Assembly: GCF_025490915.1 (NCBI RefSeq)
Contig: NZ_JANQBA010000011.1
Span: 1-64,000 of the forward strand
Length of the DNA stretch: 64,000 bases
Source of the DNA: Lacticaseibacillus parakribbianus
Lineage (GTDB): Bacteria; Bacillota; Bacilli; Lactobacillales; Lactobacillaceae
Direction of reading: 5' to 3'
Shown: positions 1 through 64,000 of the stretch, piece by piece
How the letters are laid out: the number at the start of each line of letters is the position of its first letter
Numbering within the stretch: position 1 is the first letter of the stretch
Program-made: the position numbers and the translations under genes
The notes under the pieces: model-generated
The model's input: only the letters and a program-made list of their open reading frames with translations
Databases searched by the model: none
What the model was told of the DNA's origin: nothing

Positions 1-350
1 CGTAGAAGTCCTCCGGTGTGACGTAAATGCCGCCAGTGACCTGGGTGCGAACGCGCGGTCCGTCGTCGAGCTGCGGCTTAGGCTTGGTGTTGTCGTAAAA
101 GTCCTCCGGTGTGACGTAAATGCCGCCGGTGACCTGGGTGCGAACCCGCGGCCCGTCGTCGAGCTGCGGCTTAGGCTTGGTGTTGTCGTAGAAGTCCTCC
201 GGGTTGACGTAAATGCCGCCGGTCACCTGGGTGCGAACGCGCGGCCCGTCGTCGAGCTGCGGCTTAGGCTTGGTGTTGTCGTAGAAGTCCTCCGGGGTGA
301 CGTAAATGCCGCCGGTGACTTGGGTGCGAACGCGCGGTCCGTCGTCGAGC
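1..350 (-). repeat. 93-bp (31-residue) tandem repeats inside the surface protein gene
   Basis: Units start at 1, 94, 187 and 280, exactly 93 bp apart, and are nearly identical at nucleotide level; the last (280-350) is the first in coding direction. The encoded unit contains LDDGPRVRTQVTGGIYV and PEDFYDNTKPKPQ. The array continues beyond the left edge, so the copy number is unknown. Confidence 0.95.
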
Positions 351-3325
351 TCGGTGTTCGGCCGGTACGTGATGACTTCGTGCTGAATGGTCAGGTCGTT
401 GGCGGCCAGGGTGACGTCGTATTGGTGTTCGCTACGGGTGGCCGTGTAGCCGGCGATTTGGGGAACGTCGAGGTGAACGACCTGGCCGGTGACGCCGTTG
501 ATCAGGCGGTCGGCCTGAAGCTTGCGGCCGGCCTCATCGACGTAGCTGACCAAGAGCGTCTGCTCGCTTGCCCGGTAGTCGACCGTGTAGTCAAAATCAA
601 GCCGAGTCGGGTCGGCCCAGATATTGGCTGCCGGCAGGTAATTCAGGTGCTGCGTTCCTGGGACGTCCGGCAGCGTGACGTCAGGCGTCCAAAGCACCAG
701 AGACTGATCGGTGGCCAGGCGGGTGAAGGTCTGGGTCACCACCAGCGGCGCGTGGTCGGTGCCAGCGAAGTTGACGGTGTAGGTCACGGTTTTGGTCTGG
801 TTGTGAATGCCGGCGGCGACTTGTGGCATCGGCACCTTGTCGTAGACGTAATTGGTGGCGACTTGGATGTCCGCGGCCGGAATGCCTGGGATTACCGAGT
901 CGAAAATCGGTAAGCCATCGATGCTGTAGTAACCGAGGGCGAGGTTGAAAAGCGTGGCCGGTGACGGATCGGCCAGCCAGGCCTTCGCCGCGTTTTTGAT
1001 GACGTTGAGCTTGGCGATTTCGGCGGCGTTGGCGGGGTCGCTGGCGTCCAGTTCCGCGAGGCTGTGGTCGGCGGCGTCCACAATTAGCTGAGCCTGACTG
1101 GGATCTTCCGTCATCAGCTCCTGAAATTCGACCGCGATGGCGCCAAGGGTTTCAGGTTTGCCGCTTGGGTTGGCCGGGTAGTAGTCGGTACCGTCACCGG
1201 TGATGACAAGGGTGGACTTGAACGGGTTCAGCTCGTAGCCGCGAATGTGTGGCGCCATCGGTAACACATCCGTCTCATGGGTCGCGGCCAAAATGGCGTT
1301 GCCGGCCGCATCGGTGTAGGTGTGCGTCGTGGTCACGCGCCGCTGGTTAAGCTGGTAGACGTACTTGGTGGTGATGGTGATTGCCGTGGCATCGCTGCTG
1401 TTCAAGGCATCGAGCATTGGCTGATCGGTGAAGCCGAAGTAGGTCAGGGCCATGGTCAGCACGTTTTCGGCGGTTGGGTTGGCCAAGACGGCCTGAGCGG
1501 TGGTGATGAGGTCTGCGATGTGCTGATTGGTGGCGGCCAGCGCAGGGTCGCTGCCGTTGGCGGCGAGGGCCTGTTGCCCTTGGGTAATCACGTCATTGGC
1601 GAACTGCTCGGCGTCTTGATCGCCGATGAGGGGCTCAAGGCCTGCCAGCACCGTCATCAGGTCGGTCGGTGGCACGATGGTCTGGCCGTCGCCTTCGATG
1701 GTGATGGTCGACAGGGTTGGGTTGATGCCGTAGTCGGTAATGGCCGCGACCGGGGCAAAAAGGCTTTGATCCGTCGTCGCTGGCAGCAGTTCCTTGCCGT
1801 TTTGGTCCACGAAGGTGTGGTTGGCCACGACGGTCTGTTCTGCGTAGGTGAACGCCGGCTTGTTGGCGCCGAATGCGAGGTCGGCGTACAGCTGCGGGTT
1901 ATTGGTGACGATGGTTGAATCAGCGACCTTCAGGTAGTCGGTACTCAGCGTCAGCGTCTGGGTGGCCGGGCCGACGAGGTGGTAGCCGGCCAGCGTTGGG
2001 GCGGTCAGGGTGACGGCGAAGGTGTCGACCTTGGTTTGGGTCACGTTGCCGCCACCGTTGAGGCTTGGGCTGTGAACGAGCAGCGATTCAGGATGCGCGG
2101 TCAGCTGGTTTTCGACCGTGACGTACACCGTCTTGATGACGTTGCCGGCCTGGTCCTTCAGCTCAACCGGCACCAGCTGATTGTCTTTGATGTAGCGAAC
2201 TTGAATTCGCCCGTTGGCCGGGTTCAGCGTGTCGATGGTCGCGTCATGGGCCGGGATGATATAGGTCTGGTTGTAAAATTTCGTTTCGGAACTTTCGAAA
2301 TCATCGTAATCTTCTTGGTAAAACCAGACCGGGTGGTAGCCTGCCTTGGTCGGCAGGGTGATCTCGGCCAGGTGCAGCTTTTGCGACTTGTTCGGATCCA
2401 CGTTGCCGTTGGCGTCGCGAACAATCGCGATGTCCTTGGTGCTGTAATACCCGGCGGCAGCGAAGGTCTCGCGTTCCTCGGCGCTGATGTCAAAATCAAA
2501 CAGGAGGTCGGTGGCCGAGTTGGTCGCAGCCGCTAAACCGGTTTTTTGCCCGGGGACGTAATCCGGCGAAGCGTCGTAGTGGTGAATTTCACCAACCCCC
2601 AAGGTGACCGTGATGCTGCCGGTTGCACCGGCGGTCGGGGTGGTCTGGGTCGTGGCGATGACGGTCCAGCCGCTACCGGTGGTCAGCCCATCGAGGGTGG
2701 CGGCATCGGTCGTCGGGTCGTAGCTGGTGGCCTGGTCCTGCGTTCCCGCGTAGGAACTGGTGCCGAGCAGCTGCCCGTTTTGGTCGTAGTAATTGATTGG
2801 CACCGCGACAGCGACTGCCGGGGCCTCGGCCGGCTGCGGCGCGGTCGCCGGGTCGCTCTCGGCTTGTGTCGCCGTGGCGGCCTCGGGGGACTGAACCGCG
2901 GTTGGAGCGGTCTCGGTCGCCGGGGTTTCAATTGTGGTGGTCGCGATCACCGGCGCCTCGGTTGTGGCCGCCGCCGGTTCGGTAGCTTCTGCGGTCGTGG
3001 TGGTCGGTACGGTCGCGGCCGGTTCGCCGCTGGTTGCCCGCTCGCCGGTGGCTGAAGCGGTGGTTGACGCCACCGGGCTGGTCGCGGTTGTCGCGACCGC
3101 CGGCTGAGCCTGACTGCCCGTCGTCAGGCGAACAGTGTTGCCAAGCGGCGCTGCCGCTACCGTGGCCGTCGGCGCCGTCTCGATGCCGTCGGTGCCGGTG
3201 GCCGCCTGCGGATGAACCGCTGGGGCCAGGGCCAAGAGGCTCAAAGCGCCGGTCGCCAAGCCCATGGTGACCCATTGCTTCTTTGCCTTGTAGAGTTTTT
3301 TGGCGCCAGAACATTGTGCTTTCAT
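1..3325 (-). CDS. MucBP-like cell-surface adhesin, C-terminus beyond window
   Basis: The frame is open on the minus strand from an ATG at 3325 (GGAGGG ribosome binding site 7 nt upstream) to the window edge, about 1108 codons, so the C-terminus and any LPxTG anchor are not visible. Residues 10-18 (KLYKAKKQW) fit the KxYKxGKxW surface-protein signal with Lys in place of Gly, followed by a hydrophobic segment to about residue 36. Next come a Thr/Ala/Pro-rich linker (about 40-170), beta-rich modules starting INYYDQNGQ, a module resembling MucBP (LLVSYVDEAGRKL) around residue 920, then tandem 31-residue repeats from about residue 990. Family knowledge: such proteins bind mucus or host and matrix glycans. 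Adhesin role is inferred from architecture only. Confidence 0.85.
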   Translation of the reverse strand, partial: MKAQCSGAKKLYKAKKQWVTMGLATGALSLLALAPAVHPQAATGTDGIETAPTATVAAAPLGNTVRLTTGSQAQPAVATTATSPVASTTASATGERATSGEPAATVPTTTTAEATEPAAATTEAPVIATTTIETPATETAPTAVQSPEAATATQAESDPATAPQPAEAPAVAVAVPINYYDQNGQLLGTSSYAGTQDQATSYDPTTDAATLDGLTTGSGWTVIATTQTTPTAGATGSITVTLGVGEIHHYDASPDYVPGQKTGLAAATNSATDLLFDFDISAEERETFAAAGYYSTKDIAIVRDANGNVDPNKSQKLHLAEITLPTKAGYHPVWFYQEDYDDFESSETKFYNQTYIIPAHDATIDTLNPANGRIQVRYIKDNQLVPVELKDQAGNVIKTVYVTVENQLTAHPESLLVHSPSLNGGGNVTQTKVDTFAVTLTAPTLAGYHLVGPATQTLTLSTDYLKVADSTIVTNNPQLYADLAFGANKPAFTYAEQTVVANHTFVDQNGKELLPATTDQSLFAPVAAITDYGINPTLSTITIEGDGQTIVPPTDLMTVLAGLEPLIGDQDAEQFANDVITQGQQALAANGSDPALAATNQHIADLITTAQAVLANPTAENVLTMALTYFGFTDQPMLDALNSSDATAITITTKYVYQLNQRRVTTTHTYTDAAGNAILAATHETDVLPMAPHIRGYELNPFKSTLVITGDGTDYYPANPSGKPETLGAIAVEFQELMTEDPSQAQLIVDAADHSLAELDASDPANAAEIAKLNVIKNAAKAWLADPSPATLFNLALGYYSIDGLPIFDSVIPGIPAADIQVATNYVYDKVPMPQVAAGIHNQTKTVTYTVNFAGTDHAPLVVTQTFTRLATDQSLVLWTPDVTLPDVPGTQHLNYLPAANIWADPTRLDFDYTVDYRASEQTLLVSYVDEAGRKLQADRLINGVTGQVVHLDVPQIAGYTATRSEHQYDVTLAANDLTIQHEVITYRPNTELDDGPRVRTQVTGGIYVTPEDFYDNTKPKPQLDDGPRVRTQVTGGIYVNPEDFYDNTKPKPQLDDGPRVRTQVTGGIYVTPEDFYDNTKPKPQLDDGPRVRTQVTGGIYVTPEDFY

Positions 3326-3606
3326 ACCTATCCCTCCAAATGGGTACGGTTTCTTGCCCCCACGCAAAAAGCCGCTGATGCAAAACAGCGGCAAGGAAAC
3401 GGCATTGCAGATACATTAACTTACGGTAAAAAGCTCCCCAAGGTCAGAATACCAGAATATTCCGGCGAATCAAGATTTATTATAAATAAATTGTTTATTT
3501 AATCGGCTGAATAGACCGCCTTGCTGGGACGGCACGTGGAAGCAATTGACACGAAAAAAATCACAGATAGAAATCGAATAATTGCACGGTCACGTAATCG
3601 AGCGCA

Positions 3607-3639
3607 TAAAAAAAGTGCAGTCCCCACACCGCACACTTC
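3607..3639 (-). terminator. Intrinsic terminator after the MarR gene
   Basis: Read on the minus strand, a hairpin with arms around AGTGTGC and CTGCACT is followed by seven T residues, directly after the stop of the MarR-family gene. The rest of 3326-3641 upstream of the adhesin gene is AT-richer; I see no gene in it. Confidence 0.7.
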
Positions 3640-3641
3640 GA

Positions 3642-4076
3642 TCATGAAACGAATAACTTGGCGCTGGCCTCCTCAAGCATCCTGAGAAGGGCTTCCAGCT
3701 TTTCCTCGCCGAGCACGGCCACCCAACGGTCGAACTCCGCAATCGAGGCGGCTTCCGCCTCTTTCTCGGTTCGTCGACCGCTCGGGGTCAAGGCGAGGAT
3801 GTGGCGGCGGTGATCGTCCGGTGCGACCTTTTGCGTGACGTACCCCAATTCACGCAGGACGCTCAGTTGACGGGCGATGGCGGGTTTGGTCACCCCGCGT
3901 CGCTGCACGATTTCGGTCAGGCTCGTCACCTGATTGTGGGCGAGATCGTGCATGATCTGGTACTGCTCGAACGAGAGCCGGTATTCCGCAACCGGGCGCG
4001 AGATCAAGGTCTCGACGTTCTTGATCGAGCCGAAGTACACATCGATGAAGCCTGCTAACAGGCTGTCTTTGTCCAT
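3642..4076 (-). CDS. MarR-family transcriptional regulator
   Basis: 144 residues, the usual MarR length. The winged helix-turn-helix lies at about 35-105: LTEIVQRRGVTKPAIARQLS is the recognition region and DDHRRHILALTPSGR is the wing, both typical of the family. It has a good AGGAGG site before the ATG. It is transcribed divergently from the downstream alpha/beta hydrolase with about 145 bp between them, an arrangement in which MarR proteins commonly repress themselves and the neighbour in response to small ligands. The ligand is unknown. Confidence 0.9.
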   Translation of the reverse strand: MDKDSLLAGFIDVYFGSIKNVETLISRPVAEYRLSFEQYQIMHDLAHNQVTSLTEIVQRRGVTKPAIARQLSVLRELGYVTQKVAPDDHRRHILALTPSGRRTEKEAEAASIAEFDRWVAVLGEEKLEALLRMLEEASAKLFVS

Positions 4077-4171
4077 TTTCTAACCTCCTCCAATCAGCCT
4101 TGTGATTATTTTATCAGGATTTGCAGGCGGCAACAAACTTTAACCGAAATAAAGTGTGAAAGGTTACGGCG

Positions 4172-4200
4172 TTGACGAATTGGCCGGGATTCGCTAACAT
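4172..4200 (+). promoter_or_regulatory. Promoter of the alpha/beta hydrolase gene
   Basis: TTGACG (4172-4177), 17-nt spacer, TAACAT (4195-4200), just upstream of the ribosome binding site GAGGGGG at 4212-4218. Confidence 0.65.
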
Positions 4201-4225
4201 GGATGACACCTGAGGGGGAATGTGC

Positions 4226-5098
4226 ATGAAACACCGGAAGCTCTGGCTTGTGGCCGGCGCGTTGGGGATGCTAGCGGTCGCCGGGATGCTCGGCGCCAGC
4301 CTATATTTCTACGACTATGCATTCGTACCTAAGCGCAAAACATTCTTGAACAACACGGTCAGCGTGGCGCAGCGCAAGGCCTTCGCCTGGTACGATGCGG
4401 TGCCCAAGGAAACCTGGCACGAGCAGGCGGCCGGCGCCGACCTGCGCCTGGCCGCGACCTACGTGCCGGCCAAGCAGCCGACCACCAAGGCGGTGGTCGT
4501 CGCCCATGGTTACATGGGCTCGGCTCGGGACATGGCGGCCAAAATCCGCCTGTTTCACGACGCCGGCTACAACGTGCTGGCCCCGGACGACCGCGGCGAT
4601 TACCTGAAGTGGCTGGACCGGCTGGTGGCGCGGCTCGGCTCGGCCGGTTGCATCGCGCTGTACGGCGAGTCGATGGGTGGGGCGACGGTGATGTACCTGA
4701 GCGGCGAAAAGCTGCCGCGACAGGTTCGCGCGATCGTCGAAGACTGCGGCTACACCAGCATTGAAGACGAACTGGCGGCCCAGGCGCAAAGCCAGTTCGG
4801 CATCCCCCGCTACCCACTGGTGCCGCTGGTGGCGGCGACCGCCAGCGTTCGGGCCGGCTACAATGTCGGGGCGGCGACCACGATTCCCGCGCTGCGGCGC
4901 AACACGCGGCCCATCCTTTTCATCCACGGCGCCGAAGACCGATTCGTGCCGACCAGCATGGCCTACCGCAACTACGCCGCCGCGACGGCCAAAAAGGCCC
5001 TGTGGATCGTCCCCCAGGCCGGTCACGCGCAGAGCTTCACCAAGCACCCGGCCGAGTACCGCAAGCGTGTTCTCGCCTGGCTGAAGGCCGCGATGTAG
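4226..5098 (+). CDS. Membrane-anchored alpha/beta hydrolase
   Basis: 290 residues. An ATG exists at 4220 but touches the GAGGGGG site; the ATG at 4226 lies 7 nt from it and is preferred. The N-terminus has one transmembrane segment (about 6-28), so the catalytic domain probably faces outward. Catalytic features: AHGYMG near the oxyanion hole, nucleophile elbow GESMGG, acid in HGAEDRFVP, base in QAGHAQSF. The closest family I recognise is the serine hydrolase group with conserved EDCGYTS and GYNVLAPD, usually annotated as extended alpha/beta hydrolases. After LAPDDRG the protein goes straight to DYLKWLD; homologues normally have a further 15-20 residues here. Substrate unknown. Confidence 0.85.
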   Translation: MKHRKLWLVAGALGMLAVAGMLGASLYFYDYAFVPKRKTFLNNTVSVAQRKAFAWYDAVPKETWHEQAAGADLRLAATYVPAKQPTTKAVVVAHGYMGSARDMAAKIRLFHDAGYNVLAPDDRGDYLKWLDRLVARLGSAGCIALYGESMGGATVMYLSGEKLPRQVRAIVEDCGYTSIEDELAAQAQSQFGIPRYPLVPLVAATASVRAGYNVGAATTIPALRRNTRPILFIHGAEDRFVPTSMAYRNYAAATAKKALWIVPQAGHAQSFTKHPAEYRKRVLAWLKAAM

Positions 5099-5214
5099 CG
5101 CCGCCGCCCCGCTAAGCCACTGCCGCGCGACCCGTCGCAAGCGGCGCGTCCGGTTGCGGCCGACCGCTGACCCCCGGGCGAGCGGATGGTATAATCGTGA
5201 TGGAGGCGCCTGTC

Positions 5215-6498
5215 ATGAAGGAATCGAAATACACGCCGATCAGCCGCGGCTGGCTCGGATTCTGGAGTTTAATGTACAGCATTGTGCTGATTGTGGCCGC
5301 GGTCGGCCTGGGCTTTGCCGTGACCTTCGGCAGCCCGCAGGCGGTGGCCAAGGTGCTGACCGGGCCCCGTGCCTTTCCCGCCATTGCGGCCAAGGTTGAC
5401 CGGGCCGTTTTAGCCGTGGCACAAGGCGAAGGCGTCGAGTTGCCGGCCGGCACCGCCGTCACACCGCGGGCCGAGCTGAAGGCCGCGCTTAGAACAGGAC
5501 TTGCGATCAGCGCCGACTTCAACGCGGTGCCGGCCAATTCGCCGCTGGTCGATGCGCGGTACGTGACCCACGCGGCCGGCGCCAAGACCCCGCTGCGCCT
5601 GACGCCGCTGACCGCGGCGATCGACGCCACACTTGAGGCCAAGACCACCGCCGCCAAGCTGGCCTACAACGGCAAGCCGCGGACGCGAACCGAGGCCAAG
5701 GTGAAAAAGCTGATGACCTCGCGCGTCATCGAGCTGGTGATGCTTCAGGGCTGGGGACTCGTCTACCCGATGCTGATTCTGACGGTGCAAACCGCCGCCA
5801 TCGTCGGGCTGGTGCTGATGGTGATTACCTGGGCGTTGATGCTGTACTGTAGTCACAGCTGGCAGCGCTTCTTCAAGGTGGTCGGGCGAGTGACCTACGT
5901 GACGGGTTTTCTCGGCGGCATCGGGGCCTTGATCATCGGCACCCGCACCTTCACCGACGCGATGGGCACCAGCTTTCAAAGCATCGACCCAATCGTCTTT
6001 CACGAGCTGTTTTACCGCTTCTCTCCGACCTGGCAGCACCTGGCCGGCTGGGTGGCCGTGGTGGGGCTGATCGTCGCGCTGGTCGCGCAGGTGATGCGGC
6101 TGACCCGCTGGGTCTTCTGGCGCCGGCGCTTGGCAGCGCGGCCGGCCGCGACCGCCGCGTCAGTACCGGAATCCGATTCGGCGGCTGCATCCGGCGAGCA
6201 GGCAGCGGAACAGTCGGTGCCTGAACCAGGGCCGAACGCGTCACCGGCTTCAGGCCACCCGGATTCGCGGCCGGACCCAAAACCAGCTTCGGCACCGAAG
6301 CCAGAGCCAGATCCAGATTCAAAACCAGATCCAAATTCAAAGTCGGATCCAGATTCAAGGCCAGACCCAAATCCAGATCCAAATCCGGATCCAAATCCAG
6401 ACCCGGATCCGGATCCAAATCCAGACCCGGAGCCAAAGCCAGACCCGGATCCAAAACCACGTCCTGACCCGAGGCCGGGTTCAACCGACCGGCACTAG
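5215..6498 (+). CDS. Polytopic membrane protein with Pro/Asp-rich repetitive tail
   Basis: 427 residues from the ATG at 5215, 8 nt after GGAGG; in-frame GTG and ATG codons at 5197 and 5200 overlap or precede that site and are less likely. One transmembrane segment sits near the N-terminus (about 18-40), then a hydrophilic stretch of about 130 residues, then three clustered membrane segments (about 175-215, 225-245, 275-300). From about residue 310 the protein is hydrophilic; the last 70 residues are mostly alternating DPNP, DPKP and DPEP units. I do not recognise the family. The tail could span the wall or act as a charged spacer; its topology is uncertain. Confidence 0.75.
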   Translation: MKESKYTPISRGWLGFWSLMYSIVLIVAAVGLGFAVTFGSPQAVAKVLTGPRAFPAIAAKVDRAVLAVAQGEGVELPAGTAVTPRAELKAALRTGLAISADFNAVPANSPLVDARYVTHAAGAKTPLRLTPLTAAIDATLEAKTTAAKLAYNGKPRTRTEAKVKKLMTSRVIELVMLQGWGLVYPMLILTVQTAAIVGLVLMVITWALMLYCSHSWQRFFKVVGRVTYVTGFLGGIGALIIGTRTFTDAMGTSFQSIDPIVFHELFYRFSPTWQHLAGWVAVVGLIVALVAQVMRLTRWVFWRRRLAARPAATAASVPESDSAAASGEQAAEQSVPEPGPNASPASGHPDSRPDPKPASAPKPEPDPDSKPDPNSKSDPDSRPDPNPDPNPDPNPDPDPDPNPDPEPKPDPDPKPRPDPRPGSTDRH

Positions 6499-6505
6499 GC
6501 CAGAC

Positions 6506-6559
6506 CAAACACGCCCCGCCACCGCAGGTTATGAAGACCGCGGAGGCGGGGCGTGTTTG
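6506..6559. terminator. Bidirectional terminator between convergent genes
   Basis: Perfect 15-bp inverted repeat: CAAACACGCCCCGCC at 6506-6520 and its complement at 6545-6559. It separates the plus-strand membrane protein from the convergent minus-strand NUDIX operon. Confidence 0.75.
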
Positions 6560-6573
6560 ATGCGTCGGGGGAC

Positions 6574-6876
6574 TCAGCCGGCCAGCTGCTCGCCGACCAA
6601 AAGGGCCATCAGCGCGACCTCCGCCGCCAGTGGGAACCAATCGCGCCTGAGGTTTGGGGTGGCCGCGGGATTTTTTTGCCAGTCGTGCAGCGACCACAGG
6701 TTGAGGACGATGATGAAAACCGGCAGTAGCACCAGCCACTTGTGCGGGGCCACCGTGTTGCCGCTGCGCAGCCGCAGCACCATGTGCAGCTGCGCGGTTG
6801 GTGTGGCGAGTATGAAGGCCGCAAGCGCCACGGCCAGGGCATCGATCACCCACTGGCAGATCCGCAGCGCCTTCAC
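6574..6876 (-). CDS. Small three-helix membrane protein
   Basis: 100 residues with three hydrophobic segments (about 8-27, 45-62, 80-97). Its ATG overlaps the stop of the upstream NUDIX gene (ATGA, 6873-6876), so the two are translationally coupled. I do not recognise the family and see no catalytic motif. Coupling suggests co-expression with the NUDIX hydrolase, not necessarily a shared function. Confidence 0.75.
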   Translation of the reverse strand: MKALRICQWVIDALAVALAAFILATPTAQLHMVLRLRSGNTVAPHKWLVLLPVFIIVLNLWSLHDWQKNPAATPNLRRDWFPLAAEVALMALLVGEQLAG

Positions 6877-7382
6877 AGGGCGTCACCGCCGCCAGTCACC
6901 TCCCGGCGGTCGACCGCGTGAGCGGGGGCTGGCGTGGTGAGGTAGCGACCCAGCGCCTGGGGCCGCAGCCGCGCAGCCGCCGTGGCCATTGGCACCCAGC
7001 CCAGCACAGTGTCTTTCGGCAGGTCCAGTCCGGTGCGGTCCAGGTGAGCGAGGCGTTCGGCCTGGGCGGCGCTTAGCGTCGCGGTGGTCACCAACAGCAG
7101 CTGGTGGTACTGGCCGCCGTTCATGGCGACGAAGGCCTCGACGAGCCCGGCAAACCGCGGCGTGAGCGTCAGGCCAAGCTCCTCTTGGGCCTCGCGGGTG
7201 GCGGCCTCAACGCCGGTTTCGTTGAACTTCACCGCGCCGCCGGGGGCGATGAACAGCGCCTGGCCACCTTCTTGGACGTGCTTGAGAAAAACCTGGTCAC
7301 CGTGTTTCAAAAGCAGCACGGCCCGAACACCGAACTGTTGCGTCGCGCCGACTTGATAGCGCAGATCCTGATCTTCTTGCAT
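6873..7382 (-). CDS. NUDIX hydrolase
   Basis: 169 residues. The Nudix box is at about 50-72: GAVKFNETGVEAATREAQEEL matches Gx5Ex7REUxEExGU, including REAQEELGL. NUDIX enzymes hydrolyse nucleoside diphosphates linked to another moiety, using Mg2+ bound by the Nudix-box glutamates. The AGGLFIAPGG-type approach to the box (here QALFIAPGG) is common in broad-specificity members, so the substrate cannot be assigned. A GAGGGAGG site precedes the ATG. First gene of a two-gene operon with the small membrane protein. Confidence 0.9.
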   Translation of the reverse strand: MQEDQDLRYQVGATQQFGVRAVLLLKHGDQVFLKHVQEGGQALFIAPGGAVKFNETGVEAATREAQEELGLTLTPRFAGLVEAFVAMNGGQYHQLLLVTTATLSAAQAERLAHLDRTGLDLPKDTVLGWVPMATAAARLRPQALGRYLTTPAPAHAVDRREVTGGGDAL

Positions 7383-7488
7383 GCGTCCTCCCTCGGCCAG
7401 TGCCGTTGTGGTCTGTTCTTGTCACCTGATGATAGCGCAGCGCGGTGCCGCTGCCCAGTCCCAAATGAGATGAAATTAAAATTTCCTG

Positions 7489-7517
7489 TTGACATCATGA
7501 GGAACGGCCACTAGTAT
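7489..7517 (+). promoter_or_regulatory. Promoter of the T-box leader
   Basis: TTGACA (7489-7494), 17-nt spacer, TAGTAT (7512-7517); transcription would start near 7524, at the 5' edge of the T-box fold. Confidence 0.85.
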
Positions 7518-7522
7518 GGAGT

Positions 7523-7784
7523 CAACATATCGTTCGTGCTACGAGGAGAAGAGTAACTCCGGCGGCGCCGCAAAGAGAACCCGGTTGGTGAGAAAGGGGC
7601 GGCAAGGCTTGGGTGAAGATGAGCTCCGATCAGCAGCCAGGGGGTTCACGCCGCCCGGCCGGTCGCAACCGTTATCAATGCGCGGTATCTTAGGTACCGT
7701 TGAGGTGGGCTTGGCCCACGAACACAGGGTGGTAACGCGACAAGTCGTCCCTTGACCGAAGAGGTCGAGGGGCGATTTTTGCGT
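7523..7784 (+). promoter_or_regulatory. T-box riboswitch, methionine specifier
   Basis: The T-box signature AGGGTGGTAACGCG is at 7726-7739, followed by a terminator hairpin (arms around CGTCCCTTGACC and GGTCGAGGGGCG, 7744-7778) and a T run. The specifier loop of Stem I is recognisable: AGTA on the 5' side (about 7550) and GAAGATGAG on the 3' side (7615-7623), flanked by GGAG/CTCC and ACTC/GGGT helices. Reading ATG (7619-7621) as specifier predicts binding of tRNA-Met. Uncharged tRNA-Met would favour antitermination and expression of the MetE-like gene. The specifier is my reading of the fold; the T-box itself is secure. Confidence 0.93.
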
Positions 7785-7827
7785 CTCACAGCGCCTTTGC
7801 GGCACGAACGCACAGGAGGAAAAAAAC

Positions 7828-8952
7828 ATGACACAATCAACCACGATTCCCTTTCGCGCCGACCTGGTCGGCAGCCTGCTGCGGCCGGCGGATCTAAAAC
7901 AGGCCAACGCCCAGCTCAAGGCCGGCACCATCACCGCGGCCGCCGAAGCGGCGGTGCAGCACCAAGAAGTCGCCCGCATCGTGGCGGCTCAGGCTAAGCT
8001 CGGCTTTCAGGCGGTGACGGACGGCGAGTTCTCCCGCGAGTACTGGCACCTAGACTTTTTGTGGGGGCTGAACGGCGTGGCCGAGGTCCGTCACGCCCAG
8101 TACGACAAGAACTTCGAAGGCGACATCGCCCCGGCCGACAACGTGCGGCTGAACGGCCGGGTCGCCTACAACCCGGACCACCCGTTCTTTGCCGCCTTCA
8201 GCTACCTGAACAGCGTCGTGCCGGCCGGGGTGCTGGCCAAGCAGACCATTCCGACGCCGGCCTTGCTGTTCCGCGATCACCGCAGCGACAACTGGGCCGA
8301 CTACTACGACTCGCTTGAAGCCCTTGAGCAGGACGTGATCAAGGCCTACGTGCAGACCATCCAGCACTTTTACGACCTGGGTTGCCGCTACCTGCAGATC
8401 GACGACACTAACTGGGCGTTTTTGATTCACAACCTGCGCCGCACCGAGGGTGACGCGGCGGCGGCCAAGCCTTACGTCGAGCTGGCCGAGCGGTCGCACC
8501 GCCTACTGGCCGGCATTTTGAGCCAGCTGCCCGACGACTTGGCCGTGACCTCGCACATTTGCCGCGGCAACTTCCAGTCGACCTACCTGTTCACCGGCGG
8601 CTACGAGTACGTGGCCGACTACATCAAGGACCTGCCGTATTCCGGGCTGTTCCTCGAGTACGACAACGCGCGGTCCGGCTCCTTTGCACCGCTTGCGACG
8701 CTGTGGAACGGCGATGCGAACAAAACGCTGGTGCTGGGGCTGATCACGTCCAAGTTCCCGGAACTGGAGGACCCGGCCGCCATCAAGGCCCGGCTGCAGG
8801 AGGCGGCCCAAACCGTGCCGCTGGCCAACCTCGCCCTGTCGACTCAGTGCGGCTTCGCCTCGACCGAGGAAGGCAACAAGCTGACCGAGGACCAGCAGTG
8901 GGCCAAGCTGCAGCTGGTGCAAGACATCGCCCAGGACGTCTGGGGCAAGTAG
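7828..8952 (+). CDS. MetE C-terminal-domain-like methyltransferase (YxjG/YxjH family)
   Basis: 374 residues, about half the size of full MetE and typical for the YxjG/YxjH group, which corresponds to the zinc-binding catalytic barrel of cobalamin-independent methionine synthase. Visible features: substrate-end motif RADLVGSLLRP at the N-terminus, VTDGEFSR, and zinc ligands in HICRGN and QCGFAST. An AGGAGG site precedes the ATG. The Met T-box upstream shows it is induced by methionine shortage, so it probably makes methionine from homocysteine with a methyl donor that is not defined for this subfamily. luxS downstream supplies homocysteine from S-ribosylhomocysteine, a sensible metabolic partner. 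Confidence 0.9.
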   Translation: MTQSTTIPFRADLVGSLLRPADLKQANAQLKAGTITAAAEAAVQHQEVARIVAAQAKLGFQAVTDGEFSREYWHLDFLWGLNGVAEVRHAQYDKNFEGDIAPADNVRLNGRVAYNPDHPFFAAFSYLNSVVPAGVLAKQTIPTPALLFRDHRSDNWADYYDSLEALEQDVIKAYVQTIQHFYDLGCRYLQIDDTNWAFLIHNLRRTEGDAAAAKPYVELAERSHRLLAGILSQLPDDLAVTSHICRGNFQSTYLFTGGYEYVADYIKDLPYSGLFLEYDNARSGSFAPLATLWNGDANKTLVLGLITSKFPELEDPAAIKARLQEAAQTVPLANLALSTQCGFASTEEGNKLTEDQQWAKLQLVQDIAQDVWGK

Positions 8953-9081
8953 CACGACCAGCCGGCCGGCGGCGCATGGACCGGCGCGGCACTGGCTCGC
9001 CGGCAGAACGGGCCGCGTGGCGGCGGGTCGCCGACCGGCGTGGTGGCCGCATGCTAGCGGCGACCGATTGCGGCTGCGGCC

Positions 9082-9111
9082 TTGCCAGGTGGCCCGGCGA
9101 CGCGGTAGCAT
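9082..9111 (+). promoter_or_regulatory. Probable luxS promoter
   Basis: TTGCCA (9082-9087), 18-nt spacer, TAGCAT (9106-9111), about 60 nt upstream of the luxS start. Confidence 0.5.
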
Positions 9112-9169
9112 GAAGGCGACGGCAGTTTTTGATTCAGGTTACAAAGGCATTCAATAGGAGGAATTCAGC

Positions 9170-9646
9170 ATGGCTAAAGTAGAAAGTTTTGAACTCGATC
9201 ACACGAAGGTGCTGGCACCTTACGTTCGGCTGATCACGGTGGAGGAAGGGCCCAAGGGCGACAAGATCTCGAACTTCGACCTGCGGCTGGTGCAGCCCAA
9301 CCAAGACGCGATTCCGACCGGCGGCTTGCACACGATTGAACACCTGCTGGCCAGCCTGCTGCGCGACCGCATGGACGGCGTAATCGACTGCTCGCCGTTC
9401 GGCTGCCGCACCGGTTTTCACCTGATCACCTGGGGCGAGCACAGCACCACCGAGGTCGCCAAGGCCTTGAAGGGCAGCCTCGAGGCGATTGCCAACGACA
9501 TCACCTGGGCCGATGTGCCTGGCACGACCATCGAGTCCTGCGGGAATTACAAGGACCACAGCCTGTTTTCCGCCAAGGAGTGGAGCAAGCTAATCTTGAG
9601 TCAAGGCATCTCGGTTGACCCATTCGACCGCAGCGTCCTCGCCTAA
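9170..9646 (+). CDS. luxS: S-ribosylhomocysteine lyase LuxS
   Basis: 158 residues, the standard LuxS length. It contains the metal-binding HTIEH motif, SPFGCRTGF with the catalytic cysteine, and a further Cys in ESCGNYKDH. LuxS cleaves S-ribosylhomocysteine to homocysteine and DPD, the autoinducer-2 precursor, in the cytoplasm. A GGAGG site precedes the ATG. It lies 217 bp after the MetE-like gene with its own probable promoter, and a strong terminator follows. Confidence 0.98.
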
Positions 9647-9657
9647 GCTGATTGCAC

Positions 9658-9746
9658 AAAAAATGCACCGCACCCGCACTTCGGGATGGCGCCTGTTAGC
9701 CGTGATGGCCGACACGCGGATCCGAAGGCGGGCTGCGGTGCTTTTT
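9658..9746. terminator. Terminator between luxS and the convergent gene
   Basis: GCACCGCACCCGC (9665-9677) pairs with GCGGGCTGCGGTGC (9728-9741) across a long loop; five T residues follow on the plus strand and a run of A precedes it, so it can serve both directions. Confidence 0.75.
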
Positions 9747-9747
9747 G

Positions 9748-10125
9748 TTACCAGCGGTTCTGCTCGCGCTTGGCCAGCTGGGCCTCAAGCCTGCGCGTCA
9801 TGGCGGCGACCACCTTGGGGGCCGGCAGGAACTGCAGGTAGTCCGGCGCAGACATCGCCCATTGGGTTGCGTCGTACTGCGGGGCAAGACCAGCCAAGGC
9901 GTCGGCGGAAAAGCCCAGCTCAGCCGCCTTTTGCCACATGAGTCGCAGGTCGCGCTTGCGTCGGCGCAGGTACCAGTTGAACGCCTGCTGGCAGCCCAAA
10001 AGCCACACCACCAAGGCAATCCAGGCCGCGACGTGGTAGCCTGGGGCGAATAGGACCAGGTAACCTAGCAACACGCCGATCGCCTCGATGGCCAGCAAAA
10101 TGGAATTCAGGGAACTGATTTTCAT
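9748..10125 (-). CDS. Small membrane protein, unknown function
   Basis: 125 residues from the ATG at 10125, which has correct spacing from GAGGTG; a GTG 9 nt upstream overlaps that site. Two hydrophobic segments lie at about 6-26 and 32-47, followed by an Arg/Lys-rich stretch (YLRRRKRDLR) and an amphipathic C-terminal half. I do not recognise the family. It is convergent with luxS and shares its terminator. Confidence 0.65.
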   Translation of the reverse strand: MKISSLNSILLAIEAIGVLLGYLVLFAPGYHVAAWIALVVWLLGCQQAFNWYLRRRKRDLRLMWQKAAELGFSADALAGLAPQYDATQWAMSAPDYLQFLPAPKVVAAMTRRLEAQLAKREQNRW

Positions 10126-10172
10126 GACACACACCTCAGGCTTAGTCTACCTGTTTCAAGCGCAAATCGCCA

Positions 10173-10865
10173 CTACTGGCGGATGCGCCTGACGCGCCAG
10201 ACCTGATCGATTGCGACCAGCTCCCAGACCTCGGTGAAGCGGCTGATCATGGCGTCATCGTGCTGCTGCTGGTTGAACGCCGCGCTTTGGGCCGGGTACT
10301 CGAACCAGTCGCGGCCCTGGGCGGTGACCACCACGTGCAGGCCGGTGCGGCTCGGCACCTGGGCCAGCGCAATCACGGTCATGCCTTCCAGGCGGTTGCG
10401 CTTGCCGGCCTTGGCCCAGTGGTCCAGCAGGCGCTTTTGGCTGCGGAAGTAGCGCGGCGTCATCAGGGTCGCAAGCGTCGCCTGGTCGTCGGCACTCCAG
10501 GCAGCCTCCATGGCGTCAAACAGCGCCGGGAAGGTCGCCTCAACCTCCGGATCAAGCGCGGTGGTGGCCCCAACGCGACCGGTGCCGGTGCTTGGGTGGT
10601 TGCGCTTGTAGGTGATGACGCCCAGGCCGCCGGTCAAGACGATGAAGGAGGCGAACACCGTGATCGGGCTGGTGTTCGCGTTGTTATATGTGCGGGTGGT
10701 GGTGCGATCGGTGGTCGTGCCACCGCCAGTGGTGCCGCCACCGGTTGTCCCGCCGCCGCCAGTGGTGCCGCCGCCGGTGGCCCCGCCGGCCCGGGCCAGC
10801 GTCGGCGTCAGTGGCAGCGCCGCAAGCGCCAGCAGCACCATCAGAAGAATGTAGATTTTTTTCAT
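10173..10865 (-). CDS. Tim44-like domain protein with Gly/Thr-rich spacer
   Basis: 230 residues. MKKIYILLMVLLALAALPL is a signal or anchor segment, followed by a GGGTT-repeat spacer (about 28-55), a second hydrophobic segment (about 68-86), and a C-terminal domain (about 105-230) with features of the Tim44-like/TRAP-N fold (FDAMEAAWSADDQATLATLMTPRYF). The first possible codons upstream ignore the GAAAGG site; the ATG at 10865 fits it. In bacteria such proteins are usually small membrane-tethered lipid or protein-binding modules of unknown role. The spacer DNA is a run of related GGTGGC triplets that could change length by slippage. Confidence 0.7.
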   Translation of the reverse strand: MKKIYILLMVLLALAALPLTPTLARAGGATGGGTTGGGGTTGGGTTGGGTTTDRTTTRTYNNANTSPITVFASFIVLTGGLGVITYKRNHPSTGTGRVGATTALDPEVEATFPALFDAMEAAWSADDQATLATLMTPRYFRSQKRLLDHWAKAGKRNRLEGMTVIALAQVPSRTGLHVVVTAQGRDWFEYPAQSAAFNQQQHDDAMISRFTEVWELVAIDQVWRVRRIRQ

Positions 10866-10924
10866 GAGAAAACCTTTCACCCCGGACCTATGATACACTG
10901 TGCGTGTTGAATGGAGGGGATCAG

Positions 10925-11125
10925 ATGACAGAACAACAATGCCCGTGGTGCGGCGGTCGGGATTTCGTCGAAGCCAAGCACCTGCCTTACCAAAACGTGG
11001 CCGCCAAAAGCGCGGTGGTCGGGCTCACCGGCCGGGCCAGCCTGTGTTATACGGTGTGTCGCGATTGCGGCACCGTGGTCCGCACCTATGTCGATGACCT
11101 GAGCAAGGTGAGACGCTGGCGCTAG
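10925..11125 (+). CDS. Small zinc-ribbon protein
   Basis: 66 residues from an ATG preceded by GGAGGGG at 10913-10919; an earlier in-frame start at 10904 precedes that site and is less likely. Two paired cysteines, CPWCG at the N-terminus and CRDCG near residue 47, make a zinc ribbon. The middle (YQNVAAKSAVVGLTGRAS) is not transmembrane. Function unknown; such small zinc ribbons are common in lactobacilli. It is divergent from the Tim44-like gene with about 60 bp between. Confidence 0.75.
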   Translation: MTEQQCPWCGGRDFVEAKHLPYQNVAAKSAVVGLTGRASLCYTVCRDCGTVVRTYVDDLSKVRRWR

Positions 11126-11187
11126 GGTCAATGGGCCGGCCGGGTCCCGCCGCGCATCGGCCACAGGGTGGCGCCAAGGCGGCGAGC

Positions 11188-12318
11188 TCACTGCTGGTCG
11201 CGCAGGGTGGCGCGGCCACCTTCGACCGTCGCGAAGCGGTAGCGGTTCAGTGAGCGGTTGTAGACGTTGGTCAGCCGGTTGGGGTCGTTGTAGACGATTT
11301 CGTACTGATGTGCGGCAATCGGCGACACCGCCAGGGCCCGATTCACGCCTTCCTGACGGTCGCAGGCGGCAAACACCGCGGCGAATTCCGCCGGGACGCG
11401 GCTGGTATCGTGGCCCTTGGCGGTTTTGGTGAAGTGTGTCACCTGGCCCTGGCTGAGCTTGACCATTGTGTTCTTGGTCAAAAACAGGTAGGTGGCCTGC
11501 CCGTCGCTGGCGGCGCGGGTGGTCGCCTTGGGCATGCCGTAGTGCAACACGGCGGCGGCCAGCTGCGCGGCCTGGAACGTACCGGTGTAAGTGGCGTTGA
11601 CGCCTTGGCGCCTCAGGTCCTGGATGGCGAAGCGCTCGACGCTGGTGTAGGTGCCGGTGACCTGAACGTGATAGAGCTGGTTACCGGTCACGCGCAGCTG
11701 CTGGGTTTTGTCTTCTGAGAACCAACGGCCGGCCAGCTGGGGGTTGCTCAGGTGCGTCTTTGGCACCTTCAGCTGGCCGCTGACGTAGACGGTGGCCACC
11801 GGCAGGTCCGTGATTGCCGGGTCGTAGCCCAGGCTCAGCGCGTACAAGGTGTCGCCGGCCGCGACGTAACCGATTCCCAACGCGGTTTGGGTGCCGGTGG
11901 TTTTGTAGGTGGTCAGCTGGTTGTAGCCGGTCAGCTTGAACCTGGCCTTGGCCGCGGTCAGCGCCCGGTTCAAGGCGGCTAGGCTGGCTAGGCGCATGGT
12001 CTGGTGCTGCTGCTTGGCCGTTGCGGTCATCAGGCGCTTGGCCATGGCGTAGCTGATCTTGGTGGTGCCGGCACCGAGCAAGCCGCGGCGGGTGGTGACG
12101 ACGTTGGGATTGGCCTTCGTCTGCGTGGCGCGAACCTGCGTCAGCTGGTCGCCCTTGAGTGCGGCGGTCACCGTGGCGTCTTCGCACCACAGCGTTTCGG
12201 CGCGGTTCAAGATCTTGGCCGAGTTGCGCCGCACGGTCTGGGCGTCTTGGCTGCGGTGGCAGCCGGCAAGCGCCAAGGTGAGCACGACGAGCCCGGTGAT
12301 GCGAAACCATTTGTTCAT
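11188..12318 (-). CDS. Predicted lipoprotein, unknown function
   Basis: 376 residues starting at ATG 12318 with a GGGGGC site 5 nt upstream. The signal peptide ends in LALAGC, a lipobox, so Cys is the lipid-anchored residue. The mature protein is hydrophilic with many Gln, Thr and Lys and no catalytic motif I can identify. One segment (ADLPVATVYVSGQLKVPKTHL) precedes a region resembling a small beta-barrel. It may be an extracellular binding or stress lipoprotein, but nothing in the sequence decides this. Confidence 0.75.
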   Translation of the reverse strand: MNKWFRITGLVVLTLALAGCHRSQDAQTVRRNSAKILNRAETLWCEDATVTAALKGDQLTQVRATQTKANPNVVTTRRGLLGAGTTKISYAMAKRLMTATAKQQHQTMRLASLAALNRALTAAKARFKLTGYNQLTTYKTTGTQTALGIGYVAAGDTLYALSLGYDPAITDLPVATVYVSGQLKVPKTHLSNPQLAGRWFSEDKTQQLRVTGNQLYHVQVTGTYTSVERFAIQDLRRQGVNATYTGTFQAAQLAAAVLHYGMPKATTRAASDGQATYLFLTKNTMVKLSQGQVTHFTKTAKGHDTSRVPAEFAAVFAACDRQEGVNRALAVSPIAAHQYEIVYNDPNRLTNVYNRSLNRYRFATVEGGRATLRDQQ

Positions 12319-12489
12319 AATTTGCCCCCAAGTTTTCTCCATTGTCGCACAATGGCCGGCGCCGGGGGCAGCCTTGACCAAAGCTTAAGCAAAAACGGTG
12401 CAGCGTTCGTCAAACGCACCCGGCGTGGCACTGCCTGGGACCGGGTCCGGTAGATGGCCGGTGTGGCCTGTAGCTGTGCAGTCTGCGAG

Positions 12490-12914
12490 AAAAACCCCGG
12501 TCGAAGTTGCTTCGACCGGGGTTCTTGCGGTGTCGACCGCGCCGAAGCCACCGGGGACAAGGCCGCCGGTGGCCAGGCGTTCAGATTGGTGCGTTGCAAG
12601 CATTCGTGCGGTTGGCGGCCGGTAGTGTCTGGCCGGCAGTACAACTTGAAACAAGCCACCGGTCAATGCTCCGCCGCAGCTACCTCGCATTGCGAGTAGG
12701 CGGGACAAAACGCGGCCGGTGGGTGGTGGTCCACACCCTGGTGGTCGGTCCCAATCGGAGGGGACCGTTGCGCGAAAACGTCGGCGTTGTTGCCAGGTTC
12801 GGCATGGCATGAGTGGGGTACTGGGAATGCTTATGTCCCGGACCGTTCCCCATAGACGGTGGCGATGCAACGGCTGTGATCAAAGCCGCCGCCCCGTCCT
12901 AAGATAATCATCTG
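12490..12914 (-). ncRNA. Structured RNA of about 425 nt, copy A of a three-copy family
   Basis: Transcribed leftward from the conserved promoter at 12920-12948 to a perfect terminator hairpin (12495-12521, arms CCCCGGTCGAAG and complement, loop TTG) followed by five U. About 260 nt at the 5' side align with the RNA at 44.68-45.08 kb. Invariant blocks include GATGATTAT near the 5' end, GGGGAACGGTCCGGGACATA and AGCATTCCCAGTACCCC, which can fold as GGGG/CCCC and GGGA/TCCC helices, and GAGGTAGCTGCGGCGG. Helices are conserved with compensatory changes: CGGTCCC/GGGACCG here against CGG-GCCC/GGGCCCG in copy B; GGCT/AGCC against GGCC/GGCC; AACG/CGTT against ACAC/GTGT. No shared open reading frame runs through the unit in the sense direction. 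Not RNase P, tmRNA, SRP or any family I can name. Confidence 0.8.
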
Positions 12915-12919
12915 AAGCC

Positions 12920-12948
12920 AGTGTAAGCCTTGTTATGTTGGCCGTCAA
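12920..12948 (-). promoter_or_regulatory. Promoter of structured RNA copy A
   Basis: On the minus strand: TTGACG (12948-12943), 17-nt spacer ending AAGGCT, TACACT (12925-12920). Both boxes, the spacing and the spacer end are the same in copy B. Confidence 0.85.
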
Positions 12949-13011
12949 CTTTGAAGCTCGCAATGCGGCTTGGCGGTTGAAAAATTTGGCGTAGCGAGGC
13001 AACACGCCAAG

Positions 13012-13046
13012 GGCCCAGCCGACGTCTCGCGTCGGCTGGGCCCTAG
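13012..13046 (-). terminator. GC-rich hairpin after the secreted Lys/Ala-rich protein
   Basis: Perfect inverted repeat GGGCCCAGCCGACG around a short loop, directly downstream of the minus-strand gene. It lacks a long U run, so termination efficiency is uncertain. Confidence 0.5.
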
Positions 13047-13060
13047 TTGTTCAGTGGTGC

Positions 13061-13639
13061 TCATTCGGCCTCCGGGAAGGTCACCTTGTGCTGGGTGATG
13101 CTCCAGGTCTGCTTGTTGGTCGCGGTCACGCCGACGGCCGCGACGTCGGCCTTGATCTCGGCCGGTGTCAGGTTGAAGCGCGGGAAGCTCGGGATGTCGT
13201 TGTAGGTCATGCCCATCCAGCCGGATTGCTCGTGGTCGCGCTTGAGGCCGCTGCTGTCTCTGGTGTCGTAGACCTGGCCGTAGCGAACCGCCTTACCGGT
13301 TTGGTCGTTGGTGATCTCCAGGTAGGCGACCAGCCGCTTCTTTTCGCCCTTGCTGGCCTTGCTTTCGGTCACCTTGGGCTCGGGCTTTTCGCCCGGGGCC
13401 AGGCTCGCGGCGTCGGCGCTTGCGTCCTCGGCGCCGTCCTTGGTGCTGCTGCCACTGGCCGCCTTGGCGTCCTTGCTTGCGGCCTTCGCGCTGTTGCTTG
13501 CGGCCTTGCTGCTGGCTTTTTGGCTGCTGCTGGTTTGGGCCGAGTCGCCTGAGTCGGCGGCGGTGGTGGTTTGCACCGCGGCGGCGCCCAGCAGGACGAC
13601 GAAGGCGGCGACGGCGATCAGTTTTTTGGTGAGTTTCAT
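13061..13639 (-). CDS. Secreted protein with Lys/Ala/Ser-rich linker
   Basis: 192 residues. A signal peptide (MKLTKKLIAVAAFVVLLGAA, cleavage near AAVQTTTAA-D) is followed by a low-complexity linker of KAAS and KASS units to about residue 85 and a compact C-terminal domain (100-190) containing YLEITNDQTGKAVRYGQVYD. The domain is not one I recognise. The protein is probably exported and wall-associated by charge. Strong GAGCC-type site before the ATG is weak, but the signal peptide fixes the start. Confidence 0.75.
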   Translation of the reverse strand: MKLTKKLIAVAAFVVLLGAAAVQTTTAADSGDSAQTSSSQKASSKAASNSAKAASKDAKAASGSSTKDGAEDASADAASLAPGEKPEPKVTESKASKGEKKRLVAYLEITNDQTGKAVRYGQVYDTRDSSGLKRDHEQSGWMGMTYNDIPSFPRFNLTPAEIKADVAAVGVTATNKQTWSITQHKVTFPEAE

Positions 13640-13706
13640 GGATTGGCTCCTTAGTCAGGATTTGGTTTCAGTGTACCAATTCCCTGGGCGAAACGCAAAA
13701 GTGCCG

Positions 13707-14513
13707 CTACTTGAAGAAGGCGTTCAGGTAATGCGCGACGCCGTCGTGGTTGATGTCGAGCGTCTTGTAGTGGGTGGCCGCCAGCACCTCGGCGTTGGCG
13801 TTGCCCATCGCCACGCCGTACTGCACCGTGGTCAGCATCTGCAGGTCGTTGCTGCCGTCGCCGAACGCCATCGTGCGGCGCAGCGGGATGGCGAGCTGGG
13901 CGCAGACCTGGCGAATCGCGCTGGCCTTGTTGATGCCGTGCCTGGTGATCTCGATGTTGTCGAAGTTCGACGAGCTGAGGTCGAGGCCGGGATAGGCGCC
14001 AAGCGCCTGCTTGGCCTGAGCTAGGGTGCTTGGGTCCGGGTGAAAAATGATGCCGTTGGTGATGTCCGGCGCCAAGGCGCAAAGCTCCTGGACCGAATGC
14101 ACGGTGCGGTTGCGCCGCGGGTCCTCGCCGGCCATGCGGTGGGCGGCGTCGCGACTGACGGCAATCGGTGTGTCCTCCAGCGACACCACGCCGGTTTCCG
14201 TGAACAAGGTCGCCCGGGCCCCGAAGCGCTTGGCGACCTGGTAGATGCCGGCGAGCTCCGTTGCGCCGAGGCGAATGCCGCTGGTCTCGCCTGCGACCTG
14301 GGTGACCGAGCCGTTGGCGCAGATCACGTTCAGGCCGGGGCCGATGCGGTCGGCCATCGCCCGGGCCGAGAACAAGGCGCGACCGGTGGCGATGAAGAAC
14401 TGGTGGCCGGCCGCGCGGTACTTAGCGATGGCGGCCTTGGTGGCGGGGCTTGGCACCTGGCTGCGGCCGACCAGGGTGCCGTCGATATCCATGAAAATTG
14501 CGTATGGTGACAT
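13707..14513 (-). CDS. Cof-type HAD-IIB phosphatase
   Basis: 268 residues, the usual length of Cof-like HAD hydrolases. Motif I is FMDIDGTLV (nucleophile and acid Asp), motif II region FIATGRALFSAR, motif III Lys in the NKASAIRQVC region, motif IV AFGDGSNDLQML. These Mg2+-dependent cytosolic enzymes dephosphorylate sugar phosphates, flavin or cofactor phosphates; specificity cannot be read from sequence. It stands alone between a secreted protein gene and an MFS transporter gene. Confidence 0.92.
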   Translation of the reverse strand: MSPYAIFMDIDGTLVGRSQVPSPATKAAIAKYRAAGHQFFIATGRALFSARAMADRIGPGLNVICANGSVTQVAGETSGIRLGATELAGIYQVAKRFGARATLFTETGVVSLEDTPIAVSRDAAHRMAGEDPRRNRTVHSVQELCALAPDITNGIIFHPDPSTLAQAKQALGAYPGLDLSSSNFDNIEITRHGINKASAIRQVCAQLAIPLRRTMAFGDGSNDLQMLTTVQYGVAMGNANAEVLAATHYKTLDINHDGVAHYLNAFFK

Positions 14514-14598
14514 AATGACGTCCTTTGTAGTTAGTTTGCTTCACTGGCCAGTCTAAGCGTTTTCAGCTGAGGCGGCAAGTGTTTCCCCGTTGGACAGC

Positions 14599-14624
14599 AA
14601 AAAGGGACCGCCGCGGCGGTCCCT
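14599..14624 (-). terminator. Terminator of the MFS transporter gene
   Basis: Near-perfect palindrome AGGGACCGCCGCGGCGGTCCCT followed by five U on the minus strand, 11 bp after the transporter stop codon. Confidence 0.85.
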
Positions 14625-14634
14625 GTCAAACGCG

Positions 14635-16044
14635 TTACTTGGCGGCCTGGTCCTTGCCGCGGATGCCAAAGGAAACGGCAAAGGCGACCACCGCCAGCGC
14701 CAGCACGAAGGCGAATCCGGCGTGGGCGCCGGCGGTTTGGCCGGCCAGCCCCGGCTGGCTGCGCATCCCCGCGGCCAATGCGCTGGTCGCAATCGCGGTC
14801 GCCACGGCGCCGACAATCTGCTGCAGCGTGTTCAAAATCGCACTGCCATCCGCGGAGGTCGCGCCGTCCAGGCTGTTCAGCCCGTAAGTCTGCGCCGGCG
14901 ACATCGCAAGCGGTGCCCCGATCATCAGCACGATGTGGCCGGCGATCACCTGGGCCAGGCTGCTGTGAGCGTTGGTGGTCATCAAGATAATCACCCCGAT
15001 TGCCGCAATCGCAAAGCCAAGCTTGGTCAGCCACTTGGCGCCGTAGCGGTCAAAGAGCCGCCCGGCCAGGGCCGACACCAGCGCGTTGACCACGCCGCCC
15101 GGTAGCATCACCAGGCCCGTCATCGCGACGGGCAGGCCCATCGTTTTTTGCAGGTAGGTCGGCAGCAGGTACATCGCCGCCAAAATGACGCCGAAGTCGA
15201 GCATCACCAGCAAGGTGCCGAAGGTGAAGGCGCGGCTGTCAAACACGCGCAGGTTCAGCATCGGTGCGTCTTGGTGCAGCTCCCGCCGCGCAAAGGCCAC
15301 CAAGGCGACAATCCCGACGAGGAGGGCAAGCAGCACCGGGGCAGCCAGCCAACCGTGGTCAGAGGCGCTGGAGACGCCGATCACGATACCGCCGAAGCCG
15401 ACGGTGGACAACACGATGGCCAGCCAGTCGAAGGCGACGTTGCGACGTTCAAAGGCGTCGCCCAGCGTTGCGGCGACCAGCACGAAGGCGATGGCCAGAA
15501 TCGGCACCAGCACCCAGAAAATCGCGTGCCAGGAGAACTTGGCGAGCAGTAGCCCGGCCAAGGTCGGCCCGATCGCCGGGGCGAACATGATGACCAAGGC
15601 CGCCATGCCCATCACCGCGCCGAGCTTGTACGGTGGGAAAATTTGCAAGGCGATGCTGAACATCAAGGGCAGCACCAGCCCGGTGCCGATGCCCTGAATC
15701 ATGCGGCCGACCAGGACCACCGGGAAGGTGCTGGCGACCGCGGCGATTACGGCGCCGAGCATGAAGGCGCCAAGCGCCGTCAGCACGACGGCCTTGGTGG
15801 GGAAGCGCCGCGATAGCAGGCTCGACAGCGGCATGCAGATGCCGATCACCAGCATGTAGCCGGTGACCAGCCACTGAATGGTGCCTTGCGTGACGTGAAG
15901 CGCGGTCATCATCGACGGCAGCGCGATGTTCAGCGCCGTTTCGGAGAACATGCCGACGAAGGAACCGATCATCAGGCCGAGAATCGCCAGCGCGGGATGC
16001 GCGAGCGTGACGCGAGCCTTGGGAAGCGTTGAATCATTTTGCAT
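14635..16044 (-). CDS. MFS multidrug exporter, DHA2 (14-TM) family
   Basis: 469 residues with 13-14 hydrophobic helices. Near the N-terminus it has SFVGMFSETALNIALPSMM and TQGTIQWLVTGYMLVIGICMPLSSLLSRRF (DHA2 motif A and loop), VVLVGRMIQGIGTGLVLPL (motif B/C region) and NTLQQIVGAVATAIATS, all typical of the LmrB/EmrB/QacA group. These proton-driven exporters expel hydrophobic drugs or metabolites. No dedicated regulator is adjacent, so the substrate is open. Confidence 0.92.
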   Translation of the reverse strand: MQNDSTLPKARVTLAHPALAILGLMIGSFVGMFSETALNIALPSMMTALHVTQGTIQWLVTGYMLVIGICMPLSSLLSRRFPTKAVVLTALGAFMLGAVIAAVASTFPVVLVGRMIQGIGTGLVLPLMFSIALQIFPPYKLGAVMGMAALVIMFAPAIGPTLAGLLLAKFSWHAIFWVLVPILAIAFVLVAATLGDAFERRNVAFDWLAIVLSTVGFGGIVIGVSSASDHGWLAAPVLLALLVGIVALVAFARRELHQDAPMLNLRVFDSRAFTFGTLLVMLDFGVILAAMYLLPTYLQKTMGLPVAMTGLVMLPGGVVNALVSALAGRLFDRYGAKWLTKLGFAIAAIGVIILMTTNAHSSLAQVIAGHIVLMIGAPLAMSPAQTYGLNSLDGATSADGSAILNTLQQIVGAVATAIATSALAAGMRSQPGLAGQTAGAHAGFAFVLALAVVAFAVSFGIRGKDQAAK

Positions 16045-16088
16045 AAAATAAAACCATCCTTACTGTAAAGTGGCGAGCCGCACCTGGG

Positions 16089-16127
16089 ACGCAAAAACAC
16101 CCCTCCGGTCTGGGCCGGAAGGGTGTT
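16089..16127 (-). terminator. Terminator after the MazG-like gene
   Basis: Minus-strand hairpin with arms AACACCCTTCCGG and CCGGAGGGGTGTT followed by a U run, between the MazG-like gene and the MFS gene. The 220 bp between this hairpin and 16352 hold no gene I can support. Confidence 0.7.
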
Positions 16128-16351
16128 GTCGCAACGCATAGGCATAGCGCTGGGCTGTGTGGGCATTTCGCCGAATGAAAAGTAACGGTGATTATCTTAA
16201 TGACCGCGGCGGGAAAAGTCAACCGCCAACGCGCGGCGACCGGCCAGCACTTGCGGCGACCGCGCGGCTGGAACCTGCTGGCGACCGCGAGCGACGCAAG
16301 CACTACGCCGGAGCGACCGGCGGCCACGCCGCGTCGCCGAGTCGACGCGGT

Positions 16352-16693
16352 TCACCACTCGCGGTGGTCGTTGATGGCGTTTTTGGCGGCGACTAACTTC
16401 AGTGGGTCGAGGTTGAAGCGGTCGCAGAGGTAAAAACTGTAGGTCAGCACATCCGCGAGCTCCTCGGCCAGGTGCGGGACGTCTTCTTTTGGCAGCGTAT
16501 CGGCCCATTGGAAGCACTGCAGGACCTCGCTGGCCTCGATGCTCAGCGACTTGGCCAGGTTGACCGGCGACTGGGCTTCGTCCCAGCCGCGGGCATTGCG
16601 AAACGCTACAATCTGCTGAATTAGGGCCCGGTAGGCGGCGGCGCTGTCTTGGTCGACGGCGACCTTGGTTGGGGCGATGGGATGAACGGTCAT
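16352..16693 (-). CDS. MazG-like nucleotide pyrophosphohydrolase
   Basis: 113 residues starting at ATG 16693 with GAAGGT upstream; the longer in-frame extension to 16912 would cross repetitive DNA and has no ribosome binding site. The MazG-like signature is clear: an Ex(2)E motif in SLSIEASEVLQCFQWAD and the second helix pair HLAEELADVLTYSFYLCD, giving the metal-binding EExxE/ExxD set. The all-alpha NTP pyrophosphatase family includes MazG and dUTPase-like housekeeping enzymes (RS21-C6 type, as in dCTPase). Likely role: removal of non-canonical dNTPs. Confidence 0.88.
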   Translation of the reverse strand: MTVHPIAPTKVAVDQDSAAAYRALIQQIVAFRNARGWDEAQSPVNLAKSLSIEASEVLQCFQWADTLPKEDVPHLAEELADVLTYSFYLCDRFNLDPLKLVAAKNAINDHREW

Positions 16694-16863
16694 AACGTTA
16701 CCTTCTTTGATTGAGTGATGGGGACTGGTCCCAGTGTAGCACAGCGGTTCGGCCAGGAGAAGGGCGAGCGGCGGCCGGCGCGGCGCCGGCGACAGGCCGA
16801 GGCGCCGACTGGTGGTGACTGCCGCTTGCTGCTGGGGTGTCCGCCGCTGGCTTCTCCGTGGCC

Positions 16864-16966
16864 GGCTCCTCCTCTGCCGCCAATCCGCTGCTGGCTCCTC
16901 CTCTGCCGCCAATCCGCTGCTGGCTCCTCCTCTGCCGCCTTATCCGCTGCTGGCTCCTCCGCTGCC
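16864..16966. repeat. Tandem ~29-bp repeat between mazG-like gene and galM
   Basis: Four units beginning GGCTCCTCCTCTGCCGCC start at 16864, 16893, 16922 and 16952 (spacing 29, 29, 30 bp). All reading frames through it give low-complexity protein and none has a convincing start, so I treat it as non-coding. Confidence 0.8.
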
Positions 16967-17049
16967 GACTCAGTCCCGGCAGCGACGCACCGGTTCGCAG
17001 TCCAATGGTCAGCGCCCAACCTGGGGGATTGGCGGCCGCGTTTTGCCCA

Positions 17050-17077
17050 TTGACCTGGCGTGGCGCTGCGGTATGCT
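17050..17077 (+). promoter_or_regulatory. galM promoter
   Basis: TTGACC (17050-17055), 16-nt spacer, TATGCT (17072-17077), followed by GAGGAGG at 17097-17103. Confidence 0.65.
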
Positions 17078-17110
17078 TGAGCTGACAACGCTTACTGAGG
17101 AGGAATGACA

Positions 17111-18130
17111 ATGAATCGAATTAACGTTGAGGCCTACGATCGCCGGGCCGGCCGGGACTTGTGCGAGCTCACGCTCACCAACCGCAACGGCGTGGTGGTG
17201 AAGCTGCTGAGCCACGGGGCGACGCTTGAGCGGGTGCTTTTGCCAACGCCACAAGGGGGCCAGCACGACGCCATCATGCACCTTAACACCCGCGAGGACT
17301 ACGCCAGGGACCGTAACTTCCTGGGCGGCACGGTCGGGCGGGTTATCGGCCGGATGCGGCACGGTGAGTGGCAGGAGGGTTCGACGTTGCACCGCTTTGA
17401 GTGCAACGACGGCCCCAACCACGCGCATGGGGGGCCGCACGGCTACGATACACGAGTCTTTGATTTTCGGCTGCAGCAAGGCGACCACGCCGCGACCGTC
17501 ACCTTCAGCCTGTTCGACGCGGCCGATACCGCCGGCTACCCCGGCAACGTGCGGCTCGAGGCGGCCTACACCTTGGACGACGCCGATTGTCTGACCTACC
17601 GGCTTCACGCGGTGAGCGACGCGCCGACGCCGTTCAATCCGGCCAACCACGTCTACTTCAACTTGGGCGATGGCACGGTGGCAGAGCACGTGCTGCAGCT
17701 GGCCGCCGACCGTTACCTGCCGCTGGACGCCGAAAGCATCCCAACCTTGGGTCAGCGCAGCGTGGCCGGCACCGCCTTTGACTTTCGTGAGGGCCAGCCG
17801 CTGGCAACGGCACTGGACAGTGCCGAGCCGCAGATCGTGGCGCAAAATGGACTCAACCACCCGTTCTTGCTGACCGGCCAAGCTCCGGCCGCCGTGCTGA
17901 CGCTGCCTGGCAGCGGTCGCAGCGTGACGATGGCGACGACGCAACCGGCGATTGTGGTTTACACGGCCAATCACTTCGATCACACCGGTGTGGCCGCCAA
18001 CCTCGGCCGCTACTCGGGCGTGGCGCTTGAGGCGCAATTCCCGCCGACCGCCGACCCAACGCTCAACGCCATCGTGCTGGTGCCGGGGGCGGCCTTTGAC
18101 GCGACGACCAGCTGGACCTTTGGCTACTGA
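17111..18130 (+). CDS. galM: Aldose 1-epimerase (galactose mutarotase)
   Basis: 339 residues from ATG 17111, 7 nt after GAGGAGG; an ATG at 17105 is too close to that site. Active-site features of GalM: substrate-binding NHAHGGPHG with one catalytic His, NPANHVYFNLG with the second His, and the catalytic Glu in VALEAQFPPTADP. It interconverts alpha and beta anomers of galactose or glucose in the cytoplasm, feeding the Leloir pathway. It is monocistronic here, with no gal genes next to it. Confidence 0.93.
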   Translation: MNRINVEAYDRRAGRDLCELTLTNRNGVVVKLLSHGATLERVLLPTPQGGQHDAIMHLNTREDYARDRNFLGGTVGRVIGRMRHGEWQEGSTLHRFECNDGPNHAHGGPHGYDTRVFDFRLQQGDHAATVTFSLFDAADTAGYPGNVRLEAAYTLDDADCLTYRLHAVSDAPTPFNPANHVYFNLGDGTVAEHVLQLAADRYLPLDAESIPTLGQRSVAGTAFDFREGQPLATALDSAEPQIVAQNGLNHPFLLTGQAPAAVLTLPGSGRSVTMATTQPAIVVYTANHFDHTGVAANLGRYSGVALEAQFPPTADPTLNAIVLVPGAAFDATTSWTFGY

Positions 18131-18404
18131 AGCGCGAGTGGCGTGAACGGAGTGGGGCCAAAATGGCCTGGTTGGACCACGTGGTTGGGGTTTTGTTAAC
18201 CCAGAACGCGGCGGAGATGGCGCGTCTCGGTCATCACCTGTTACGAGAAAGGTTGCCCCGGACTGGGACAGCCGCGTTGGTCAGAAATACGCGCCGGGGT
18301 TCTGCGATATCGGATCCTTGATCAGGACACACTGTTTCTGCTGCTGGCGACCGGAACGCATCACGACACGCTGAAACGATAGTAGCGTGATCTCTTATAA
18401 CCTA

Positions 18405-18440
18405 AAATAGCCCCTCCGGCGTGTGTCGGGAGGGCTATTT
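18405..18440. terminator. Bidirectional terminator between galM and oleate hydratase genes
   Basis: AAATAGCCC...TCC pairs with GGAGGGCTATTT. The 270 bp before it, after galM, contain no gene I can identify. Confidence 0.75.
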
Positions 18441-18451
18441 GCGTGGAACTT

Positions 18452-20146
18452 TTATTCAAACATTTTCTTGGTCGCGCGAAGCAGCGTCGGCAGGTCCTTG
18501 TCGTAGCGCGGCGTCTTGACCAGGTGGCTCATCGGAATGCCGGCGAAGTGGTAGGCGGCGATTTCCCCCGACCGCACGGCGCTTTGCTCGGTGAAGATCA
18601 TCTGGTAAGGCTGCTCGACGAACTCGCCGGTGAAGGCCAGGTTGGTCGAGTGAGCGGGGATGACCTCCGGCCGGTCCGTCTTGGCGCGGTTGTTGAACAG
18701 CGCGGAGGCGTATGGCATGTAGCACGGGATGCAGTTGATGACCGAGTCCATGATTGCCGCGGTGTGCTCGCGGATGTTGATTGGGCCCGGGTCGACCATG
18801 CTGAGCTGGCCAATCAGCTCCTGCAGCATTTCCTTGCCGGTCATCTCGATGTACGGCTTATTGACGAACTCACCGGTGCGGCGTGGGTACAGGAAGTAGC
18901 CCCAGATGACCGCCTCGTTAGGCTTTTGCGTCGTGAAGTGCGGCTGGTGATGCACGACGATGGACATGTTCACGTCGGGCTTGCCGAGGTCGGTGATCGG
19001 CGCCGTCGAGAGAAAACTGTTCAGCGCGTTGCCCGGTACCTGGGTGGTGATGCGCGTGATCTCGTTGAGCAGCACGTGGTCCTTGGTGGTCAGCGTGAAG
19101 CTGACCCACTCGGAGGCGGCGCGGTCGGCGAAGAACTTGTCCGGGTTGCCCAGGTTGTAGAACCGGGCCGCGGCCTTTTTCCACAGCGCGGCCGACAAGC
19201 CGTAGTCCATGTTCTCCGGGGCCGGTGTGTCGTAGTCGCCAAGCGTCGCGGAGTCGGTGATGCTGCCGTTGGTGAAAATCACGGCGGTGTCGTCGTCGAC
19301 TGCGACCTGCTCGACGTCACCGGTGTGGGCGTCTTGAATCGTCAGGCCGGTGACGGTGATCTCGTCTTGCATCGGGCTGTCGGCGAAGGTCCAGTCCGTG
19401 ACGATTTTACCCAGCGCAAAGGTCACGCCCTGCGCCTTCAGGTAGTTGATCAAAGGCAGCATGATGGACTCGAACTGGTTGTAGCGGGTGCGGTTGACGC
19501 CGACCAAGTGCTCGATTTGCGTGAACTCGTAGAGCATCATGTGCATGTAGCGGCGCAGCTCCTGGGCCGAGCTTTGGGTGCGGAAGGCGAACGTGGTCTC
19601 CCACATGTACCAGAAGTTGGTGGTGAACATGTGCGGGTCGTCCTTGAAATACTCGGCGATCGAGACGTTGTCCAGCAGCGTCTCGTCCTTGTCGGGCATC
19701 ATCACAAGCTTGGTCAAAAGGGCGCGGTCCAGGTTGTTCAACCCGAGCTTGCCGGCCTGCAAAATGCCGTCGCCGCGGCGCATCAGCCGGGCCTTGTCGA
19801 AGGTGCGGTGCTTGGCGTCGAAGTCGCGGGTGTCTTCGGCCGCCGTCATCCCCGGCTCCGTGGCGGAGTCGACGCGCGACAGCAGGTCCATCAGGTCGAC
19901 GTAGGTGCGGTAGTTCAGCATCCGGCCGCCCCGGGCGATGTAGCCCGTGCTGTTGTCCAGCGGGTGTTCGGCGTTCCAGTAGTCGGCCGCCTGCTCGGAG
20001 GCGGCGCTGCCGTCGTTGGAGCCGTGGTCGTCGATGCCGTACAGGGTGATGGCGTCGCCGTTCCAGTGGCCTTCTTGGATCAGGTAGACGGCGCTGGCCA
20101 TGTTGGCCAGCCCGGCCCCGATCATGATCGCTTTGTGTTTGATCAT
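18452..20146 (-). CDS. ohyA: Oleate hydratase
   Basis: 564 residues, typical for the family formerly called 67-kDa myosin-cross-reactive antigen. FAD-binding GAGLANMASAVYLIQEG is near the N-terminus, followed by YGIDDHGSNDG, ARGGRMLNYRTY and FDKARLMRRGDGILQ, and later NFWYMWETTFAFRTQSSAQE, all conserved in oleate hydratases. The enzyme adds water to the cis-9 double bond of oleate or linoleate, giving 10-hydroxy fatty acids, a detoxification step in lactobacilli. GGAGGAATAGT precedes the ATG. A TetR-type gene about 700 bp upstream could regulate it, but no shared operator is evident. Confidence 0.96.
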   Translation of the reverse strand: MIKHKAIMIGAGLANMASAVYLIQEGHWNGDAITLYGIDDHGSNDGSAASEQAADYWNAEHPLDNSTGYIARGGRMLNYRTYVDLMDLLSRVDSATEPGMTAAEDTRDFDAKHRTFDKARLMRRGDGILQAGKLGLNNLDRALLTKLVMMPDKDETLLDNVSIAEYFKDDPHMFTTNFWYMWETTFAFRTQSSAQELRRYMHMMLYEFTQIEHLVGVNRTRYNQFESIMLPLINYLKAQGVTFALGKIVTDWTFADSPMQDEITVTGLTIQDAHTGDVEQVAVDDDTAVIFTNGSITDSATLGDYDTPAPENMDYGLSAALWKKAAARFYNLGNPDKFFADRAASEWVSFTLTTKDHVLLNEITRITTQVPGNALNSFLSTAPITDLGKPDVNMSIVVHHQPHFTTQKPNEAVIWGYFLYPRRTGEFVNKPYIEMTGKEMLQELIGQLSMVDPGPINIREHTAAIMDSVINCIPCYMPYASALFNNRAKTDRPEVIPAHSTNLAFTGEFVEQPYQMIFTEQSAVRSGEIAAYHFAGIPMSHLVKTPRYDKDLPTLLRATKKMFE

Positions 20147-20249
20147 ACTATTCCTCCTAATCTGTCAGTTCTGATGAAACGTGCGGCTTTGCAAGCGCGT
20201 TGGGAATCGGACCCAGATGCGCTTGCGAACGCGCTAAGTTTGGCCGGGG

Positions 20250-20542
20250 TCACGCGCTAAACGCGTTTCCCGCCGCAATGTGAACGTGATTCGCGACGCC
20301 ACACCACTGAGGTGAGACCCACTCAATCGCGTGGCGAGGGCGTATCTAAAACTAAAAATCAATTTGTGGCTAGTTTCGAGAATCAATTTTGTTTAATGAC
20401 CCTCTAGGTAGGACGGAGGTTCGGCCGCCCCGGCCCGGAGCTGGAAGTAGTGGTGTGCCCGGGCCGGAGCCCGGATTTCCGAGACTAGCAGAGCCAATCG
20501 GTTCGCTAAATACGCCGTGTCTCACGCGCTAAACGCGTTCCC
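20250..20542. repeat. Short direct repeats in the region upstream of oleate hydratase
   Basis: TCACGCGCTAAACGCGTT occurs at about 20251 and again at 20521, each with flanking CGC-rich similarity. The 420 bp between ohyA and the next small gene contain no open reading frame I can support; part of it (20410-20440) resembles a segment near 35240. Confidence 0.5.
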
Positions 20543-20570
20543 AAAGCCGCCCCGCTAAGCCCGGCTTGGC

Positions 20571-20696
20571 TCACGCTCTGTTCGATTCGTACTTCGCGTA
20601 GTCCTTGGCGTCGTCGTGGAACCAGTCCAACTTGTACAGGGTGTAGGCCGTGGCGGCAGCGAGGCCGACTGCGGTCAGTAATAACGCTTTCTTCAT
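20571..20696 (-). CDS. 41-residue single-helix membrane protein
   Basis: ATG at 20696 with an AAAGG site just upstream. The product starts MKKALLLTAVGLAAATAYTL (one membrane helix) and continues with a charged tail YKLDWFHDDAKDYAKYESNR. Such single-helix YtxH-like or hypothetical miniproteins are frequent in lactobacilli. A longer overlapping frame on the same strand is poor in composition. No function can be assigned. Confidence 0.7.
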   Translation of the reverse strand: MKKALLLTAVGLAAATAYTLYKLDWFHDDAKDYAKYESNRA

Positions 20697-20803
20697 AACC
20701 TTTCACCTCACTTTTTGATTACGCTTTCAGTATAGGCCGGTGAAACAAGGCCGTTCAATGGACAAGCACTGGGGTTTGTCCAATCGAATTGGTCTGGACA
20801 ATC

Positions 20804-20833
20804 AAAAAGCCGAGCGGGTCAGCCCCACTCGGC
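20804..20833 (-). terminator. Terminator after the TetR-type gene
   Basis: Minus-strand hairpin GCCGAGTGGGG/CCCGCTCGGC followed by five U, immediately after the regulator stop. Confidence 0.85.
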
Positions 20834-20848
20834 GATTAAATAATTATG

Positions 20849-21406
20849 TTAATACATGGTGCGGGAGTTGCGAACCGCCAGGGCCAAGGCGCCGGTCATC
20901 ATGACCTCGGCGCGTTTGACCATCGCGTCCTTGTCCTCGATCAGGCCGCGCATCAGCCACTGGATGACCTGGGCGACCAGCGCCAGGCCGTAGAAGTTGC
21001 AGATGTCGTCTTGCAAGTGGCGCGGCAGCTTGGCGTCGGTGCCTTCCACCACGCCGCGAACGAACTGCTCGGCGACGGTCGCCAGCAGCTGCTCCAAGAG
21101 GTCGCGGCCGACGGAGTTGAAGCTCGCGAGGCAAAAGGCGCGGTTGTCCTCGATGTAGGTCAAAAGCATGCGGTAGGCGGTGGTCCACTCGGTAATCTGC
21201 GCGTATTTTTCCATCTGCGTGATAATTTCCTGCTGGTAGACCCACGCGAGCAGCGAGTAGATGTCCTCGAAGTGATAGTAAAACGTGTTGCGGGTGACGC
21301 CGGCCTTGGCGGTCAGGGCGTTGATCGTGATGTGATCCAGCGCCGTGGTGGCCATCATGTCGCGCAGCGTGGCAGCCAGGAGCTGCTTGGTGTCCGGCCG
21401 GCTCAT
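20849..21406 (-). CDS. TetR/AcrR-family regulator (DhaS-like)
   Basis: 185 residues. The N-terminal HTH (about 8-50) contains ITINALTAKAGVTRNTFYYHFEDIYSLL, the TetR signature with the DhaS/YdeS variant FYYHF. The C-terminal half is helical with a ligand-binding pattern. The ATG overlaps the stop of the upstream phosphoglycerate-mutase-like gene by one base (TGATG), so the two form an operon. Such regulators often control transporters or lipid-modifying enzymes; oleate hydratase downstream is a possible target by position only. Confidence 0.87.
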   Translation of the reverse strand: MSRPDTKQLLAATLRDMMATTALDHITINALTAKAGVTRNTFYYHFEDIYSLLAWVYQQEIITQMEKYAQITEWTTAYRMLLTYIEDNRAFCLASFNSVGRDLLEQLLATVAEQFVRGVVEGTDAKLPRHLQDDICNFYGLALVAQVIQWLMRGLIEDKDAMVKRAEVMMTGALALAVRNSRTMY

Positions 21407-22068
21407 CACATCACCGCCAGCTGGTTGTAGCTCAGCACCTTGACGCCTTCGTCGGTCAAGGCGATTTTGGAAATCGAGCCGTTGCGGGGGCTGTCGGTGA
21501 CCACAAAGCCGTCGTCCTTGCCGAACTTGTCGATGATGCTGCGAATCGTGGTGCCGTGGGTAACCAGGAGCACGTTGTCGCCGTTTTGGTTCTCGTCGCG
21601 CAGCATCTTGAAGCCTTTTTGCAGGCGGGTCCAGTAGGTCAAGGCGTCCTCGGCGTCGTGGAAGGGGTCGGCCTCGTGCATGAAGTCCTTGGTCGCGTCG
21701 ACGCCGAACTGCGCGATCAGGTCCTTGAAGGTGCGAGCCCCGTGCGGCGCCCCGACGGCGTACCAGGCCTTGGCGGAGTCTTCACCCTCGTAGTAGCCGT
21801 AGAACTGCTCGCGAAACAGCGGCGTGGTGGTCAGGGTGACGTGGGTGTTGAAGTTGTTGGCCAAAACCAGCTCGGCGGTGTTGCTGGCCCGCATGGTGTC
21901 GCTGGAGTAGGCGTGGGTGAAGGTGATGTGCTTCAGCGCCTCACCGGCCCGGCGGCCATCGGCCAGGCCGGACTCGGTCAACGGCGAGTCGGACCAGCCT
22001 TGCATCTTGTTGAACTTGTTGAACCAGGTTTGACCGTGACGGACCAAGTAGACGGTGACTGTTTTCAT
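21406..22068 (-). CDS. Histidine phosphatase (phosphoglycerate mutase-like)
   Basis: 220 residues from ATG 22068, which follows GGAGG; an in-frame TTG 12 nt earlier overlaps the site. The catalytic LVRHGQT (phospho-accepting His) is at about 8-14, with YSSDTMRASNTAE, the acid in FREQFYGYYEGE, and the second His in LVTHGTTIRSII. This is the cofactor-dependent PGM/broad phosphatase superfamily; the divergent sequence and operon with a TetR gene suggest a sugar or signalling phosphatase rather than the glycolytic mutase. Confidence 0.9.
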   Translation of the reverse strand: MKTVTVYLVRHGQTWFNKFNKMQGWSDSPLTESGLADGRRAGEALKHITFTHAYSSDTMRASNTAELVLANNFNTHVTLTTTPLFREQFYGYYEGEDSAKAWYAVGAPHGARTFKDLIAQFGVDATKDFMHEADPFHDAEDALTYWTRLQKGFKMLRDENQNGDNVLLVTHGTTIRSIIDKFGKDDGFVVTDSPRNGSISKIALTDEGVKVLSYNQLAVM

Positions 22069-22114
22069 GACGACCTCCAATGTGTTTGCTTGGGACTATT
22101 TTACCACAGGCAGG

Positions 22115-22948
22115 CTAGGCCAGCTCGGCCAGCCAGTCGCGAAACTGCGCTTGGGCGGTCGCAAGGTGCGGCATCGGGGCAAGCCCCGTCAGCGCCATCA
22201 CGTCTTGGTAAACCGGGGTGAACAGGTCAAGGCAAGCCCTGATGCTGGCGGTGATGCCGGTCAGGTCGGCTTGGTTGTAGGTCGCGGCCAAAGCCTGCTG
22301 CTCGGCGGCCGTCAGCGTCTCCCAGGTGTACTTGCCGCAGACGCCGGCGTCGAATTGGCCGTGGCGTTGCGCGGTCGCCCGAAAGCCCAGCATGTCGATC
22401 AGCATCGGCCGGGTGTAGCGGTTCAGCATTTCGTTGGCGTAAACCAGGTTGTGTCGGGCCACGCCCTTGACCGCGTTGCCCAGGCACCAGTAAAACTCGT
22501 TGGCGCAGGCGTCAAGCGCCGTCTGGTCGGGCACGGCGACCCAGTGGCTAGACGCGTCGGTGGTCGGCGTCTGGCGGCCGCTTCCCCGCCGCCAGACGAG
22601 GCCGTTGAGCGAATCGGCCGCCAGGTAGCCCGCGATGTCCGTGGCCGGGGCGACTTTGAGGTCGATGCGCCGCGTTCCGGGGTAGCGGGTCAGGTAGGTG
22701 TCCCAGACGCTGCTGGACGCCCCGAACAGCGCCTCGTTGGCGAGGTGTTGCACCAAGGTCGGCGACCCGACCTGGTGAATCCACCAGTTGCCGTCGGTTG
22801 CCGTGGGATCGGCGACAAAAAGCGTGACGTCCAGGTCGACCCAGGCGTCTGGGTGGGTGTTGGGGTTGTTGCTTGAGCCTTCCGTGCCGATCGCCAAGAC
22901 GTTGGCGTCGGTCTCGGCCAGGGCGATGAAGCGGTCTAAGTCTGTCAT
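22115..22948 (-). CDS. ANT(6)/AadK-like nucleotidyltransferase
   Basis: 277 residues from ATG 22948, preceded by AGGAGG. The nucleotidyltransferase motif is near the N-terminus: GTEGSSNNPNTHPDAWVDLDVTLFV corresponds to the GSxx(N)13-16DxD region of streptomycin 6-adenylyltransferases, with D-x-D as metal ligands. A conserved helical C-terminal domain follows (CANEFYWCLGNAVKGVARHNLVYANEML and CGKYTWETL). The family adenylylates aminoglycosides, but many chromosomal AadK-like proteins of lactobacilli have no proven resistance role. Confidence 0.85.
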   Translation of the reverse strand: MTDLDRFIALAETDANVLAIGTEGSSNNPNTHPDAWVDLDVTLFVADPTATDGNWWIHQVGSPTLVQHLANEALFGASSSVWDTYLTRYPGTRRIDLKVAPATDIAGYLAADSLNGLVWRRGSGRQTPTTDASSHWVAVPDQTALDACANEFYWCLGNAVKGVARHNLVYANEMLNRYTRPMLIDMLGFRATAQRHGQFDAGVCGKYTWETLTAAEQQALAATYNQADLTGITASIRACLDLFTPVYQDVMALTGLAPMPHLATAQAQFRDWLAELA

Positions 22949-23005
22949 GTTGGCCTCCTGTGGGTGATGATGCAATCGATTTTATTATACCGTTTTGACC
23001 ACACG

Positions 23006-23030
23006 AAAAAAGACCGGCGGTGGCCGGTCT
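23006..23030 (-). terminator. Terminator of the proline iminopeptidase gene
   Basis: GACCGGC/GCCGGTC hairpin followed by six U on the minus strand, a few bases after the stop codon. Confidence 0.85.
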
Positions 23031-23038
23031 CAATCGGG

Positions 23039-23944
23039 TTAGTCGTTGAACGTGCCGTTCTCGACGTCCGAGATGAAGTCCTTGAGGTGCTTGAAGTACA
23101 CCGGCGCGTTGTCGATCATGTGGTGGTGGCCGCCGTTGGGGGTGGTGACCAGCCGCGCGTGGGGAATGTCTTCGGCCATGCGCTGGGCCGAGCGAACCGG
23201 CATGGTTTCGTGCTCGCCGAAGGTCAAAAGCGTCGGCACCGTGATGTTGTGGATCTGGTCGCGGATATCCCAGTCCTTGAGCTTGCCGGTGACGACGAAC
23301 TCGTTATCGCCTTGGAAGGCGTTGTAGACGGCGGTGCCGGTGGTGTCGATCAGGTGAGAGATGGCAGGCGGCTGCTTGCGGTCCACGTAGCCCTTGTTCA
23401 GGATGTCGACGTACTTTTGGTACTGCGCGTCCTTCCAGTTGCCTTCCGCCTCGATTTTTTGCATGTACTTGACGGCCGACGGCGGCAGGGCCTCTTCGCG
23501 AACGCGGTTGATGTTGACCACGTACTCGTCGATGTTGTCGATCATGCTGGAGATGATCGCGCCCTTGAGGTGCTCACCGTACTTCAGGGCGTAAAGCTGC
23601 GTCAAGGCGCCGCCCCAGCTTTGGCCGATCAGGTAGAAGTGATTCAGGCCGAGCTTTTGGCGAACCTCTTCGACCTCGCCGAGGAAGTAGTCGGTGGTCA
23701 GGTACTTGGCCGCGATTTCCGGGTCGGAGTAGTCCGGCTGATCGGAGTAAAACGAGCCCAGCTGGTCGTACATGTGGACTTGCACGCCGAGGTCGGCGAG
23801 CTCCTCACCGAAGTTTTCCCAGTACTCATGGTTGCCGCCGGGGCCGCCGTGCAGGCAAAGCAGGTGGATGTCGCCTTGCCCTTGCGTGTTGGTCCACAGG
23901 TGGTAGCCGTTATCAAGCGTTAAGATGGTGGTTCCTTGCTTCAT
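23039..23944 (-). CDS. pip: Proline iminopeptidase
   Basis: 301 residues from ATG 23944. The alpha/beta hydrolase shows LCLHGGPGGNHEYWE (oxyanion HGGPG), nucleophile GQSWGGALTQ, acid near TFGEHETMP and base His in NGGHHHMID. This is the S33 family; length and sequence resemble lactobacillar PepI/PepR, which removes N-terminal proline from peptides in the cytoplasm. It takes part in peptide nitrogen use. Monocistronic, with its own terminator. Confidence 0.93.
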   Translation of the reverse strand: MKQGTTILTLDNGYHLWTNTQGQGDIHLLCLHGGPGGNHEYWENFGEELADLGVQVHMYDQLGSFYSDQPDYSDPEIAAKYLTTDYFLGEVEEVRQKLGLNHFYLIGQSWGGALTQLYALKYGEHLKGAIISSMIDNIDEYVVNINRVREEALPPSAVKYMQKIEAEGNWKDAQYQKYVDILNKGYVDRKQPPAISHLIDTTGTAVYNAFQGDNEFVVTGKLKDWDIRDQIHNITVPTLLTFGEHETMPVRSAQRMAEDIPHARLVTTPNGGHHHMIDNAPVYFKHLKDFISDVENGTFND

Positions 23945-24313
23945 TACAGTCACCGCTTTTCTAAGAGATACCTCATTTTAGCACTATAACGCTGAAATGG
24001 CACTTAATCGTTGATGTGACGGGCTTGACCATGCTTGACGCTAATCAAAACTGCTGCTAGTAATCCCCACAGTAATCTCTTACTGAGTCTTGTTAATGTC
24101 GATTGTGTTGTGCTCAAAGCCAGCGTCAATAGGTCAAGGCAGCAGCCTCGCAACGCCGGATGCCGGTGGATGCATGCAGCAGAAAGTAGGCGAGGCACTG
24201 TGGGTACTTGTAGCATTCTTTCCACTCATCTTAGCGACAACATTATGACGCACGTTGGATTCTGGGAAAGCGCTGGCCATCATGCCAATCATCCTCCGAC
24301 GGATTAGAAAGGA

Positions 24314-24344
24314 CAAAAACGCCACCCCCGCAAGAAGGTGACGC
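24314..24344 (-). terminator. Terminator of the Fst-like toxin mRNA
   Basis: CGTCACC/GGTGGCG hairpin followed by five U on the minus strand; with the promoter at 24530-24558 it predicts an mRNA of about 210 nt. The 360 bp to its left (23945-24313) contain no gene I can support. Confidence 0.7.
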
Positions 24345-24383
24345 CTGATACCAAACTGCTAGACGCTGCCGCCGCTTGTTAAG

Positions 24384-24473
24384 CTACTTGCGGCCGTCTA
24401 GCCAGTGATCCATAATGAGCAGGATTACACCGACAAGTAGCGGCGCGACAATCGCTTGGTCAAACTGGGACAA
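24384..24473 (-). CDS. Fst/Ldr-family type I toxin-like peptide (29 residues)
   Basis: A TTG start at 24473 with AAAGGTGGT upstream gives a 29-residue peptide MSQFDQA followed by IVAPLLVGVILLIMDHWLDG and RK. The hydrophobic core with I-x-AP-L-VG and the ending HWLxxRK fit the Fst/Lpt family of membrane toxins of enterococci and lactobacilli, which are about 29-33 residues and damage the membrane when over-translated. A minus promoter (TGTTCA-17-TATAAT, TSS about 24523) and a terminator give an mRNA of about 210 nt, the size of known fst RNAI. It is controlled post-transcriptionally by an antisense RNA in studied examples; here a candidate RNA lies back-to-back at 24606. Confidence 0.78.
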   Translation of the reverse strand: MSQFDQAIVAPLLVGVILLIMDHWLDGRK

Positions 24474-24529
24474 ACTAACCACCACCTTTTGGCGCGGTAT
24501 CGCGTTCGCAAGGCGCAGCGGCACAGCTT

Positions 24530-24558
24530 ATTATATCTGACAGAAGCCGGGCTGAACA
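24530..24558 (-). promoter_or_regulatory. Promoter of the Fst-like toxin mRNA
   Basis: Minus strand: TGTTCA (24558-24553), 17-nt spacer, perfect TATAAT (24535-24530). Confidence 0.6.
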
Positions 24559-24570
24559 GTCGTGCTCGAA

Positions 24571-24599
24571 TTGCTTCCAAACGGGCAACGTGCTATAAT
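24571..24599 (+). promoter_or_regulatory. Promoter of a ~59-nt RNA
   Basis: TTGCTT (24571-24576), 17-nt spacer, perfect TATAAT (24594-24599), divergent from the toxin promoter. Confidence 0.7.
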
Positions 24600-24605
24600 C
24601 ATCGT

Positions 24606-24664
24606 AGGTCAAACAGGGGCGACTAGCCCATTCCGCACAGTCCGCAAGCTGTGCGGCTTTTTTT
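24606..24664 (+). ncRNA. Candidate antitoxin small RNA (about 59 nt)
   Basis: From the promoter at 24571-24599 transcription would start near 24606 and end at a perfect terminator (CCGCACAG 24633-24640, CTGTGCGG 24649-24656, then seven U). No peptide with a ribosome binding site fits. The size resembles RNAII of par/lpt loci. Segments GCACAG and CGCAAG are complementary to the 5' untranslated region of the toxin mRNA (near 24510-24528), though in swapped order. In the classical loci RNAII converges with the toxin gene; here it diverges, so the antitoxin role is an inference. Confidence 0.65.
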
Positions 24665-24888
24665 GTTCCATCATCAATAACGCCACCGTGGCCGGTGGCT
24701 CTAGTAATCTAAGTGCCTGATATGACCTAATTCAAAGCGTGCCGGGCGCCGAGAACATCTCATAATGCCGATGTGTCAGTGTGTGATCTCAAAGTTAAAG
24801 CTACTCCTTTTTGGCACAATGGCGGCGGTCGCGAGGCGGTCGCCACCGCGCGTCACATGAGACAATGGGCTCTGATCTGGCGACATGT

Positions 24889-24916
24889 TTGTTACATATT
24901 GTAAGTGTAGTATAAT
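24889..24916 (+). promoter_or_regulatory. Promoter with embedded operator of the C5 methyltransferase gene
   Basis: TTGTTA (24889-24894), 16-nt spacer, TATAAT (24911-24916). A perfect palindrome TTACA-TAT-TGTAA (24892-24904) spans the -35 box and spacer, suggesting a repressor site, possibly for autoregulation. The stretch from 24665 to 24888 contains nothing else I can identify. Confidence 0.7.
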
Positions 24917-24967
24917 GAGACGTATTCAGCTCGGCAACGGGCGTTGTTCAGAAGGGGAGCGTGGCGG

Positions 24968-26140
24968 ATGAAGGCCGTGAGCATTTTTTCAGGCGCAGGG
25001 GGGTTAGACCTGGGCTTCCAGCAAGCCGGCGTCGAGATTATGGCGGCGTATGACAACATGGCGCCGATGGTCCAGACGTACCGCCAAAACGTCGGGGTGG
25101 CCCACCAGGTGGATCTGGCCAGCTGCGATTTCAACCGCATGCGCGACGAGCTGGCGCTGGCCGGGGACCTCGACCTCGTGATCGGCGGCCCGCCTTGTCA
25201 GGGCTTCACCTCCGCCGGCGCGAAGTTTTGGGCCGATCCGCGCAACGCGCTGATCCGCAACTACGCCGAGGCGCTGCGGATCCTTCATCCCCGCTGGTTC
25301 GTGATGGAGAACGTCGAGGGGCTCTTGACGGCCGCCAAGGGGCGCTACCTGGAAGAGACCCTCAAGGCGATGATCGCGCTGGGCTATTCGCTGGCGGTCA
25401 AGAAGGTGTACATGCAGGAGTACGGCATTCCCCAACGGCGCAAGCGCGTCATCATCGTGGGCAACCGCGAGGGCAAGCGCTATGCGTTTCCCCAGCCCAT
25501 CGAACCGGCCTCCGGGGCGATTTACCGCAACGGCGCCAGCACCTTGCGCGACGCCATCGGCGACTTGGAAAACGTGGTGGATGCCGCGATCGATCAGGTG
25601 CCGGTTGCCCCAACCGCCCTGCAGGCGGCGCGAATCCGGGCGCTTTTGCCGGGTCAGTCGATGAAGGACCTGCCGCTCACGCTGCAGCATGACTCCTTCA
25701 GCCGCCGGGCTCACCGGCGGGTGCAAGACGGCACCGCCAGCGCCAGGCGCGGCGGCGCCCCGAGCGGCCTCAAGCGGCTGCAATACGACGAGCCGGCCTT
25801 GACCATCACCAGCGCGGCCAGCCGCGAGTTCGTGCATCCGGTCTTGGACCGGACGCTGACGCTGCGCGAATGCGCCAGGATTCAGACGTTCCCCGACAGT
25901 TTTCGGTTCTGCGGGACCAAGAGCCAGCGGCTTTTGCAGATCGGCAACGCGGTGCCGCCGCGCTTCGCCGCGCTTTTGGCCGCCTCGATTCTGCAGGCGG
26001 ATCAGACTGCGGCCGCGGTTGTTCCCCAGGGGCTGGTGGCGGCGCAGCTGACCAAGTCGACCGGGGTCAGCCCCGCCCTGCAACGGACGCTGGCGCTGCT
26101 TCAGCCGCTGACGGTTCAGCAGCTGAACCTGGATATCTGA
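24968..26140 (+). CDS. Type II DNA (cytosine-5) methyltransferase
   Basis: 390 residues from ATG 24968; upstream in-frame codons precede the GGGGAG site. Conserved motifs in order: I SIFSGAGGLDLGFQQAG, IV GGPPCQGF with the catalytic Cys, VI MENVEG, VIII QRRKRVIIVG, a target-recognition region at about 240-290, IX REFVHPVLDRTLTLRECARIQTFP, X QIGNAVPP. It transfers methyl from SAM to C5 of cytosine at a specific sequence, protecting the host from the endonuclease encoded 12 bp downstream. GC content matches the flanking chromosome, unlike the island at 47-60 kb. Confidence 0.95.
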   Translation: MKAVSIFSGAGGLDLGFQQAGVEIMAAYDNMAPMVQTYRQNVGVAHQVDLASCDFNRMRDELALAGDLDLVIGGPPCQGFTSAGAKFWADPRNALIRNYAEALRILHPRWFVMENVEGLLTAAKGRYLEETLKAMIALGYSLAVKKVYMQEYGIPQRRKRVIIVGNREGKRYAFPQPIEPASGAIYRNGASTLRDAIGDLENVVDAAIDQVPVAPTALQAARIRALLPGQSMKDLPLTLQHDSFSRRAHRRVQDGTASARRGGAPSGLKRLQYDEPALTITSAASREFVHPVLDRTLTLRECARIQTFPDSFRFCGTKSQRLLQIGNAVPPRFAALLAASILQADQTAAAVVPQGLVAAQLTKSTGVSPALQRTLALLQPLTVQQLNLDI

Positions 26141-26152
26141 AAGGAGACCACG

Positions 26153-27196
26153 ATGCTTCGAGGCTCAAAGCTCAAATTCTACCGCCAGTTCGCGTCACAC
26201 GGCACCGGCGACACGCTGGTGTTGATTGAACCCAAGGAAGTGGTGCTTCTGGCGACCATCACCCGGCTCGACCTACACGCCGGGCGGCGCGAGTCCTGGA
26301 TGGACGACGCCACCTTCGCCTTGGCCCAGCGCGGCCTGTACGCAATCGACGCGGCCCAGCTGGCGGCGCTACCGCCGGTGACCGACGAGCAGGCCTATGA
26401 GGTGTTGCACCTGGCGGCGGTTGACGACAACGACCAGCCGGAGTATCTCTACATGAGTACCCTGGCGATGCTCTACCGCCGGCGCGTGAAGTACGCCCGC
26501 ATCCTTCAGACGCAGCCTTTTCCCACCGCCAATCAGATTGCGCCACGCGCGATTTTGGAGTACGGCCTGGCCGATGCCGACCTGCTGTTCGCCTGGATGA
26601 GCTGGCGCAAGCTGGCCTACGACTTGGATAACCGCAGCGCCCAGGAGACGGGCTACAGCTTCGAGCCGATTCTGGTTGGCTGCCTCGGTGGCACGAGCCT
26701 GGGGGCCAAGGTCTCCGTCGTCCACCGGCTGAACGCGCAAGGCGAGCCGACGCCAGAGGGCCGCCAGGTGGACTGCTACGTCGAGGCCACCCAAACCGTC
26801 TACGAGCTCAAGATGCGCATGACCATCGCCGCCTCGGGGCAGGGGCGCTTCAGCGAGGAGCTATCCTTTCCCAAGGAGGCGGCCGCGGCGGGGCTGACGC
26901 CGGTGTTGATCGTGTTGGACCCGACGCCGTCGCCGCGGCTGACGGAGCTGCGCCAGGCCTATCTGGACGCCGGCGGCCGCTGCGCGGTCGGGGAGGCGGC
27001 GTGGCAGTTGCTGGCGGCCAACGCTGAGGCGGGGATGAACACGTTCATCGAGACGTACATTCACCCGGTGTTTGCGGCCGCCGCGGCCGGCATCGCGCCA
27101 CAGCCGACGGCCATCACCCTGCGCAACCAAGGCGGCACCCTCGAAATCAGCGATGACACTGGGCGGCGGTACACCATTTCCAGAAAGCCGCAGTGA
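26153..27196 (+). CDS. Probable type II restriction endonuclease partner
   Basis: 347 residues, 12 bp after the methyltransferase with GGAGA upstream of the ATG. A PD-(D/E)XK-like core is visible at about 202-222: GRQVDCYVEATQTVYELKMR, with D and E-L-K spaced as in this nuclease fold. C-terminal strands and LIVLDPTPSPRL fit a compact endonuclease. I cannot name the recognition site; ApaLI-like enzymes are one group to compare. Position next to a lone C5 methyltransferase is the main argument for restriction function. Confidence 0.75.
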   Translation: MLRGSKLKFYRQFASHGTGDTLVLIEPKEVVLLATITRLDLHAGRRESWMDDATFALAQRGLYAIDAAQLAALPPVTDEQAYEVLHLAAVDDNDQPEYLYMSTLAMLYRRRVKYARILQTQPFPTANQIAPRAILEYGLADADLLFAWMSWRKLAYDLDNRSAQETGYSFEPILVGCLGGTSLGAKVSVVHRLNAQGEPTPEGRQVDCYVEATQTVYELKMRMTIAASGQGRFSEELSFPKEAAAAGLTPVLIVLDPTPSPRLTELRQAYLDAGGRCAVGEAAWQLLAANAEAGMNTFIETYIHPVFAAAAAGIAPQPTAITLRNQGGTLEISDDTGRRYTISRKPQ

Positions 27197-27199
27197 GAC

Positions 27200-27240
27200 G
27201 CAAAAAAGTCGTCCGGGACCAACCCAGGCGGCTTTTTTGC
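27200..27240. terminator. Bidirectional terminator after the restriction locus
   Basis: GCAAAAAAGTCG...CGGCTTTTTTGC hairpin with A and T tracts on both sides, between convergent genes. Confidence 0.85.
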
Positions 27241-27244
27241 GCGG

Positions 27245-27958
27245 CTATTGCGCCGCCGTCACCACGTACTGGAAAAAGGCGGTTTCTCGCGCCACCGGGT
27301 CAAGCGCCAGCCGCCGCTCCAGGGCCAACATCTGCGTCTGCCAGGCCGGGGTCGCCTTGATGGCGCTGTTGGCAGACAGGCCGAACACGGTGCGAAGTCC
27401 CCAGGTCATCGCGATGCGCTGTCTCGGGGCCAGCCAGCCGGCCAGCTGTGCGTTGTCGTACAAGTTCATGGCGCCGAACGACTGCGACGCAAGCGGCGCT
27501 TGCTCGTAAGCGGCCAGTGCCTGGGCCGGGTCGTCTTGCAGCACCGCGGCGGCAAAGACGTGGCCCAACCGGTTGTGCCGCACAATCGAGAAGCGGCCGT
27601 TGGGCGTCAGCCGGGCGGTCAGCTGGCGAAGCAAGCCGGCCGGGTCGGCCACGTACTCCAAGACGTTGTGTAGCACGATCCAATCGAAGCGCTGGGCCCC
27701 AAGCGCCGTCGCCCAGTCGCCGGTGGTTTGGGTGAAGCCGGTTGCGGCCAACGCCAGCATCCGGGCGTCGGGCTCGTAGGCGGTGACCTGCGCCTTGGCG
27801 GCCAGGTGCTTGGCGGTGTGGCCGAAGCCGCTGCCAAAATCAAGCACCCGTGCCCCCGGTTCAATCAAGGGATCCAGCTGATTCCACAGCAGGCGGTAAA
27901 ACATCGCGCCCCACGGGGTTTCATACACGTACTGGTGGTACTGTTCGATTGTGGACAT
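27245..27958 (-). CDS. Class I SAM-dependent methyltransferase
   Basis: 237 residues. Motif I VLDFGSGFGHTAKHLA, acidic end of strand 2 VTAYEPDARML, motif post-I FDWIVLHNVLEYVADP and GRFSIVRHNRLGHVF identify the Methyltransf_11 fold. The N-terminus (YHQYVYETPWGAMFYRLLW) is characteristic of small-molecule or tRNA-side methyltransferases common in lactobacilli. Substrate unknown. Downstream of an ATPase gene on the same strand with 19 bp between, so probably co-transcribed. Confidence 0.88.
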   Translation of the reverse strand: MSTIEQYHQYVYETPWGAMFYRLLWNQLDPLIEPGARVLDFGSGFGHTAKHLAAKAQVTAYEPDARMLALAATGFTQTTGDWATALGAQRFDWIVLHNVLEYVADPAGLLRQLTARLTPNGRFSIVRHNRLGHVFAAAVLQDDPAQALAAYEQAPLASQSFGAMNLYDNAQLAGWLAPRQRIAMTWGLRTVFGLSANSAIKATPAWQTQMLALERRLALDPVARETAFFQYVVTAAQ

Positions 27959-27977
27959 TTTGACCTCCGCGTTGTGG

Positions 27978-28844
27978 TTAGTCTTGCTCGAATTCCCGTG
28001 CGTGAGCCTTGAAGAAGTCGGCGAACACCCGCACCTCCGGCAGCTCGGACCACGGCCGCACGACCACCGGTGCGTGGTCGAGGTCGTAGATTTTGGCTCC
28101 CGGCAGCGCCAAGACGAAGGGCGAGTGGGTGGCGATGATGAACTGGCAGCCGAAGAACCGGGCGCTTTGGCCGATCAGCTCGACCAAGGCCTGCTGGTGG
28201 GACGGCGACAGCGAGTTTTCCGGCTCGTCCAGCAAGTAGAGGTGGTTGTCTTGGAGCTTGTGGTCAAAATAGGCCAGCGCCGACTCGCCGTTGGAGCGTT
28301 CGGTGACGTTCTTGTGCAGGTGCTCCCGCACGTACCGCGACTGCGTTTTGCGCCGCGTCTCCAGCGTCTTTTTGAGCTCGTCGTAATCACTCAGGTCGTG
28401 GTACTGGAACGTGCCGAACTTGTGATCCAGGTAATCCGCGAACATCTCGTCGCGCTTGGCGTCGATGCCCTGGTTCAAAGCCCGGGTGTCTAGCATGTAA
28501 TTGAAGATCTCGTCGCTTGAGATGATGGCCGAACCCTCGGGCACGGGGCTGGCCAGCTGGTAGTCGCACCGCGCCAGGTACGACCCGAAAAAGGCCGAGC
28601 GGTTGTACAGGGCGTTGCGAGTCAGCCCCAGTTTTTCCGCCATCACGTTGAGCAGCGTGGACTTGCCAGCGCCGTTGTTGCCGTACAAAATGGTGACGTC
28701 GGCGAAGCGCAGCGTCGGGACGTCTTTATTAGGAAACAGTTGGAACGGGTAGTAGTCCGTGTAGGCGCGGCTTTTGGCCTCCTTGACGAAGAACTCCCAT
28801 TCCTGATCTTCGCTTGCCAGCGTGAAGCTTTCCAGGTACTGCAT
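27978..28844 (-). CDS. AAA/ABC-like ATPase (SMC-type, AAA_21)
   Basis: 288 residues. Walker A is ILYGNNGAGKSTLLNVMAEKLG (about 52-73), the Walker B region YLLDEPENSLSP (about 205) and a D/H-loop FIIATHSPFVL. It belongs to the family of stand-alone ATPases with SMC-like nucleotide-binding heads, often annotated as AAA family ATPase. It lacks a nuclease domain, so an OLD-type role is unlikely. AGGAGG site before the ATG. Function unknown; it may act with the adjacent methyltransferase. Confidence 0.88.
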   Translation of the reverse strand: MQYLESFTLASEDQEWEFFVKEAKSRAYTDYYPFQLFPNKDVPTLRFADVTILYGNNGAGKSTLLNVMAEKLGLTRNALYNRSAFFGSYLARCDYQLASPVPEGSAIISSDEIFNYMLDTRALNQGIDAKRDEMFADYLDHKFGTFQYHDLSDYDELKKTLETRRKTQSRYVREHLHKNVTERSNGESALAYFDHKLQDNHLYLLDEPENSLSPSHQQALVELIGQSARFFGCQFIIATHSPFVLALPGAKIYDLDHAPVVVRPWSELPEVRVFADFFKAHAREFEQD

Positions 28845-29051
28845 GGCGACCTCCTTGCGTGACGTTACTTACATTCTACGCAAGTTGGTTCAAGGCGTCG
28901 AGAGCAGACGTGTCAGCGGCGGGCAATCTGCAGCGGCTAGGGCTTGGAAAATTCCGGGCCGGATCCGAAAATAGGGGGGTGAGGCCCGGGGCCCAGCTTT
29001 TCGGAGACGACCTACCCGTCCCGCTAAGTTCGCTCGGCTTCACCCTGGATA

Positions 29052-29083
29052 CCAAAAAAGCCGCCCTTAGGCGACTTTCTTGG
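29052..29083 (-). terminator. Terminator of the 35-residue peptide gene
   Basis: GTCGCC/GGGCGGC hairpin followed by six U on the minus strand, 6 bp after the stop. The 200 bp between here and the ATPase gene contain GC-rich inverted segments but no gene I can support. Confidence 0.75.
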
Positions 29084-29088
29084 TAAGA

Positions 29089-29196
29089 CTAGTGTTGTGG
29101 CTGAAGACTGTCAGGGGTTTGAACATCATCAATCCTCTGGTCACTAGCAACGACAACCAATCCTAAAACAACAATACCGAACGCAGCCAAAATCAT
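29089..29196 (-). CDS. 35-residue hydrophobic peptide, possible toxin
   Basis: A strong AGGAGG lies 9 nt before the ATG at 29196. The product begins MILAAFGIVVLGLVVVAS and ends with a hydrophilic tail DQRIDDVQTPDSLQPQH. One short membrane helix with an N-terminal AFG resembles the Hol-Tox/TxpA-like peptides of type I toxin-antitoxin systems, although those usually end with basic residues, whereas this tail is acidic. A terminator follows. I see no obvious antisense promoter. Other possibility: an ordinary small membrane protein. Confidence 0.6.
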   Translation of the reverse strand: MILAAFGIVVLGLVVVASDQRIDDVQTPDSLQPQH

Positions 29197-29856
29197 GATT
29201 CGTTTTCCTCCTACTTGTGAGATGTCTTGCGACTTCCTTATTTACAAGTCTATCTTAACCAGCAGGAGGCCCCGCAGCAAGAAGAGGGCGCTAAGCATTG
29301 CCTAAGAAATCGAACAGCTTTTCGCCCCTTATTTGCTGAAAATTTGGCGCGAGTCTAAGCGTTCGATGGGCAGGTTTTCGCAAAGCGGTCATGTTGTTTT
29401 AATCAAGTCAATTGTGAGCAATTGGCCGCCGCTCTCATTATGCGGCCATTATGAGAAGGCTCATTACCCCGCCACACGGCCGCAATCGCTTGGGACTGTA
29501 GGGACAACCTGGCGGACAAGGGCGGCCGGACCGTGATGGCTGATCAATTGTGTCTTTGAATCGAGAACACGAGTCCGACCGGTGCGGTCAATTGCACCGC
29601 TTTCTAAATGAGAGCGACCCCACCGGCGCGACCGGAAAAAATGGCGGTCCAACCGGCCGATTTTAATGTTTGCCACAGAATTCGGTTGAAAACTTTTTTA
29701 GCTTACCGCCGCAATCTTTGCTGTGACAGGGAACGCGCCGCTCACGGTCGCTGAAAACCACCCGCATTCAAAATGAGAGGGAAATGGCAGCGGCCGCCGT
29801 CTCGCCATGCAAATTGCCAGATTGCGCCGCCGCGTTGGTGTCTGCGCAGCCTGAAC
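29197..29856. other. Unexplained 660-bp intergenic region
   Basis: No convincing gene. Several TCATTATG/ATGAGAG-type words recur (near 29435, 29452, 29608, 29773), and the composition is less GC-rich than the neighbours with A and T runs at 29633 and 29694. It could hold regulatory sites or decayed sequence. Confidence 0.4.
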
Positions 29857-30759
29857 TCACCAGACGTCCTGGTAGGGGGCGGGATGGACGCTGACGCCGA
29901 CGCTTGAGCCGGCGACAGCCGTTCGCTTCGCCACCGCGGCCAGGGCCTGGGCGCTGCCGGTGAGCGTCACGCCCTTGAAGCGGACCGTTTTGGCCGTCGC
30001 GGCCATGGCGGTGCGGTAGGGTTGAATGTTGGCGTAGCGCGGATCGAGGCCGCGCCAGTACTGGCGCAGGTAGCCGCGCCAATCCTTGTAGTCAAGCGGC
30101 ACGGTGAGGTCGACGCCCAGTGGGTCGGCGATGTTGGCCAGGCCGTTGGCGTCGGTGCTGGGGTCGTCTAGGATGTAGCCCCAGCGCAGCTTGACGTTGG
30201 CCGGCAGCCACGCCTTGACCGCCGCTAGGGTCTTGGGCGACTTGAAGGTGACCGCAAGCTCCGCGAAGGTGTCGGTCATTCCCGCAAGCTTCAGGCCTTC
30301 GTTGCTGGTCAGCGCCTTGGGGTCGCTGTAGAAGTTGGCGACTTTTTGCATCGTGTTGGTGGTGTAAGACTGCTCCGGCGTCGCGTTGCCGGTGCCGAAG
30401 TTCAGCGCGTGACGCTCGCTAAGCGTGTCGTCGAGCTGGTAAGATAAGGGGGTGAAGCGGCTGGTCAGCGTTCGCCACGGCACGGGGATGCCGGCGACTT
30501 CCTTGTACTCGACGGTCACCACGTTGCCCGAGGCCAGGCCACCGTTTTGAAGCATCTCCGAGCCGACCGTGACGTTGGGCTCGGCGACTTGGTGGTAGAC
30601 CTGCAGCGAATCGAAGGTTCGCTGCATCTGCCAAGCGGCCGCCCGGTTGACGGCGAGGCCGGCCAAAACGCCGATCACGACGACGGCGGCCAGGGCCTGA
30701 CCCAGTGTTTTGAAGAATTGGCGCCGCTTGGCCCGGCGCAGGGCTTGCTCAAGATCCAT
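29857..30759 (-). CDS. Anti-sigma factor-like membrane protein (sigma factor regulator)
   Basis: 300 residues. A short cytoplasmic N-terminus (MDLEQALRRAKRRQFFKTLG) and one transmembrane segment (about 20-42) precede a large extracellular region. N- and C-terminal parts fit the Sigma_reg_N/Sigma_reg_C pattern found next to ECF sigma factors in Firmicutes (for example TYNMQKV-like NTMQKVANFY, and AELAVTFKSPKTLAAVKAWLP). The start overlaps the sigma factor stop by 11 bp, indicating one operon and translational coupling. Expected role: hold the sigma factor until an envelope signal is sensed. Confidence 0.85.
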   Translation of the reverse strand: MDLEQALRRAKRRQFFKTLGQALAAVVVIGVLAGLAVNRAAAWQMQRTFDSLQVYHQVAEPNVTVGSEMLQNGGLASGNVVTVEYKEVAGIPVPWRTLTSRFTPLSYQLDDTLSERHALNFGTGNATPEQSYTTNTMQKVANFYSDPKALTSNEGLKLAGMTDTFAELAVTFKSPKTLAAVKAWLPANVKLRWGYILDDPSTDANGLANIADPLGVDLTVPLDYKDWRGYLRQYWRGLDPRYANIQPYRTAMAATAKTVRFKGVTLTGSAQALAAVAKRTAVAGSSVGVSVHPAPYQDVW

Positions 30760-31213
30760 GGTCTTCCTCCTTCAGGGCCGCGCCGAGGCGCGACCGCGAG
30801 CGTTGCAGGCGCTTTTTGACGGTTTCCGGCGGCAAGGCCAGGGCCGCGGCGATCTCCGCCACCGAAAACCCGTAGTAGTATTTGAGGGCCAACAGCTCGC
30901 GGTCGGCCGGCGCAGCCGCTTCGACCAGCGTGGAAAAATGCTCGGGGGCGCTTGCGGCAGGCTCCGGCACCCTGGCCGTCAGCTGCTCGCGGCGGCGGTG
31001 GCGCAGCGCGTCGAGGTAGGCGTTCAGGGCGACGCGGTAGAACCAGCCGTCGAGGTTTTGCACGTCAAGCGTCGGCAGCAGCACGTAAATCCGCTCGAAT
31101 GCAGTACCAACCGCGTCCTCGGCGTCGGCGTGCGGCACCCCGCGAGCGGCCAACAGCCCGATCACGCGCTTGCCCAGCGCCAGCAGGTGGTCGTCAAACC
31201 CGTTGCGAGCCAT
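30749..31213 (-). CDS. ECF-type RNA polymerase sigma factor
   Basis: 154 residues from ATG 31213, 6 nt after GGAGGG. Region 2 is at about 10-75 (DAEDAVGTAFERIYV, DGWFYRVALNAYLDALRHRRRE), region 4 at about 100-150 with the HTH YYYGFSVAEIAAALALPPETVKKRLQRSRSRL. It is a group IV sigma factor lacking region 3, expected to direct RNA polymerase to envelope- or stress-response promoters and to be restrained by the downstream membrane protein. Autoregulatory promoter not recognised. Confidence 0.9.
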   Translation of the reverse strand: MARNGFDDHLLALGKRVIGLLAARGVPHADAEDAVGTAFERIYVLLPTLDVQNLDGWFYRVALNAYLDALRHRRREQLTARVPEPAASAPEHFSTLVEAAAPADRELLALKYYYGFSVAEIAAALALPPETVKKRLQRSRSRLGAALKEEDHGS

Positions 31214-31369
31214 CCCCATCCCTCCTTTCCCAGTCCTCACCCATAAGACGCGCAACACCGGGCAAAGGGGACAACCCGGCGGCCAAAATTTGATGGCGTC
31301 GTTGCCTTCAGCATGCCACGCCGGGCGGCCGAGGGCAAGCAGCGCGGGGTCGTGCCGCGGCCGGATCCG

Positions 31370-31398
31370 TTGCCAAAACCCCAAAAGTCGGCCATAAT
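31370..31398 (+). promoter_or_regulatory. Promoter of the kinase locus
   Basis: TTGCCA (31370-31375), 17-nt spacer, CATAAT (31393-31398). Confidence 0.55.
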
Positions 31399-31449
31399 GC
31401 GGTTGGCGCGGTGTTCGACGGCGCCTCAGAAATGGCGCAGGGAGTGTGA

Positions 31450-31635
31450 ATGATGAGCGAAGCGCGTGAACATGCGAAACCTGAACGTGAGCCGTCCTTG
31501 GCCCCGCGGCCCGCGGCCAAGGACGTGACGCAGCCCGCAGGCAAAGGCACGAGGCGAGCCTTGAGCGGCGGCGCCAGGCAGACCCCAAAGCAAACCGGGG
31601 ACGCCGGCGCGGCGCAGGCCGCCAGGCGGTCTTAG
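31450..31635 (+). CDS. 61-residue hydrophilic ORF before the kinase, possibly a frameshifted N-terminus
   Basis: The ORF starts at ATG 31450 or 31453 behind AGGGAG and a good promoter, and ends at 31635, 6 bp before the first usable kinase codon in another frame. The product is low-complexity and charged (repeated AAKD, GGARQTPK). Either it is a leader-like small gene coupled to the kinase, or a single frameshift near 31630 has split one gene. No family recognised. Confidence 0.35.
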   Translation: MMSEAREHAKPEREPSLAPRPAAKDVTQPAGKGTRRALSGGARQTPKQTGDAGAAQAARRS

Positions 31636-31640
31636 CCACC

Positions 31641-32285
31641 TTGGCGGCGCGGTTGACGAAGGCGGCCGACGCGAAGGCGGGACCGTTGATTGTCGGCCTC
31701 AGCGGCGCCTACACTTCGGGCAAGACACGGCTGGCCACGGACCTGGCGGCGGTGTTGCGGCAGGCGGGGCGGCGGGTGGTCGTGCTCCACTACGATGACT
31801 TTCACCGGCCGCTTCAGACGCTGAAGTGGGACGAACAAGAGCCAAGCGGCGAGGTCGAGACCTTCTACGCGCGTGCCTTTGACGGCGAGCGGCTGTGCGA
31901 GCTGGTGCTGGCGCCGCTGGCCGAAGCCGGCGCCCTTCACGCCGACTTGCGGGTGCTGGATTGGGCGCAAGGGGCCAACGTGTTGGCGTTGCGGCTGGAC
32001 ATCGCGCCGGACGCCATCGTGCTGCTGGAGGGGATGCTGCTGTTTCGGCCGCCGGTGATCGGGTACCTGGACCTGCGCATTTTTTTGACGGTTGAAGAAG
32101 ACACCATCTTGGCCCGGGGGCGCCTGCGCGACGTCCCGCTGTACGGGCCCGGCATCATGGCGCTGTACGAAAGGCGCTACCTGCCGGTGTATCGCCGCTA
32201 CCTGGCGGCGGATCGACCCGAGCGCGGCGCCATCGTGATCGCCAACGACGACCCGGAGGCACCGGTCATCCAAGGCGAGGGCTGA
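31641..32285 (+). CDS. Uridine-kinase-like P-loop kinase
   Basis: 214 residues from the TTG at 31641, the first possible start in this frame; no ribosome binding site is visible there, so the true start or an upstream frameshift is uncertain. P-loop GLSGAYTSGKTRLA (about 18-31) has the GxxxxGKT form. VVLHYDDFHRPL is the substrate-binding region, followed by EGMLLF and a lid RGRLRDVPLYG. It belongs to the uridine kinase/phosphoribulokinase-like superfamily; members phosphorylate nucleosides or sugars. Exact substrate unknown. Confidence 0.8.
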   Translation: MAARLTKAADAKAGPLIVGLSGAYTSGKTRLATDLAAVLRQAGRRVVVLHYDDFHRPLQTLKWDEQEPSGEVETFYARAFDGERLCELVLAPLAEAGALHADLRVLDWAQGANVLALRLDIAPDAIVLLEGMLLFRPPVIGYLDLRIFLTVEEDTILARGRLRDVPLYGPGIMALYERRYLPVYRRYLAADRPERGAIVIANDDPEAPVIQGEG

Positions 32286-32337
32286 CGACGAGGCCGCCGC
32301 ACCAGCGGCAAGTGACCCGAACCCCATTGACCGCAAC

Positions 32338-32378
32338 CAAAAACAGGCGCGGCTTCCCGATTACGGGAGGTCGCGCCT
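32338..32378 (-). terminator. Terminator of the 37-residue gene
   Basis: Minus strand hairpin CAGGCGCG-acct-CCCG/CGGG-agc-CGCGCCTG followed by five U. The stem with its internal GCTT/GGTC mismatch resembles the hairpin after coaA at 42714-42754. Confidence 0.85.
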
Positions 32379-32397
32379 GCTTGGCGTCGGCGAAGCA

Positions 32398-32511
32398 TTA
32401 CTTGCTTTCCTTCGCGTCGTTCATTGCCTTCATGATGGATGGGTTCTTGGAGTGGCAGTCCTTGATCATGTTCAAGTCTTCCTCGCTCAGCTCAACGGTG
32501 TATTTGGCCAT
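32398..32511 (-). CDS. 37-residue conserved-looking small protein
   Basis: ATG at 32511; the product MAKYTVELSEEDLNMIKDCH continues SKNPSIMKAMNDAKESK. It is acidic and amphipathic, not membrane-spanning, and contains one Cys and a His. A strong terminator follows directly, which supports a real transcription unit. The upstream GGGATAT is a weak ribosome binding site. No function recognised. Confidence 0.65.
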   Translation of the reverse strand: MAKYTVELSEEDLNMIKDCHSKNPSIMKAMNDAKESK

Positions 32512-32564
32512 AATATCCCTCTTTTCTATAGTCACATGATAGCATGCTCACGCGATTTCACAAG

Positions 32565-34385
32565 TCAGTTGGCGAGCTCCAGCTGGCGGCGAATGTCGGC
32601 GATTGCGGCCTTGTCGCCGGAGAAAATGATGTGGTCGCCCAGGTGAATCTGGGTGTCGCCGTGCGGCGCGATGAAGGCGTGGTCGCGGTAGATCTGCGAA
32701 ATCGTCATCGAGTCGATGAACGGCAGGTTCTTGACCTCCAGGCCGGTGAAGCGCCGGTTGCGAACCGTGATCTCGAAGATCCCGGCGGTGGTGTCCTCGA
32801 GAATCTTCAGCGTGGATGGCGACTCGATCAGGCTGCGCAGCATCGAGATGTTGGCCTCGAAGGTGTTGTAGACCTCGACGCCGGCCGCGGCGAGCTCGTC
32901 GTACTGCGCGTTTTCGACGTTTTTGGCCTCGAACCGCGCGATGATGCGCGGCACCTTGGCGGCGATGGCGGTCTGGGCCAGCTGGTAGTTCTTGTCGTGG
33001 TCAAAATAGGCCAAAAGCAAGATGTCGCAGTCGAAGGCCTGGGCCTGGGCCAGGTCGGACTGGGCGAGGCCGGCCAGCTTCTTGACGTTGGCCTCGGAGT
33101 TGTAGGTCGCGAACTTCTCGGCGTCGTCGGTGAACATCGTGATGTCGTACAGGCCGCGCGACAGCTGCTGGGCGATCGGCACCGTCAGCAGGTTGGTGCC
33201 GATGATGTGCAGCCGCGTCTTCTTGAAGTCCGCTTTTTCCTCCTGGTAGAAGCGGTTGAAGAGAATCGGGCAGGTGATGCAGGTGATGATCGCCGCCAGC
33301 GTGAAGGCGCCGCTTTGCTGGGTGGTGACGATGCCGAGGTTGCGGCCGACGGTCAAGGTCGGAATGACCAGCGTGATGGTGGTCGAGATCAAGAAGGTGC
33401 CGGCCAACGCGTTGGTCTGGCGAAAGCGCAGGCGCAGAATCGGCCACAGCAGGATTTTGGCCAAGAGGAACCCGACCAACAGCACCGGAATCAGCGCCAG
33501 GCTCTGCGGGTCCTTGAGCAGCGCCTTGAGGTCGATGTTGGCGCCGGTCATGATGAAGAAGATGGGGATGAAAAAGCCGTAGCCCAGCGAGGTCAGCTTG
33601 TCTTGCGTCTCCTCGCGCGGCCGCAGGAGCTTCATCACCATGCCGGCGAGAAAGGCCCCGAGGATGTTCTCGGCGCCGACGCTTTCGGCGACGGTGACCA
33701 GCGTGATGATCAGGAAGAAGGCGAGGCGAATGTCCAGCTGCGTCGTGCTTTTGTCAATCTTGGCGAAGAACTGGTACGGCCGGCGAAAGCGCAGCAACAG
33801 CACGATGGCGGCCAGGAAAATCAGCAGCAGCCACCACACCGACCGCGTCGTCGAGCCGTTCAGGCTGGCGTAGACCGTCAAGGCGATCAGCGGCACGACC
33901 TCGCCCAGCGCCGCGAGCAGCAGCATCGTCTGGCCGAACGGCTTGCTCAACAGCTCCTTTTCCTTCAGCGCCGCGATCACGACGCCCAGCGCGACGGTCG
34001 AAAACAGGATGGTGGCAAAGCCGATGTGGTGGAACAGCCCCAGCCGGTCGAGCCCCCAGCTGAAGGCGGCGCTGGCCGCGACGACGCCGGTGAAGCCCAG
34101 GATGGCGAGCTTCGCCGGGCCGATCGCGCCGTCTTTTTGCGTCGGCTTGAACAGCGAGAAGTCGATTTCCATCCCGGACAGGAAAATCAGCACGATCACC
34201 CCGAGCTGGCGCAGCTGCGTCAGCGTGGCGGTCGGCGTGACCCAGCCCAGCAGGCTTTGGCCCAGCACGATGCCGACCACGATTTCGGCCACCGCGGTCG
34301 GGGTGCTGGTGATACGCAGCTTGGCCATGGCCAGTGGAATCACCAAGGCGGCAAACAGGACGATTTCAAGCGAAATGCTTTCCAT
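32565..34385 (-). CDS. CPA2-type cation/proton antiporter with RCK (TrkA-N/C) domains
   Basis: 606 residues. The first 390 contain 12-13 membrane helices of the Na+/H+ exchanger fold (NAEIVVGIVLGQSLLG-like AVAEIVVGIVLGQSLLGW, VLIFLSGMEIDFSLF, ILGAFLAGMVMKLLRP). A TrkA-N Rossmann domain follows (HIIGTNLLTVPIAQQLSRGLYD and later ARFEAKNVENAQYDELAAAGVEVYN), then a TrkA-C-like end (LEVKNLPFIDSMTISQIY). Such KefB-like proteins exchange Na+ or K+ for protons, gated by nucleotides. An ATG at 34397 directly follows GGAG; ATG 34385 is preferred but both are possible. Confidence 0.9.
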   Translation of the reverse strand: MESISLEIVLFAALVIPLAMAKLRITSTPTAVAEIVVGIVLGQSLLGWVTPTATLTQLRQLGVIVLIFLSGMEIDFSLFKPTQKDGAIGPAKLAILGFTGVVAASAAFSWGLDRLGLFHHIGFATILFSTVALGVVIAALKEKELLSKPFGQTMLLLAALGEVVPLIALTVYASLNGSTTRSVWWLLLIFLAAIVLLLRFRRPYQFFAKIDKSTTQLDIRLAFFLIITLVTVAESVGAENILGAFLAGMVMKLLRPREETQDKLTSLGYGFFIPIFFIMTGANIDLKALLKDPQSLALIPVLLVGFLLAKILLWPILRLRFRQTNALAGTFLISTTITLVIPTLTVGRNLGIVTTQQSGAFTLAAIITCITCPILFNRFYQEEKADFKKTRLHIIGTNLLTVPIAQQLSRGLYDITMFTDDAEKFATYNSEANVKKLAGLAQSDLAQAQAFDCDILLLAYFDHDKNYQLAQTAIAAKVPRIIARFEAKNVENAQYDELAAAGVEVYNTFEANISMLRSLIESPSTLKILEDTTAGIFEITVRNRRFTGLEVKNLPFIDSMTISQIYRDHAFIAPHGDTQIHLGDHIIFSGDKAAIADIRRQLELAN

Positions 34386-34462
34386 TTTGGGGCTCATCTC
34401 CGGTATAATAGTTAGTCAAAAGATAAGGTCATTATACCCGAATAATAAGGAAGTGTTCGCCT

Positions 34463-34615
34463 GTGACAAGAAAATCTCTGATCGTCGGCACCTGCGTCTT
34501 GCTCGGCCTCCTCATCAGCCTCCCGTTCAAAAAGATCCTGCTGGGCGTCGCCGTCGGCCTGGCCGTCGGTTACATCCTGGAGGCCTACACGCCGCTGTTC
34601 AAGAAGAAGGCCTGA
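34463..34615 (+). CDS. 50-residue two-helix membrane protein
   Basis: GTG start at 34463 after AAGGAAG. The product begins TRKSLIVGTCVLLGLLIS and includes ILLGVAVGLAVGYILEAYTP and a basic tail FKKKA. It is transcribed divergently from the antiporter; an apparent TATAAT lies at about 34404 on this strand and another on the opposite strand near 34431. Function unknown; membrane peptides of this kind are often overlooked. Confidence 0.65.
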   Translation: MTRKSLIVGTCVLLGLLISLPFKKILLGVAVGLAVGYILEAYTPLFKKKA

Positions 34616-35330
34616 CCGGCCGGCGTCGGCAGTGCCGGCAATGAAGGCGACCGCGGCCTCCGGGCCCCGGGCCGGGTCGGGCTGTGCGGCCGGCCTTTGC
34701 CCAAGCGGCTTCCGTTCGGCCAAACCCGCCTCGCTTCACCCGCTTGGGCTCCGGCCTAAAAGGTGAGCCAAGCCGCCGCCTACGGCCTCGTGCTTGTCTC
34801 ACCTTTTGCCGGAATCAGCCGCGCGAAAGCCGCGCCCAACCCGCGCGTCTGCCGAGCCGCTGATTCTTTCACGGTCCGACCCGGCCCGGGGCCCTGCGGC
34901 GGCTACGGTGTGGGGTTTGAACAAGAAGGCTGCGGTGTGGCTTCGCCGTCGCCACGATTCGCGTCGAACAGGGCAAGACTTGGCGTTAATCGTGATTTCA
35001 CGTTGCCAGTTGGATGTTGTACGGGACGAACAGGGCGTCGCGCGTGGCTGGGTTGACTGCGGATTACTTTAATGTTTCGTAGCGGGAGGGTCTGTTGCCG
35101 TCGTTATGACGCAGATTTCAGACTCGGTCGGAGCCCGAAGAGGTCGGAATGAGTGGTCTAGTCGGCCGGCTGGTAGCATCTGGAAATAAAACCAGTCTGT
35201 ATTTAGCCTAGAATGCCAATGGTTAGTGGATGTACCACTAGATAGGGCGGAGTCCGGCCGCGCAGCCCAACCCACCCGGAGCCCGGAGGCCGCGACCCTT
35301 CCGCGGAAAATGACCTCGCCCTCAGGCCCG
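34616..35330. other. Intergenic region with GC-rich repeated segments
   Basis: No gene supported. GC-rich palindromic segments (for example around 34660-34690 and 34880-34900) and a copy of the CTAG-TAGG-CGGAG-CCGGCCGC element at 35236-35270, similar to 20410-20440, occupy the stretch. The right side becomes AT-richer before the helD promoter. Confidence 0.45.
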
Positions 35331-35359
35331 TTGTTTTGGCGGCCCTTTAATGGTAAGAT
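35331..35359 (+). promoter_or_regulatory. helD promoter
   Basis: TTGTTT (35331-35336), 17-nt spacer, TAAGAT (35354-35359). Confidence 0.6.
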
Positions 35360-35398
35360 AGTACAACGCTTTTATTAAGATAAGGGGGGACCTCTTCC

Positions 35399-37690
35399 AT
35401 GGCAGATCAGGAAAAAGCACTGGAGCAGACCCATCTCAACGGGATTATGAAGCAGCTGTCGGCCGCGGACAAGCGACTGACGGCCGAAATCGCGCGAACC
35501 AAGGCCGAGGAGAAGAACCTGAACCAGAACTTCTTCAGCGACTTTTCAATTAACCTCAGCAACGACGCGGAGACCATTGAGACGGCGGCGTCCATTCAGC
35601 AGCAACAACAGATGCTGGACGAACGCCAAAACGCGTGGCGCCAATCCACGCAGCTGTTGGCCACGGTGCGGCGGTTGACGGTCAACCCGTTTTTTGCCCG
35701 GATCGATTTTCAGGAGGGCCAGGAACGCCCCGAGACCATCTACATCGGCCTGGGCTCGTTCACCGACGAGCGCGGCAAGTTCCTGATCTACGACTGGCGA
35801 GCGCCGATCAGCTCGATTTACTACGACGGCGGCCTCGGCGCGGTGACCTACCAGACGCCGGACGGGCCGCAGACGGTCAACGTTGACTTGAAGCGCCAGT
35901 TCGTGATCAAGGACGGCCAGATTCAGACGATGTTTGACACCACCGAGACCATCGGCGACCAGATGCTGCTCGAGGTGCTGGGCGAAAAGTCCGACACCCA
36001 GATGAAAAGCATCGTCACGACGATTCAGCGCGAGCAAAACCAGATTATCCGAGACACCACGGCCGACCTGCTGTTCGTGCAGGGGGCGGCGGGGTCCGGC
36101 AAGACCTCGGCGGTGCTTCAGCGCGTCGCCTACCTGCTGTACCGCTACCGCGGCAACCTGACGTCCAGCCAGGTGATCATGTTCAGCCCCAACCAGCTGT
36201 TCTCCGATTACATCGGCAACGTGCTGCCGGAGCTTGGCGAGCAGAACATGGTGCAGTTCACGTTCTACCAGTACGTGACGCGGCGGGTACCCAACATCGA
36301 GGTCCAAAATCTGTTCGCCCAGTTCGAGCAGCGCCTGACCCCGGCGGCCAAAAAGGTGGCGCGGCTCAAGGGCAGCCTGGCCTTTTTCGCCGCGACCAAG
36401 GCCTACGCCGCGACGCTTGAGCAGGGCGGCATGAAGTTTCGCGACATCAAGTTCCAAGGGCGCGTGTTCTTCTCCAAGCGCCGCATCGCCGAGATTTTTT
36501 ACAGCTACAACGAGAACTACCACCTGGGCAACCGCCTGAGCGCGACCAAGGAGCGGCTGATCAACGCGCTGAACCACCGCGTCGACGCCGAGATGCGAGC
36601 CGACTGGGTCCAGCAGGCCGTCGAGGCGCTGTCCGACGAGCAGATTCGCGAGCTGCAAAGCAACGGCCCGGCCGAGTTCAAGGATTCGGACGCCGAGTAC
36701 AAGTTCTTTGCCAAGAAGATCGTGATGGACGCGTTCAAGCAGATCCAGACCGCGATTGTCCGCAACCACTTCCTGAACGTGCGGGGCCAGTACGTCGCCT
36801 TCCTCAAAAACGCCGGCAGCGTGGTCGACCTTGCCGCGTTCGGCCTGAGCCAGGCCGAGTGGGACCAAGACGTCGCCACGTTCCTGGTCGCCTTCAAGGA
36901 CCGTCGGCTGGCTATGGCCGACGCCACGCCGTACTTGCACCTGTACGACCTGATGACCGGCCGCCACGGCGAGCGCAACATGCGCTACGTCTTCATCGAC
37001 GAGATTCAAGACTACACGCCGTACCAGCTGGCCTACCTCAAGACCAGCTTCCCGAAGGCCAAGTTCACGCTTTTGGGCGACCTGAACCAGGCGATTTTCA
37101 CCAAGTCCGACTCCCACACCCTGATTCAAGACGTCGCCAAGCTCTTCGACCCGGACAAAACGCGCGTGGTGCAGCTGACCCAGTCGTACCGCTCGACGCG
37201 CCAGGTGACCGAGTTCACCAAGGCCATCCTGCGCTCCGGCCAGCAAATCGAGGCGTTCAACCGCCAGGGGCCGCTGCCGGTGGTCTACCTGCGCGACTCC
37301 CAAAAAGCGCTGGTCGACGCGATGCTCAAGCAGATCGACATCGACGACGCGGCCAAGCAGACCACGGCGGTGATCGCCAAGACCCTGGAGGCCGCCAACG
37401 CGGTCTACTCGGCGCTGCGTGACGCCGGGGTGCCGGTGACCCTGATTCAAAGCGAGAACCAGCGGCTGGCCGCCGGGGTGATCGTGGTGCCGTCCTACCT
37501 GGCCAAGGGGCTGGAGTTCGACGCCGTGATCTTGTGGCAGGCCAACGCCGCCACCTTCCACGAGGAGGACGAGCGGGAGCTGTTGTACACCATCGCCAGC
37601 CGCGCGATGCACCGCCTGACGATTTTCGCCAGCCCGGACCTCTCGCCGCTGCTCGCCGACATGCCAGAGACCTTATACGAAAAGAAGTAA
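35399..37690 (+). CDS. helD: HelD-type RNA polymerase recycling motor (UvrD-like ATPase)
   Basis: 763 residues, GGGGGG upstream of the ATG. The N-terminal coiled coil (about 1-110) and the conserved YIGLGSFTDERGKFLIYDWRAPI region distinguish HelD from UvrD/PcrA. Motif I is LFVQGAAGSGKTSAVLQRVAYLLY, motif II FIDEIQDYTPYQ, motif III LLGDLNQAIF, motif IV LTQSYRSTRQ, motif VI SRAMHRLTI. In Bacillus HelD uses ATP to strip stalled RNA polymerase from nucleic acid. Four bases later a thioesterase gene begins, so the two are probably co-transcribed. Confidence 0.95.
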   Translation: MADQEKALEQTHLNGIMKQLSAADKRLTAEIARTKAEEKNLNQNFFSDFSINLSNDAETIETAASIQQQQQMLDERQNAWRQSTQLLATVRRLTVNPFFARIDFQEGQERPETIYIGLGSFTDERGKFLIYDWRAPISSIYYDGGLGAVTYQTPDGPQTVNVDLKRQFVIKDGQIQTMFDTTETIGDQMLLEVLGEKSDTQMKSIVTTIQREQNQIIRDTTADLLFVQGAAGSGKTSAVLQRVAYLLYRYRGNLTSSQVIMFSPNQLFSDYIGNVLPELGEQNMVQFTFYQYVTRRVPNIEVQNLFAQFEQRLTPAAKKVARLKGSLAFFAATKAYAATLEQGGMKFRDIKFQGRVFFSKRRIAEIFYSYNENYHLGNRLSATKERLINALNHRVDAEMRADWVQQAVEALSDEQIRELQSNGPAEFKDSDAEYKFFAKKIVMDAFKQIQTAIVRNHFLNVRGQYVAFLKNAGSVVDLAAFGLSQAEWDQDVATFLVAFKDRRLAMADATPYLHLYDLMTGRHGERNMRYVFIDEIQDYTPYQLAYLKTSFPKAKFTLLGDLNQAIFTKSDSHTLIQDVAKLFDPDKTRVVQLTQSYRSTRQVTEFTKAILRSGQQIEAFNRQGPLPVVYLRDSQKALVDAMLKQIDIDDAAKQTTAVIAKTLEAANAVYSALRDAGVPVTLIQSENQRLAAGVIVVPSYLAKGLEFDAVILWQANAATFHEEDERELLYTIASRAMHRLTIFASPDLSPLLADMPETLYEKK

Positions 37691-37694
37691 GCCG

Positions 37695-38171
37695 ATGAAA
37701 ATGAGTGAAACCAAGGCCGTGACCACGCACCGCGTGTTCCCGGCCCAGCTGAACGAGCACGAAACGCTGTACGGCGGCCAGCTGCTGTACTGGCTGGACG
37801 AGGCGGCCAGCGTCGCCGCCCACCGCCTGGCGCGGCGCGGCATGGCGACCGGGGCGCTGGACAACCTCCAGTTCCTGGCACCGGGCCACTTGGGCCAGGC
37901 CATCGAGTTTCACAGCGTGGTGACCGGCGTCGGTCGCCGCTCGATGGAGGTCTTCACCAAGGTGATCGAAGAGGACCTGGACGCCGGCTCCCGCACCCTG
38001 ATTGCGACGGCCTTTTCCACCTTCGTCGCCAACCCCGGCCCAGACCTTAACAGCGTCGAGGCGGATCAGCCCGAGCTGGTCGCGCTTGCGGCCGGCTACG
38101 CGGCTCGCACCGCCGCCAACCGGGCCCGGCGCCACGCGCTGGACGGCGTCGACTTGAGCCTGACGGAGTAG
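37695..38171 (+). CDS. Acyl-CoA thioesterase (hotdog fold, YkhA-like)
   Basis: 158 residues, starting 4 bp after helD. The hotdog core shows LNEHETLYGGQLLYWLDEAASVAAHRLARR with the catalytic Asp/Glu region, and FLAPGHLGQAIEFHSVVTGVGRRSMEVF. Such enzymes hydrolyse medium to long acyl-CoA and are cytosolic. It is in the helD transcription unit, a pairing with no obvious functional meaning. A terminator follows. Confidence 0.88.
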   Translation: MKMSETKAVTTHRVFPAQLNEHETLYGGQLLYWLDEAASVAAHRLARRGMATGALDNLQFLAPGHLGQAIEFHSVVTGVGRRSMEVFTKVIEEDLDAGSRTLIATAFSTFVANPGPDLNSVEADQPELVALAAGYAARTAANRARRHALDGVDLSLTE

Positions 38172-38276
38172 GGCGGCCGCGGGGTGGCCGAATCGTCCCT
38201 GGCCGGTGACCGGTCGCACGACGGCCGGCCGCACGGTTTAGTTTGGCCCGAGTGCCACGGCACGGTCAGCTGCACG

Positions 38277-38298
38277 GCCCCGGTTCGCCGGGGCTTTT
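38277..38298 (+). terminator. Terminator after the thioesterase gene
   Basis: GCCCCGG-TTCG-CCGGGGC hairpin followed by TTTT on the plus strand. Confidence 0.85.
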
Positions 38299-38404
38299 CT
38301 AGTACAGATGACAGGCTACGATTTTTTGGCGCAAAAGGCCCACAGGCAAGGAAGAAAACGCTACAATAGGCGTAGCGGATTAGCACAGTTTGGAGTGTTC
38401 AGTG

Positions 38405-38890
38405 ATGCAAGCGTTGACCGATGTTGTGACCCCAGGCAACTTTCTCATCATGCAAGTGACCGCCCGGCCGACGCTGGCGCGGCACCTGGCCGAGCTCGGC
38501 CTGCGAGCCGGCCAGCGGCTGACGGTGATTCAGACCAGCAAGAACGCCGCCGGCATGGTGATTTTCTTTCAGGGCCAGCGGCTGGCCGTGTCCGACGAAA
38601 TCGCCGGTCAGGTCCAGGTCGCGCCGCTGCGGCAGGTCGACGCGGCGGCGCTGATGCCCTTAGCCGACTTGCCCGTCGGCGAACGCGCGGTGGTCGGCAA
38701 GATTGAGGGCCAGGGCCAGCTGCGCCAGCGGCTGCTGGACATGGGGCTGACCCGCGGCACCTTGGTCCACCTGATCCGCGTGGCGCCGATGGGCGACCCG
38801 CTGGAGCTTGCGGTGCGGGGCTACAAGCTGACGCTTCGGCGCCAGGACGCGCTGGCCGTGCGGGTGGAAAGGATGGCGGAACATGGGTGA
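38405..38890 (+). CDS. feoA: FeoA protein with two fused FeoA (SH3-like) domains
   Basis: 161 residues from ATG 38405 with TTGGAGTG upstream. Two SH3-like units are visible: residues about 5-75 (LARHLAELGLRAGQRLTVIQ) and 85-155 (LRQRLLDMGLTRGTLVHLIRVAPMGDPLELAVRGYKLTLRR). The second is the canonical FeoA form. FeoA binds the cytoplasmic G-domain side of FeoB and is needed for ferrous iron import. A single FeoA is about 75 residues; the double form occurs in lactic acid bacteria. Overlaps the feoB start by 8 bp. Confidence 0.93.
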   Translation: MQALTDVVTPGNFLIMQVTARPTLARHLAELGLRAGQRLTVIQTSKNAAGMVIFFQGQRLAVSDEIAGQVQVAPLRQVDAAALMPLADLPVGERAVVGKIEGQGQLRQRLLDMGLTRGTLVHLIRVAPMGDPLELAVRGYKLTLRRQDALAVRVERMAEHG

Positions 38891-40976
38891 GACACTGGCT
38901 TTGGTCGGCAACCCGAACTCGGGCAAAACCACGCTGTTCAACGCGCTGACCGGCGCCCGGCTGGCAGTCGGCAACTGGCCCGGCGTCACCGTCGAGCGCA
39001 AGGCCGGCCGGTTACGCGCGGCCGCGGCGGTGACGCTGCAGGACCTGCCCGGCACCTACTCGCTGTCGCCGTACTCCTCAGAGGAGCTGGTGACCCGCGA
39101 TTTTCTGCTCAACGGCGACCCCAGCAAGGTGATCAACGTGGTCGACGCCACCAACCTCGAGCGCAACTTGTACCTGACGCTGCAGGTGATGGAGGCGGGG
39201 CGGCCGCTGATTCTGGCGCTGAACATGATCGACGCGCTGCGCGGCCGGGGGCGAACGATTAACCTCAAGAAGCTCAGCTACGCGCTGGGGGTGCCGGTGA
39301 TCGGTATCTCGGCTTTGAACCGCACCAACCTGGACGCCTTGGTGGCCACGGCGACGGCCAAGGAATCCGGCCGCTACCCGTACCCCGAGTACGACCCGCG
39401 CGTCGAGTCGGCCATCGGCATGATCGCAGCCCAGCTGACCGCGGTACCGGTGGCGGAGCGGCGCTTCGACGCGATTCGACTGTTCGAGCGCGACGCCGCC
39501 GTCCAGCAGGCGGTGGCGCTGACGGCGGCGCAACGGGCCGACATCGAGCAGACGATTCGCACCGCCGAGGACTTGTTCGCCGACAGCGCCGATGCGATCA
39601 TGGTTAACGCCCGGTACGACTTCATCGCCCGGGTCGTCGCGATGAGCGTGGTCGACGCCGGGGACTTCGTGGAAACGGCGTCCGATCGCATCGACCGCAT
39701 CGTCACCAACCGGTGGTTCGCGCTGCCGATTTTCGCGGCGGTGATGTGGGCGGTGTACTACCTGTCGATCCAGACGGTCGGGACGCTGGGCTCCGATTGG
39801 CTCAACGACACCGTGTTTGGTAGCTGGCTGCCGGGGATCGCCAACCACTGGCTGACCGCCTGGCACGTCGCCAGGCCGCTGCAGTCGCTTCTGGTCGACG
39901 GGCTGATCGGCGGCCTCGGGGCGGTGCTCGGCTTTTTGCCGCAGATCGCGATGCTGTTCTTGTGCCTGGGGATTCTTGAGGACTGCGGCTACATGGCGCG
40001 AATCGCCTTTGTGATGGACCGGCTGTTTCACCGCTTCAACCTGTCGGGCAAGGCCTTCATCCCGATGCTGATCGCGACGGGCTGCGGGGTGCCGGGTATC
40101 ATGGCGACTCGCACGATCGAGTCGGACCGTGACCGGAAAATGAGCATCATGCTGACGACGTTCATGCCGTGCTCGGCCAAGCTGACCGTAATCGCGCTGG
40201 TCGCCGGCACGTTTTTCCCCGGCCAGTCCTGGGTCGCCCCCAGCGCCTACTTCATCTCGGTGCTGGCCGTCGTCGGCTCCGGCGTGTTCCTGAAAAAAAC
40301 GCGGCTGTTCGAGGGGCCGCCAGCGCCGTTCGTGATGGAGCTGCCGGCCTACCACCGCCCGCTGCTGCGCAACCTCGGCCGCAGCGTCGGCCAACGCGCC
40401 ACGGCCTTCGTTCACAAGGCCGGCACCATCATCTTCCTGTCTTGCGTCGGGCTGTGGTTCTTGAGCAACTTCAACTGGCGCCTGCAGATGGTCCCGCAAA
40501 ACGCGAGCCTGCTGCGCGACCTCGGCAGCCTGCTGGCCCCGGTGTTCGCGCCGCTGGGCTTTGGCGATTGGCGGGCGACCGTCGCGACCGTCGCCGGCCT
40601 GATTGCCAAGGAAAACTGCGTGGGCACGTTGCGCATCGCCTTTGGCCCGGGCAACTTCGCGGCCCAGCTGCGTTCCGCCTACGCGCCGATGGGGGGCTTT
40701 GCCTTCCTGGTGTTCAACCTGCTGTGTGCCCCGTGCTTCGCGTCGATCGGCACGATGTACAAGGAGTTCGGCCAGCGCAAGTGGACGCTGATGGCGATCG
40801 GCTACCAGACCGGCATCGCCTACCTGCTGAGCGTCGTGGTGTACCAAACCGCGCGGCTGCTCGATGGCGCAATCGATGCGCTGGGCCTGGTGTTCCTGCT
40901 GGTGGCCTTGGCCGCCATCTTGTACGGACTGGTTCTCAAGCGGCCACGGCCAAGCGCCGCGGCGCAACTCGCGTAA
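38883..40976 (+). CDS. feoB: Ferrous iron transporter FeoB
   Basis: 697 residues. The N-terminal GTPase has G1 GNPNSGKTT, G2 within GNWPGVTVERK, G3 DLPGTYSL, G4 NMID. The membrane part contains two Gate-type domains with conserved ILEDCGYMARIAFVMDRLF, GCGVPGIMATRT and LIAKENCVGTLRIAFG, including Cys residues lining the pore. It imports Fe2+ across the cytoplasmic membrane with energy from its GTPase. Translationally coupled to feoA and followed by a Cys-rich small membrane protein. Confidence 0.97.
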   Translation: MGETLALVGNPNSGKTTLFNALTGARLAVGNWPGVTVERKAGRLRAAAAVTLQDLPGTYSLSPYSSEELVTRDFLLNGDPSKVINVVDATNLERNLYLTLQVMEAGRPLILALNMIDALRGRGRTINLKKLSYALGVPVIGISALNRTNLDALVATATAKESGRYPYPEYDPRVESAIGMIAAQLTAVPVAERRFDAIRLFERDAAVQQAVALTAAQRADIEQTIRTAEDLFADSADAIMVNARYDFIARVVAMSVVDAGDFVETASDRIDRIVTNRWFALPIFAAVMWAVYYLSIQTVGTLGSDWLNDTVFGSWLPGIANHWLTAWHVARPLQSLLVDGLIGGLGAVLGFLPQIAMLFLCLGILEDCGYMARIAFVMDRLFHRFNLSGKAFIPMLIATGCGVPGIMATRTIESDRDRKMSIMLTTFMPCSAKLTVIALVAGTFFPGQSWVAPSAYFISVLAVVGSGVFLKKTRLFEGPPAPFVMELPAYHRPLLRNLGRSVGQRATAFVHKAGTIIFLSCVGLWFLSNFNWRLQMVPQNASLLRDLGSLLAPVFAPLGFGDWRATVATVAGLIAKENCVGTLRIAFGPGNFAAQLRSAYAPMGGFAFLVFNLLCAPCFASIGTMYKEFGQRKWTLMAIGYQTGIAYLLSVVVYQTARLLDGAIDALGLVFLLVALAAILYGLVLKRPRPSAAAQLA

Positions 40977-40989
40977 AGGAGATTTCACT

Positions 40990-41163
40990 ATGGCTACTGT
41001 TATCATCACGATTTTGCTGGTTGCGGCCGTCGCCGCGGTTGTCTACACCCAGTTTTTGAGCAAAAAGCGCAAGGCGGCCGGCTGCAGCAAGTGCAACGAC
41101 GTCGGCTGCCCGTTGTTCGACCAGGCCCAGCGGCTGAAGGTCAACAACCAAAAACACGCGTGA
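40990..41163 (+). CDS. FeoB-associated Cys-rich membrane protein
   Basis: 57 residues, AAGGAG 8 nt before the ATG and 13 bp after feoB. One membrane helix (MATVIITILLVAAVAAVVYT), basic stretch SKKRKAAG, then a cysteine cluster CSKCNDVGCPLF. This matches the FeoB_associated family (a FeoC-like accessory in Firmicutes). Presumed to bind iron or tune FeoB at the cytoplasmic face of the membrane. Confidence 0.9.
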   Translation: MATVIITILLVAAVAAVVYTQFLSKKRKAAGCSKCNDVGCPLFDQAQRLKVNNQKHA

Positions 41164-41443
41164 GATCTGCTCCCACGCGCGTGAGGGCGGCACGCATCTG
41201 GAATTCGGGTGCCGGGCCGGCCTGACCGGACGAGGTAGCGGCTGCAAAGCCGGGCGCCGGCCCGGCCGGACCAGCGTTACGGCTCCGGCCGGCCGGACCA
41301 GGAAGTTCGATCGCCAATCCGGTCGACCCAGCGCGACGGCTTCGGACCGGCGTGGCGAGCGGCGGCACCCGCTGGGCGGCCGGCCGCGTGTCTGACTGAG
41401 CGGCCGACCGACTGGGTTACTGGCCGAGGCGGCCACCGAACCG

Positions 41444-41534
41444 CGAACCCCGAACCCCGAACCCCGAACCCCGAACCCCGAACCCCGAACCCCGAACCCC
41501 GAACCCCGAACCCCGAACCCCGAACCCCGAACCC
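41444..41534. repeat. Thirteen perfect CGAACCC heptamers
   Basis: Thirteen uninterrupted 7-bp units from 41444 to 41534. The minus strand reads (GGGGTTC)n, four-G tracts separated by three bases, a canonical G-quadruplex pattern. It lies 80 bp upstream of coaA; the rest of 41164-41614 is GC-rich with no gene I can support. Confidence 0.95.
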
Positions 41535-41614
41535 CGCAACTGGTCTCACCCTGTACCGTTTTTCCTTGCACCACTGGCACGCCTTGGCGTGACCCTACTT
41601 CCAACGAGGACATC

Positions 41615-42538
41615 ATGCAATCGCTAATGAATTACTACCAGTTCAGCCGCGCGGAGTGGTCGACCTTCCACGCCCACAACTTCGCCAGCGTCTCCGATGA
41701 GGAGCTGGAGTCGCTGCGGTCTTTGAACGACACCATCAGCATGGACGACGTCAAGGCGATCTACTCGCCGCTGCGCCACCTGCTGCACATCCGCTACCGC
41801 GACTACCAACGCGCCGAGTTCAACCTCAGCCAGTTCATGGCCGCGCCGCACCACCCGCACCCGTTCATCATCGGCATCTGCGGCTCCGTGGCGGTGGGCA
41901 AAAGCACGACGGCGCGGCTCTTGCAGCTTTTGTTGGCCCGGGCCTACCCGGAAAAGCGCATCCAACTGATCACCACCGACGGCTTCTTGTACCCCAACGC
42001 CGAGCTCGAACGCCGCGGCATTTTGGACCGCAAGGGGTTTCCCGAAAGCTACGACATGGACCTCCTGATCCATTTTCTCAACAACGTCAAAAACGCCTCG
42101 GGCGTGGTGCGGGCCCCCAAGTACAGCCACCAGATCTACGACATCGTGCCCGGCGAAGAGGAGGTCATCGACCACCCCGACATCCTGATTGTCGAAGGCA
42201 TTAACGTGCTGCAGCTGCCCAGTCAGGCGCCGATCTACGTCTCCGATTACTTCGACTTCTCGCTGTACGTCGACGCCGACCCGGCCCTGATCGAGCAGTG
42301 GTACCTCGAGCGGTTCGGGATGCTGTTGGACACGGCCTTCACCGACCCGACCAACTACTACTACCAATACGCCATCGGCGACCGCCAAGACGCCTTCGCC
42401 ATGGCGCGGCAGGTCTGGAAGGACGTCAACCTGAAGAACCTCAACGAGTACATCTTGCCGACCAAAAACCGCGCGGATGTGATTCTGCACAAAACCGACA
42501 ACCACGTGATCGACCGCGTCAGCCTGCGCAAGTTCTAG
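41615..42538 (+). CDS. coaA: Pantothenate kinase, type I
   Basis: 307 residues, typical CoaA. P-loop GICGSVAVGKSTTARLLQLLL (about 88-108), substrate region TTDGFLYPNAELERRGILDRKGFPESYD, and DIVPGEEEVIDHPDILIVEGINVLQ identify it. It phosphorylates pantothenate, the first step of CoA synthesis. AACGAGGA precedes the ATG. The gene is bracketed by repeats: heptamers upstream and a duplicated terminator arm downstream. Confidence 0.97.
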   Translation: MQSLMNYYQFSRAEWSTFHAHNFASVSDEELESLRSLNDTISMDDVKAIYSPLRHLLHIRYRDYQRAEFNLSQFMAAPHHPHPFIIGICGSVAVGKSTTARLLQLLLARAYPEKRIQLITTDGFLYPNAELERRGILDRKGFPESYDMDLLIHFLNNVKNASGVVRAPKYSHQIYDIVPGEEEVIDHPDILIVEGINVLQLPSQAPIYVSDYFDFSLYVDADPALIEQWYLERFGMLLDTAFTDPTNYYYQYAIGDRQDAFAMARQVWKDVNLKNLNEYILPTKNRADVILHKTDNHVIDRVSLRKF

Positions 42539-42579
42539 CGGTCGGCGGCGACACGCGGCAGCGACAAAAAGCGGCAGAG

Positions 42580-42737
42580 GCGACACGCGACAGAGGCGGT
42601 GCGGCTTCCCGAATAGGCGGCGACACGCAATAAAGGCGGTGCGGCTTCCCGAGTAGGCGGCGACACGCGACAGAGGCGGTGCGGCTTCCCGAGTAGGCGG
42701 CGGCACACGACAGAGGCGGTGCGGCTTCCCGAATGGG
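42580..42737 (+). repeat. Four 40-bp repeats ahead of the coaA terminator
   Basis: Units start at 42580, 42620, 42660 and 42700, each 40 bp and containing AGGCGGTGCGGCTTCCCGA. The last unit supplies the 5' arm of the terminator at 42714-42754, so the first three look like tandem copies of that arm. Confidence 0.9.
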
Positions 42738-42754
42738 GAGGTCGCACCGCCTTT
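42714..42754 (+). terminator. coaA terminator
   Basis: AGGCGGTGCG-gc-TTCCC/GGGGA-ggt-CGCACCGCCT hairpin followed by TTT. Confidence 0.75.
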
Positions 42755-42875
42755 GGTGTCGGCCGCGTTGGCAACCAGTCGGCCGCGTTGGCTTTGGTGG
42801 CCCGGGGCGGCGCCGGTCGGGGTGGTGGTCTGTGCGGAGATACAATCGGTGGGGTGGTGGTCCTGGTGGCGTCGC

Positions 42876-44555
42876 TCACCAGACGGCGTTTTTGGCGTTT
42901 TGCCGCCACTGGGTGAACAGCCGGTGGCGGTAGGCGGCCTGCTTCAGCCTGGCGGGATCGATTGCCAGCTGGCGCATCATCGCGCCGCCGTCTGCAAAGT
43001 CATGGGCGGACACTCCAGCCAAAAGGTAGACGGGATGGCTCAGCGCCTCGCGCTTGGTGAGGTAGCGGTCCCAGACGGCTTGTCGCGCCGCCACCAGGTT
43101 GTCTGCGGGTGGCAGCAAGGCGGCGATTTGGGCCTGGTAGGCTGCAAACGTGAGGCGGCCGGCCTGCAGCTGGGTCGCCAGCTGGGCGACGGTCGCCGCA
43201 GCGATTGGCGGATGCTGACCGGTGGTCCGGCTGGCAGCCTGATGGCGCATGTCTACGGTCTGGGCGGATGTGTGAGCGCGTGGGGTGGCCGTCCGGTCGG
43301 TGGCGTGTTTGGGCTTGACGCCAAGGTTTTGATCGGTAACCGCGTTGCGCTTCTCACCGGCATCGTACTTACTGGCCCCAGCCTGACGCCGGGTCAGCTT
43401 GGCGATGGCGGCCACCGCCGCCGCCCGGGCCCGGCGCAGCGCCGCCACCTGGTTGGGCGCGATGGCCCGGGCCAGCCGCAGCCTGCCGGTCAGGCCGCCT
43501 TGCCAGCCCAGGCTGAGCTGCAGGCGAATCAAGGCGGCGTCGAAGGCCAGCACCACCGGCACGTGCGGCGTCAGGTGCAGGTCGCCGCTGAACGTCTCCT
43601 CATGCGCGTTGATTTTTTCCACGGCGGTGGCGGCTTCGACCGTTGCCAGCAGGCCGTCTTGCGCGTGGGTGTGGTCGTTATCGTCCAGCAACAGCGTGGT
43701 GGTGGCGCGTTGAACGGTCACCCGCAGTCGCTGGCGCTGCGGCCGCGGTCGGGTTTGCGCCAGGCTGGTGTGCAGGCTGATGCGGTAAGGCGTGAGCTGC
43801 GACGGCGCAACCGGCCGTGGATCCAGCGGCAGGGCGGTGGGCCAATTGGCGGCCGGAGTGATGGTCGCCAAAAGCGCGGCCTGGTACTGCGGGTCGCCCA
43901 GCCTGGCGGCGTCGACCTGGTACACCGGCCGGTTGTCCGGCGGCGTCGCCTGCAGCAGCCGCAGCTGGGTCGGCGCGGCGATCACCAGGTGCTCCGGCGC
44001 CACGGCGTCGAGCGCGGCGTAGACCTTGCGCATCAAGGCGATTTGGGCCTGCTGGAGGTGGGCGAGCTGTGACCGTGCCATTGGGGGCAGCACTTGGGCT
44101 TGCTCAAGCAGCTTGGTCTGGCATTCGGCGAACGATAACCGATTGTTTTGATAATCGGACAGCGTTGCCGTGAGGTTGCGACGACAAGTTACGTCCGAGA
44201 TTTGACCAAGCCAACGCGCGGTGTCGTCGACGACTTGGGCCTTTGTGCGGCGCCAGACATGCACCACCTTTTTGAAGGCGGCTGATCCCGGTAGTTCGCG
44301 CCATTGCGTCACAGTTCCGGTAACGCTCAAAGTGTCACCGGTTCGCCACAGCAGCCCGAGTTGGGCAAGCTCAGGTTTGAACGCCAGGTAAGCGGGGACT
44401 GACCCGAAAAAGTGGCTGGTTCCGTCGGCAAGCGTTAGTGCGGACAATGTGACCGCGAGCCACCGGCGCCGAATTGGAGACAGTGACGTTGTAAGTAAGG
44501 TCCCAGAGAAACTGCCGGTGATTGTGGTGGTGAGCTGAAGCGCGTGCAGCGGCAT
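42876..44555 (-). CDS. Large protein of unknown function
   Basis: 559 residues; AAGGTG before the ATG and promoter TTACAA-16-TATACT upstream. It is not secreted and has no membrane helix. The N-terminal part (about 1-90) looks like an OB-like beta domain (SLSPIRRRWLAVTLSALTLADGTSH, DTLSVTGTVTQWRELPG). The middle is Ala/Gln/Arg-rich with putative helical segments. The C-terminal region contains QAVWDRYLTKREALSHPVYLLAGVSAHDFADGGAMM. I do not recognise any family. A helicase-like or DNA-associated accessory role is conceivable from the OB-like N-terminus but unproven. Confidence 0.6.
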   Translation of the reverse strand: MPLHALQLTTTITGSFSGTLLTTSLSPIRRRWLAVTLSALTLADGTSHFFGSVPAYLAFKPELAQLGLLWRTGDTLSVTGTVTQWRELPGSAAFKKVVHVWRRTKAQVVDDTARWLGQISDVTCRRNLTATLSDYQNNRLSFAECQTKLLEQAQVLPPMARSQLAHLQQAQIALMRKVYAALDAVAPEHLVIAAPTQLRLLQATPPDNRPVYQVDAARLGDPQYQAALLATITPAANWPTALPLDPRPVAPSQLTPYRISLHTSLAQTRPRPQRQRLRVTVQRATTTLLLDDNDHTHAQDGLLATVEAATAVEKINAHEETFSGDLHLTPHVPVVLAFDAALIRLQLSLGWQGGLTGRLRLARAIAPNQVAALRRARAAAVAAIAKLTRRQAGASKYDAGEKRNAVTDQNLGVKPKHATDRTATPRAHTSAQTVDMRHQAASRTTGQHPPIAAATVAQLATQLQAGRLTFAAYQAQIAALLPPADNLVAARQAVWDRYLTKREALSHPVYLLAGVSAHDFADGGAMMRQLAIDPARLKQAAYRHRLFTQWRQNAKNAVW

Positions 44556-44582
44556 CGAGACACCTTCTTTCCCGTTTCCGCT

Positions 44583-44610
44583 AGTATAATCGTGACGGCA
44601 CGATTTGTAA
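44583..44610 (-). promoter_or_regulatory. Promoter of the 559-residue protein gene
   Basis: Minus strand TTACAA (44610-44605), 16-nt spacer, TATACT (44588-44583), about 30 bp before the ATG. Confidence 0.65.
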
Positions 44611-44644
44611 CGAAATCTGCCTGCGCCGCAACTGAGCGTAAAAT

Positions 44645-44673
44645 TTGACGGGTAAAAAGACAGGGCTTACACT
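44645..44673 (+). promoter_or_regulatory. Promoter of structured RNA copy B
   Basis: TTGACG (44645-44650), 17-nt spacer ending CAGGGCT, TACACT (44668-44673); identical boxes to copy A. Confidence 0.85.
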
Positions 44674-44679
44674 GAACTT

Positions 44680-45084
44680 GGATGATTATTCTAGGACAGG
44701 GAGGCGGCCAAAGGCCTTGGTCGTTGCGTGTCCACTGCCCATGGGGAACGGTCCGGGACATAAGCATTCCCAGTACCCCGCTCATACCAAGCCGAATCTG
44801 GCTTTCAACACACGTGTTTTCGCGTAACGGCGCCCACCTGCGGGCCCGAATACCAGGGTTGGACCTCCACCCACCGGCTGTTTAGTGTACTGCCCACTCG
44901 CTTGCGAGGTAGCTGCGGCGGTGCATTGACCGGTGGCTTGAACCACTCGCACGCAAGTCGCACCACGCCACTTGCGGCAACCAAGATTCTCGCAACCAAG
45001 CAACAAAAAAACACCGAGGCTGCCGCGGGTGTACCCCGCGGTGGCTTCGGCGCGTCCGGCGCCGGCGATTCTGCCGGCGCTTTT
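44680..45084 (+). ncRNA. Structured RNA of about 405 nt, copy B
   Basis: Starts after the promoter at 44645-44673 and ends at a perfect terminator (GCGCCGGC 45059-45066, loop GATTCT, complement 45073-45080, TTTT). It aligns with copy A from GATGATTATTCTAGGAC through GGACATAAGCATTCCCAGTA to GAGGTAGCTGCGGCGGTGCA and CCGGTGGCTTGA, then diverges for about 80 nt and converges again on GGTGGCTTCGGCGCG before the terminator. Helix-forming segments differ from copy A in paired positions. A second hairpin at about 45014-45050 may end minus-strand transcription of the gene at 45136. Role unknown. Confidence 0.8.
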
Positions 45085-45135
45085 GGTCTGCGCAACAAAA
45101 AAGCGGCGGGTCATCGGTGGCCCGTCGCTTCTGCG

Positions 45136-45291
45136 TTAGCAGGGAATGATGAAGAAAATGAACAGTGGCGCAATCATCGCCAGCATCCCGACGGCCAAGG
45201 CGACCTTGGCCAGCCGGCCGCGGTGCGTGGCCAGACCGAACACCGCAAGGCCCAGGACCAAAATGCCGGTGATTGTGAAAGGTAAGAACAT
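45136..45291 (-). CDS. 51-residue two-helix membrane protein
   Basis: ATG at 45291 with GGAGG 8 nt upstream. The product MFLPFTITGILVLGLAVFGL is followed by a basic turn ATHRGRLAK and a second helix VALAVGMLAMIAPLFIFFII, ending in PC. A longer frame reaching 45456 lacks a ribosome binding site. Function unknown. Convergent with RNA copy B. Confidence 0.75.
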   Translation of the reverse strand: MFLPFTITGILVLGLAVFGLATHRGRLAKVALAVGMLAMIAPLFIFFIIPC

Positions 45292-45575
45292 GTTGGACCT
45301 CCTGACTGGCGGGCAAGGGCGCCCACGTGACTTGTTGCCCCTAGTATAAGCCCGGACTGACGGTCGTGGCGCCTCCCAGGCCGCGGCTTGAGCAAAGCTT
45401 AACAAGTTGCGCCGCCGCGGCCGCCGCCATTCACGACTCGGTGACGGGAGGCCCAAGCGCTGCGGTCACCACGCCGCCGGCCGGGCGGCCAAGCAGCGCA
45501 AGCAACCCTGCAACCGGGCACGGTTCGCCAATTCTGGACTTTTTCACCCACGACCGGCCGCCTTGCCACCGCCCC

Positions 45576-45719
45576 GGTTCGCGAATCCCGGCATATCCCG
45601 ACGGCCACGCTCCGGTTCGCGAATCCCGGCAAATCCCGGCGGCTCCGGTTCGCGAATCCCGGCAAATCCCGGCGGCTCCGGTTCGCGAATCCCGGCATAT
45701 CCCAGCGGCCACGCCCTGG
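45576..45719. repeat. Interspersed repeats upstream of guaA
   Basis: GGTTCGCGAATCCCGGCA recurs at 45576, 45614, 45647 and 45680 with spacings of 38, 33 and 33 bp and a partial fifth near 45719. Units alternate between CAAATCCCGGCGG and CATATCCC linkers. No coding capacity is convincing; the remainder of 45292-45797 has no gene. Confidence 0.85.
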
Positions 45720-45797
45720 TTTGCCGGCCAGCTCCGGACAATGGCGCGAACTGCCGCGGCGATGGTCGCGATTTCCCTCATCTAAGCCCGGCAACGG

Positions 45798-45826
45798 TTG
45801 ACCTTGCCGGCACTTTTCAGTATCAT
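45798..45826 (+). promoter_or_regulatory. guaA promoter
   Basis: TTGACC (45798-45803), 17-nt spacer, TATCAT (45821-45826), 34 bp before the GTG start. No purine riboswitch was recognised in the short leader. Confidence 0.65.
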
Positions 45827-45859
45827 TGATATAATTCAAATAAGGAGCGTGGCATAAAC

Positions 45860-47410
45860 GTGGCTAAGACGACCCAGGACTATGACCAGATCATCGTTCT
45901 CGATTACGGCAGTCAGTACAACCAATTGATCACGCGGCGCATTCGCGAGTTCGGCATCTACTCCGAGCTCAAGCCGCACAGTATTTCCGCTCAAGAAGTG
46001 CGTGATATCGCGCCGAAGGGGATTATTTTCTCCGGCGGACCGAACTCCGTGTACGATGAAGGGGCGCTCGACGTCGACCCCGAGATTTTCGAGCTGGGCA
46101 TTCCGATTCTGGGCGTGTGCTACGGCATGCAGCTGATGGCGCAGCGCCTCGGCGGCCGCGTTGAATCCGCCAAAAACCGCGAGTACGGCAAGGTCGACAT
46201 CAAGGTGACCGACGATTCCGCCAAGCTCTTCCAAGACCTGCCGGCCGAGCAAACCGTGTGGATGAGCCACGGCGACCTGGTTCGCGCGGTGCCGGAGGGC
46301 TTCCGCGTCACCGCCACCTCCGACAACTGCCCGATTTCCGCCATGGACGACGATGTCCGCAAGTTCTACGGCATCCAGTTCCACGCCGAGGTGCAGCACA
46401 CCCGCTACGGCCACGAAATCCTGCACCATTTTGCCTTCGACATCTGCCACGCGACCGCCAACTGGAACATGGGCGACTTCATCGAGCAGCAGGTGACCGC
46501 GATTCGCCAGGAAGTCGGGGACAAAAAGGTCCTGCTAGGCCTCTCCGGCGGCGTGGACTCATCCGTCGTTGCCGTACTTTTGAACAAGGCCATCGGCTCC
46601 CAGCTCACCGCCGTCTTCGTCGACCACGGTCTGCTGCGCAAGAACGAGGCCGACCAGGTGATGGCCGCCTTGTCCCGCGACCTCGGCGTCAACATCATCA
46701 AGGTCGACGCCGCCGACCGCTTCCTCGGCGACCTGAAGGGTGTGACCGACCCCGAGCAAAAACGCAAGATCATCGGCCGCGACTTCATCGAAGTTTTCAA
46801 TGAAGAGGCCCGCAAGCTCGACGGCATCGAGTACCTCGCCCAGGGCACGCTGTACACCGACGTGGTCGAGTCCGGCACCGACACCGCTCAGACCATCAAG
46901 TCCCACCACAACGTCGGCGGCCTGCCCAAGGACCTGAAATTCAAGCTGATCGAGCCTTTGAACAAGCTGTTCAAGGACGAGGCGCGTGAGCTCGGCGAAC
47001 GCCTGGGCATCCCGCACGAACTCGTGTGGCGCCAGCCGTTCCCGGGCCCGGGCCTCGGCATCCGCGTCCTCGGTGAGGTCACGGAAGACAAGCTCGAGAT
47101 CGTCCGCGAATCCGACTGGGTCCTGCGCGACGAGATCAAAAAGGCGGGCCTGGACGAAAGCATCTGGCAGTACTTCACCGTGCTCCCAGGCTTCCGCAGC
47201 GTCGGCGTGATGGGCGACGGCCGCACCTACGACTACACCATCGCAATCCGCGCCATCACCAGCATCGACGGCATGACCGCCGACTTCGCCCGCATCGACT
47301 GGGAAGTGCTCCAAAAGATCTCCGCCCGCATCGTCAACGAGGTCGGGCACATCAACCGCGTGGTTTACGACATCACGAGCAAGCCGCCGGCAACGGTTGA
47401 ATGGGAATAA
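45860..47410 (+). CDS. guaA: GMP synthase (glutamine-hydrolysing)
   Basis: 516 residues from a GTG at 45860 with AAGGAG upstream. The glutaminase domain has [11 protein letters not shown] (nucleophile Cys) and the catalytic His/Glu in FHAEVQHT; the ATP-pyrophosphatase domain has [15 protein letters not shown]; the C-terminal dimerisation domain has [16 protein letters not shown]. It aminates XMP to GMP. The 3' end of guaA is a known integration hotspot for mobile elements in Firmicutes; the low-GC island begins just downstream, supporting that use here. Confidence 0.98.
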
Positions 47411-47477
47411 AAGGTACATGTAAATTGAACCCGGAATGTTGATTTAACGGCATTTTCGGAAGATACAAAGGATACGA

Positions 47478-47555
47478 TTGGCGGGGAAATTGTTACGTTC
47501 CCCGCCAAAATCCCCGCCAAGTTTGGGCCGAATGAGGGCTGAGTTGGCGGGGATT
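47478..47555. repeat. Four GGCGGGGA boxes in two inverted pairs after guaA
   Basis: GGCGGGGA at 47480 and 47546, complement TCCCCGCC at 47499 and 47511. The outer pair forms AATCCCCGCCAA/TTGGCGGGGATT (12 bp perfect) and the left pair TTGGCGGGGAA/TTCCCCGCCAA (11 bp). They lie at the guaA/island border and could be terminators, integrase arm sites or both. Confidence 0.8.
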
Positions 47556-47617
47556 CTTTATTTCTCTTAGAGTCTAATTCGGTGGTACGGTGATGTTGAA
47601 ATCCAATGAAAAGTACG

Positions 47618-47646
47618 TTGAACCATTGGTCAATATCGACGATAAT
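47618..47646 (+). promoter_or_regulatory. CBASS operon promoter
   Basis: TTGAAC (47618-47623), 17-nt spacer, GATAAT (47641-47646). Confidence 0.6.
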
Positions 47647-47707
47647 TGTCTCAGAGGAAGCAATGCTAGATTGTGAATGTAGAACGAAAATCAGAGGGGA
47701 TAAATAG

Positions 47708-48427
47708 ATGCCGATTTTTCTTTCGGGAGCGTGGGGGATTATTAGTAGTATTTGTGTGAATCTGATAGTAGCTGGATTGACCACGGTCTGGTTTAACAGA
47801 CGTCGGTTACAGATATGGCTTCAATCCACAGTAAGATACAATAAACTCATTCGAGTAAGCGCAGCCTACTTGTTTCGGATTCAAGTTGATGGAGAGTACA
47901 TCTTGATGCCAGGTAAACACATTGAACAATATCAACCGGTTGGTGGAGTGTATAAGACGTTCTCAAGTTTTGACGAAAAGAAGAGTGAGTGGCAAATTCA
48001 GGCGGAACCGGGCCAAAGATTCTATGAGCAAAGTGACCTTCGAATTAAAATTAAAGGGAAATATCTTGGTAAATTTTTGTCTTGGTTTGAAAGTGAGAAA
48101 AATCGGGAAGTTACAGTCCAACGAGAAATTATCGAAGAACTTATTGAAACTGGCATTTTAGACTATGCCGACTTGGCACAGATGGAAATTGAATTTTTGC
48201 GACGAACGAAACTGCCAATTTCACATTCTGTATACTTTGACGCTGATGAGCTTCATATTTTTGATATATATGAACTGAATCTGACGGCAGTTATCAAGCA
48301 AAAAATTTTACAAGCAGTTGGAGCTGGAAGCCTTATGAAAATTACTGAGGATCAGATAAGAAAGCAGAATCTTGTAATCAATGGAAAATCTTTCAGTATT
48401 GGTGCCCATACTGAATATATTTTGTGA
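47708..48427 (+). CDS. CBASS effector: transmembrane-NUDIX protein (SMODS-associated NUDIX)
   Basis: 239 residues, AGAGGGG 8 nt before the ATG. One membrane helix at about 8-27 (GIISSICVNLIVAGLTTVWF) precedes a degenerate NUDIX domain: MPGKHIEQYQPVGGVYK and the Nudix-box-like REVTVQREIIEELIETG (about 137-153). This is the TM-NUDIX architecture known as an effector next to CD-NTases (Sa_NUDIX; called Cap16 in some nomenclature). In such systems the effector is activated by a cyclic oligonucleotide made during phage infection and is thought to kill the cell by membrane disruption. The neighbouring CD-NTase starts 10 bp later. Confidence 0.85.
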   Translation: MPIFLSGAWGIISSICVNLIVAGLTTVWFNRRRLQIWLQSTVRYNKLIRVSAAYLFRIQVDGEYILMPGKHIEQYQPVGGVYKTFSSFDEKKSEWQIQAEPGQRFYEQSDLRIKIKGKYLGKFLSWFESEKNREVTVQREIIEELIETGILDYADLAQMEIEFLRRTKLPISHSVYFDADELHIFDIYELNLTAVIKQKILQAVGAGSLMKITEDQIRKQNLVINGKSFSIGAHTEYIL

Positions 48428-48436
48428 GGAGATCAA

Positions 48437-49951
48437 ATGCCTAATTCGTTAACTTTTTCAAAGGAGTTGCAGAGAACTCTTGCTGATATTGAAATCCCAG
48501 AAGATGCATATAAACGGGCTGAACAGAGTTACCGATCATTATCTGAATGGTTGGTGAGGGACAACTCTAGAATCAAGCGGTACAACCTTGATATCTTCCT
48601 CCAAGGTTCAATCAAACTTGGAACGGCGGTGAGGCCAGTTACTGAGGATGGAAGCTATGATGTGGACGTCGTATGTGTACTGCAAGAGGAGTCGATAAAT
48701 AAGATTTCGCAAGCGGACCTGAAACATAAACTTGGTATCGAAATAAAGGACTATGTTGCTTCAAAGCGAATCAAGGAGAAAGCTAAAGACGGGAAACGAT
48801 GCTGGACACTTTTGTATCAAGATAGCTACAATTTCCACATTGATGTACTTGTCGCGGTTCCCTCCAGAAAGAGATATCCAGAAATTGTTGATTCTTATCA
48901 ACTGAGGAAAATTGTTAGTGATGCGGATAGTTCAGGTATTAACATCACAGATAAGCGGCATCCTCATTATTATCAAATTGCAAATGATTGGAACCTTAGT
49001 AATCCAAAAGGATATTATCAGTGGTTCCAAAATGTATCAAAGTTTTATGAAATGAGAAAGTCGATGGCGTTTGAAAACCAGGAGTCAATTGAAAAGATTC
49101 CAGCGTATCGAGTAAAGACACCATTGCAACGTTTCGTACAACTGTTAAAACGACATGCTGAAGTAATGTTTGATGGAAGAATGGAGTACTGTCCGACATC
49201 AATTATTATTACAACTCTTGCCGCCCACGCTTATTTGGACTTAGAAAAAGTTGAGCATCACAATCTGGACAGTTTACTTCGAGAAATCATCAAGATAATG
49301 CCGAAGTACATCATTCATGATTCTTCTGAGAAAATTGAGATACTAAATCCTGTCAATCCAAATGAAAACTTTGCAGATAAATGGTCAGAAGAACCTCGTT
49401 ATTTTTCAGCGTTTCAAGATTGGCATAAGCAGCTTCTTAAAGACTTCGGAATAGGCTCTCAATCTCAAAATGATGATTTGAATCACATTGAAGTTCGCAA
49501 ATCGATGGGACTTGATTTTAAAGTGCAATCTTCGGCGCAACGTGAGCAATTTCTGAATTATCTGCCATATCATCAAGCACTTAGATGGCCTATTATTGGT
49601 GAAAGAAAAATTCAAATATCCGTCGAAGACTACACGAATAAATTTATGCCCGTTCCAATTGGCGACGCGCAGAGAGTCTTAGTTAATAGATCGATTCGAT
49701 TTCGTGTTAATGATGTTATTAGTTCTAGTCAGAATATCTACTGGCAAGTTACGAATACTGGTGCTGAGGCGAAATATGCGGGTGATTTGAGAGGTGAATT
49801 TCAGGCGGCCAGTCGAGACGGCGGTTCATACTTTCGAATGGAAAGCACGCGATACGTGGGACAACATTACGTTCAGGCATTTTTAATTGAAAATGGTAAA
49901 TGCGTTGGTAAGTCAGCACCGTTTCAAGTCAATATTGTACGAAGTATTTGA
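48437..49951 (+). CDS. CBASS cyclic-oligonucleotide synthase (CD-NTase, SMODS) with AGS-C domain
   Basis: 504 residues, AGGAG before the ATG. The nucleotidyltransferase core shows LQGSIKLGTAVRP (GS motif), YDVDVVCVL with two metal-binding Asp, and the third Asp in FHIDVLVAV. A helical OAS1-C-like region follows (VKTPLQRFVQLLKRHAEVMF). The last ~100 residues (RVLVNRSIRFRVNDVISSSQ, IYWQVTNTGAEA, LRGEFQ, RYVGQHYVQAF, CVGKSAPFQVNI) match the AGS-C sensor domain fused to some CD-NTases. No Cap2/Cap3 or HORMA genes are present, so this is a minimal type I CBASS. Product nucleotide cannot be predicted. Confidence 0.92.
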   Translation: MPNSLTFSKELQRTLADIEIPEDAYKRAEQSYRSLSEWLVRDNSRIKRYNLDIFLQGSIKLGTAVRPVTEDGSYDVDVVCVLQEESINKISQADLKHKLGIEIKDYVASKRIKEKAKDGKRCWTLLYQDSYNFHIDVLVAVPSRKRYPEIVDSYQLRKIVSDADSSGINITDKRHPHYYQIANDWNLSNPKGYYQWFQNVSKFYEMRKSMAFENQESIEKIPAYRVKTPLQRFVQLLKRHAEVMFDGRMEYCPTSIIITTLAAHAYLDLEKVEHHNLDSLLREIIKIMPKYIIHDSSEKIEILNPVNPNENFADKWSEEPRYFSAFQDWHKQLLKDFGIGSQSQNDDLNHIEVRKSMGLDFKVQSSAQREQFLNYLPYHQALRWPIIGERKIQISVEDYTNKFMPVPIGDAQRVLVNRSIRFRVNDVISSSQNIYWQVTNTGAEAKYAGDLRGEFQAASRDGGSYFRMESTRYVGQHYVQAFLIENGKCVGKSAPFQVNIVRSI

Positions 49952-50052
49952 AACTCATGTTGAGTAGAGGTATCAATAGCGAGTTAAAATTGTCAGTTGG
50001 ATAATATTAGAGCCGGAGAGTTAATTACAAAAATGAAAGCGAGAATCTCTCA

Positions 50053-51678
50053 ATGATGACGTCACAAGAACAGCAACAAGTAACTCAAGATTTGCAGAAC
50101 CGTATTTGGCAAGCAGCCAATGCTTTGCGTAATTCTGGCATGGAAGCCAACGACTATCGTGATTACACGTTAGGGCTTATTTTCTATAAGTACGAGTCTG
50201 ACCGCTTCTTGCGCCAAATCTCTGAAGGGTTAGGCGTTGACTTTACCAATTTAGACGATGCGCAGGCTACGTATGAGGCCGCTTTGCAAGATGACGATGC
50301 CAAGGAAGTCGTTGATTACGTTAAGGATGCAATCGGCTTTATGATTGATCCTGACAAGACGTTTCATCATTTGGTTAAGGACGTGCACGCCGCGACTTTT
50401 CAAACCGCTGACTTGGCGCAAGCCTTGAAGAACCTTGAAGACTCTGATCCTGTATTTGCGGGCTTGTTTGATGATCTTGACCTCAATGCCACCAAGCTTG
50501 GTAGCACCGAACAAGAGCGTAACAGCGTCATCGGTGATGTGATGAGTGCGTTAGACCAAATCAACTTCGCCGCTGATACCGGCCTTGATGTGATGGGTAA
50601 CGCATACGAGTACCTGATCTCCCAGTTTCAAACGGAATCTGCTAAAAAGGCAGGGGAATTTTACACGCCTCAAGCCGTTAGTCGCTTGATGATGCAGATC
50701 GGCATGAAAGGGCGCGAAGACGTTCAAGGGGTTTCCGTGTATGATCCGGCCATGGGGTCAGGGTCACTGCTGTTGAATGCAAAGCGCTACAACTCGCATC
50801 CTGACTCGATTCAATATTTCGGTCAAGAAGTGAAGACCGCGCCTTATAACTTGGCGCGCATGAACATGATGCTTCACGATGTGCCAGTATCTAACCAGCA
50901 TTTGAACCTTGGCAACACGTTGGGTACAGATTGGCCGAGTGATGAACCAACCAACTTTGATATTGTAACTATGAACCCTCCGTACAGCCTGTCATGGAAG
51001 CCAACTAAGGCAATGTCAACTGATCCGCGTTTCCAAGCGTATGACGTAGCGCCTAAGAGCGCCGCCGACTATGCGTTCTTGACGCATGGCTTGTATCACT
51101 TGAAGGCTGACGGGACGATGGCTATTGTTTTGGCTACCGGCGTCTTGTTCCGTGGTGGCGCTGAAGGGCGCATCCGTGAAGCACTGTTGAAGAAGGGCAA
51201 TATTTCGGCAGTGATCGGCATGCCGTCAAATATCTTCCACAACACGGGTATCCCGACGGTTGTTATCGTGCTGAAGAAGCAACGCGACGACAATGACGTG
51301 CTGTTCATCGACGCGTCCAAGCAATTCCGCAAGGCTAAGAACCAAAATGTGATGGGTCCAGAGCATACGGATCTAATCTTGAAGACGCTCGTGGATCGTG
51401 AAGACGTGACCTATAACGAGGACGGGACCGAGTTTAGCCACCTGGTGAAGTTTGAAGATCTGGAAGCCAATGACTTCAATATGAACATCCCAATGTACGT
51501 TGATACGTACCTGCCAGAGGCACCGGTTGACGTCAATGCGCTTGTCTCAGACGTTAATGACGTGCAAGGGCAGATTGTAGACCAGAACAAGCAGCTGCAC
51601 GACTTGTTCGGGCAGTTTGTTGGTGAAGACGCTGCTAAGCAAGCTGAGGTAGATAAGATTCGGGGGTTGTTTGAATGA
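50053..51678 (+). CDS. hsdM: Type I restriction-modification methyltransferase subunit HsdM
   Basis: 541 residues. The N-terminal HsdM_N domain (LQNRIWQAANALRNSG) precedes the N6-adenine methyltransferase: AGEFYTPQAVSRLMMQI, motif I DPAMGSGSLLLNA, motif IV NPPY in VTMNPPYSLSW, and FRGGAEGRIREALLKKGNISAVIGMPSNIFHNTGIPT. It methylates adenine in the target set by HsdS and forms the M2S core of the restriction complex. Stop and hsdS start overlap (ATGA). AT-richer than the surrounding chromosome. Confidence 0.97.
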   Translation: MMTSQEQQQVTQDLQNRIWQAANALRNSGMEANDYRDYTLGLIFYKYESDRFLRQISEGLGVDFTNLDDAQATYEAALQDDDAKEVVDYVKDAIGFMIDPDKTFHHLVKDVHAATFQTADLAQALKNLEDSDPVFAGLFDDLDLNATKLGSTEQERNSVIGDVMSALDQINFAADTGLDVMGNAYEYLISQFQTESAKKAGEFYTPQAVSRLMMQIGMKGREDVQGVSVYDPAMGSGSLLLNAKRYNSHPDSIQYFGQEVKTAPYNLARMNMMLHDVPVSNQHLNLGNTLGTDWPSDEPTNFDIVTMNPPYSLSWKPTKAMSTDPRFQAYDVAPKSAADYAFLTHGLYHLKADGTMAIVLATGVLFRGGAEGRIREALLKKGNISAVIGMPSNIFHNTGIPTVVIVLKKQRDDNDVLFIDASKQFRKAKNQNVMGPEHTDLILKTLVDREDVTYNEDGTEFSHLVKFEDLEANDFNMNIPMYVDTYLPEAPVDVNALVSDVNDVQGQIVDQNKQLHDLFGQFVGEDAAKQAEVDKIRGLFE

Positions 51679-52886
51679 GCTTGAATAATGAAAGCCCGAA
51701 GATGACGCCTGCGGTTCGAGCTGCTGGATTTACCGGTGATTGGGAACAGCGTAAGCTCAGTGGGCTATTTGAAACGCAATCACGGCCGATAAATATGGAA
51801 GCCAATTCGGAATATGAGCTAGTTACCGTTAAGCGTAGAAATGGCGGTGTTGTATCTCGAGGTAAGTTTAAGGGTAATGAAGTCCTTGTCAAATCACAGT
51901 TTGAATTACGATCTGGAGATTTTCTTATTTCGAAACGACAAGTGGTTCATGGCGCAACTGGGATAGTCCCTCGTTCTCTTGATGGTGCTATTGTTTCCAA
52001 CGAGTATCTCGTCCTTCGCGGAAACAGTATGCTGAATACTGATTTTTTTCGGATACTTAGTGAGCGTCCTCAAATGTATTTATTATATTTCTTGAGTTCA
52101 TATGGTATCGATATCGAGAAGTTGGTGTTTAACGTTCGGATGTGGATGAATAAAGAAATTTTGATTCCGTCACTTAACGAACAGTTAAAAAACTGCACTT
52201 TAATTCAGAAGCTAGATGATACTGTTATTTCTCATCAGCATAAACTTTCAGGTTTGCAGCAAGCACGCAGCTGGGCAGAACAGAATTTGTTTCCGACATC
52301 GAATAAAATTACCCCGAAAGTTCGTGTTGATGAATTCGACGGTGCATGGACGAGTACCAATATTGGTGATATTTGTAAAGAGATCAAAGATCGTTCAGCA
52401 AATGGTGAGCTCCTATCTGTAACTCGGCACAATGGTGTGGTACGTTTCTCTGAGACTGGTCGTAAGGATAATTCCAGCAATGACAAGTCTAACTATAAGT
52501 GGGTTTCTAAAGGTGATTTAGTTTATAACTCAATGCGGATGTGGCAAGGTGCCAGTGGCTTGTCGAAGTATGATGGTATCGTAAGTCCAGCTTATACGGT
52601 AGTTAAGTTAGAGCCGACTGTTGACGGGAACTTTATCAGTCTCTTATTTAAGAATGATCCGCTGGTGTTTATCTTTCGGCGTCATTCAAAGGGGCTCACC
52701 TCTGACACTTGGAATCTGAAGTATCCAGAATTGTCAAAAATTCGCATCAGCTATCCGTCATTGGCTGAGCAGCAGGCTATTGCCAAGGTCTTCACTACAA
52801 TCGATGCTCGTATCAAGTCAGAACAACAACTCATCGCAGATCTCCAAGAGGTTAAGCGTTGGGCGCTGGATAACATGTTCGTATAA
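51675..52886 (+). CDS. hsdS: Type I specificity subunit HsdS
   Basis: 403 residues, start overlaps the hsdM stop by 4 bp. Two target-recognition domains are visible: 10-165 beginning FTGDWEQRKLSGLFE, and 220-365 beginning DGAWTSTNIGDICKE. Conserved helical spacers follow each: NEQLKNCTLIQKLDDTVISHQHKLSGLQQARSW and AEQQAIAKVFTTIDARIKSEQQL. It sets the bipartite DNA site of the complex. Only one hsdS is in view and no inverted partner for phase-variable shuffling is seen. Confidence 0.95.
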   Translation: MSLNNESPKMTPAVRAAGFTGDWEQRKLSGLFETQSRPINMEANSEYELVTVKRRNGGVVSRGKFKGNEVLVKSQFELRSGDFLISKRQVVHGATGIVPRSLDGAIVSNEYLVLRGNSMLNTDFFRILSERPQMYLLYFLSSYGIDIEKLVFNVRMWMNKEILIPSLNEQLKNCTLIQKLDDTVISHQHKLSGLQQARSWAEQNLFPTSNKITPKVRVDEFDGAWTSTNIGDICKEIKDRSANGELLSVTRHNGVVRFSETGRKDNSSNDKSNYKWVSKGDLVYNSMRMWQGASGLSKYDGIVSPAYTVVKLEPTVDGNFISLLFKNDPLVFIFRRHSKGLTSDTWNLKYPELSKIRISYPSLAEQQAIAKVFTTIDARIKSEQQLIADLQEVKRWALDNMFV

Positions 52887-52897
52887 TAGGAGAGAAG

Positions 52898-53267
52898 ATG
52901 ATTGCCGTGGGAAACCCATTGCAGAATTTGCCAAAGTCCATGTCAGGACGAATCTTAAAAGTCATTACCATCGAAAAGACGGGCGCTGATGCGTATCGGC
53001 TGTCTTATCTTGATGATGATCTCAAGACTCAACGGGCCAATGTTCCGTCTCCTTTGAAGCCGTGGGCACGTCATATTTATCAGATGAGCACTGGTTATTG
53101 GACGCGTTGAATTTGGCGTTCGGCCTACTGATGGGTTTACCTATGCTGAGCAGCTCTTGACCGACCAGGAATTGCAACTGGCAACAGAGAATTGGAATCA
53201 GTTGCCGGAACGCCAACGACTTGATCTTCTTGTTCAGTTGTGGTCGAAAGAATCCGAATCACACTAA
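52898..53267 (+). pseudogene. Decayed small gene between hsdS and hsdR (two frameshifts)
   Basis: AGGAGAG before ATG 52898 starts a frame MIAVGNPLQNLPKSMSGRIL, AYRLSYLDDDLKTQRANVPSP. Near 53053 the frame continues only if one T is restored in a T run, giving FEAVGTSYLSDEHWLLDALNLAFG; near 53115 another shift restores VRPTDGFTYAEQLL, TDQELQLATENWNQLPERQR to a stop at 53267. An intact version would have about 120 residues. I do not recognise the family; it may be an accessory of type I loci in lactobacilli. Confidence 0.7.
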
Positions 53268-53285
53268 TTAAAAGTGAGGCACTGT

Positions 53286-56200
53286 ATGTCTGTCTATTTC
53301 AAAGATGAGGTTGGCGCTGAAGCCATTCTTGAAGAAAATCTAATCGACCAACTGGTCAAGGACACTAAGTCCAATATCGGTCAGTGGGTTTATCGTGGCG
53401 ACATTACCACCGATAATGAACTGTGGGACAATTTACGCCAGAAGCTCGATGCCACTAACAAGGATGTTTTACTCGGCAAAAAGCTTACTGATAATGAGTT
53501 TGCCCAGGTGAAGACGTTCCTATCGTTCAACTCAGCCTATGATGCGGCTACATGGCTTCAAGGCGAAAACGGCGTGGCCCATATTCCTTACCAACCATCA
53601 GATGCCAGTCGCAAGCGGCAATCCTTGGTGGCTTTTGTGGCGCGTGATATTGCCGGTGGAACGTCTTGCTACGAGATCATCAACCAGTATATTTCCAATA
53701 AGTCGAAGGCGGTTGGTGAGGATGCCAATGACCGGCGGTTTGATGTCACGCTGCTGATCAACGGCATTCCGATGATTCACATTGAGTTGAAGACACAAAA
53801 TCATCCCTACATGGATGCTTACCGTCAGCTCGAGAAGTACACGCGTGAAGGCCATTTCCATGGGTTGTTTAGTTGCGTGCAGATGTTTGTTGTCTCAAAC
53901 GGTAGCAACACACGGTATTTCGCACCAGCTGCTGCGACAGACTTTGACGGACGTTTCTTGATTCGCTGGTCTGATGATAAGAACCGGCCAGTGGAGAATC
54001 TTCAGACGTTTGCAGAGGATGTTTTGACGATTCCAATGGGTCATAAGATGGTAGCTCATTTCACCGTCATTGACTACGCCCACAAACGCTTGATGCTGAT
54101 GCGCCCTTATCAGATCCATGCCCTAGAGGCTGTCTTTGAGGCGGCGAAGCACCGTAAGTCTGGGTTTGTGTGGCATACAACTGGTTCTGGCAAGACCATT
54201 ACAGCCTACAAGGTCGCCCAGCGCTTATTGTGGATTCCATCGGTCAATCACACGGTTTATATCGTTGATCGCGTTGACTTGGATGACCAAGCGACGGATG
54301 CGTTCCAGTCTTACGCCAAATTTGAGAACTTCTCAGTGGAAGGTACGGACAACTCTGGCCAATTGATCGATGCCCTGCATGAGCAGAAGCAAACGGCCAT
54401 TATCACCACGGCGCAAAAGCTTGGCAAGTTGATCGATTACTATAAGAAACGATACGGGGATCAAGATCCTAAGCACTTGCATGGCTTGCGCCTTGAGATG
54501 ATTGTCGATGAGTGTCATCGGTCAATTTCCGCGGAACAGATGGCCTACATTAAGGAATTCTTCCCGCAAAGTGACTGGTACGGGTTTACCGGGACGCCGA
54601 TCTTCGATGAAAACAAGAAGAACGTAAAGGGACAATTGCCTGATACCACCGAAAAGCAGTTCGGTGAAGTCCTATCGACGTATAACATCCAAGATGCGTT
54701 GAGGGATGGCAGCGTGTTGGACTTCCAGCCAGACTATCAGCGGCCATTTGAAGACTATGATCTGGATGCGGCGGTCGCGGCAGCCAGTGGGAAAACGCAA
54801 GCTGAACTGACTGATATGGACCCGATGAAAAAGGAATCCTTGTTGCCATCTGAATATTTTGACGACGAAAAGCATTTGGATAGCGTCATCGATTATATTC
54901 TGAACAAGTCTAGCCAAAAGCTTGGTTTCCAGCGTGGGTCCGGCAATACGTTTGAAGGGATTCTGACCACCGGGACGATTCCTCGGGCAATCGCGTATTA
55001 TAAACGGTTCAAGGAAGCCTTGCAGAACCCTGATGCCATGAAGAAGCGCATTAAGCTGATGGCACCGGATGGATTTCCAAAGATTGCGCTGACATACTCC
55101 GCAGCGGATAACAATAAGACCGGTGATGTTGAACGGGCCGAAGACTTGTATGCCGCAATTGATGACTACAACGAGATGTTTGGGACCACTTTCCAGCACG
55201 ACCAAAAAGGCATTGCATCATACAATTCCGATTTGTCAAAACGCCTGTCTCGTAAGGAATCTAAGTATACGTCGCGCTCTGAACAATTGGACTTGGTCAT
55301 TGTTGCGCGGCGATTACTAACGGGATTTGATGCACCAATTCTGTCAACGTTATACGTTGATCGGCCAGTGATGAGCGCAGCAGAGTTGATCCAGTCGTTC
55401 TCGCGGACAAACCGAACGTTTGATGATCGCGACAAGCCGCACGGCCAAATTGTGACGTTCCAATCACCAGTAACGTATCGACACGCGGTAAACGCCGCTA
55501 TTACGTTGTATGCCCATGGTGGTGAATCAGTGGCTTTGGCACCAGAATGGAAGCCCGCGCGCATTAAGCTACATGATGCGGTAGCTAAACTCAAACAAGT
55601 GGCGCCTGAGTGGAACACCGTGACCGAAGAATCTACAGTCACTGAGCAAACGGACTTTGTGAAGGCATTCCAATCGTTTGCCAAGGCTTACCAGGATGCC
55701 AAATTCTATGCGGAGTTCGATGCTGACCAGGTCAAAGAACAGTTCGGCATTGATGACAATTTCTTTGACGAGTATAACGGCAATTATCAAAATGTGTTGG
55801 AGCACTTGAAGTCGCGTGTGACCGATGATGGCGACTCCGATGATGTCCGCAAACTGGTAGAGTTGGACTTTGAGCTGTCGCTATATCGTTCTGATATTAT
55901 CGACTACAATTACATCATGCGATTGATCGCTGCGTATTCTGATGAAGTGGACGACTTAACCGATGCTCAGCAAGACAAGCGTGCCGCTGAAATTGCTGAC
56001 GCAATCGACAAGATGTCCAAGGATAATCCAAAGATTGCAGCCATCATTAATGATTTGTGGGGTGCAGTTGACGCCGGTGATTTGCATTCAGCGGATTTGA
56101 TGAATCGCTTTAATGAGGAAGTCGGTGACAAGCTTCATGAAGCGCTTGATGGTTTCTCTGATAAGTGGCAAATTGATAGTGATAAGTTGGCCTATACGGC

Positions 56201-56396
56201 GCGTCACTTCGATCCTAAAGCCGATAAGGTACAAGAGCAGCCGGGCTACCCGGAATTAAAGGGTTCATTTTCGATTGATCAATACTTGGAACATGGTGGC
56301 AAGAAGGAACATTTCCCGTTCAAGTATGCGAAAAACTTTAACCAAGATCTAGCGTCAACGTTGCGTGAAGACGTGGCACCTTTAATTTACTTTTAA
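53286..56396 (+). CDS. hsdR: Type I restriction endonuclease subunit HsdR
   Basis: 1036 residues from ATG 53286; earlier codons precede the GTGAGGC site. The N-terminal nuclease has RRFDVTLLINGIPMIHIELK (D and E-x-K). The SF2 translocase has Walker A VWHTTGSGKTITAYK, II IVDECHRS, III GFTGTPI, and VI SFSRTNRTFDD near residue 710. The HsdR-C helical end follows. It restricts unmethylated DNA after ATP-driven translocation. Complete, so with hsdM and hsdS the system appears functional. A terminator follows. Confidence 0.96.
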   Translation: MSVYFKDEVGAEAILEENLIDQLVKDTKSNIGQWVYRGDITTDNELWDNLRQKLDATNKDVLLGKKLTDNEFAQVKTFLSFNSAYDAATWLQGENGVAHIPYQPSDASRKRQSLVAFVARDIAGGTSCYEIINQYISNKSKAVGEDANDRRFDVTLLINGIPMIHIELKTQNHPYMDAYRQLEKYTREGHFHGLFSCVQMFVVSNGSNTRYFAPAAATDFDGRFLIRWSDDKNRPVENLQTFAEDVLTIPMGHKMVAHFTVIDYAHKRLMLMRPYQIHALEAVFEAAKHRKSGFVWHTTGSGKTITAYKVAQRLLWIPSVNHTVYIVDRVDLDDQATDAFQSYAKFENFSVEGTDNSGQLIDALHEQKQTAIITTAQKLGKLIDYYKKRYGDQDPKHLHGLRLEMIVDECHRSISAEQMAYIKEFFPQSDWYGFTGTPIFDENKKNVKGQLPDTTEKQFGEVLSTYNIQDALRDGSVLDFQPDYQRPFEDYDLDAAVAAASGKTQAELTDMDPMKKESLLPSEYFDDEKHLDSVIDYILNKSSQKLGFQRGSGNTFEGILTTGTIPRAIAYYKRFKEALQNPDAMKKRIKLMAPDGFPKIALTYSAADNNKTGDVERAEDLYAAIDDYNEMFGTTFQHDQKGIASYNSDLSKRLSRKESKYTSRSEQLDLVIVARRLLTGFDAPILSTLYVDRPVMSAAELIQSFSRTNRTFDDRDKPHGQIVTFQSPVTYRHAVNAAITLYAHGGESVALAPEWKPARIKLHDAVAKLKQVAPEWNTVTEESTVTEQTDFVKAFQSFAKAYQDAKFYAEFDADQVKEQFGIDDNFFDEYNGNYQNVLEHLKSRVTDDGDSDDVRKLVELDFELSLYRSDIIDYNYIMRLIAAYSDEVDDLTDAQQDKRAAEIADAIDKMSKDNPKIAAIINDLWGAVDAGDLHSADLMNRFNEEVGDKLHEALDGFSDKWQIDSDKLAYTARHFDPKADKVQEQPGYPELKGSFSIDQYLEHGGKKEHFPFKYAKNFNQDLASTLREDVAPLIYF

Positions 56397-56400
56397 AGAC

Positions 56401-56437
56401 AAAGGCATCTCCAACTAAAGCGTAGGGGATGCCTTTT
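56401..56437 (+). terminator. Terminator of the type I RM operon
   Basis: AAAGGCATC at 56401 pairs with GATGCCTTT, followed by a T run. Confidence 0.85.
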
Positions 56438-56526
56438 TATCTTGAAATACTGAAGGGGGACATTGCAATCATCCACTTCTACCAAGTTTTCGTTCACCCA
56501 CGTCAGAAAGCTGTCCACTTAGAATA

Positions 56527-56754
56527 CTATTCAGGCCATTCAAAAACATCCATGAATCGGCATCGTCTAGAATGCCATTGTGTGGACGTTGGAATTCTTA
56601 ATTTCCACTTTCCCCTCTCGTTTAAATTAATGGTCAAGCCATTAATCAGTTTCACACCAATATTCACCAGTTCATCATTTGTCGCCCGTTCATCTGTTGT
56701 CCAGATTCTATCAATCAGCGCTCCCGCCACTGTGGAGTACTCGTATGCGCTCAT
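56527..56754 (-). CDS. 75-residue hypothetical protein
   Basis: ATG at 56754 overlaps the stop of a short upstream frame (CAATGA). The product MSAYEYSTVAGALIDRIWTT continues DERATNDELVNIGVKLINGL, ending with a basic Trp-containing part and DVFEWPE. No clear family; no ribosome binding site of its own, but translational coupling is possible. It may be an element-borne remnant. Confidence 0.4.
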   Translation of the reverse strand: MSAYEYSTVAGALIDRIWTTDERATNDELVNIGVKLINGLTINLNERGKWKLRIPTSTQWHSRRCRFMDVFEWPE

Positions 56755-56870
56755 TGTGATTTCCATGTAGTAATTCGCAATTCGACACTGTACATGTTAT
56801 TAATCATTGCGGTCTCCAATCCTGTAATGTTCTCGTATTGACCGTTCGCGTCAATCACATTAAGATCCTG
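56751..56870 (-). pseudogene. Remnant of a coupled upstream frame
   Basis: Reads VIDANGQYENITGLETAMIN followed by NMYSVELRITTWKSQ to a stop at 56751, and is interrupted upstream by TAA at 56873-56871, with LKAEL before the stop. This looks like the C-terminal part of a decayed gene. The remaining 56871-57046 has no gene I can support beyond GC-rich inverted sequence at 56980-57040. Confidence 0.35.
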
Positions 56871-57046
56871 TTACAGTTCAGCTTTCAGTTTCAAAACGCG
56901 TCCTACAAACCGTCTGTATATGGTGAGAGCGAAAGTTCTCACAGGCCTTCCGGAAGGGTCTTGAAACGTATCGCCGCCGCGCGCGGCGTGCAGCGCGAAA
57001 GCCGCTAGCGCGAGCGGCGGCGGTCGGCGTTAGCCGGCCGCCACAA

Positions 57047-57083
57047 GCCCCCGGTCTCTAATAGGGGGGCAAATATTAGAGAC
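57047..57083 (+). other. oriT/nic-like site upstream of the relaxase gene
   Basis: GCCCCC (57047-57052) and GGGGGGC (57064-57070) flank GGTCTCTAATA, giving the C-tract/TAA/G-tract hairpin seen at oriT of Tn916 and ICEBs1-type elements. An overlapping perfect inverted repeat GTCTCTAATA (57054-57063)/TATTAGAGAC follows. It lies 100 bp before the MobT-like gene. Confidence 0.7.
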
Positions 57084-57179
57084 AAAATACACGTAAGTAG
57101 GACGAAAGCGCCGGTGGCAAGCCACTTTGCGTAGGCAGATAGGTGGCTTTGCTGTCAGGTTGCTTCGAAAGGAGCTAAC

Positions 57180-58460
57180 ATGCTGAAAGATTTGAACTTA
57201 GTCGGCGGGATGACGAATACCGACTGGCTAAACCAGTTTCATGATGAGATGCGCATGCACAAGATTACTCAGGGTCAATTAGCGAAGACGGCTGATTATA
57301 GTCGGTCGCATTTGAACCAGTTGCTGACAGGGAAGAGTCCGATTAACAAGCAAGCGCGATTGCGATTGACGTTGGCACTGCGATCGCTGACCGGTCAGAA
57401 CAATATTGACGTCTGTATTGATTATTTGGGCGTCACCTTCAAGTCACACGACTATGAAGAGCTGGTGACGGAGTTGTTCCAGCTCAACCTCAATCACTTC
57501 AGTCTTAAGGAAGGCGCGCGCTATGGTTACAGTGCGACCTTCAAATGTGGCGAAATCGACGTGTTGCTGTCGCCATATCAAGATGTAAATGCAGACGGTT
57601 ATGATCCTAGTGAGGATAGTGGCACGATGATTGAGTTGAAAGGTCAAGGCTGCCGCTACGTTGAATCGTACTTGCGCCAGCAGGATCGCACCTGGTACGA
57701 CTTCCTAGAGACGTGCATTGCGCTTGACGGTCATTTCACCCGAGTTGACCTCGCCATCAATGATCGCAATGGCTTGCTTGACGTACCAACCTTGATTGAG
57801 AAGTGTGACCGTGATGAATTCACCTCACGTTTTCATGGTTTCCGAGATAATCGCACCAAGCAGTGGAAGGTATCGGGCAGAACCTTGTATCTGGGGTCGC
57901 CGCAAAGTGAAGTGTACTTCTGTATTTACGACAAGGCCTTTGAGCAACACCAGAAGCACCCTGAGATTGCGATTGAAGATCAGCCGATACGGACACGCTT
58001 TGAAGTCCGGTTACGTCGCAAACGCGCCGCTGCGGCAATTAAGAATTTGTTGGCAGAGCATGATCCAGAGAAAGTTGTGTTCGGCATCATCAATCGCTAC
58101 CTGCGTTTTTTGACGCCGAGTCACAAAGCGAAGAGTCAGTGGGCGACAGATCCGCGCTGGGATGCTTTCATCGGCAATTATCGCGACAAGCTGCGACTTT
58201 CTACCAATCCTGAACCATTGAGTTACGCGCACATTACCCGTTGGCTCAAGAAGCAGGTCGCGCCGTCGCTGAAGATGTTGCAGCTGATTGATCAATACAA
58301 TGGCACTACTGAGCTGAAGGCGATTATTGACGGCGGCAAGCTGACGCAGCGCCACTGGGACTTGATTCACCACTATCAGCACCACCGTAATGGCGTTTTG
58401 ACGGATGCAGAAACAAGTGAGACATCAAAAAAGAGCGACTATGCCGACCAAAGCAAGTAG
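57180..58460 (+). CDS. MobT-type relaxase / replication initiation factor (Rep_trans family)
   Basis: 426 residues, AAAGGAG before the ATG. A helix-turn-helix (about 18-66: QGQLAKTADYSRSHLNQLLTGKSPIN) precedes a Rep_trans-type domain: IDYLGVTFKSHDYEEL, IELKGQGCRYVESYL, HFTRVDLAINDRNGLLD, and YFCIYDKAFEQ with the probable nicking Tyr. RTRFEVRLRR is also characteristic. Related proteins (Tn916 Orf20) nick oriT and start rolling-circle transfer of mobilisable elements. It is upstream of the excisionase and integrase genes, as expected for an integrative mobilisable element. Confidence 0.9.
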   Translation: MLKDLNLVGGMTNTDWLNQFHDEMRMHKITQGQLAKTADYSRSHLNQLLTGKSPINKQARLRLTLALRSLTGQNNIDVCIDYLGVTFKSHDYEELVTELFQLNLNHFSLKEGARYGYSATFKCGEIDVLLSPYQDVNADGYDPSEDSGTMIELKGQGCRYVESYLRQQDRTWYDFLETCIALDGHFTRVDLAINDRNGLLDVPTLIEKCDRDEFTSRFHGFRDNRTKQWKVSGRTLYLGSPQSEVYFCIYDKAFEQHQKHPEIAIEDQPIRTRFEVRLRRKRAAAAIKNLLAEHDPEKVVFGIINRYLRFLTPSHKAKSQWATDPRWDAFIGNYRDKLRLSTNPEPLSYAHITRWLKKQVAPSLKMLQLIDQYNGTTELKAIIDGGKLTQRHWDLIHHYQHHRNGVLTDAETSETSKKSDYADQSK

Positions 58461-58537
58461 TCACCCTTCACAGATAAGATTTGGGTCCTATCTGGTTTGA
58501 TTATCTCACTTCAATCAATGAGAAGGAAGTGACGTAA

Positions 58538-58744
58538 TTGGATAAGAGTTTTGTCTGCTATCAAGATCTGATGGCATTAGGGTTTAAGCAGCACACCGCG
58601 CGCGATATCATTAGACAAGCGAAGCAAAGGATGGTACAAAAGGGGTATCCCTTGTATCTCAACCGAAACTTAGGGCGCGTGCCGCGTTCTGTCGTTGAGT
58701 CCATTCTCGGATCACCGATGAATGGAGCTGTTGAGAATGAGTAA
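58538..58744 (+). CDS. DUF3173 small protein, excisionase-like
   Basis: 68 residues from a TTG at 58538 after AAGGAAGTGACG. The domain MDKSFVCYQDLMALGFKQHT, ARDIIRQAKQRMVQKGYPLY, LGRVPRSVVESILG is the DUF3173 fold that occurs between relaxase and integrase genes of Tn916-like and IME elements and acts as excisionase/directionality factor in some. It overlaps the integrase start. Confidence 0.85.
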   Translation: MDKSFVCYQDLMALGFKQHTARDIIRQAKQRMVQKGYPLYLNRNLGRVPRSVVESILGSPMNGAVENE

Positions 58745-60026
58745 AACCAAATATCCAGGCGTATTCATAGACGCCAAAGGTAACTTCTACTATGAAACCG
58801 AGTTAGGCACCGACAAGATGAGTGGCAAGCGCGTCCGCAAGAAAGGGCGGAAGGACAGTCAAGGAATGCCATTCAGTACCGCGTTTGCCGCGAACAAGGA
58901 GCTGACGCGGGTGAAGCGTGAATATCATGAGGCGCATGGGTTTACGAACTTCCGCATGACTTACCGCCAATTCATGAAAGACTCGTATATCCCAGCGTAC
59001 AAAACCGACGTGGAGGAAAGCACCTTCGCCGTCCGTAATCGCAGCTTTGATATCTGTATCGCGCGGTTTGGCGACTTGCTGCTGCGTGACATCGATATCA
59101 CCGACGTGCAGAACTTCCGCACGTGGTTGCTCACAGATGAGAAAGACGGCGGTGCGGGCTACTCGCAAGGCTATGCTGGATTGGTGTTCGGCTGTTTCCG
59201 CAAGTCCCTTGACCACGCGGTGCAGATGCAGTATCTGTCCAGCAATGTGTCGAAGCGCGTTAAGGCGATCCCCAAGGCCAAAAGCAGCGTACCATTTTGG
59301 ACGAAAGCCGAGTTTGAACAAGTTATCGCGCAAATCTGCATTGATGATATCTACGGGCACCTGAACTTTGTGATGTTGTGGCTGTACTTCCTGACTGGCG
59401 TGCGGGTCAACGAAGGCACGGCGCTGTGGTGGCGGGATGTTGACCTCGCTAAGAAGCAGCTGCACGTTGACCACATGCTGGTGATGAAGAACCGGCATGA
59501 CTGGGAGCGCCACGACTACACGAAGACAGATAGCGGCAAGCGCATCTTGACGCTCGACGATGACACCGTGGGGATTCTGCGGCGCTGGCGCGAGGTGCAG
59601 ACGAGTTTCGGTTTGGGCGGGATTGATGACTTCATCATGACCTACGACGGCTTGCCGATGACCAAGTCCACGATCTCGCGAATTATCCACCGCTACGCCA
59701 AGTTAGCGAAGGTGCATCCAGTCGAAGGCAAAGGGCTGCGCCACAGTCACGCGTCGTATCTCATCAATGAGTTCAATGTCTCAGTGCTGGTGTTGTCTAA
59801 GCGCTTAGGGCATTCGTCACCTGAGATTACGCTGAAGCACTACTCGCACTTGTGGGGCGGGCTGGATGCCGACATCGCCGAACAGATTGCGGGTAATATT
59901 ACGATCAAGACAGCGGGTCAGAATCAGGTGCGGTTCGTGGGTAATCAGGCGGTGAAGTACGATAAATTAAGCCCGGCTTGTCGACATCACCAGGATGAGC
60001 TAGTCGCACCCCACGGGGGTGCGTGA
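58737..60026 (+). CDS. int: Tyrosine integrase whose 3' end runs into a CRISPR repeat
   Basis: 429 residues from ATG 58737. The arm-binding N-terminus (YPGVFIDAKGNFYYETELGTD) and core-binding region precede the catalytic domain: Arg in TGVRVNEGTALWW, Lys region TDSGKRILTLDD, LRHSHASYL with His and Arg, LGHSSPEITLKHYSHL with the second His and nucleophile Tyr. It mediates integration and excision. The last residues (LVAPHGGA) and the stop TGA are encoded by the first CRISPR repeat; the natural C-terminus was probably different and has been fused to the array. Confidence 0.92.
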   Translation: MSKTKYPGVFIDAKGNFYYETELGTDKMSGKRVRKKGRKDSQGMPFSTAFAANKELTRVKREYHEAHGFTNFRMTYRQFMKDSYIPAYKTDVEESTFAVRNRSFDICIARFGDLLLRDIDITDVQNFRTWLLTDEKDGGAGYSQGYAGLVFGCFRKSLDHAVQMQYLSSNVSKRVKAIPKAKSSVPFWTKAEFEQVIAQICIDDIYGHLNFVMLWLYFLTGVRVNEGTALWWRDVDLAKKQLHVDHMLVMKNRHDWERHDYTKTDSGKRILTLDDDTVGILRRWREVQTSFGLGGIDDFIMTYDGLPMTKSTISRIIHRYAKLAKVHPVEGKGLRHSHASYLINEFNVSVLVLSKRLGHSSPEITLKHYSHLWGGLDADIAEQIAGNITIKTAGQNQVRFVGNQAVKYDKLSPACRHHQDELVAPHGGA

Positions 60027-60824
60027 GTTGAAATTTGTCGTGCAGTCCGGTGTACTGCATGAGGTTGTCGCACCCCACGGGGGTGCGTGAGTTGAAATAT
60101 GGGTGTTGAGCAAACGGGTCATATGTGGTTCGCCCAGTCGCACCCCACGGGGGTGCGTGAGTTGAAATTGGCAAGACCGTCGACGACTACGCCGACGTGC
60201 TTGTCGCACCCCACGGGGGTGCGTGAGTTGAAATCTCGGCCGTGCGGCCGCTCCGAAGCGCGTATGAGTCGCACCCCACGGGGGTGCGTGAGTTGAAATA
60301 AGATCCCTGATGGACTGGCTCACTCAACCACACGTCGCACCCCACGGGGGTGCGTGAGTTGAAATCTAGAGGGGCAAACGGTTCAGCAGGTGTTGGTATC
60401 AGGTCGCACCCCACGGGGGTGCGTGAGTTGAAATTATCCGCGATTGGCGGGGCCATCTCATCAGCGGTCGCACCCCACGGGGGTGCGTGAGTTGAAATAC
60501 ACCGACGAGCCTGACGACTTGTACAGCCCAGTCGCACCCCACGGGGGTGCGTGAGTTGAAATCCAACTCAACGTAATTGTCCACGAATTTCTGCTGTCGC
60601 ACCCCACGGAGGTGCGTGAGTTGAAATTCATCCATCTGCCGGACAATCTCCGCCATCGCCTCGTCGCACCCCATGGGGGTGCGTGAGTTGAAATCTGCCA
60701 GATGCCGTGCTTTTGGAATTGCGGGATAGTCGCACCCCACGGGGGTGCGTGAGTTGAAATATCGTCTTACCCGCCGAGGTTGCTGCAGTACCTTCGCACC
60801 CCACGGGGGTGCGTGAGTTGAAAT
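60003..60824 (+). CRISPR. Type I-C CRISPR array, 13 repeats, 12 spacers
   Basis: Repeats of 32 bp (GTCGCACCCCACGGGG at the 5' end, GTGCGTGAGTTGAAAT at the 3' end) start at 60003, 60067, 60137, 60203, 60268, 60334, 60403, 60467, 60531, 60596, 60663, 60729 and 60793. Spacers are 32-38 bp. The repeat matches the type I-C (Cas8c) consensus with its GTCGC...GCGTG...TTGAAAT form. Variant repeats are at the right end (60596 one base, 60663 one base, 60793 first base), so the leader should be on the left, where the integrase now sits. No cas gene is in the window and no leader is visible. Confidence 0.97.
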
Positions 60825-60978
60825 TCCCAGCGAAGCACTATCGATGATTTGGCGCAGTAGCAGGTGCTGCCGTATTACGAAGTGTTGATTGTGCCTCACT
60901 CTGCAACCTACTTGCGAGTGGGGGGTGTGTTACACCGCTTGCATTTGTTCCTTGTTTTGATCTGCCTTGGGGGCTATT

Positions 60979-61539
60979 CTACCCCAAAACCCAATACCCC
61001 ACGGCCCCAATCACCCCGGCCAGCGCAATCAGCACCACGGGGTTGACCTGCCACTTCAGATCCAGCACCAGCACGACGCCGAGGACCGCAAGGCTGACCC
61101 AGTCGACATGGGCGGTCGCCAGCGCGAACACGGAATCGATGCCGCCGATGGTGGTCAGCGCCAGCTGCACCGCGACGGCGACGATCAGCCCGGCGCTGGC
61201 CGGCTTGATGCCACGCAGTAGCGCGTTCAGGGCCCAATTTTCCTGAATGAGCTGTTCGTTGTGCATGTACAGCGGCACGAACACCAAAGAGGGGATGCAG
61301 ACGGTCAGGGTGACGGCCAGGGCGACCCAAAACCCGCCGGCGAGCTGGCCGATGTAGGTGGCCGAGTTGATTGCGACCGGGCCGGGAATCAAGCCGTCCA
61401 GCGCGTTGAGGTCGGCGAACTGCGCCGGGGTCAGCCCCAGCTTGGTGGATTCGGCGTAGATCAAAGACAGCATCGCGTAGCCGCCGCCGAAGCCCAGAAA
61501 ACCGATTTTGAGGTACGCCCAGATCATGGCCCAGATCAT
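60979..61539 (-). CDS. Chromate transporter half (ChrA-like), second subunit
   Basis: 186 residues from ATG 61539, overlapping the stop of the partner (ATGA). The ChrA-like halves have GFGGGYAMLSLIYAE, LDGLIPGPVAINSATYIGQL and a six-helix pattern. In split CHR systems two adjacent half-size proteins form one antiporter-like unit, which in many organisms exports chromate but in others has another anionic substrate. A convincing promoter lies upstream of the first subunit only. Confidence 0.88.
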   Translation of the reverse strand: MIWAMIWAYLKIGFLGFGGGYAMLSLIYAESTKLGLTPAQFADLNALDGLIPGPVAINSATYIGQLAGGFWVALAVTLTVCIPSLVFVPLYMHNEQLIQENWALNALLRGIKPASAGLIVAVAVQLALTTIGGIDSVFALATAHVDWVSLAVLGVVLVLDLKWQVNPVVLIALAGVIGAVGYWVLG

Positions 61540-62081
61540 CGGTTGGCCTCCTTCCGCGGTCGGTAGGCGATTAGGCCGATGGCGCCGGCCGCGACGATCA
61601 AGAGCGGTGTGGTCAATAGGCCCAGCACGGTCGCCAGCAGGCAAAACGCCGCCAGACCGATGGCGACCGGATCCGTCAGGTTGTATTTCGCCAGCCGATA
61701 CGCGGCGGTGAACAGGAACGCGGCGCTGGCGGCGCGAATCGCCTGCATGACCGCCAGCCAGACGCCGGCCCGCGGAATCTGCTGATACGCCGCGGTCGCG
61801 GCCAGCATCAAGGTGAAGGCCGGTAGCACCGCGCCGATGCCGGCGGCCAGCATGCCGGCGCGGCCGTTGATTTTGCGGCCGACGAAGCAGGCGTTGGTGA
61901 CGGCAATCACGCCGGGCAGCGACTGCGACAGGGTGGTGTACTCGTACAAGGCCGCCTTGGTGATCAGGTGGCGGCGGTCGCACAGCTCGCGCTCAATCAC
62001 CGGCAGCATCGCCATGCCGCCGGAGAAGGTGAAGCCGCTGGCCATGAAATAGATGCGAAACAAAAGCCAATTGGTTGTCAT
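61536..62081 (-). CDS. Chromate transporter half (ChrA-like), first subunit
   Basis: 181 residues from ATG 62081, GAGGGA before it; an ATG 12 nt earlier overlaps the site. It has FMASGFTFSGGMAMLPVIERELCD and LSQSLPGVIAVTNACFVGRKI, typical of ChrA N-terminal halves. It forms a pair with the downstream half, translated by coupling. Divergent from the LysR-type gene, which may control it. Confidence 0.88.
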   Translation of the reverse strand: MTTNWLLFRIYFMASGFTFSGGMAMLPVIERELCDRRHLITKAALYEYTTLSQSLPGVIAVTNACFVGRKINGRAGMLAAGIGAVLPAFTLMLAATAAYQQIPRAGVWLAVMQAIRAASAAFLFTAAYRLAKYNLTDPVAIGLAAFCLLATVLGLLTTPLLIVAAGAIGLIAYRPRKEANR

Positions 62082-62183
62082 GTAATCCCTCATGCTCTAG
62101 CATACGGGGAATGTGGTATCATTCAAACTATGAATTAGGTGTTGCAACCATCACGGAAAAATGATGGGGAACAGGAGGCCGCC

Positions 62184-63089
62184 GTGAACATTCGCCAGCT
62201 TGAAATTTTCGTCGCCGTGGCCGACAGCCGCTCGATGACCCGCGCCGCTTCTCGCCTGTACATCTCGCAGCCGGCGGTGTCCAACGCGATTCGCGACCTC
62301 GAGTCAAGCCTCGGGTTGCAGCTGTTCGACCGCGTCGACAACCGGCTGCGGCTGAACCCGGTCGGCGTGGCCTTTCGCGCCAAGGCCACGCAGCTGTTGA
62401 AAGACCACGCGGCGCTGGCGGCGTTCGGCCAAACGTTGGTGCCGCAGCTGCCGATGAGGATTGGCACCAGCCTGACTTTGGGCCAGGTGACGCTGCCGGG
62501 GGTGATGGCCGCCTTTCGCCAGGCGCATCCGGCGCTTGAGCTGCGCCTGTACGCCGAAAACGTCGCGGCCATCAAGCGGCGCCTGATGGTTGGCGACATC
62601 GACGTCGCCTTCATCGAGGGCAACGTCAGCAGTGGTGCCTACCGGGCCACACGCCTGTCGGCCACCGCGCTGCTGCTAGTGGCGGCGCCTGGGTTGCAGG
62701 CGCCAGGGCGGCTGAGCGTTCGTGACCTGGCCGCGACGCCGTTTTTGCTGCGCGAGCCCGGCAGCACCTTGCGCGATGTGTTCGACGAGCGGGTGCATCG
62801 GCTGGGTCAAGACGTCGTGCCGCTGCTTGAAAGCACCAACACCGCCGTTTTGCAGGCCGCGGCGGTGGCGGGGCTCGGCGCCACGGTGCTGCCGGCCCCG
62901 CTGGCCCAGCCGGCGCTTGCTGCCGGTGAGCTGGTCGCGTTGCGGCTGCCGCACGGGCTGACGATGGCGACGCAAAACTACGCGGTGACGCTGCGCGGCG
63001 GCAACCGCGAGGCGCTGATCGGGGAGCTGATTCGGCGCTTCAAGGCCGCCACGTCGCCGACCACTGGCGCGACAGGCGCGGCCGACTGA
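62184..63089 (+). CDS. LysR-family transcriptional regulator
   Basis: 301 residues from a GTG at 62184 preceded by AGGAGG; the longer upstream frame lacks a site. The N-terminal HTH RQLEIFVAVADSRSMTRAASRLYISQPAVSNAIRDLESSL is the canonical LysR signature, followed by the effector-binding domain (LTLGQVTLPGVMAAFRQAHPALELRLY). It is divergent from the chrA-like pair with about 100 bp between, suggesting control of that pair or of itself. Confidence 0.93.
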   Translation: MNIRQLEIFVAVADSRSMTRAASRLYISQPAVSNAIRDLESSLGLQLFDRVDNRLRLNPVGVAFRAKATQLLKDHAALAAFGQTLVPQLPMRIGTSLTLGQVTLPGVMAAFRQAHPALELRLYAENVAAIKRRLMVGDIDVAFIEGNVSSGAYRATRLSATALLLVAAPGLQAPGRLSVRDLAATPFLLREPGSTLRDVFDERVHRLGQDVVPLLESTNTAVLQAAAVAGLGATVLPAPLAQPALAAGELVALRLPHGLTMATQNYAVTLRGGNREALIGELIRRFKAATSPTTGATGAAD

Positions 63090-63135
63090 TCAGTCGCAAG
63101 ATTGGCGCGTTTGCGCCGGAAAAGGGAGCACAATC

Positions 63136-63873
63136 ATGAATGACACAATCCAGCGGCAACTGAATCACCGCTCTGTTCGGCGCTTCACCCCGCAAGCGGT
63201 GACGGCCGCCACGGTCGCGCAGCTGATGACGGTGGCGCAACACACCGCCACGTCGCACTACATGCAGGCGTTCAGTGTCATCAGCGTGACGGCCGCCCCG
63301 CTTCGCGCCGAGATTGCCGGCATCAGCCGGCAGGCCTATGTGAATAGCAACGGGCAACTGTTCGTCTTCGTCGCCGATCAGCACCGCGCCGCGGCGCTGG
63401 CGCAAACGGCAGACGCACAGGTGCTCGGTTCGGCCGACAAGCTGCTGCAGGCGCAAAGCGATGCGCTTTTGGCCGCCGAAAACACGGCGGTGGCGGCGGA
63501 AAGCCTCGGGCTGGGCACTGTCTTTTTGGGCAGCATTCTCAACGACCCGCTGCGCCTGATTGACCTGCTGAAGCTGCCCCGCTACACCTTTCCAGTGCTG
63601 GGACTTTTGGTCGGTTACCCGGATCAGGCGACGCAGCCCAAGCCCCGGTTGCCCCAAACGATGATGCACTTCGAGAACGGCTACGACGCGACCGCCGCAG
63701 TGGCGGGCATCGCCGACTACGATGAGGTGATTCGCGCGTACTACGCCAACCGCAGCACTAACGCGCGTGAGGAGACCTTCACGCACCTGCTGACCGCGGC
63801 CGCGACGACGACGCCGGCCAAGCGAGGTGAGCTCTTGGCGGCGCTACACCAGCAGGGGTTCTTGCTCGCGTAG
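63136..63873 (+). CDS. Nitroreductase family (FMN-dependent NADPH oxidoreductase, NfsA-like)
   Basis: 245 residues. The NfsA/Frp-like fold is seen in NHRSVRRFTPQAVTAATVAQLM, the FMN-binding region and GLGTVFLGSILNDPLRLIDLLKLP, LLVGYPDQATQPKPRLPQ. It reduces nitroaromatics, flavins or quinones with NADPH. AAAGGGAG precedes the ATG. It follows the LysR gene in the same direction with a 46-bp gap and may be part of its regulon. Confidence 0.88.
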   Translation: MNDTIQRQLNHRSVRRFTPQAVTAATVAQLMTVAQHTATSHYMQAFSVISVTAAPLRAEIAGISRQAYVNSNGQLFVFVADQHRAAALAQTADAQVLGSADKLLQAQSDALLAAENTAVAAESLGLGTVFLGSILNDPLRLIDLLKLPRYTFPVLGLLVGYPDQATQPKPRLPQTMMHFENGYDATAAVAGIADYDEVIRAYYANRSTNAREETFTHLLTAAATTTPAKRGELLAALHQQGFLLA

Positions 63874-63945
63874 CGCGGCGAAGGCGGCGCCCAGGCACGG
63901 CCCAGGACCGACGCTCACGAAGCCGAGCCTGGGCGAGCTTATAAG

Positions 63946-63974
63946 TTGACGGCCACCGTGGCAGGGCTTACATT
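63946..63974 (+). promoter_or_regulatory. Promoter of structured RNA copy C
   Basis: TTGACG (63946-63951), 17-nt spacer ending CAGGGCT as in copy B, TACATT (63969-63974), merging with TATAAT. The same layout as copies A and B. Confidence 0.75.
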
Positions 63975-63979
63975 ATAAT

Positions 63980-64000
63980 CAGATGATTGTCAACGGGCAG
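63980..64000 (+). ncRNA. 5' end of structured RNA copy C, cut by the window
   Basis: After the promoter the sequence reads CAGATGATTGTCAACGGG, matching the conserved GATGATTAT-AGGACGGG 5' end of copies A and B. Only about 20 nt are visible. Confidence 0.6.

Follow-up and report, generated by a model that had tools for sequence, protein, structure and literature searches.

Dozens of structured RNA genes in Lacticaseibacillus parakribbianus, some paired with a divergent protein gene, point to a candidate two-component ribonucleoprotein

Introduction

Repeats of the REP/RAYT or MITE kind are numerous, non-autonomous and hairpin-bearing and come with few protein genes, and OLE, one of the large RNAs of bacteria, has protein partners. 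OLE, ROOL and GOLLD are presented as large, highly structured bacterial RNAs in the available text of a recent paper (PMC12286853), and group IIC (bacterial class C) introns are described, in the excerpt used here, as lying directly behind Rho-independent terminators (PMC8919778). Among lactobacilli, the available text on L. salivarius reports a species-restricted 520-nt lncRNA, located on a megaplasmid and with a function that is not known (PMC5643018), and mentions no protein partner for it.

Here we describe a family of structured RNA genes, together with a protein gene that adjoins some of them, in a 64,000-nt window of Lacticaseibacillus parakribbianus (the window is the whole stretch of DNA that was analysed, C3:1-64000 of a genome of 2.82 Mb in 32 contigs, hereafter G000). 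The family resembles group IIC introns, as far as the excerpt describes them, in that structured RNA genes are dispersed behind Rho-independent terminators, a likeness that holds for part of the copies (20/46), but it differs from them in that the repeated unit carries its own promoter, no reverse transcriptase is found in any of three genomes rich in copies, and the RNA gives no match to a group II model in Rfam, such as a ribozyme core with domain V would be expected to give. The difference from OLE, ROOL and GOLLD lies in the dozens of copies per genome, some of which have a protein gene as partner, and in the lack of an Rfam match, while the L. salivarius lncRNA was compared with the present RNA by description only. 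The combination of many repeats and few protein genes is shared with REP/RAYT or MITE systems, but the present repeats are longer, carry their own promoter and show compensatory evolution over a 200-nt fold, and the associated protein matches no transposase in Pfam. Diversity-generating retroelement ribonucleoproteins (reverse transcriptase, Avd and RNA) differ by their reverse transcriptase, for which no counterpart is seen in the three copy-rich genomes. Type III toxin-antitoxin systems differ in that the present protein has no PADLOC, Pfam or NCBIfam match to a known defence toxin nuclease, and known anti-phage systems in that the window protein matches 0 families among the PADLOC models at E 0.01.

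Results and Discussion

RNA copies in the window and in related genomes

The window contains two complete RNA copies, A and B, and the beginning of a third (Table 1). Copies A and B had been proposed from the sequence alone, with TTGACG-17-TACACT promoters and intrinsic terminators, and each of these elements is present in the sequence where it had been placed; a third place with the same promoter, also pointed out then, proves to be the start of a copy that runs past the window end (RNA start near 63981, end at about C3:64376). Tandem repeats of 40 nt (42541-42766) and of 33-38 nt (45571-45724) flank the pair formed by copy B and the protein gene. The window also holds a defence island (47708-56396) with matches to NUDIX-type 2TM effector and oligonucleotide cyclase models, which is CBASS-like and continues with type I methyltransferase, specificity and restriction subunits.

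Table 1. Coordinates of the RNA copies and the putative partner protein in the window
Feature	Position	Strand	Basis
RNA copy A, type I	12490..12914	-	sequence, DNA search, covariance model
Promoter, copy A: -35 TTGACG, 17 nt, -10 TACACT	12920..12948	-	sequence
Terminator-like element (hairpin, T-run) immediately 5' of the copy A promoter	12980..13009	-	terminator scan
Conserved folded core, copy A (model R1)	12656..12859	-	E 5.3e-59
Hypervariable arm, copy A	12597..12651	-	arm comparison
Conserved 3' hairpin, copy A, with CUUCGGCGCG tail	12538..12577	-	sequence and alignment
Intrinsic terminator, copy A	12490..12526	-	sequence
559-aa putative partner protein, two OB and four-helix units	42876..44555	-	ORF, alignment; predicted folds of relatives
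RNA copy B, type I, adjoins protein gene	44680..45084	+	sequence, DNA search, covariance model
Promoter, copy B: TTGACG, 17 nt, TACACT	44645..44673	+	sequence
Conserved folded core, copy B (model R1)	44735..44936	+	E 5.2e-57
Hypervariable arm, copy B	44942..44996	+	arm comparison
Conserved 3' hairpin, copy B, with CUUCGGCGCG tail	45013..45054	+	sequence and alignment
Intrinsic terminator, copy B	45057..45084	+	sequence
Third copy: promoter (63946-63974) and first RNA bases	63946..64000	+	DNA search, model match

DNA searches of the own genome already return dozens of copies. The sequence-only reading had proposed a multi-copy family and the building of a covariance model from its copies, and such a model of the core (R1; 205 positions and 31 pairs, built from 32 copies) recovers the family in two genomes, with at least 57 matches in G000 and at least 14 in Lacticaseibacillus kribbianus YH-lac21 (G006) at E <= 1e-3. 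The G000 search scored 81 of 1073 first-look candidates, making its copy count a lower bound, and with 81 first-look candidates scored per genome no R1 match was found in 28 other genomes of the genus; the remaining genome searches scored 6 or 40 candidates each, such that their counts are lower bounds and their absences equally limited. The G000 matches comprise 53 strong copies (E <= 2.1e-31) and four weak ones (L142-L145), the latter representing a longer type III form whose members are 95-99% alike over ~680 nt including the promoter; ORF clusters beside them lie partly within this longer form. Downstream of one type III copy (L143) is a gene on the other strand that by eye is uracil phosphoribosyltransferase-like. 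Over the guaA stretch, G000 and G006 are 95% identical.

RNA anatomy, fold and hypervariable arm

A strong copy is an RNA gene of roughly 400 nt. Behind the promoter, the RNA starts in most copies with GATGATT, and a 5' hairpin comes next; it is followed by the core, which contains unpaired blocks that do not vary, then by the arm, the 3' hairpin with its tail and the terminator. CUUCGGCGCG usually comes directly after the 3' hairpin, and the terminator, often present, varies in sequence among copies. These elements were tallied in 65 strong copies (67 from G000 and G006, minus L134 and L130, which are cut at the start). The promoter is found in 63 of them, with a spacing of 17 in 63/63 recognised promoters (14-20 allowed), and a GATGAT-like start in 58. 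A loose pattern for 3' hairpin and tail is matched in 62 copies, 44 of which have exactly CTTCGGCGCG and about five of which probably represent loop sequence. A T-run lies behind the RNA in 51 copies, and promoter, tail and T-run occur together in 50/65.

With respect to the fold, we observe changes on both sides of the helix at 16 of the 31 pairs over 32 copies, with a covariation score of 0.406 compared with 0.132 for shuffled alignments (none of 500 reaching it) and no more than 0.128 with slid partners. The fraction of pairing cells is 96.4% in the alignment versus 81.1% after shuffling and at most 56.2% after sliding, where the slide control favours the structure because the consensus was derived from the same alignment. 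Folding z scores are -4.2 for copy A and -4.5 for copy B. The compensatory pairs named in the sequence-only reading (e.g., CGGTCCC/GGGACCG versus CGG-GCCC/GGGCCCG) are present in the alignments, and the double-sided changes, set against the shuffles, support its view that covarying helices reflect selection on RNA structure. A coding repeat is rejected, as indels distinguish the copies and their covariation is that of an RNA. Its interpretation of a multi-copy structured RNA with a conserved promoter, a usual terminator and covarying helices is thus supported and yet stops short: the copy number, the divergent protein gene at 42876-44555, the protein family with related loci in other species, the type I hypervariable arm and the dispersal behind genes and terminators are absent from it.

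The arm changes much faster than the core in type I copies. Out of 990 pairs formed by 45 copies, cores are >90% identical in 88, and in 45 of these 88 the arms are <60% identical, the diverged type I arms thereby coming near the level of shuffled arms (49%). In type II copies the arm is short and similar among copies.

Placement behind genes and terminators

Upstream of 53 out of 57 RNA-only copies we find a codirectional gene (gene calls, here and in the random placements below, being home-made, by a codon score), a tally that left out 7 protein-adjacent, 4 weak and 3 contig-end copies. Since an earlier terminator control based on mononucleotide shuffling was too lenient, the G000 copies were compared with 966 random placements in 161 RNA-free gaps. 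A codirectional upstream gene precedes 43/46 of the G000 RNA-only copies versus 46% of random placements, a terminator lies within 150 nt in 32/46 versus 37%, and the T-run of a terminator lies no more than 32 nt from the -35 element in 20/46 versus 13%. At the tuf site (flanking gene names such as tuf and ftsW were assigned by eye), G000 and L. kribbianus have a terminator in common, and the G000 cassette begins just behind its T-run; in L. kribbianus a different repeat stands in place of the cassette.

Occupied and RNA-free sites differ between species. Both flanks are kept around an RNA-free site at the position of L094 in G006, G001 and G008 and at that of L097 in G006 and G001. The L096 site has no RNA in L. 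kribbianus and another repeat in its stead, a different ORF occupies the position of copy A there, and the L159 and L093 sites differ between species, not as clean empty sites. Five of the 14 L. kribbianus copies are at sites common to G000 copies, with one site occupied in opposite orientation: L150 (G006) and L112 (G000) share one intergenic site with flanks ~91% identical. A second repeat family, of palindromic ~124-nt units in tandem, occurs at many loci, among them L140, ~4304 to 3555 bases upstream of the RNA core; by eye it is similar to the repeat at the L. kribbianus tuf site, where a copy seems to sit where the RNA cassette is missing.

A protein family encoded divergently to the RNA

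The protein ORF next to copy B is transcribed away from it. For modelled relatives, the predicted fold is an OB-type barrel with an inserted four-helix bundle (pLDDT 84), and the single fused gene of the window often corresponds to two adjacent genes in other species. We find the family only in Lacticaseibacillus (13/397 genomes of the bacterial family), and none of Pfam, NCBIfam, PHROGs, PADLOC and PDB sequences gives a significant match to it; the Pfam transposase families, in particular, do not match the partner protein. In the alignment, where L127 (frame broken near the end) and L156 (two ORFs) were used as they stand, we see no catalytic residue that is conspicuously conserved, as would suit a protein that binds rather than an enzyme.

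Among 71 copies examined in G000 and L. kribbianus, seven have the protein gene divergent to the RNA, and two further G000 protein loci also adjoin RNA by eye. These are a divergent fused protein (C1:90607-92205) and a split pair (C12:198963-200407). Judged by eye, a different RNA accompanies each of them, and the one at the fused gene looks like the four type III copies. In other species, a stretch that looks like RNA, divergent and carrying a promoter of its own, lies upstream of most homologous protein genes (27 loci read). A script was set to require a hairpin with no fewer than 8 pairs and, behind it, a UU..GYG tail. Of 25 loci that could be tested (23 from other species and 2 from G000), 19 have both, 16 of them at the expected place and three misplaced (L191, L201, L213); the opposite strand gives 8/25 and shuffling 4.05. 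Six more loci fit only by eye (L191, L208, L209, L213, L217, L218) and three are without a clear RNA.

In BLAST, the RNAs of the other species match the window family weakly and over short stretches at best. Two types that were tested are multi-copy in five species, with at least 9 matches in G017, at least 9 in G013 and at least 10 in G024 (some partial), and at least 33 in G012 and at least 39 in G007, both including split pieces. Consensus folds for two other species groups (alignments of 23 of 28 rows and of 18 full-length rows) have both-side changes in 27/91 and 33/100 predicted pairs, as counted without a shuffle control. Protein and RNA identities are correlated across seven loci of G000 and L. 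kribbianus (r = 0.76, permutation P = 0.0008; only the first L156 ORF used). For six loci of G017 and G013 the correlation is not significant (r = 0.27, P = 0.17), and the RNAs cluster by species.

Relation to described RNAs and proteins

In an Rfam scan of the whole window, the sole match is rli38, and none falls on the copies, in agreement with the earlier statement that the RNA fits none of RNase P, tmRNA, SRP RNA and 6S: no family reaches the gathering score there. The rli38 match (a Listeria sRNA) is full-length, at 47396-47559 (+), with 62.8 bits against a gathering score of 49, and lies at the end of and behind guaA. With E up to 5, the best result for copies A and B is CrfA, at 26.5 of the 38 bits required and on the other strand of copy B. 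Twelve loci (two G000 type I/II, the rest of other types or species) gave 0 Rfam matches at gathering level. A known RNA family is rejected on the basis of these scans.

Copy B has no match in plasmids, the 559-aa protein has none in plasmids or phages, and the protein alignment (A4) has none in viral contigs; a plasmid, phage or virus origin is rejected on this basis. Exact 20-mer searches against GTDB contigs gave 0 hits, in a set from which the window's own genome is possibly absent, and no title or abstract start in the literature searched, with most subscription journals outside its scope, describes the RNA or the protein. Because the searched libraries contain no described relative of the RNA or of the protein and the combination fits no tested known system, we rate both as new on present evidence.

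Evaluation of explanations

What can be read from the genomes, namely a covarying RNA family, its pairing with a protein gene at some loci, where its copies lie and their presence or absence between species, fits best with a two-component ribonucleoprotein whose RNA genes would have spread as DNA cassettes behind terminators, a reading to which we assign a probability of roughly 0.57. Its first component would be the strongly promoted ~400-nt structured RNA, composed of the core, the type I hypervariable arm and the 3' hairpin with its conserved tail. The second would be the divergently encoded protein with two OB/four-helix units, which may bind the RNA cognate to it, the probable contacts being the 3' hairpin and the core. 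The RNA genes that have no protein gene beside them, which are the majority, would use the protein in trans. Transcription, binding and use in trans are suggested by gene order, the shared 3' end, covariation and joint change. The DNA cassettes, of ~0.5 kb, would land behind genes, often right behind intrinsic terminators and in sense orientation, where they would do little harm.

A purely selfish origin accounts for several of the same observations. Non-autonomous mobile RNA genes, moved by a transposase in trans and with RNA and protein serving the element's spread only, would have species-specific copy numbers, RNA-free sites and one site in opposite orientations in two species, as well as polar placement behind genes and terminators and few protein genes beside many RNA-only copies. 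We nevertheless consider this unlikely, at perhaps one chance in a few, since dead passengers would not keep a fold, yet most of the divergent copies retain promoter and 3' end and maintain the fold through compensatory changes; nor does any catalytic residue stand out as conserved in the protein. Still less likely is a set of small RNAs or guides acting in trans, in which the hypervariable arm picks targets and the protein is a chaperone. Its attraction is the set of 45 pairs in which near-identical cores carry arms close to the shuffled level, but the mean longest arm match in 583 kb, about a fifth of the genome, is 13.75 versus 13.2 shuffled (one arm, L029, has one 20-nt match, where shuffles reach 18), the arm looks by eye like a hairpin and not a free guide, and type II arms are short and similar. 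The arm as a guide is rejected on the little match excess in these 583 kb.

Readings in which the RNA is written back or acts on its neighbour are far more remote. Kinship to a group IIC intron or a diversity-generating retroelement, with a reverse transcriptase writing the RNA back behind terminators, is very improbable: the reverse transcriptase family RVT_1 (PF00078) has no match and no first-look candidate in the copy-rich genomes G000, G006 and G012, which contradicts retro-spread in the present genomes, there is no group II intron match in Rfam, and the alignment of the protein to Avd is within the chance range for bundles and is not among the matches listed (best 50) for the better model. 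The copied unit moreover contains the promoter, which a transcript copy would lose; together with the missing reverse transcriptase, this makes copying through a transcript unlikely, and the cassettes have presumably spread as DNA. A cis-acting leader of the next gene, of the riboswitch or T-box kind, is the least probable reading. Promoter, folded RNA and terminator do stand ahead of a codirectional gene at 38/71 copies, but the next gene points towards the RNA at 33/71, so that gene order contradicts it, and no Rfam riboswitch or T-box model matches the copies.

Under the two-component ribonucleoprotein reading, fast change and the hypervariable arm are suggestive of a role in conflict. We tentatively propose, as a possibility that falls somewhat short of even odds, a novel class of ribonucleoprotein in which a genus-restricted, fast-evolving OB/helix-bundle protein of two units would act with a large RNA encoded by more than 50 diversified genes per genome, placed behind genes or terminators and bearing a hypervariable arm, as a conflict with phages, with rivals or with other elements would lead one to expect.

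It is rare for a new RNA-protein machine to be found in bacteria, and the searched libraries contain no described relative of either part here. A 2.8 Mb genome with dozens of paralogous large RNA genes, a paired protein family and an arm that is hypervariable would be striking in its content. Lactobacilli are easy to test, and two questions become accessible to experiment: what the large repertoire of RNAs does, and how a non-coding gene may have spread to terminators in a genome that has no reverse transcriptase.
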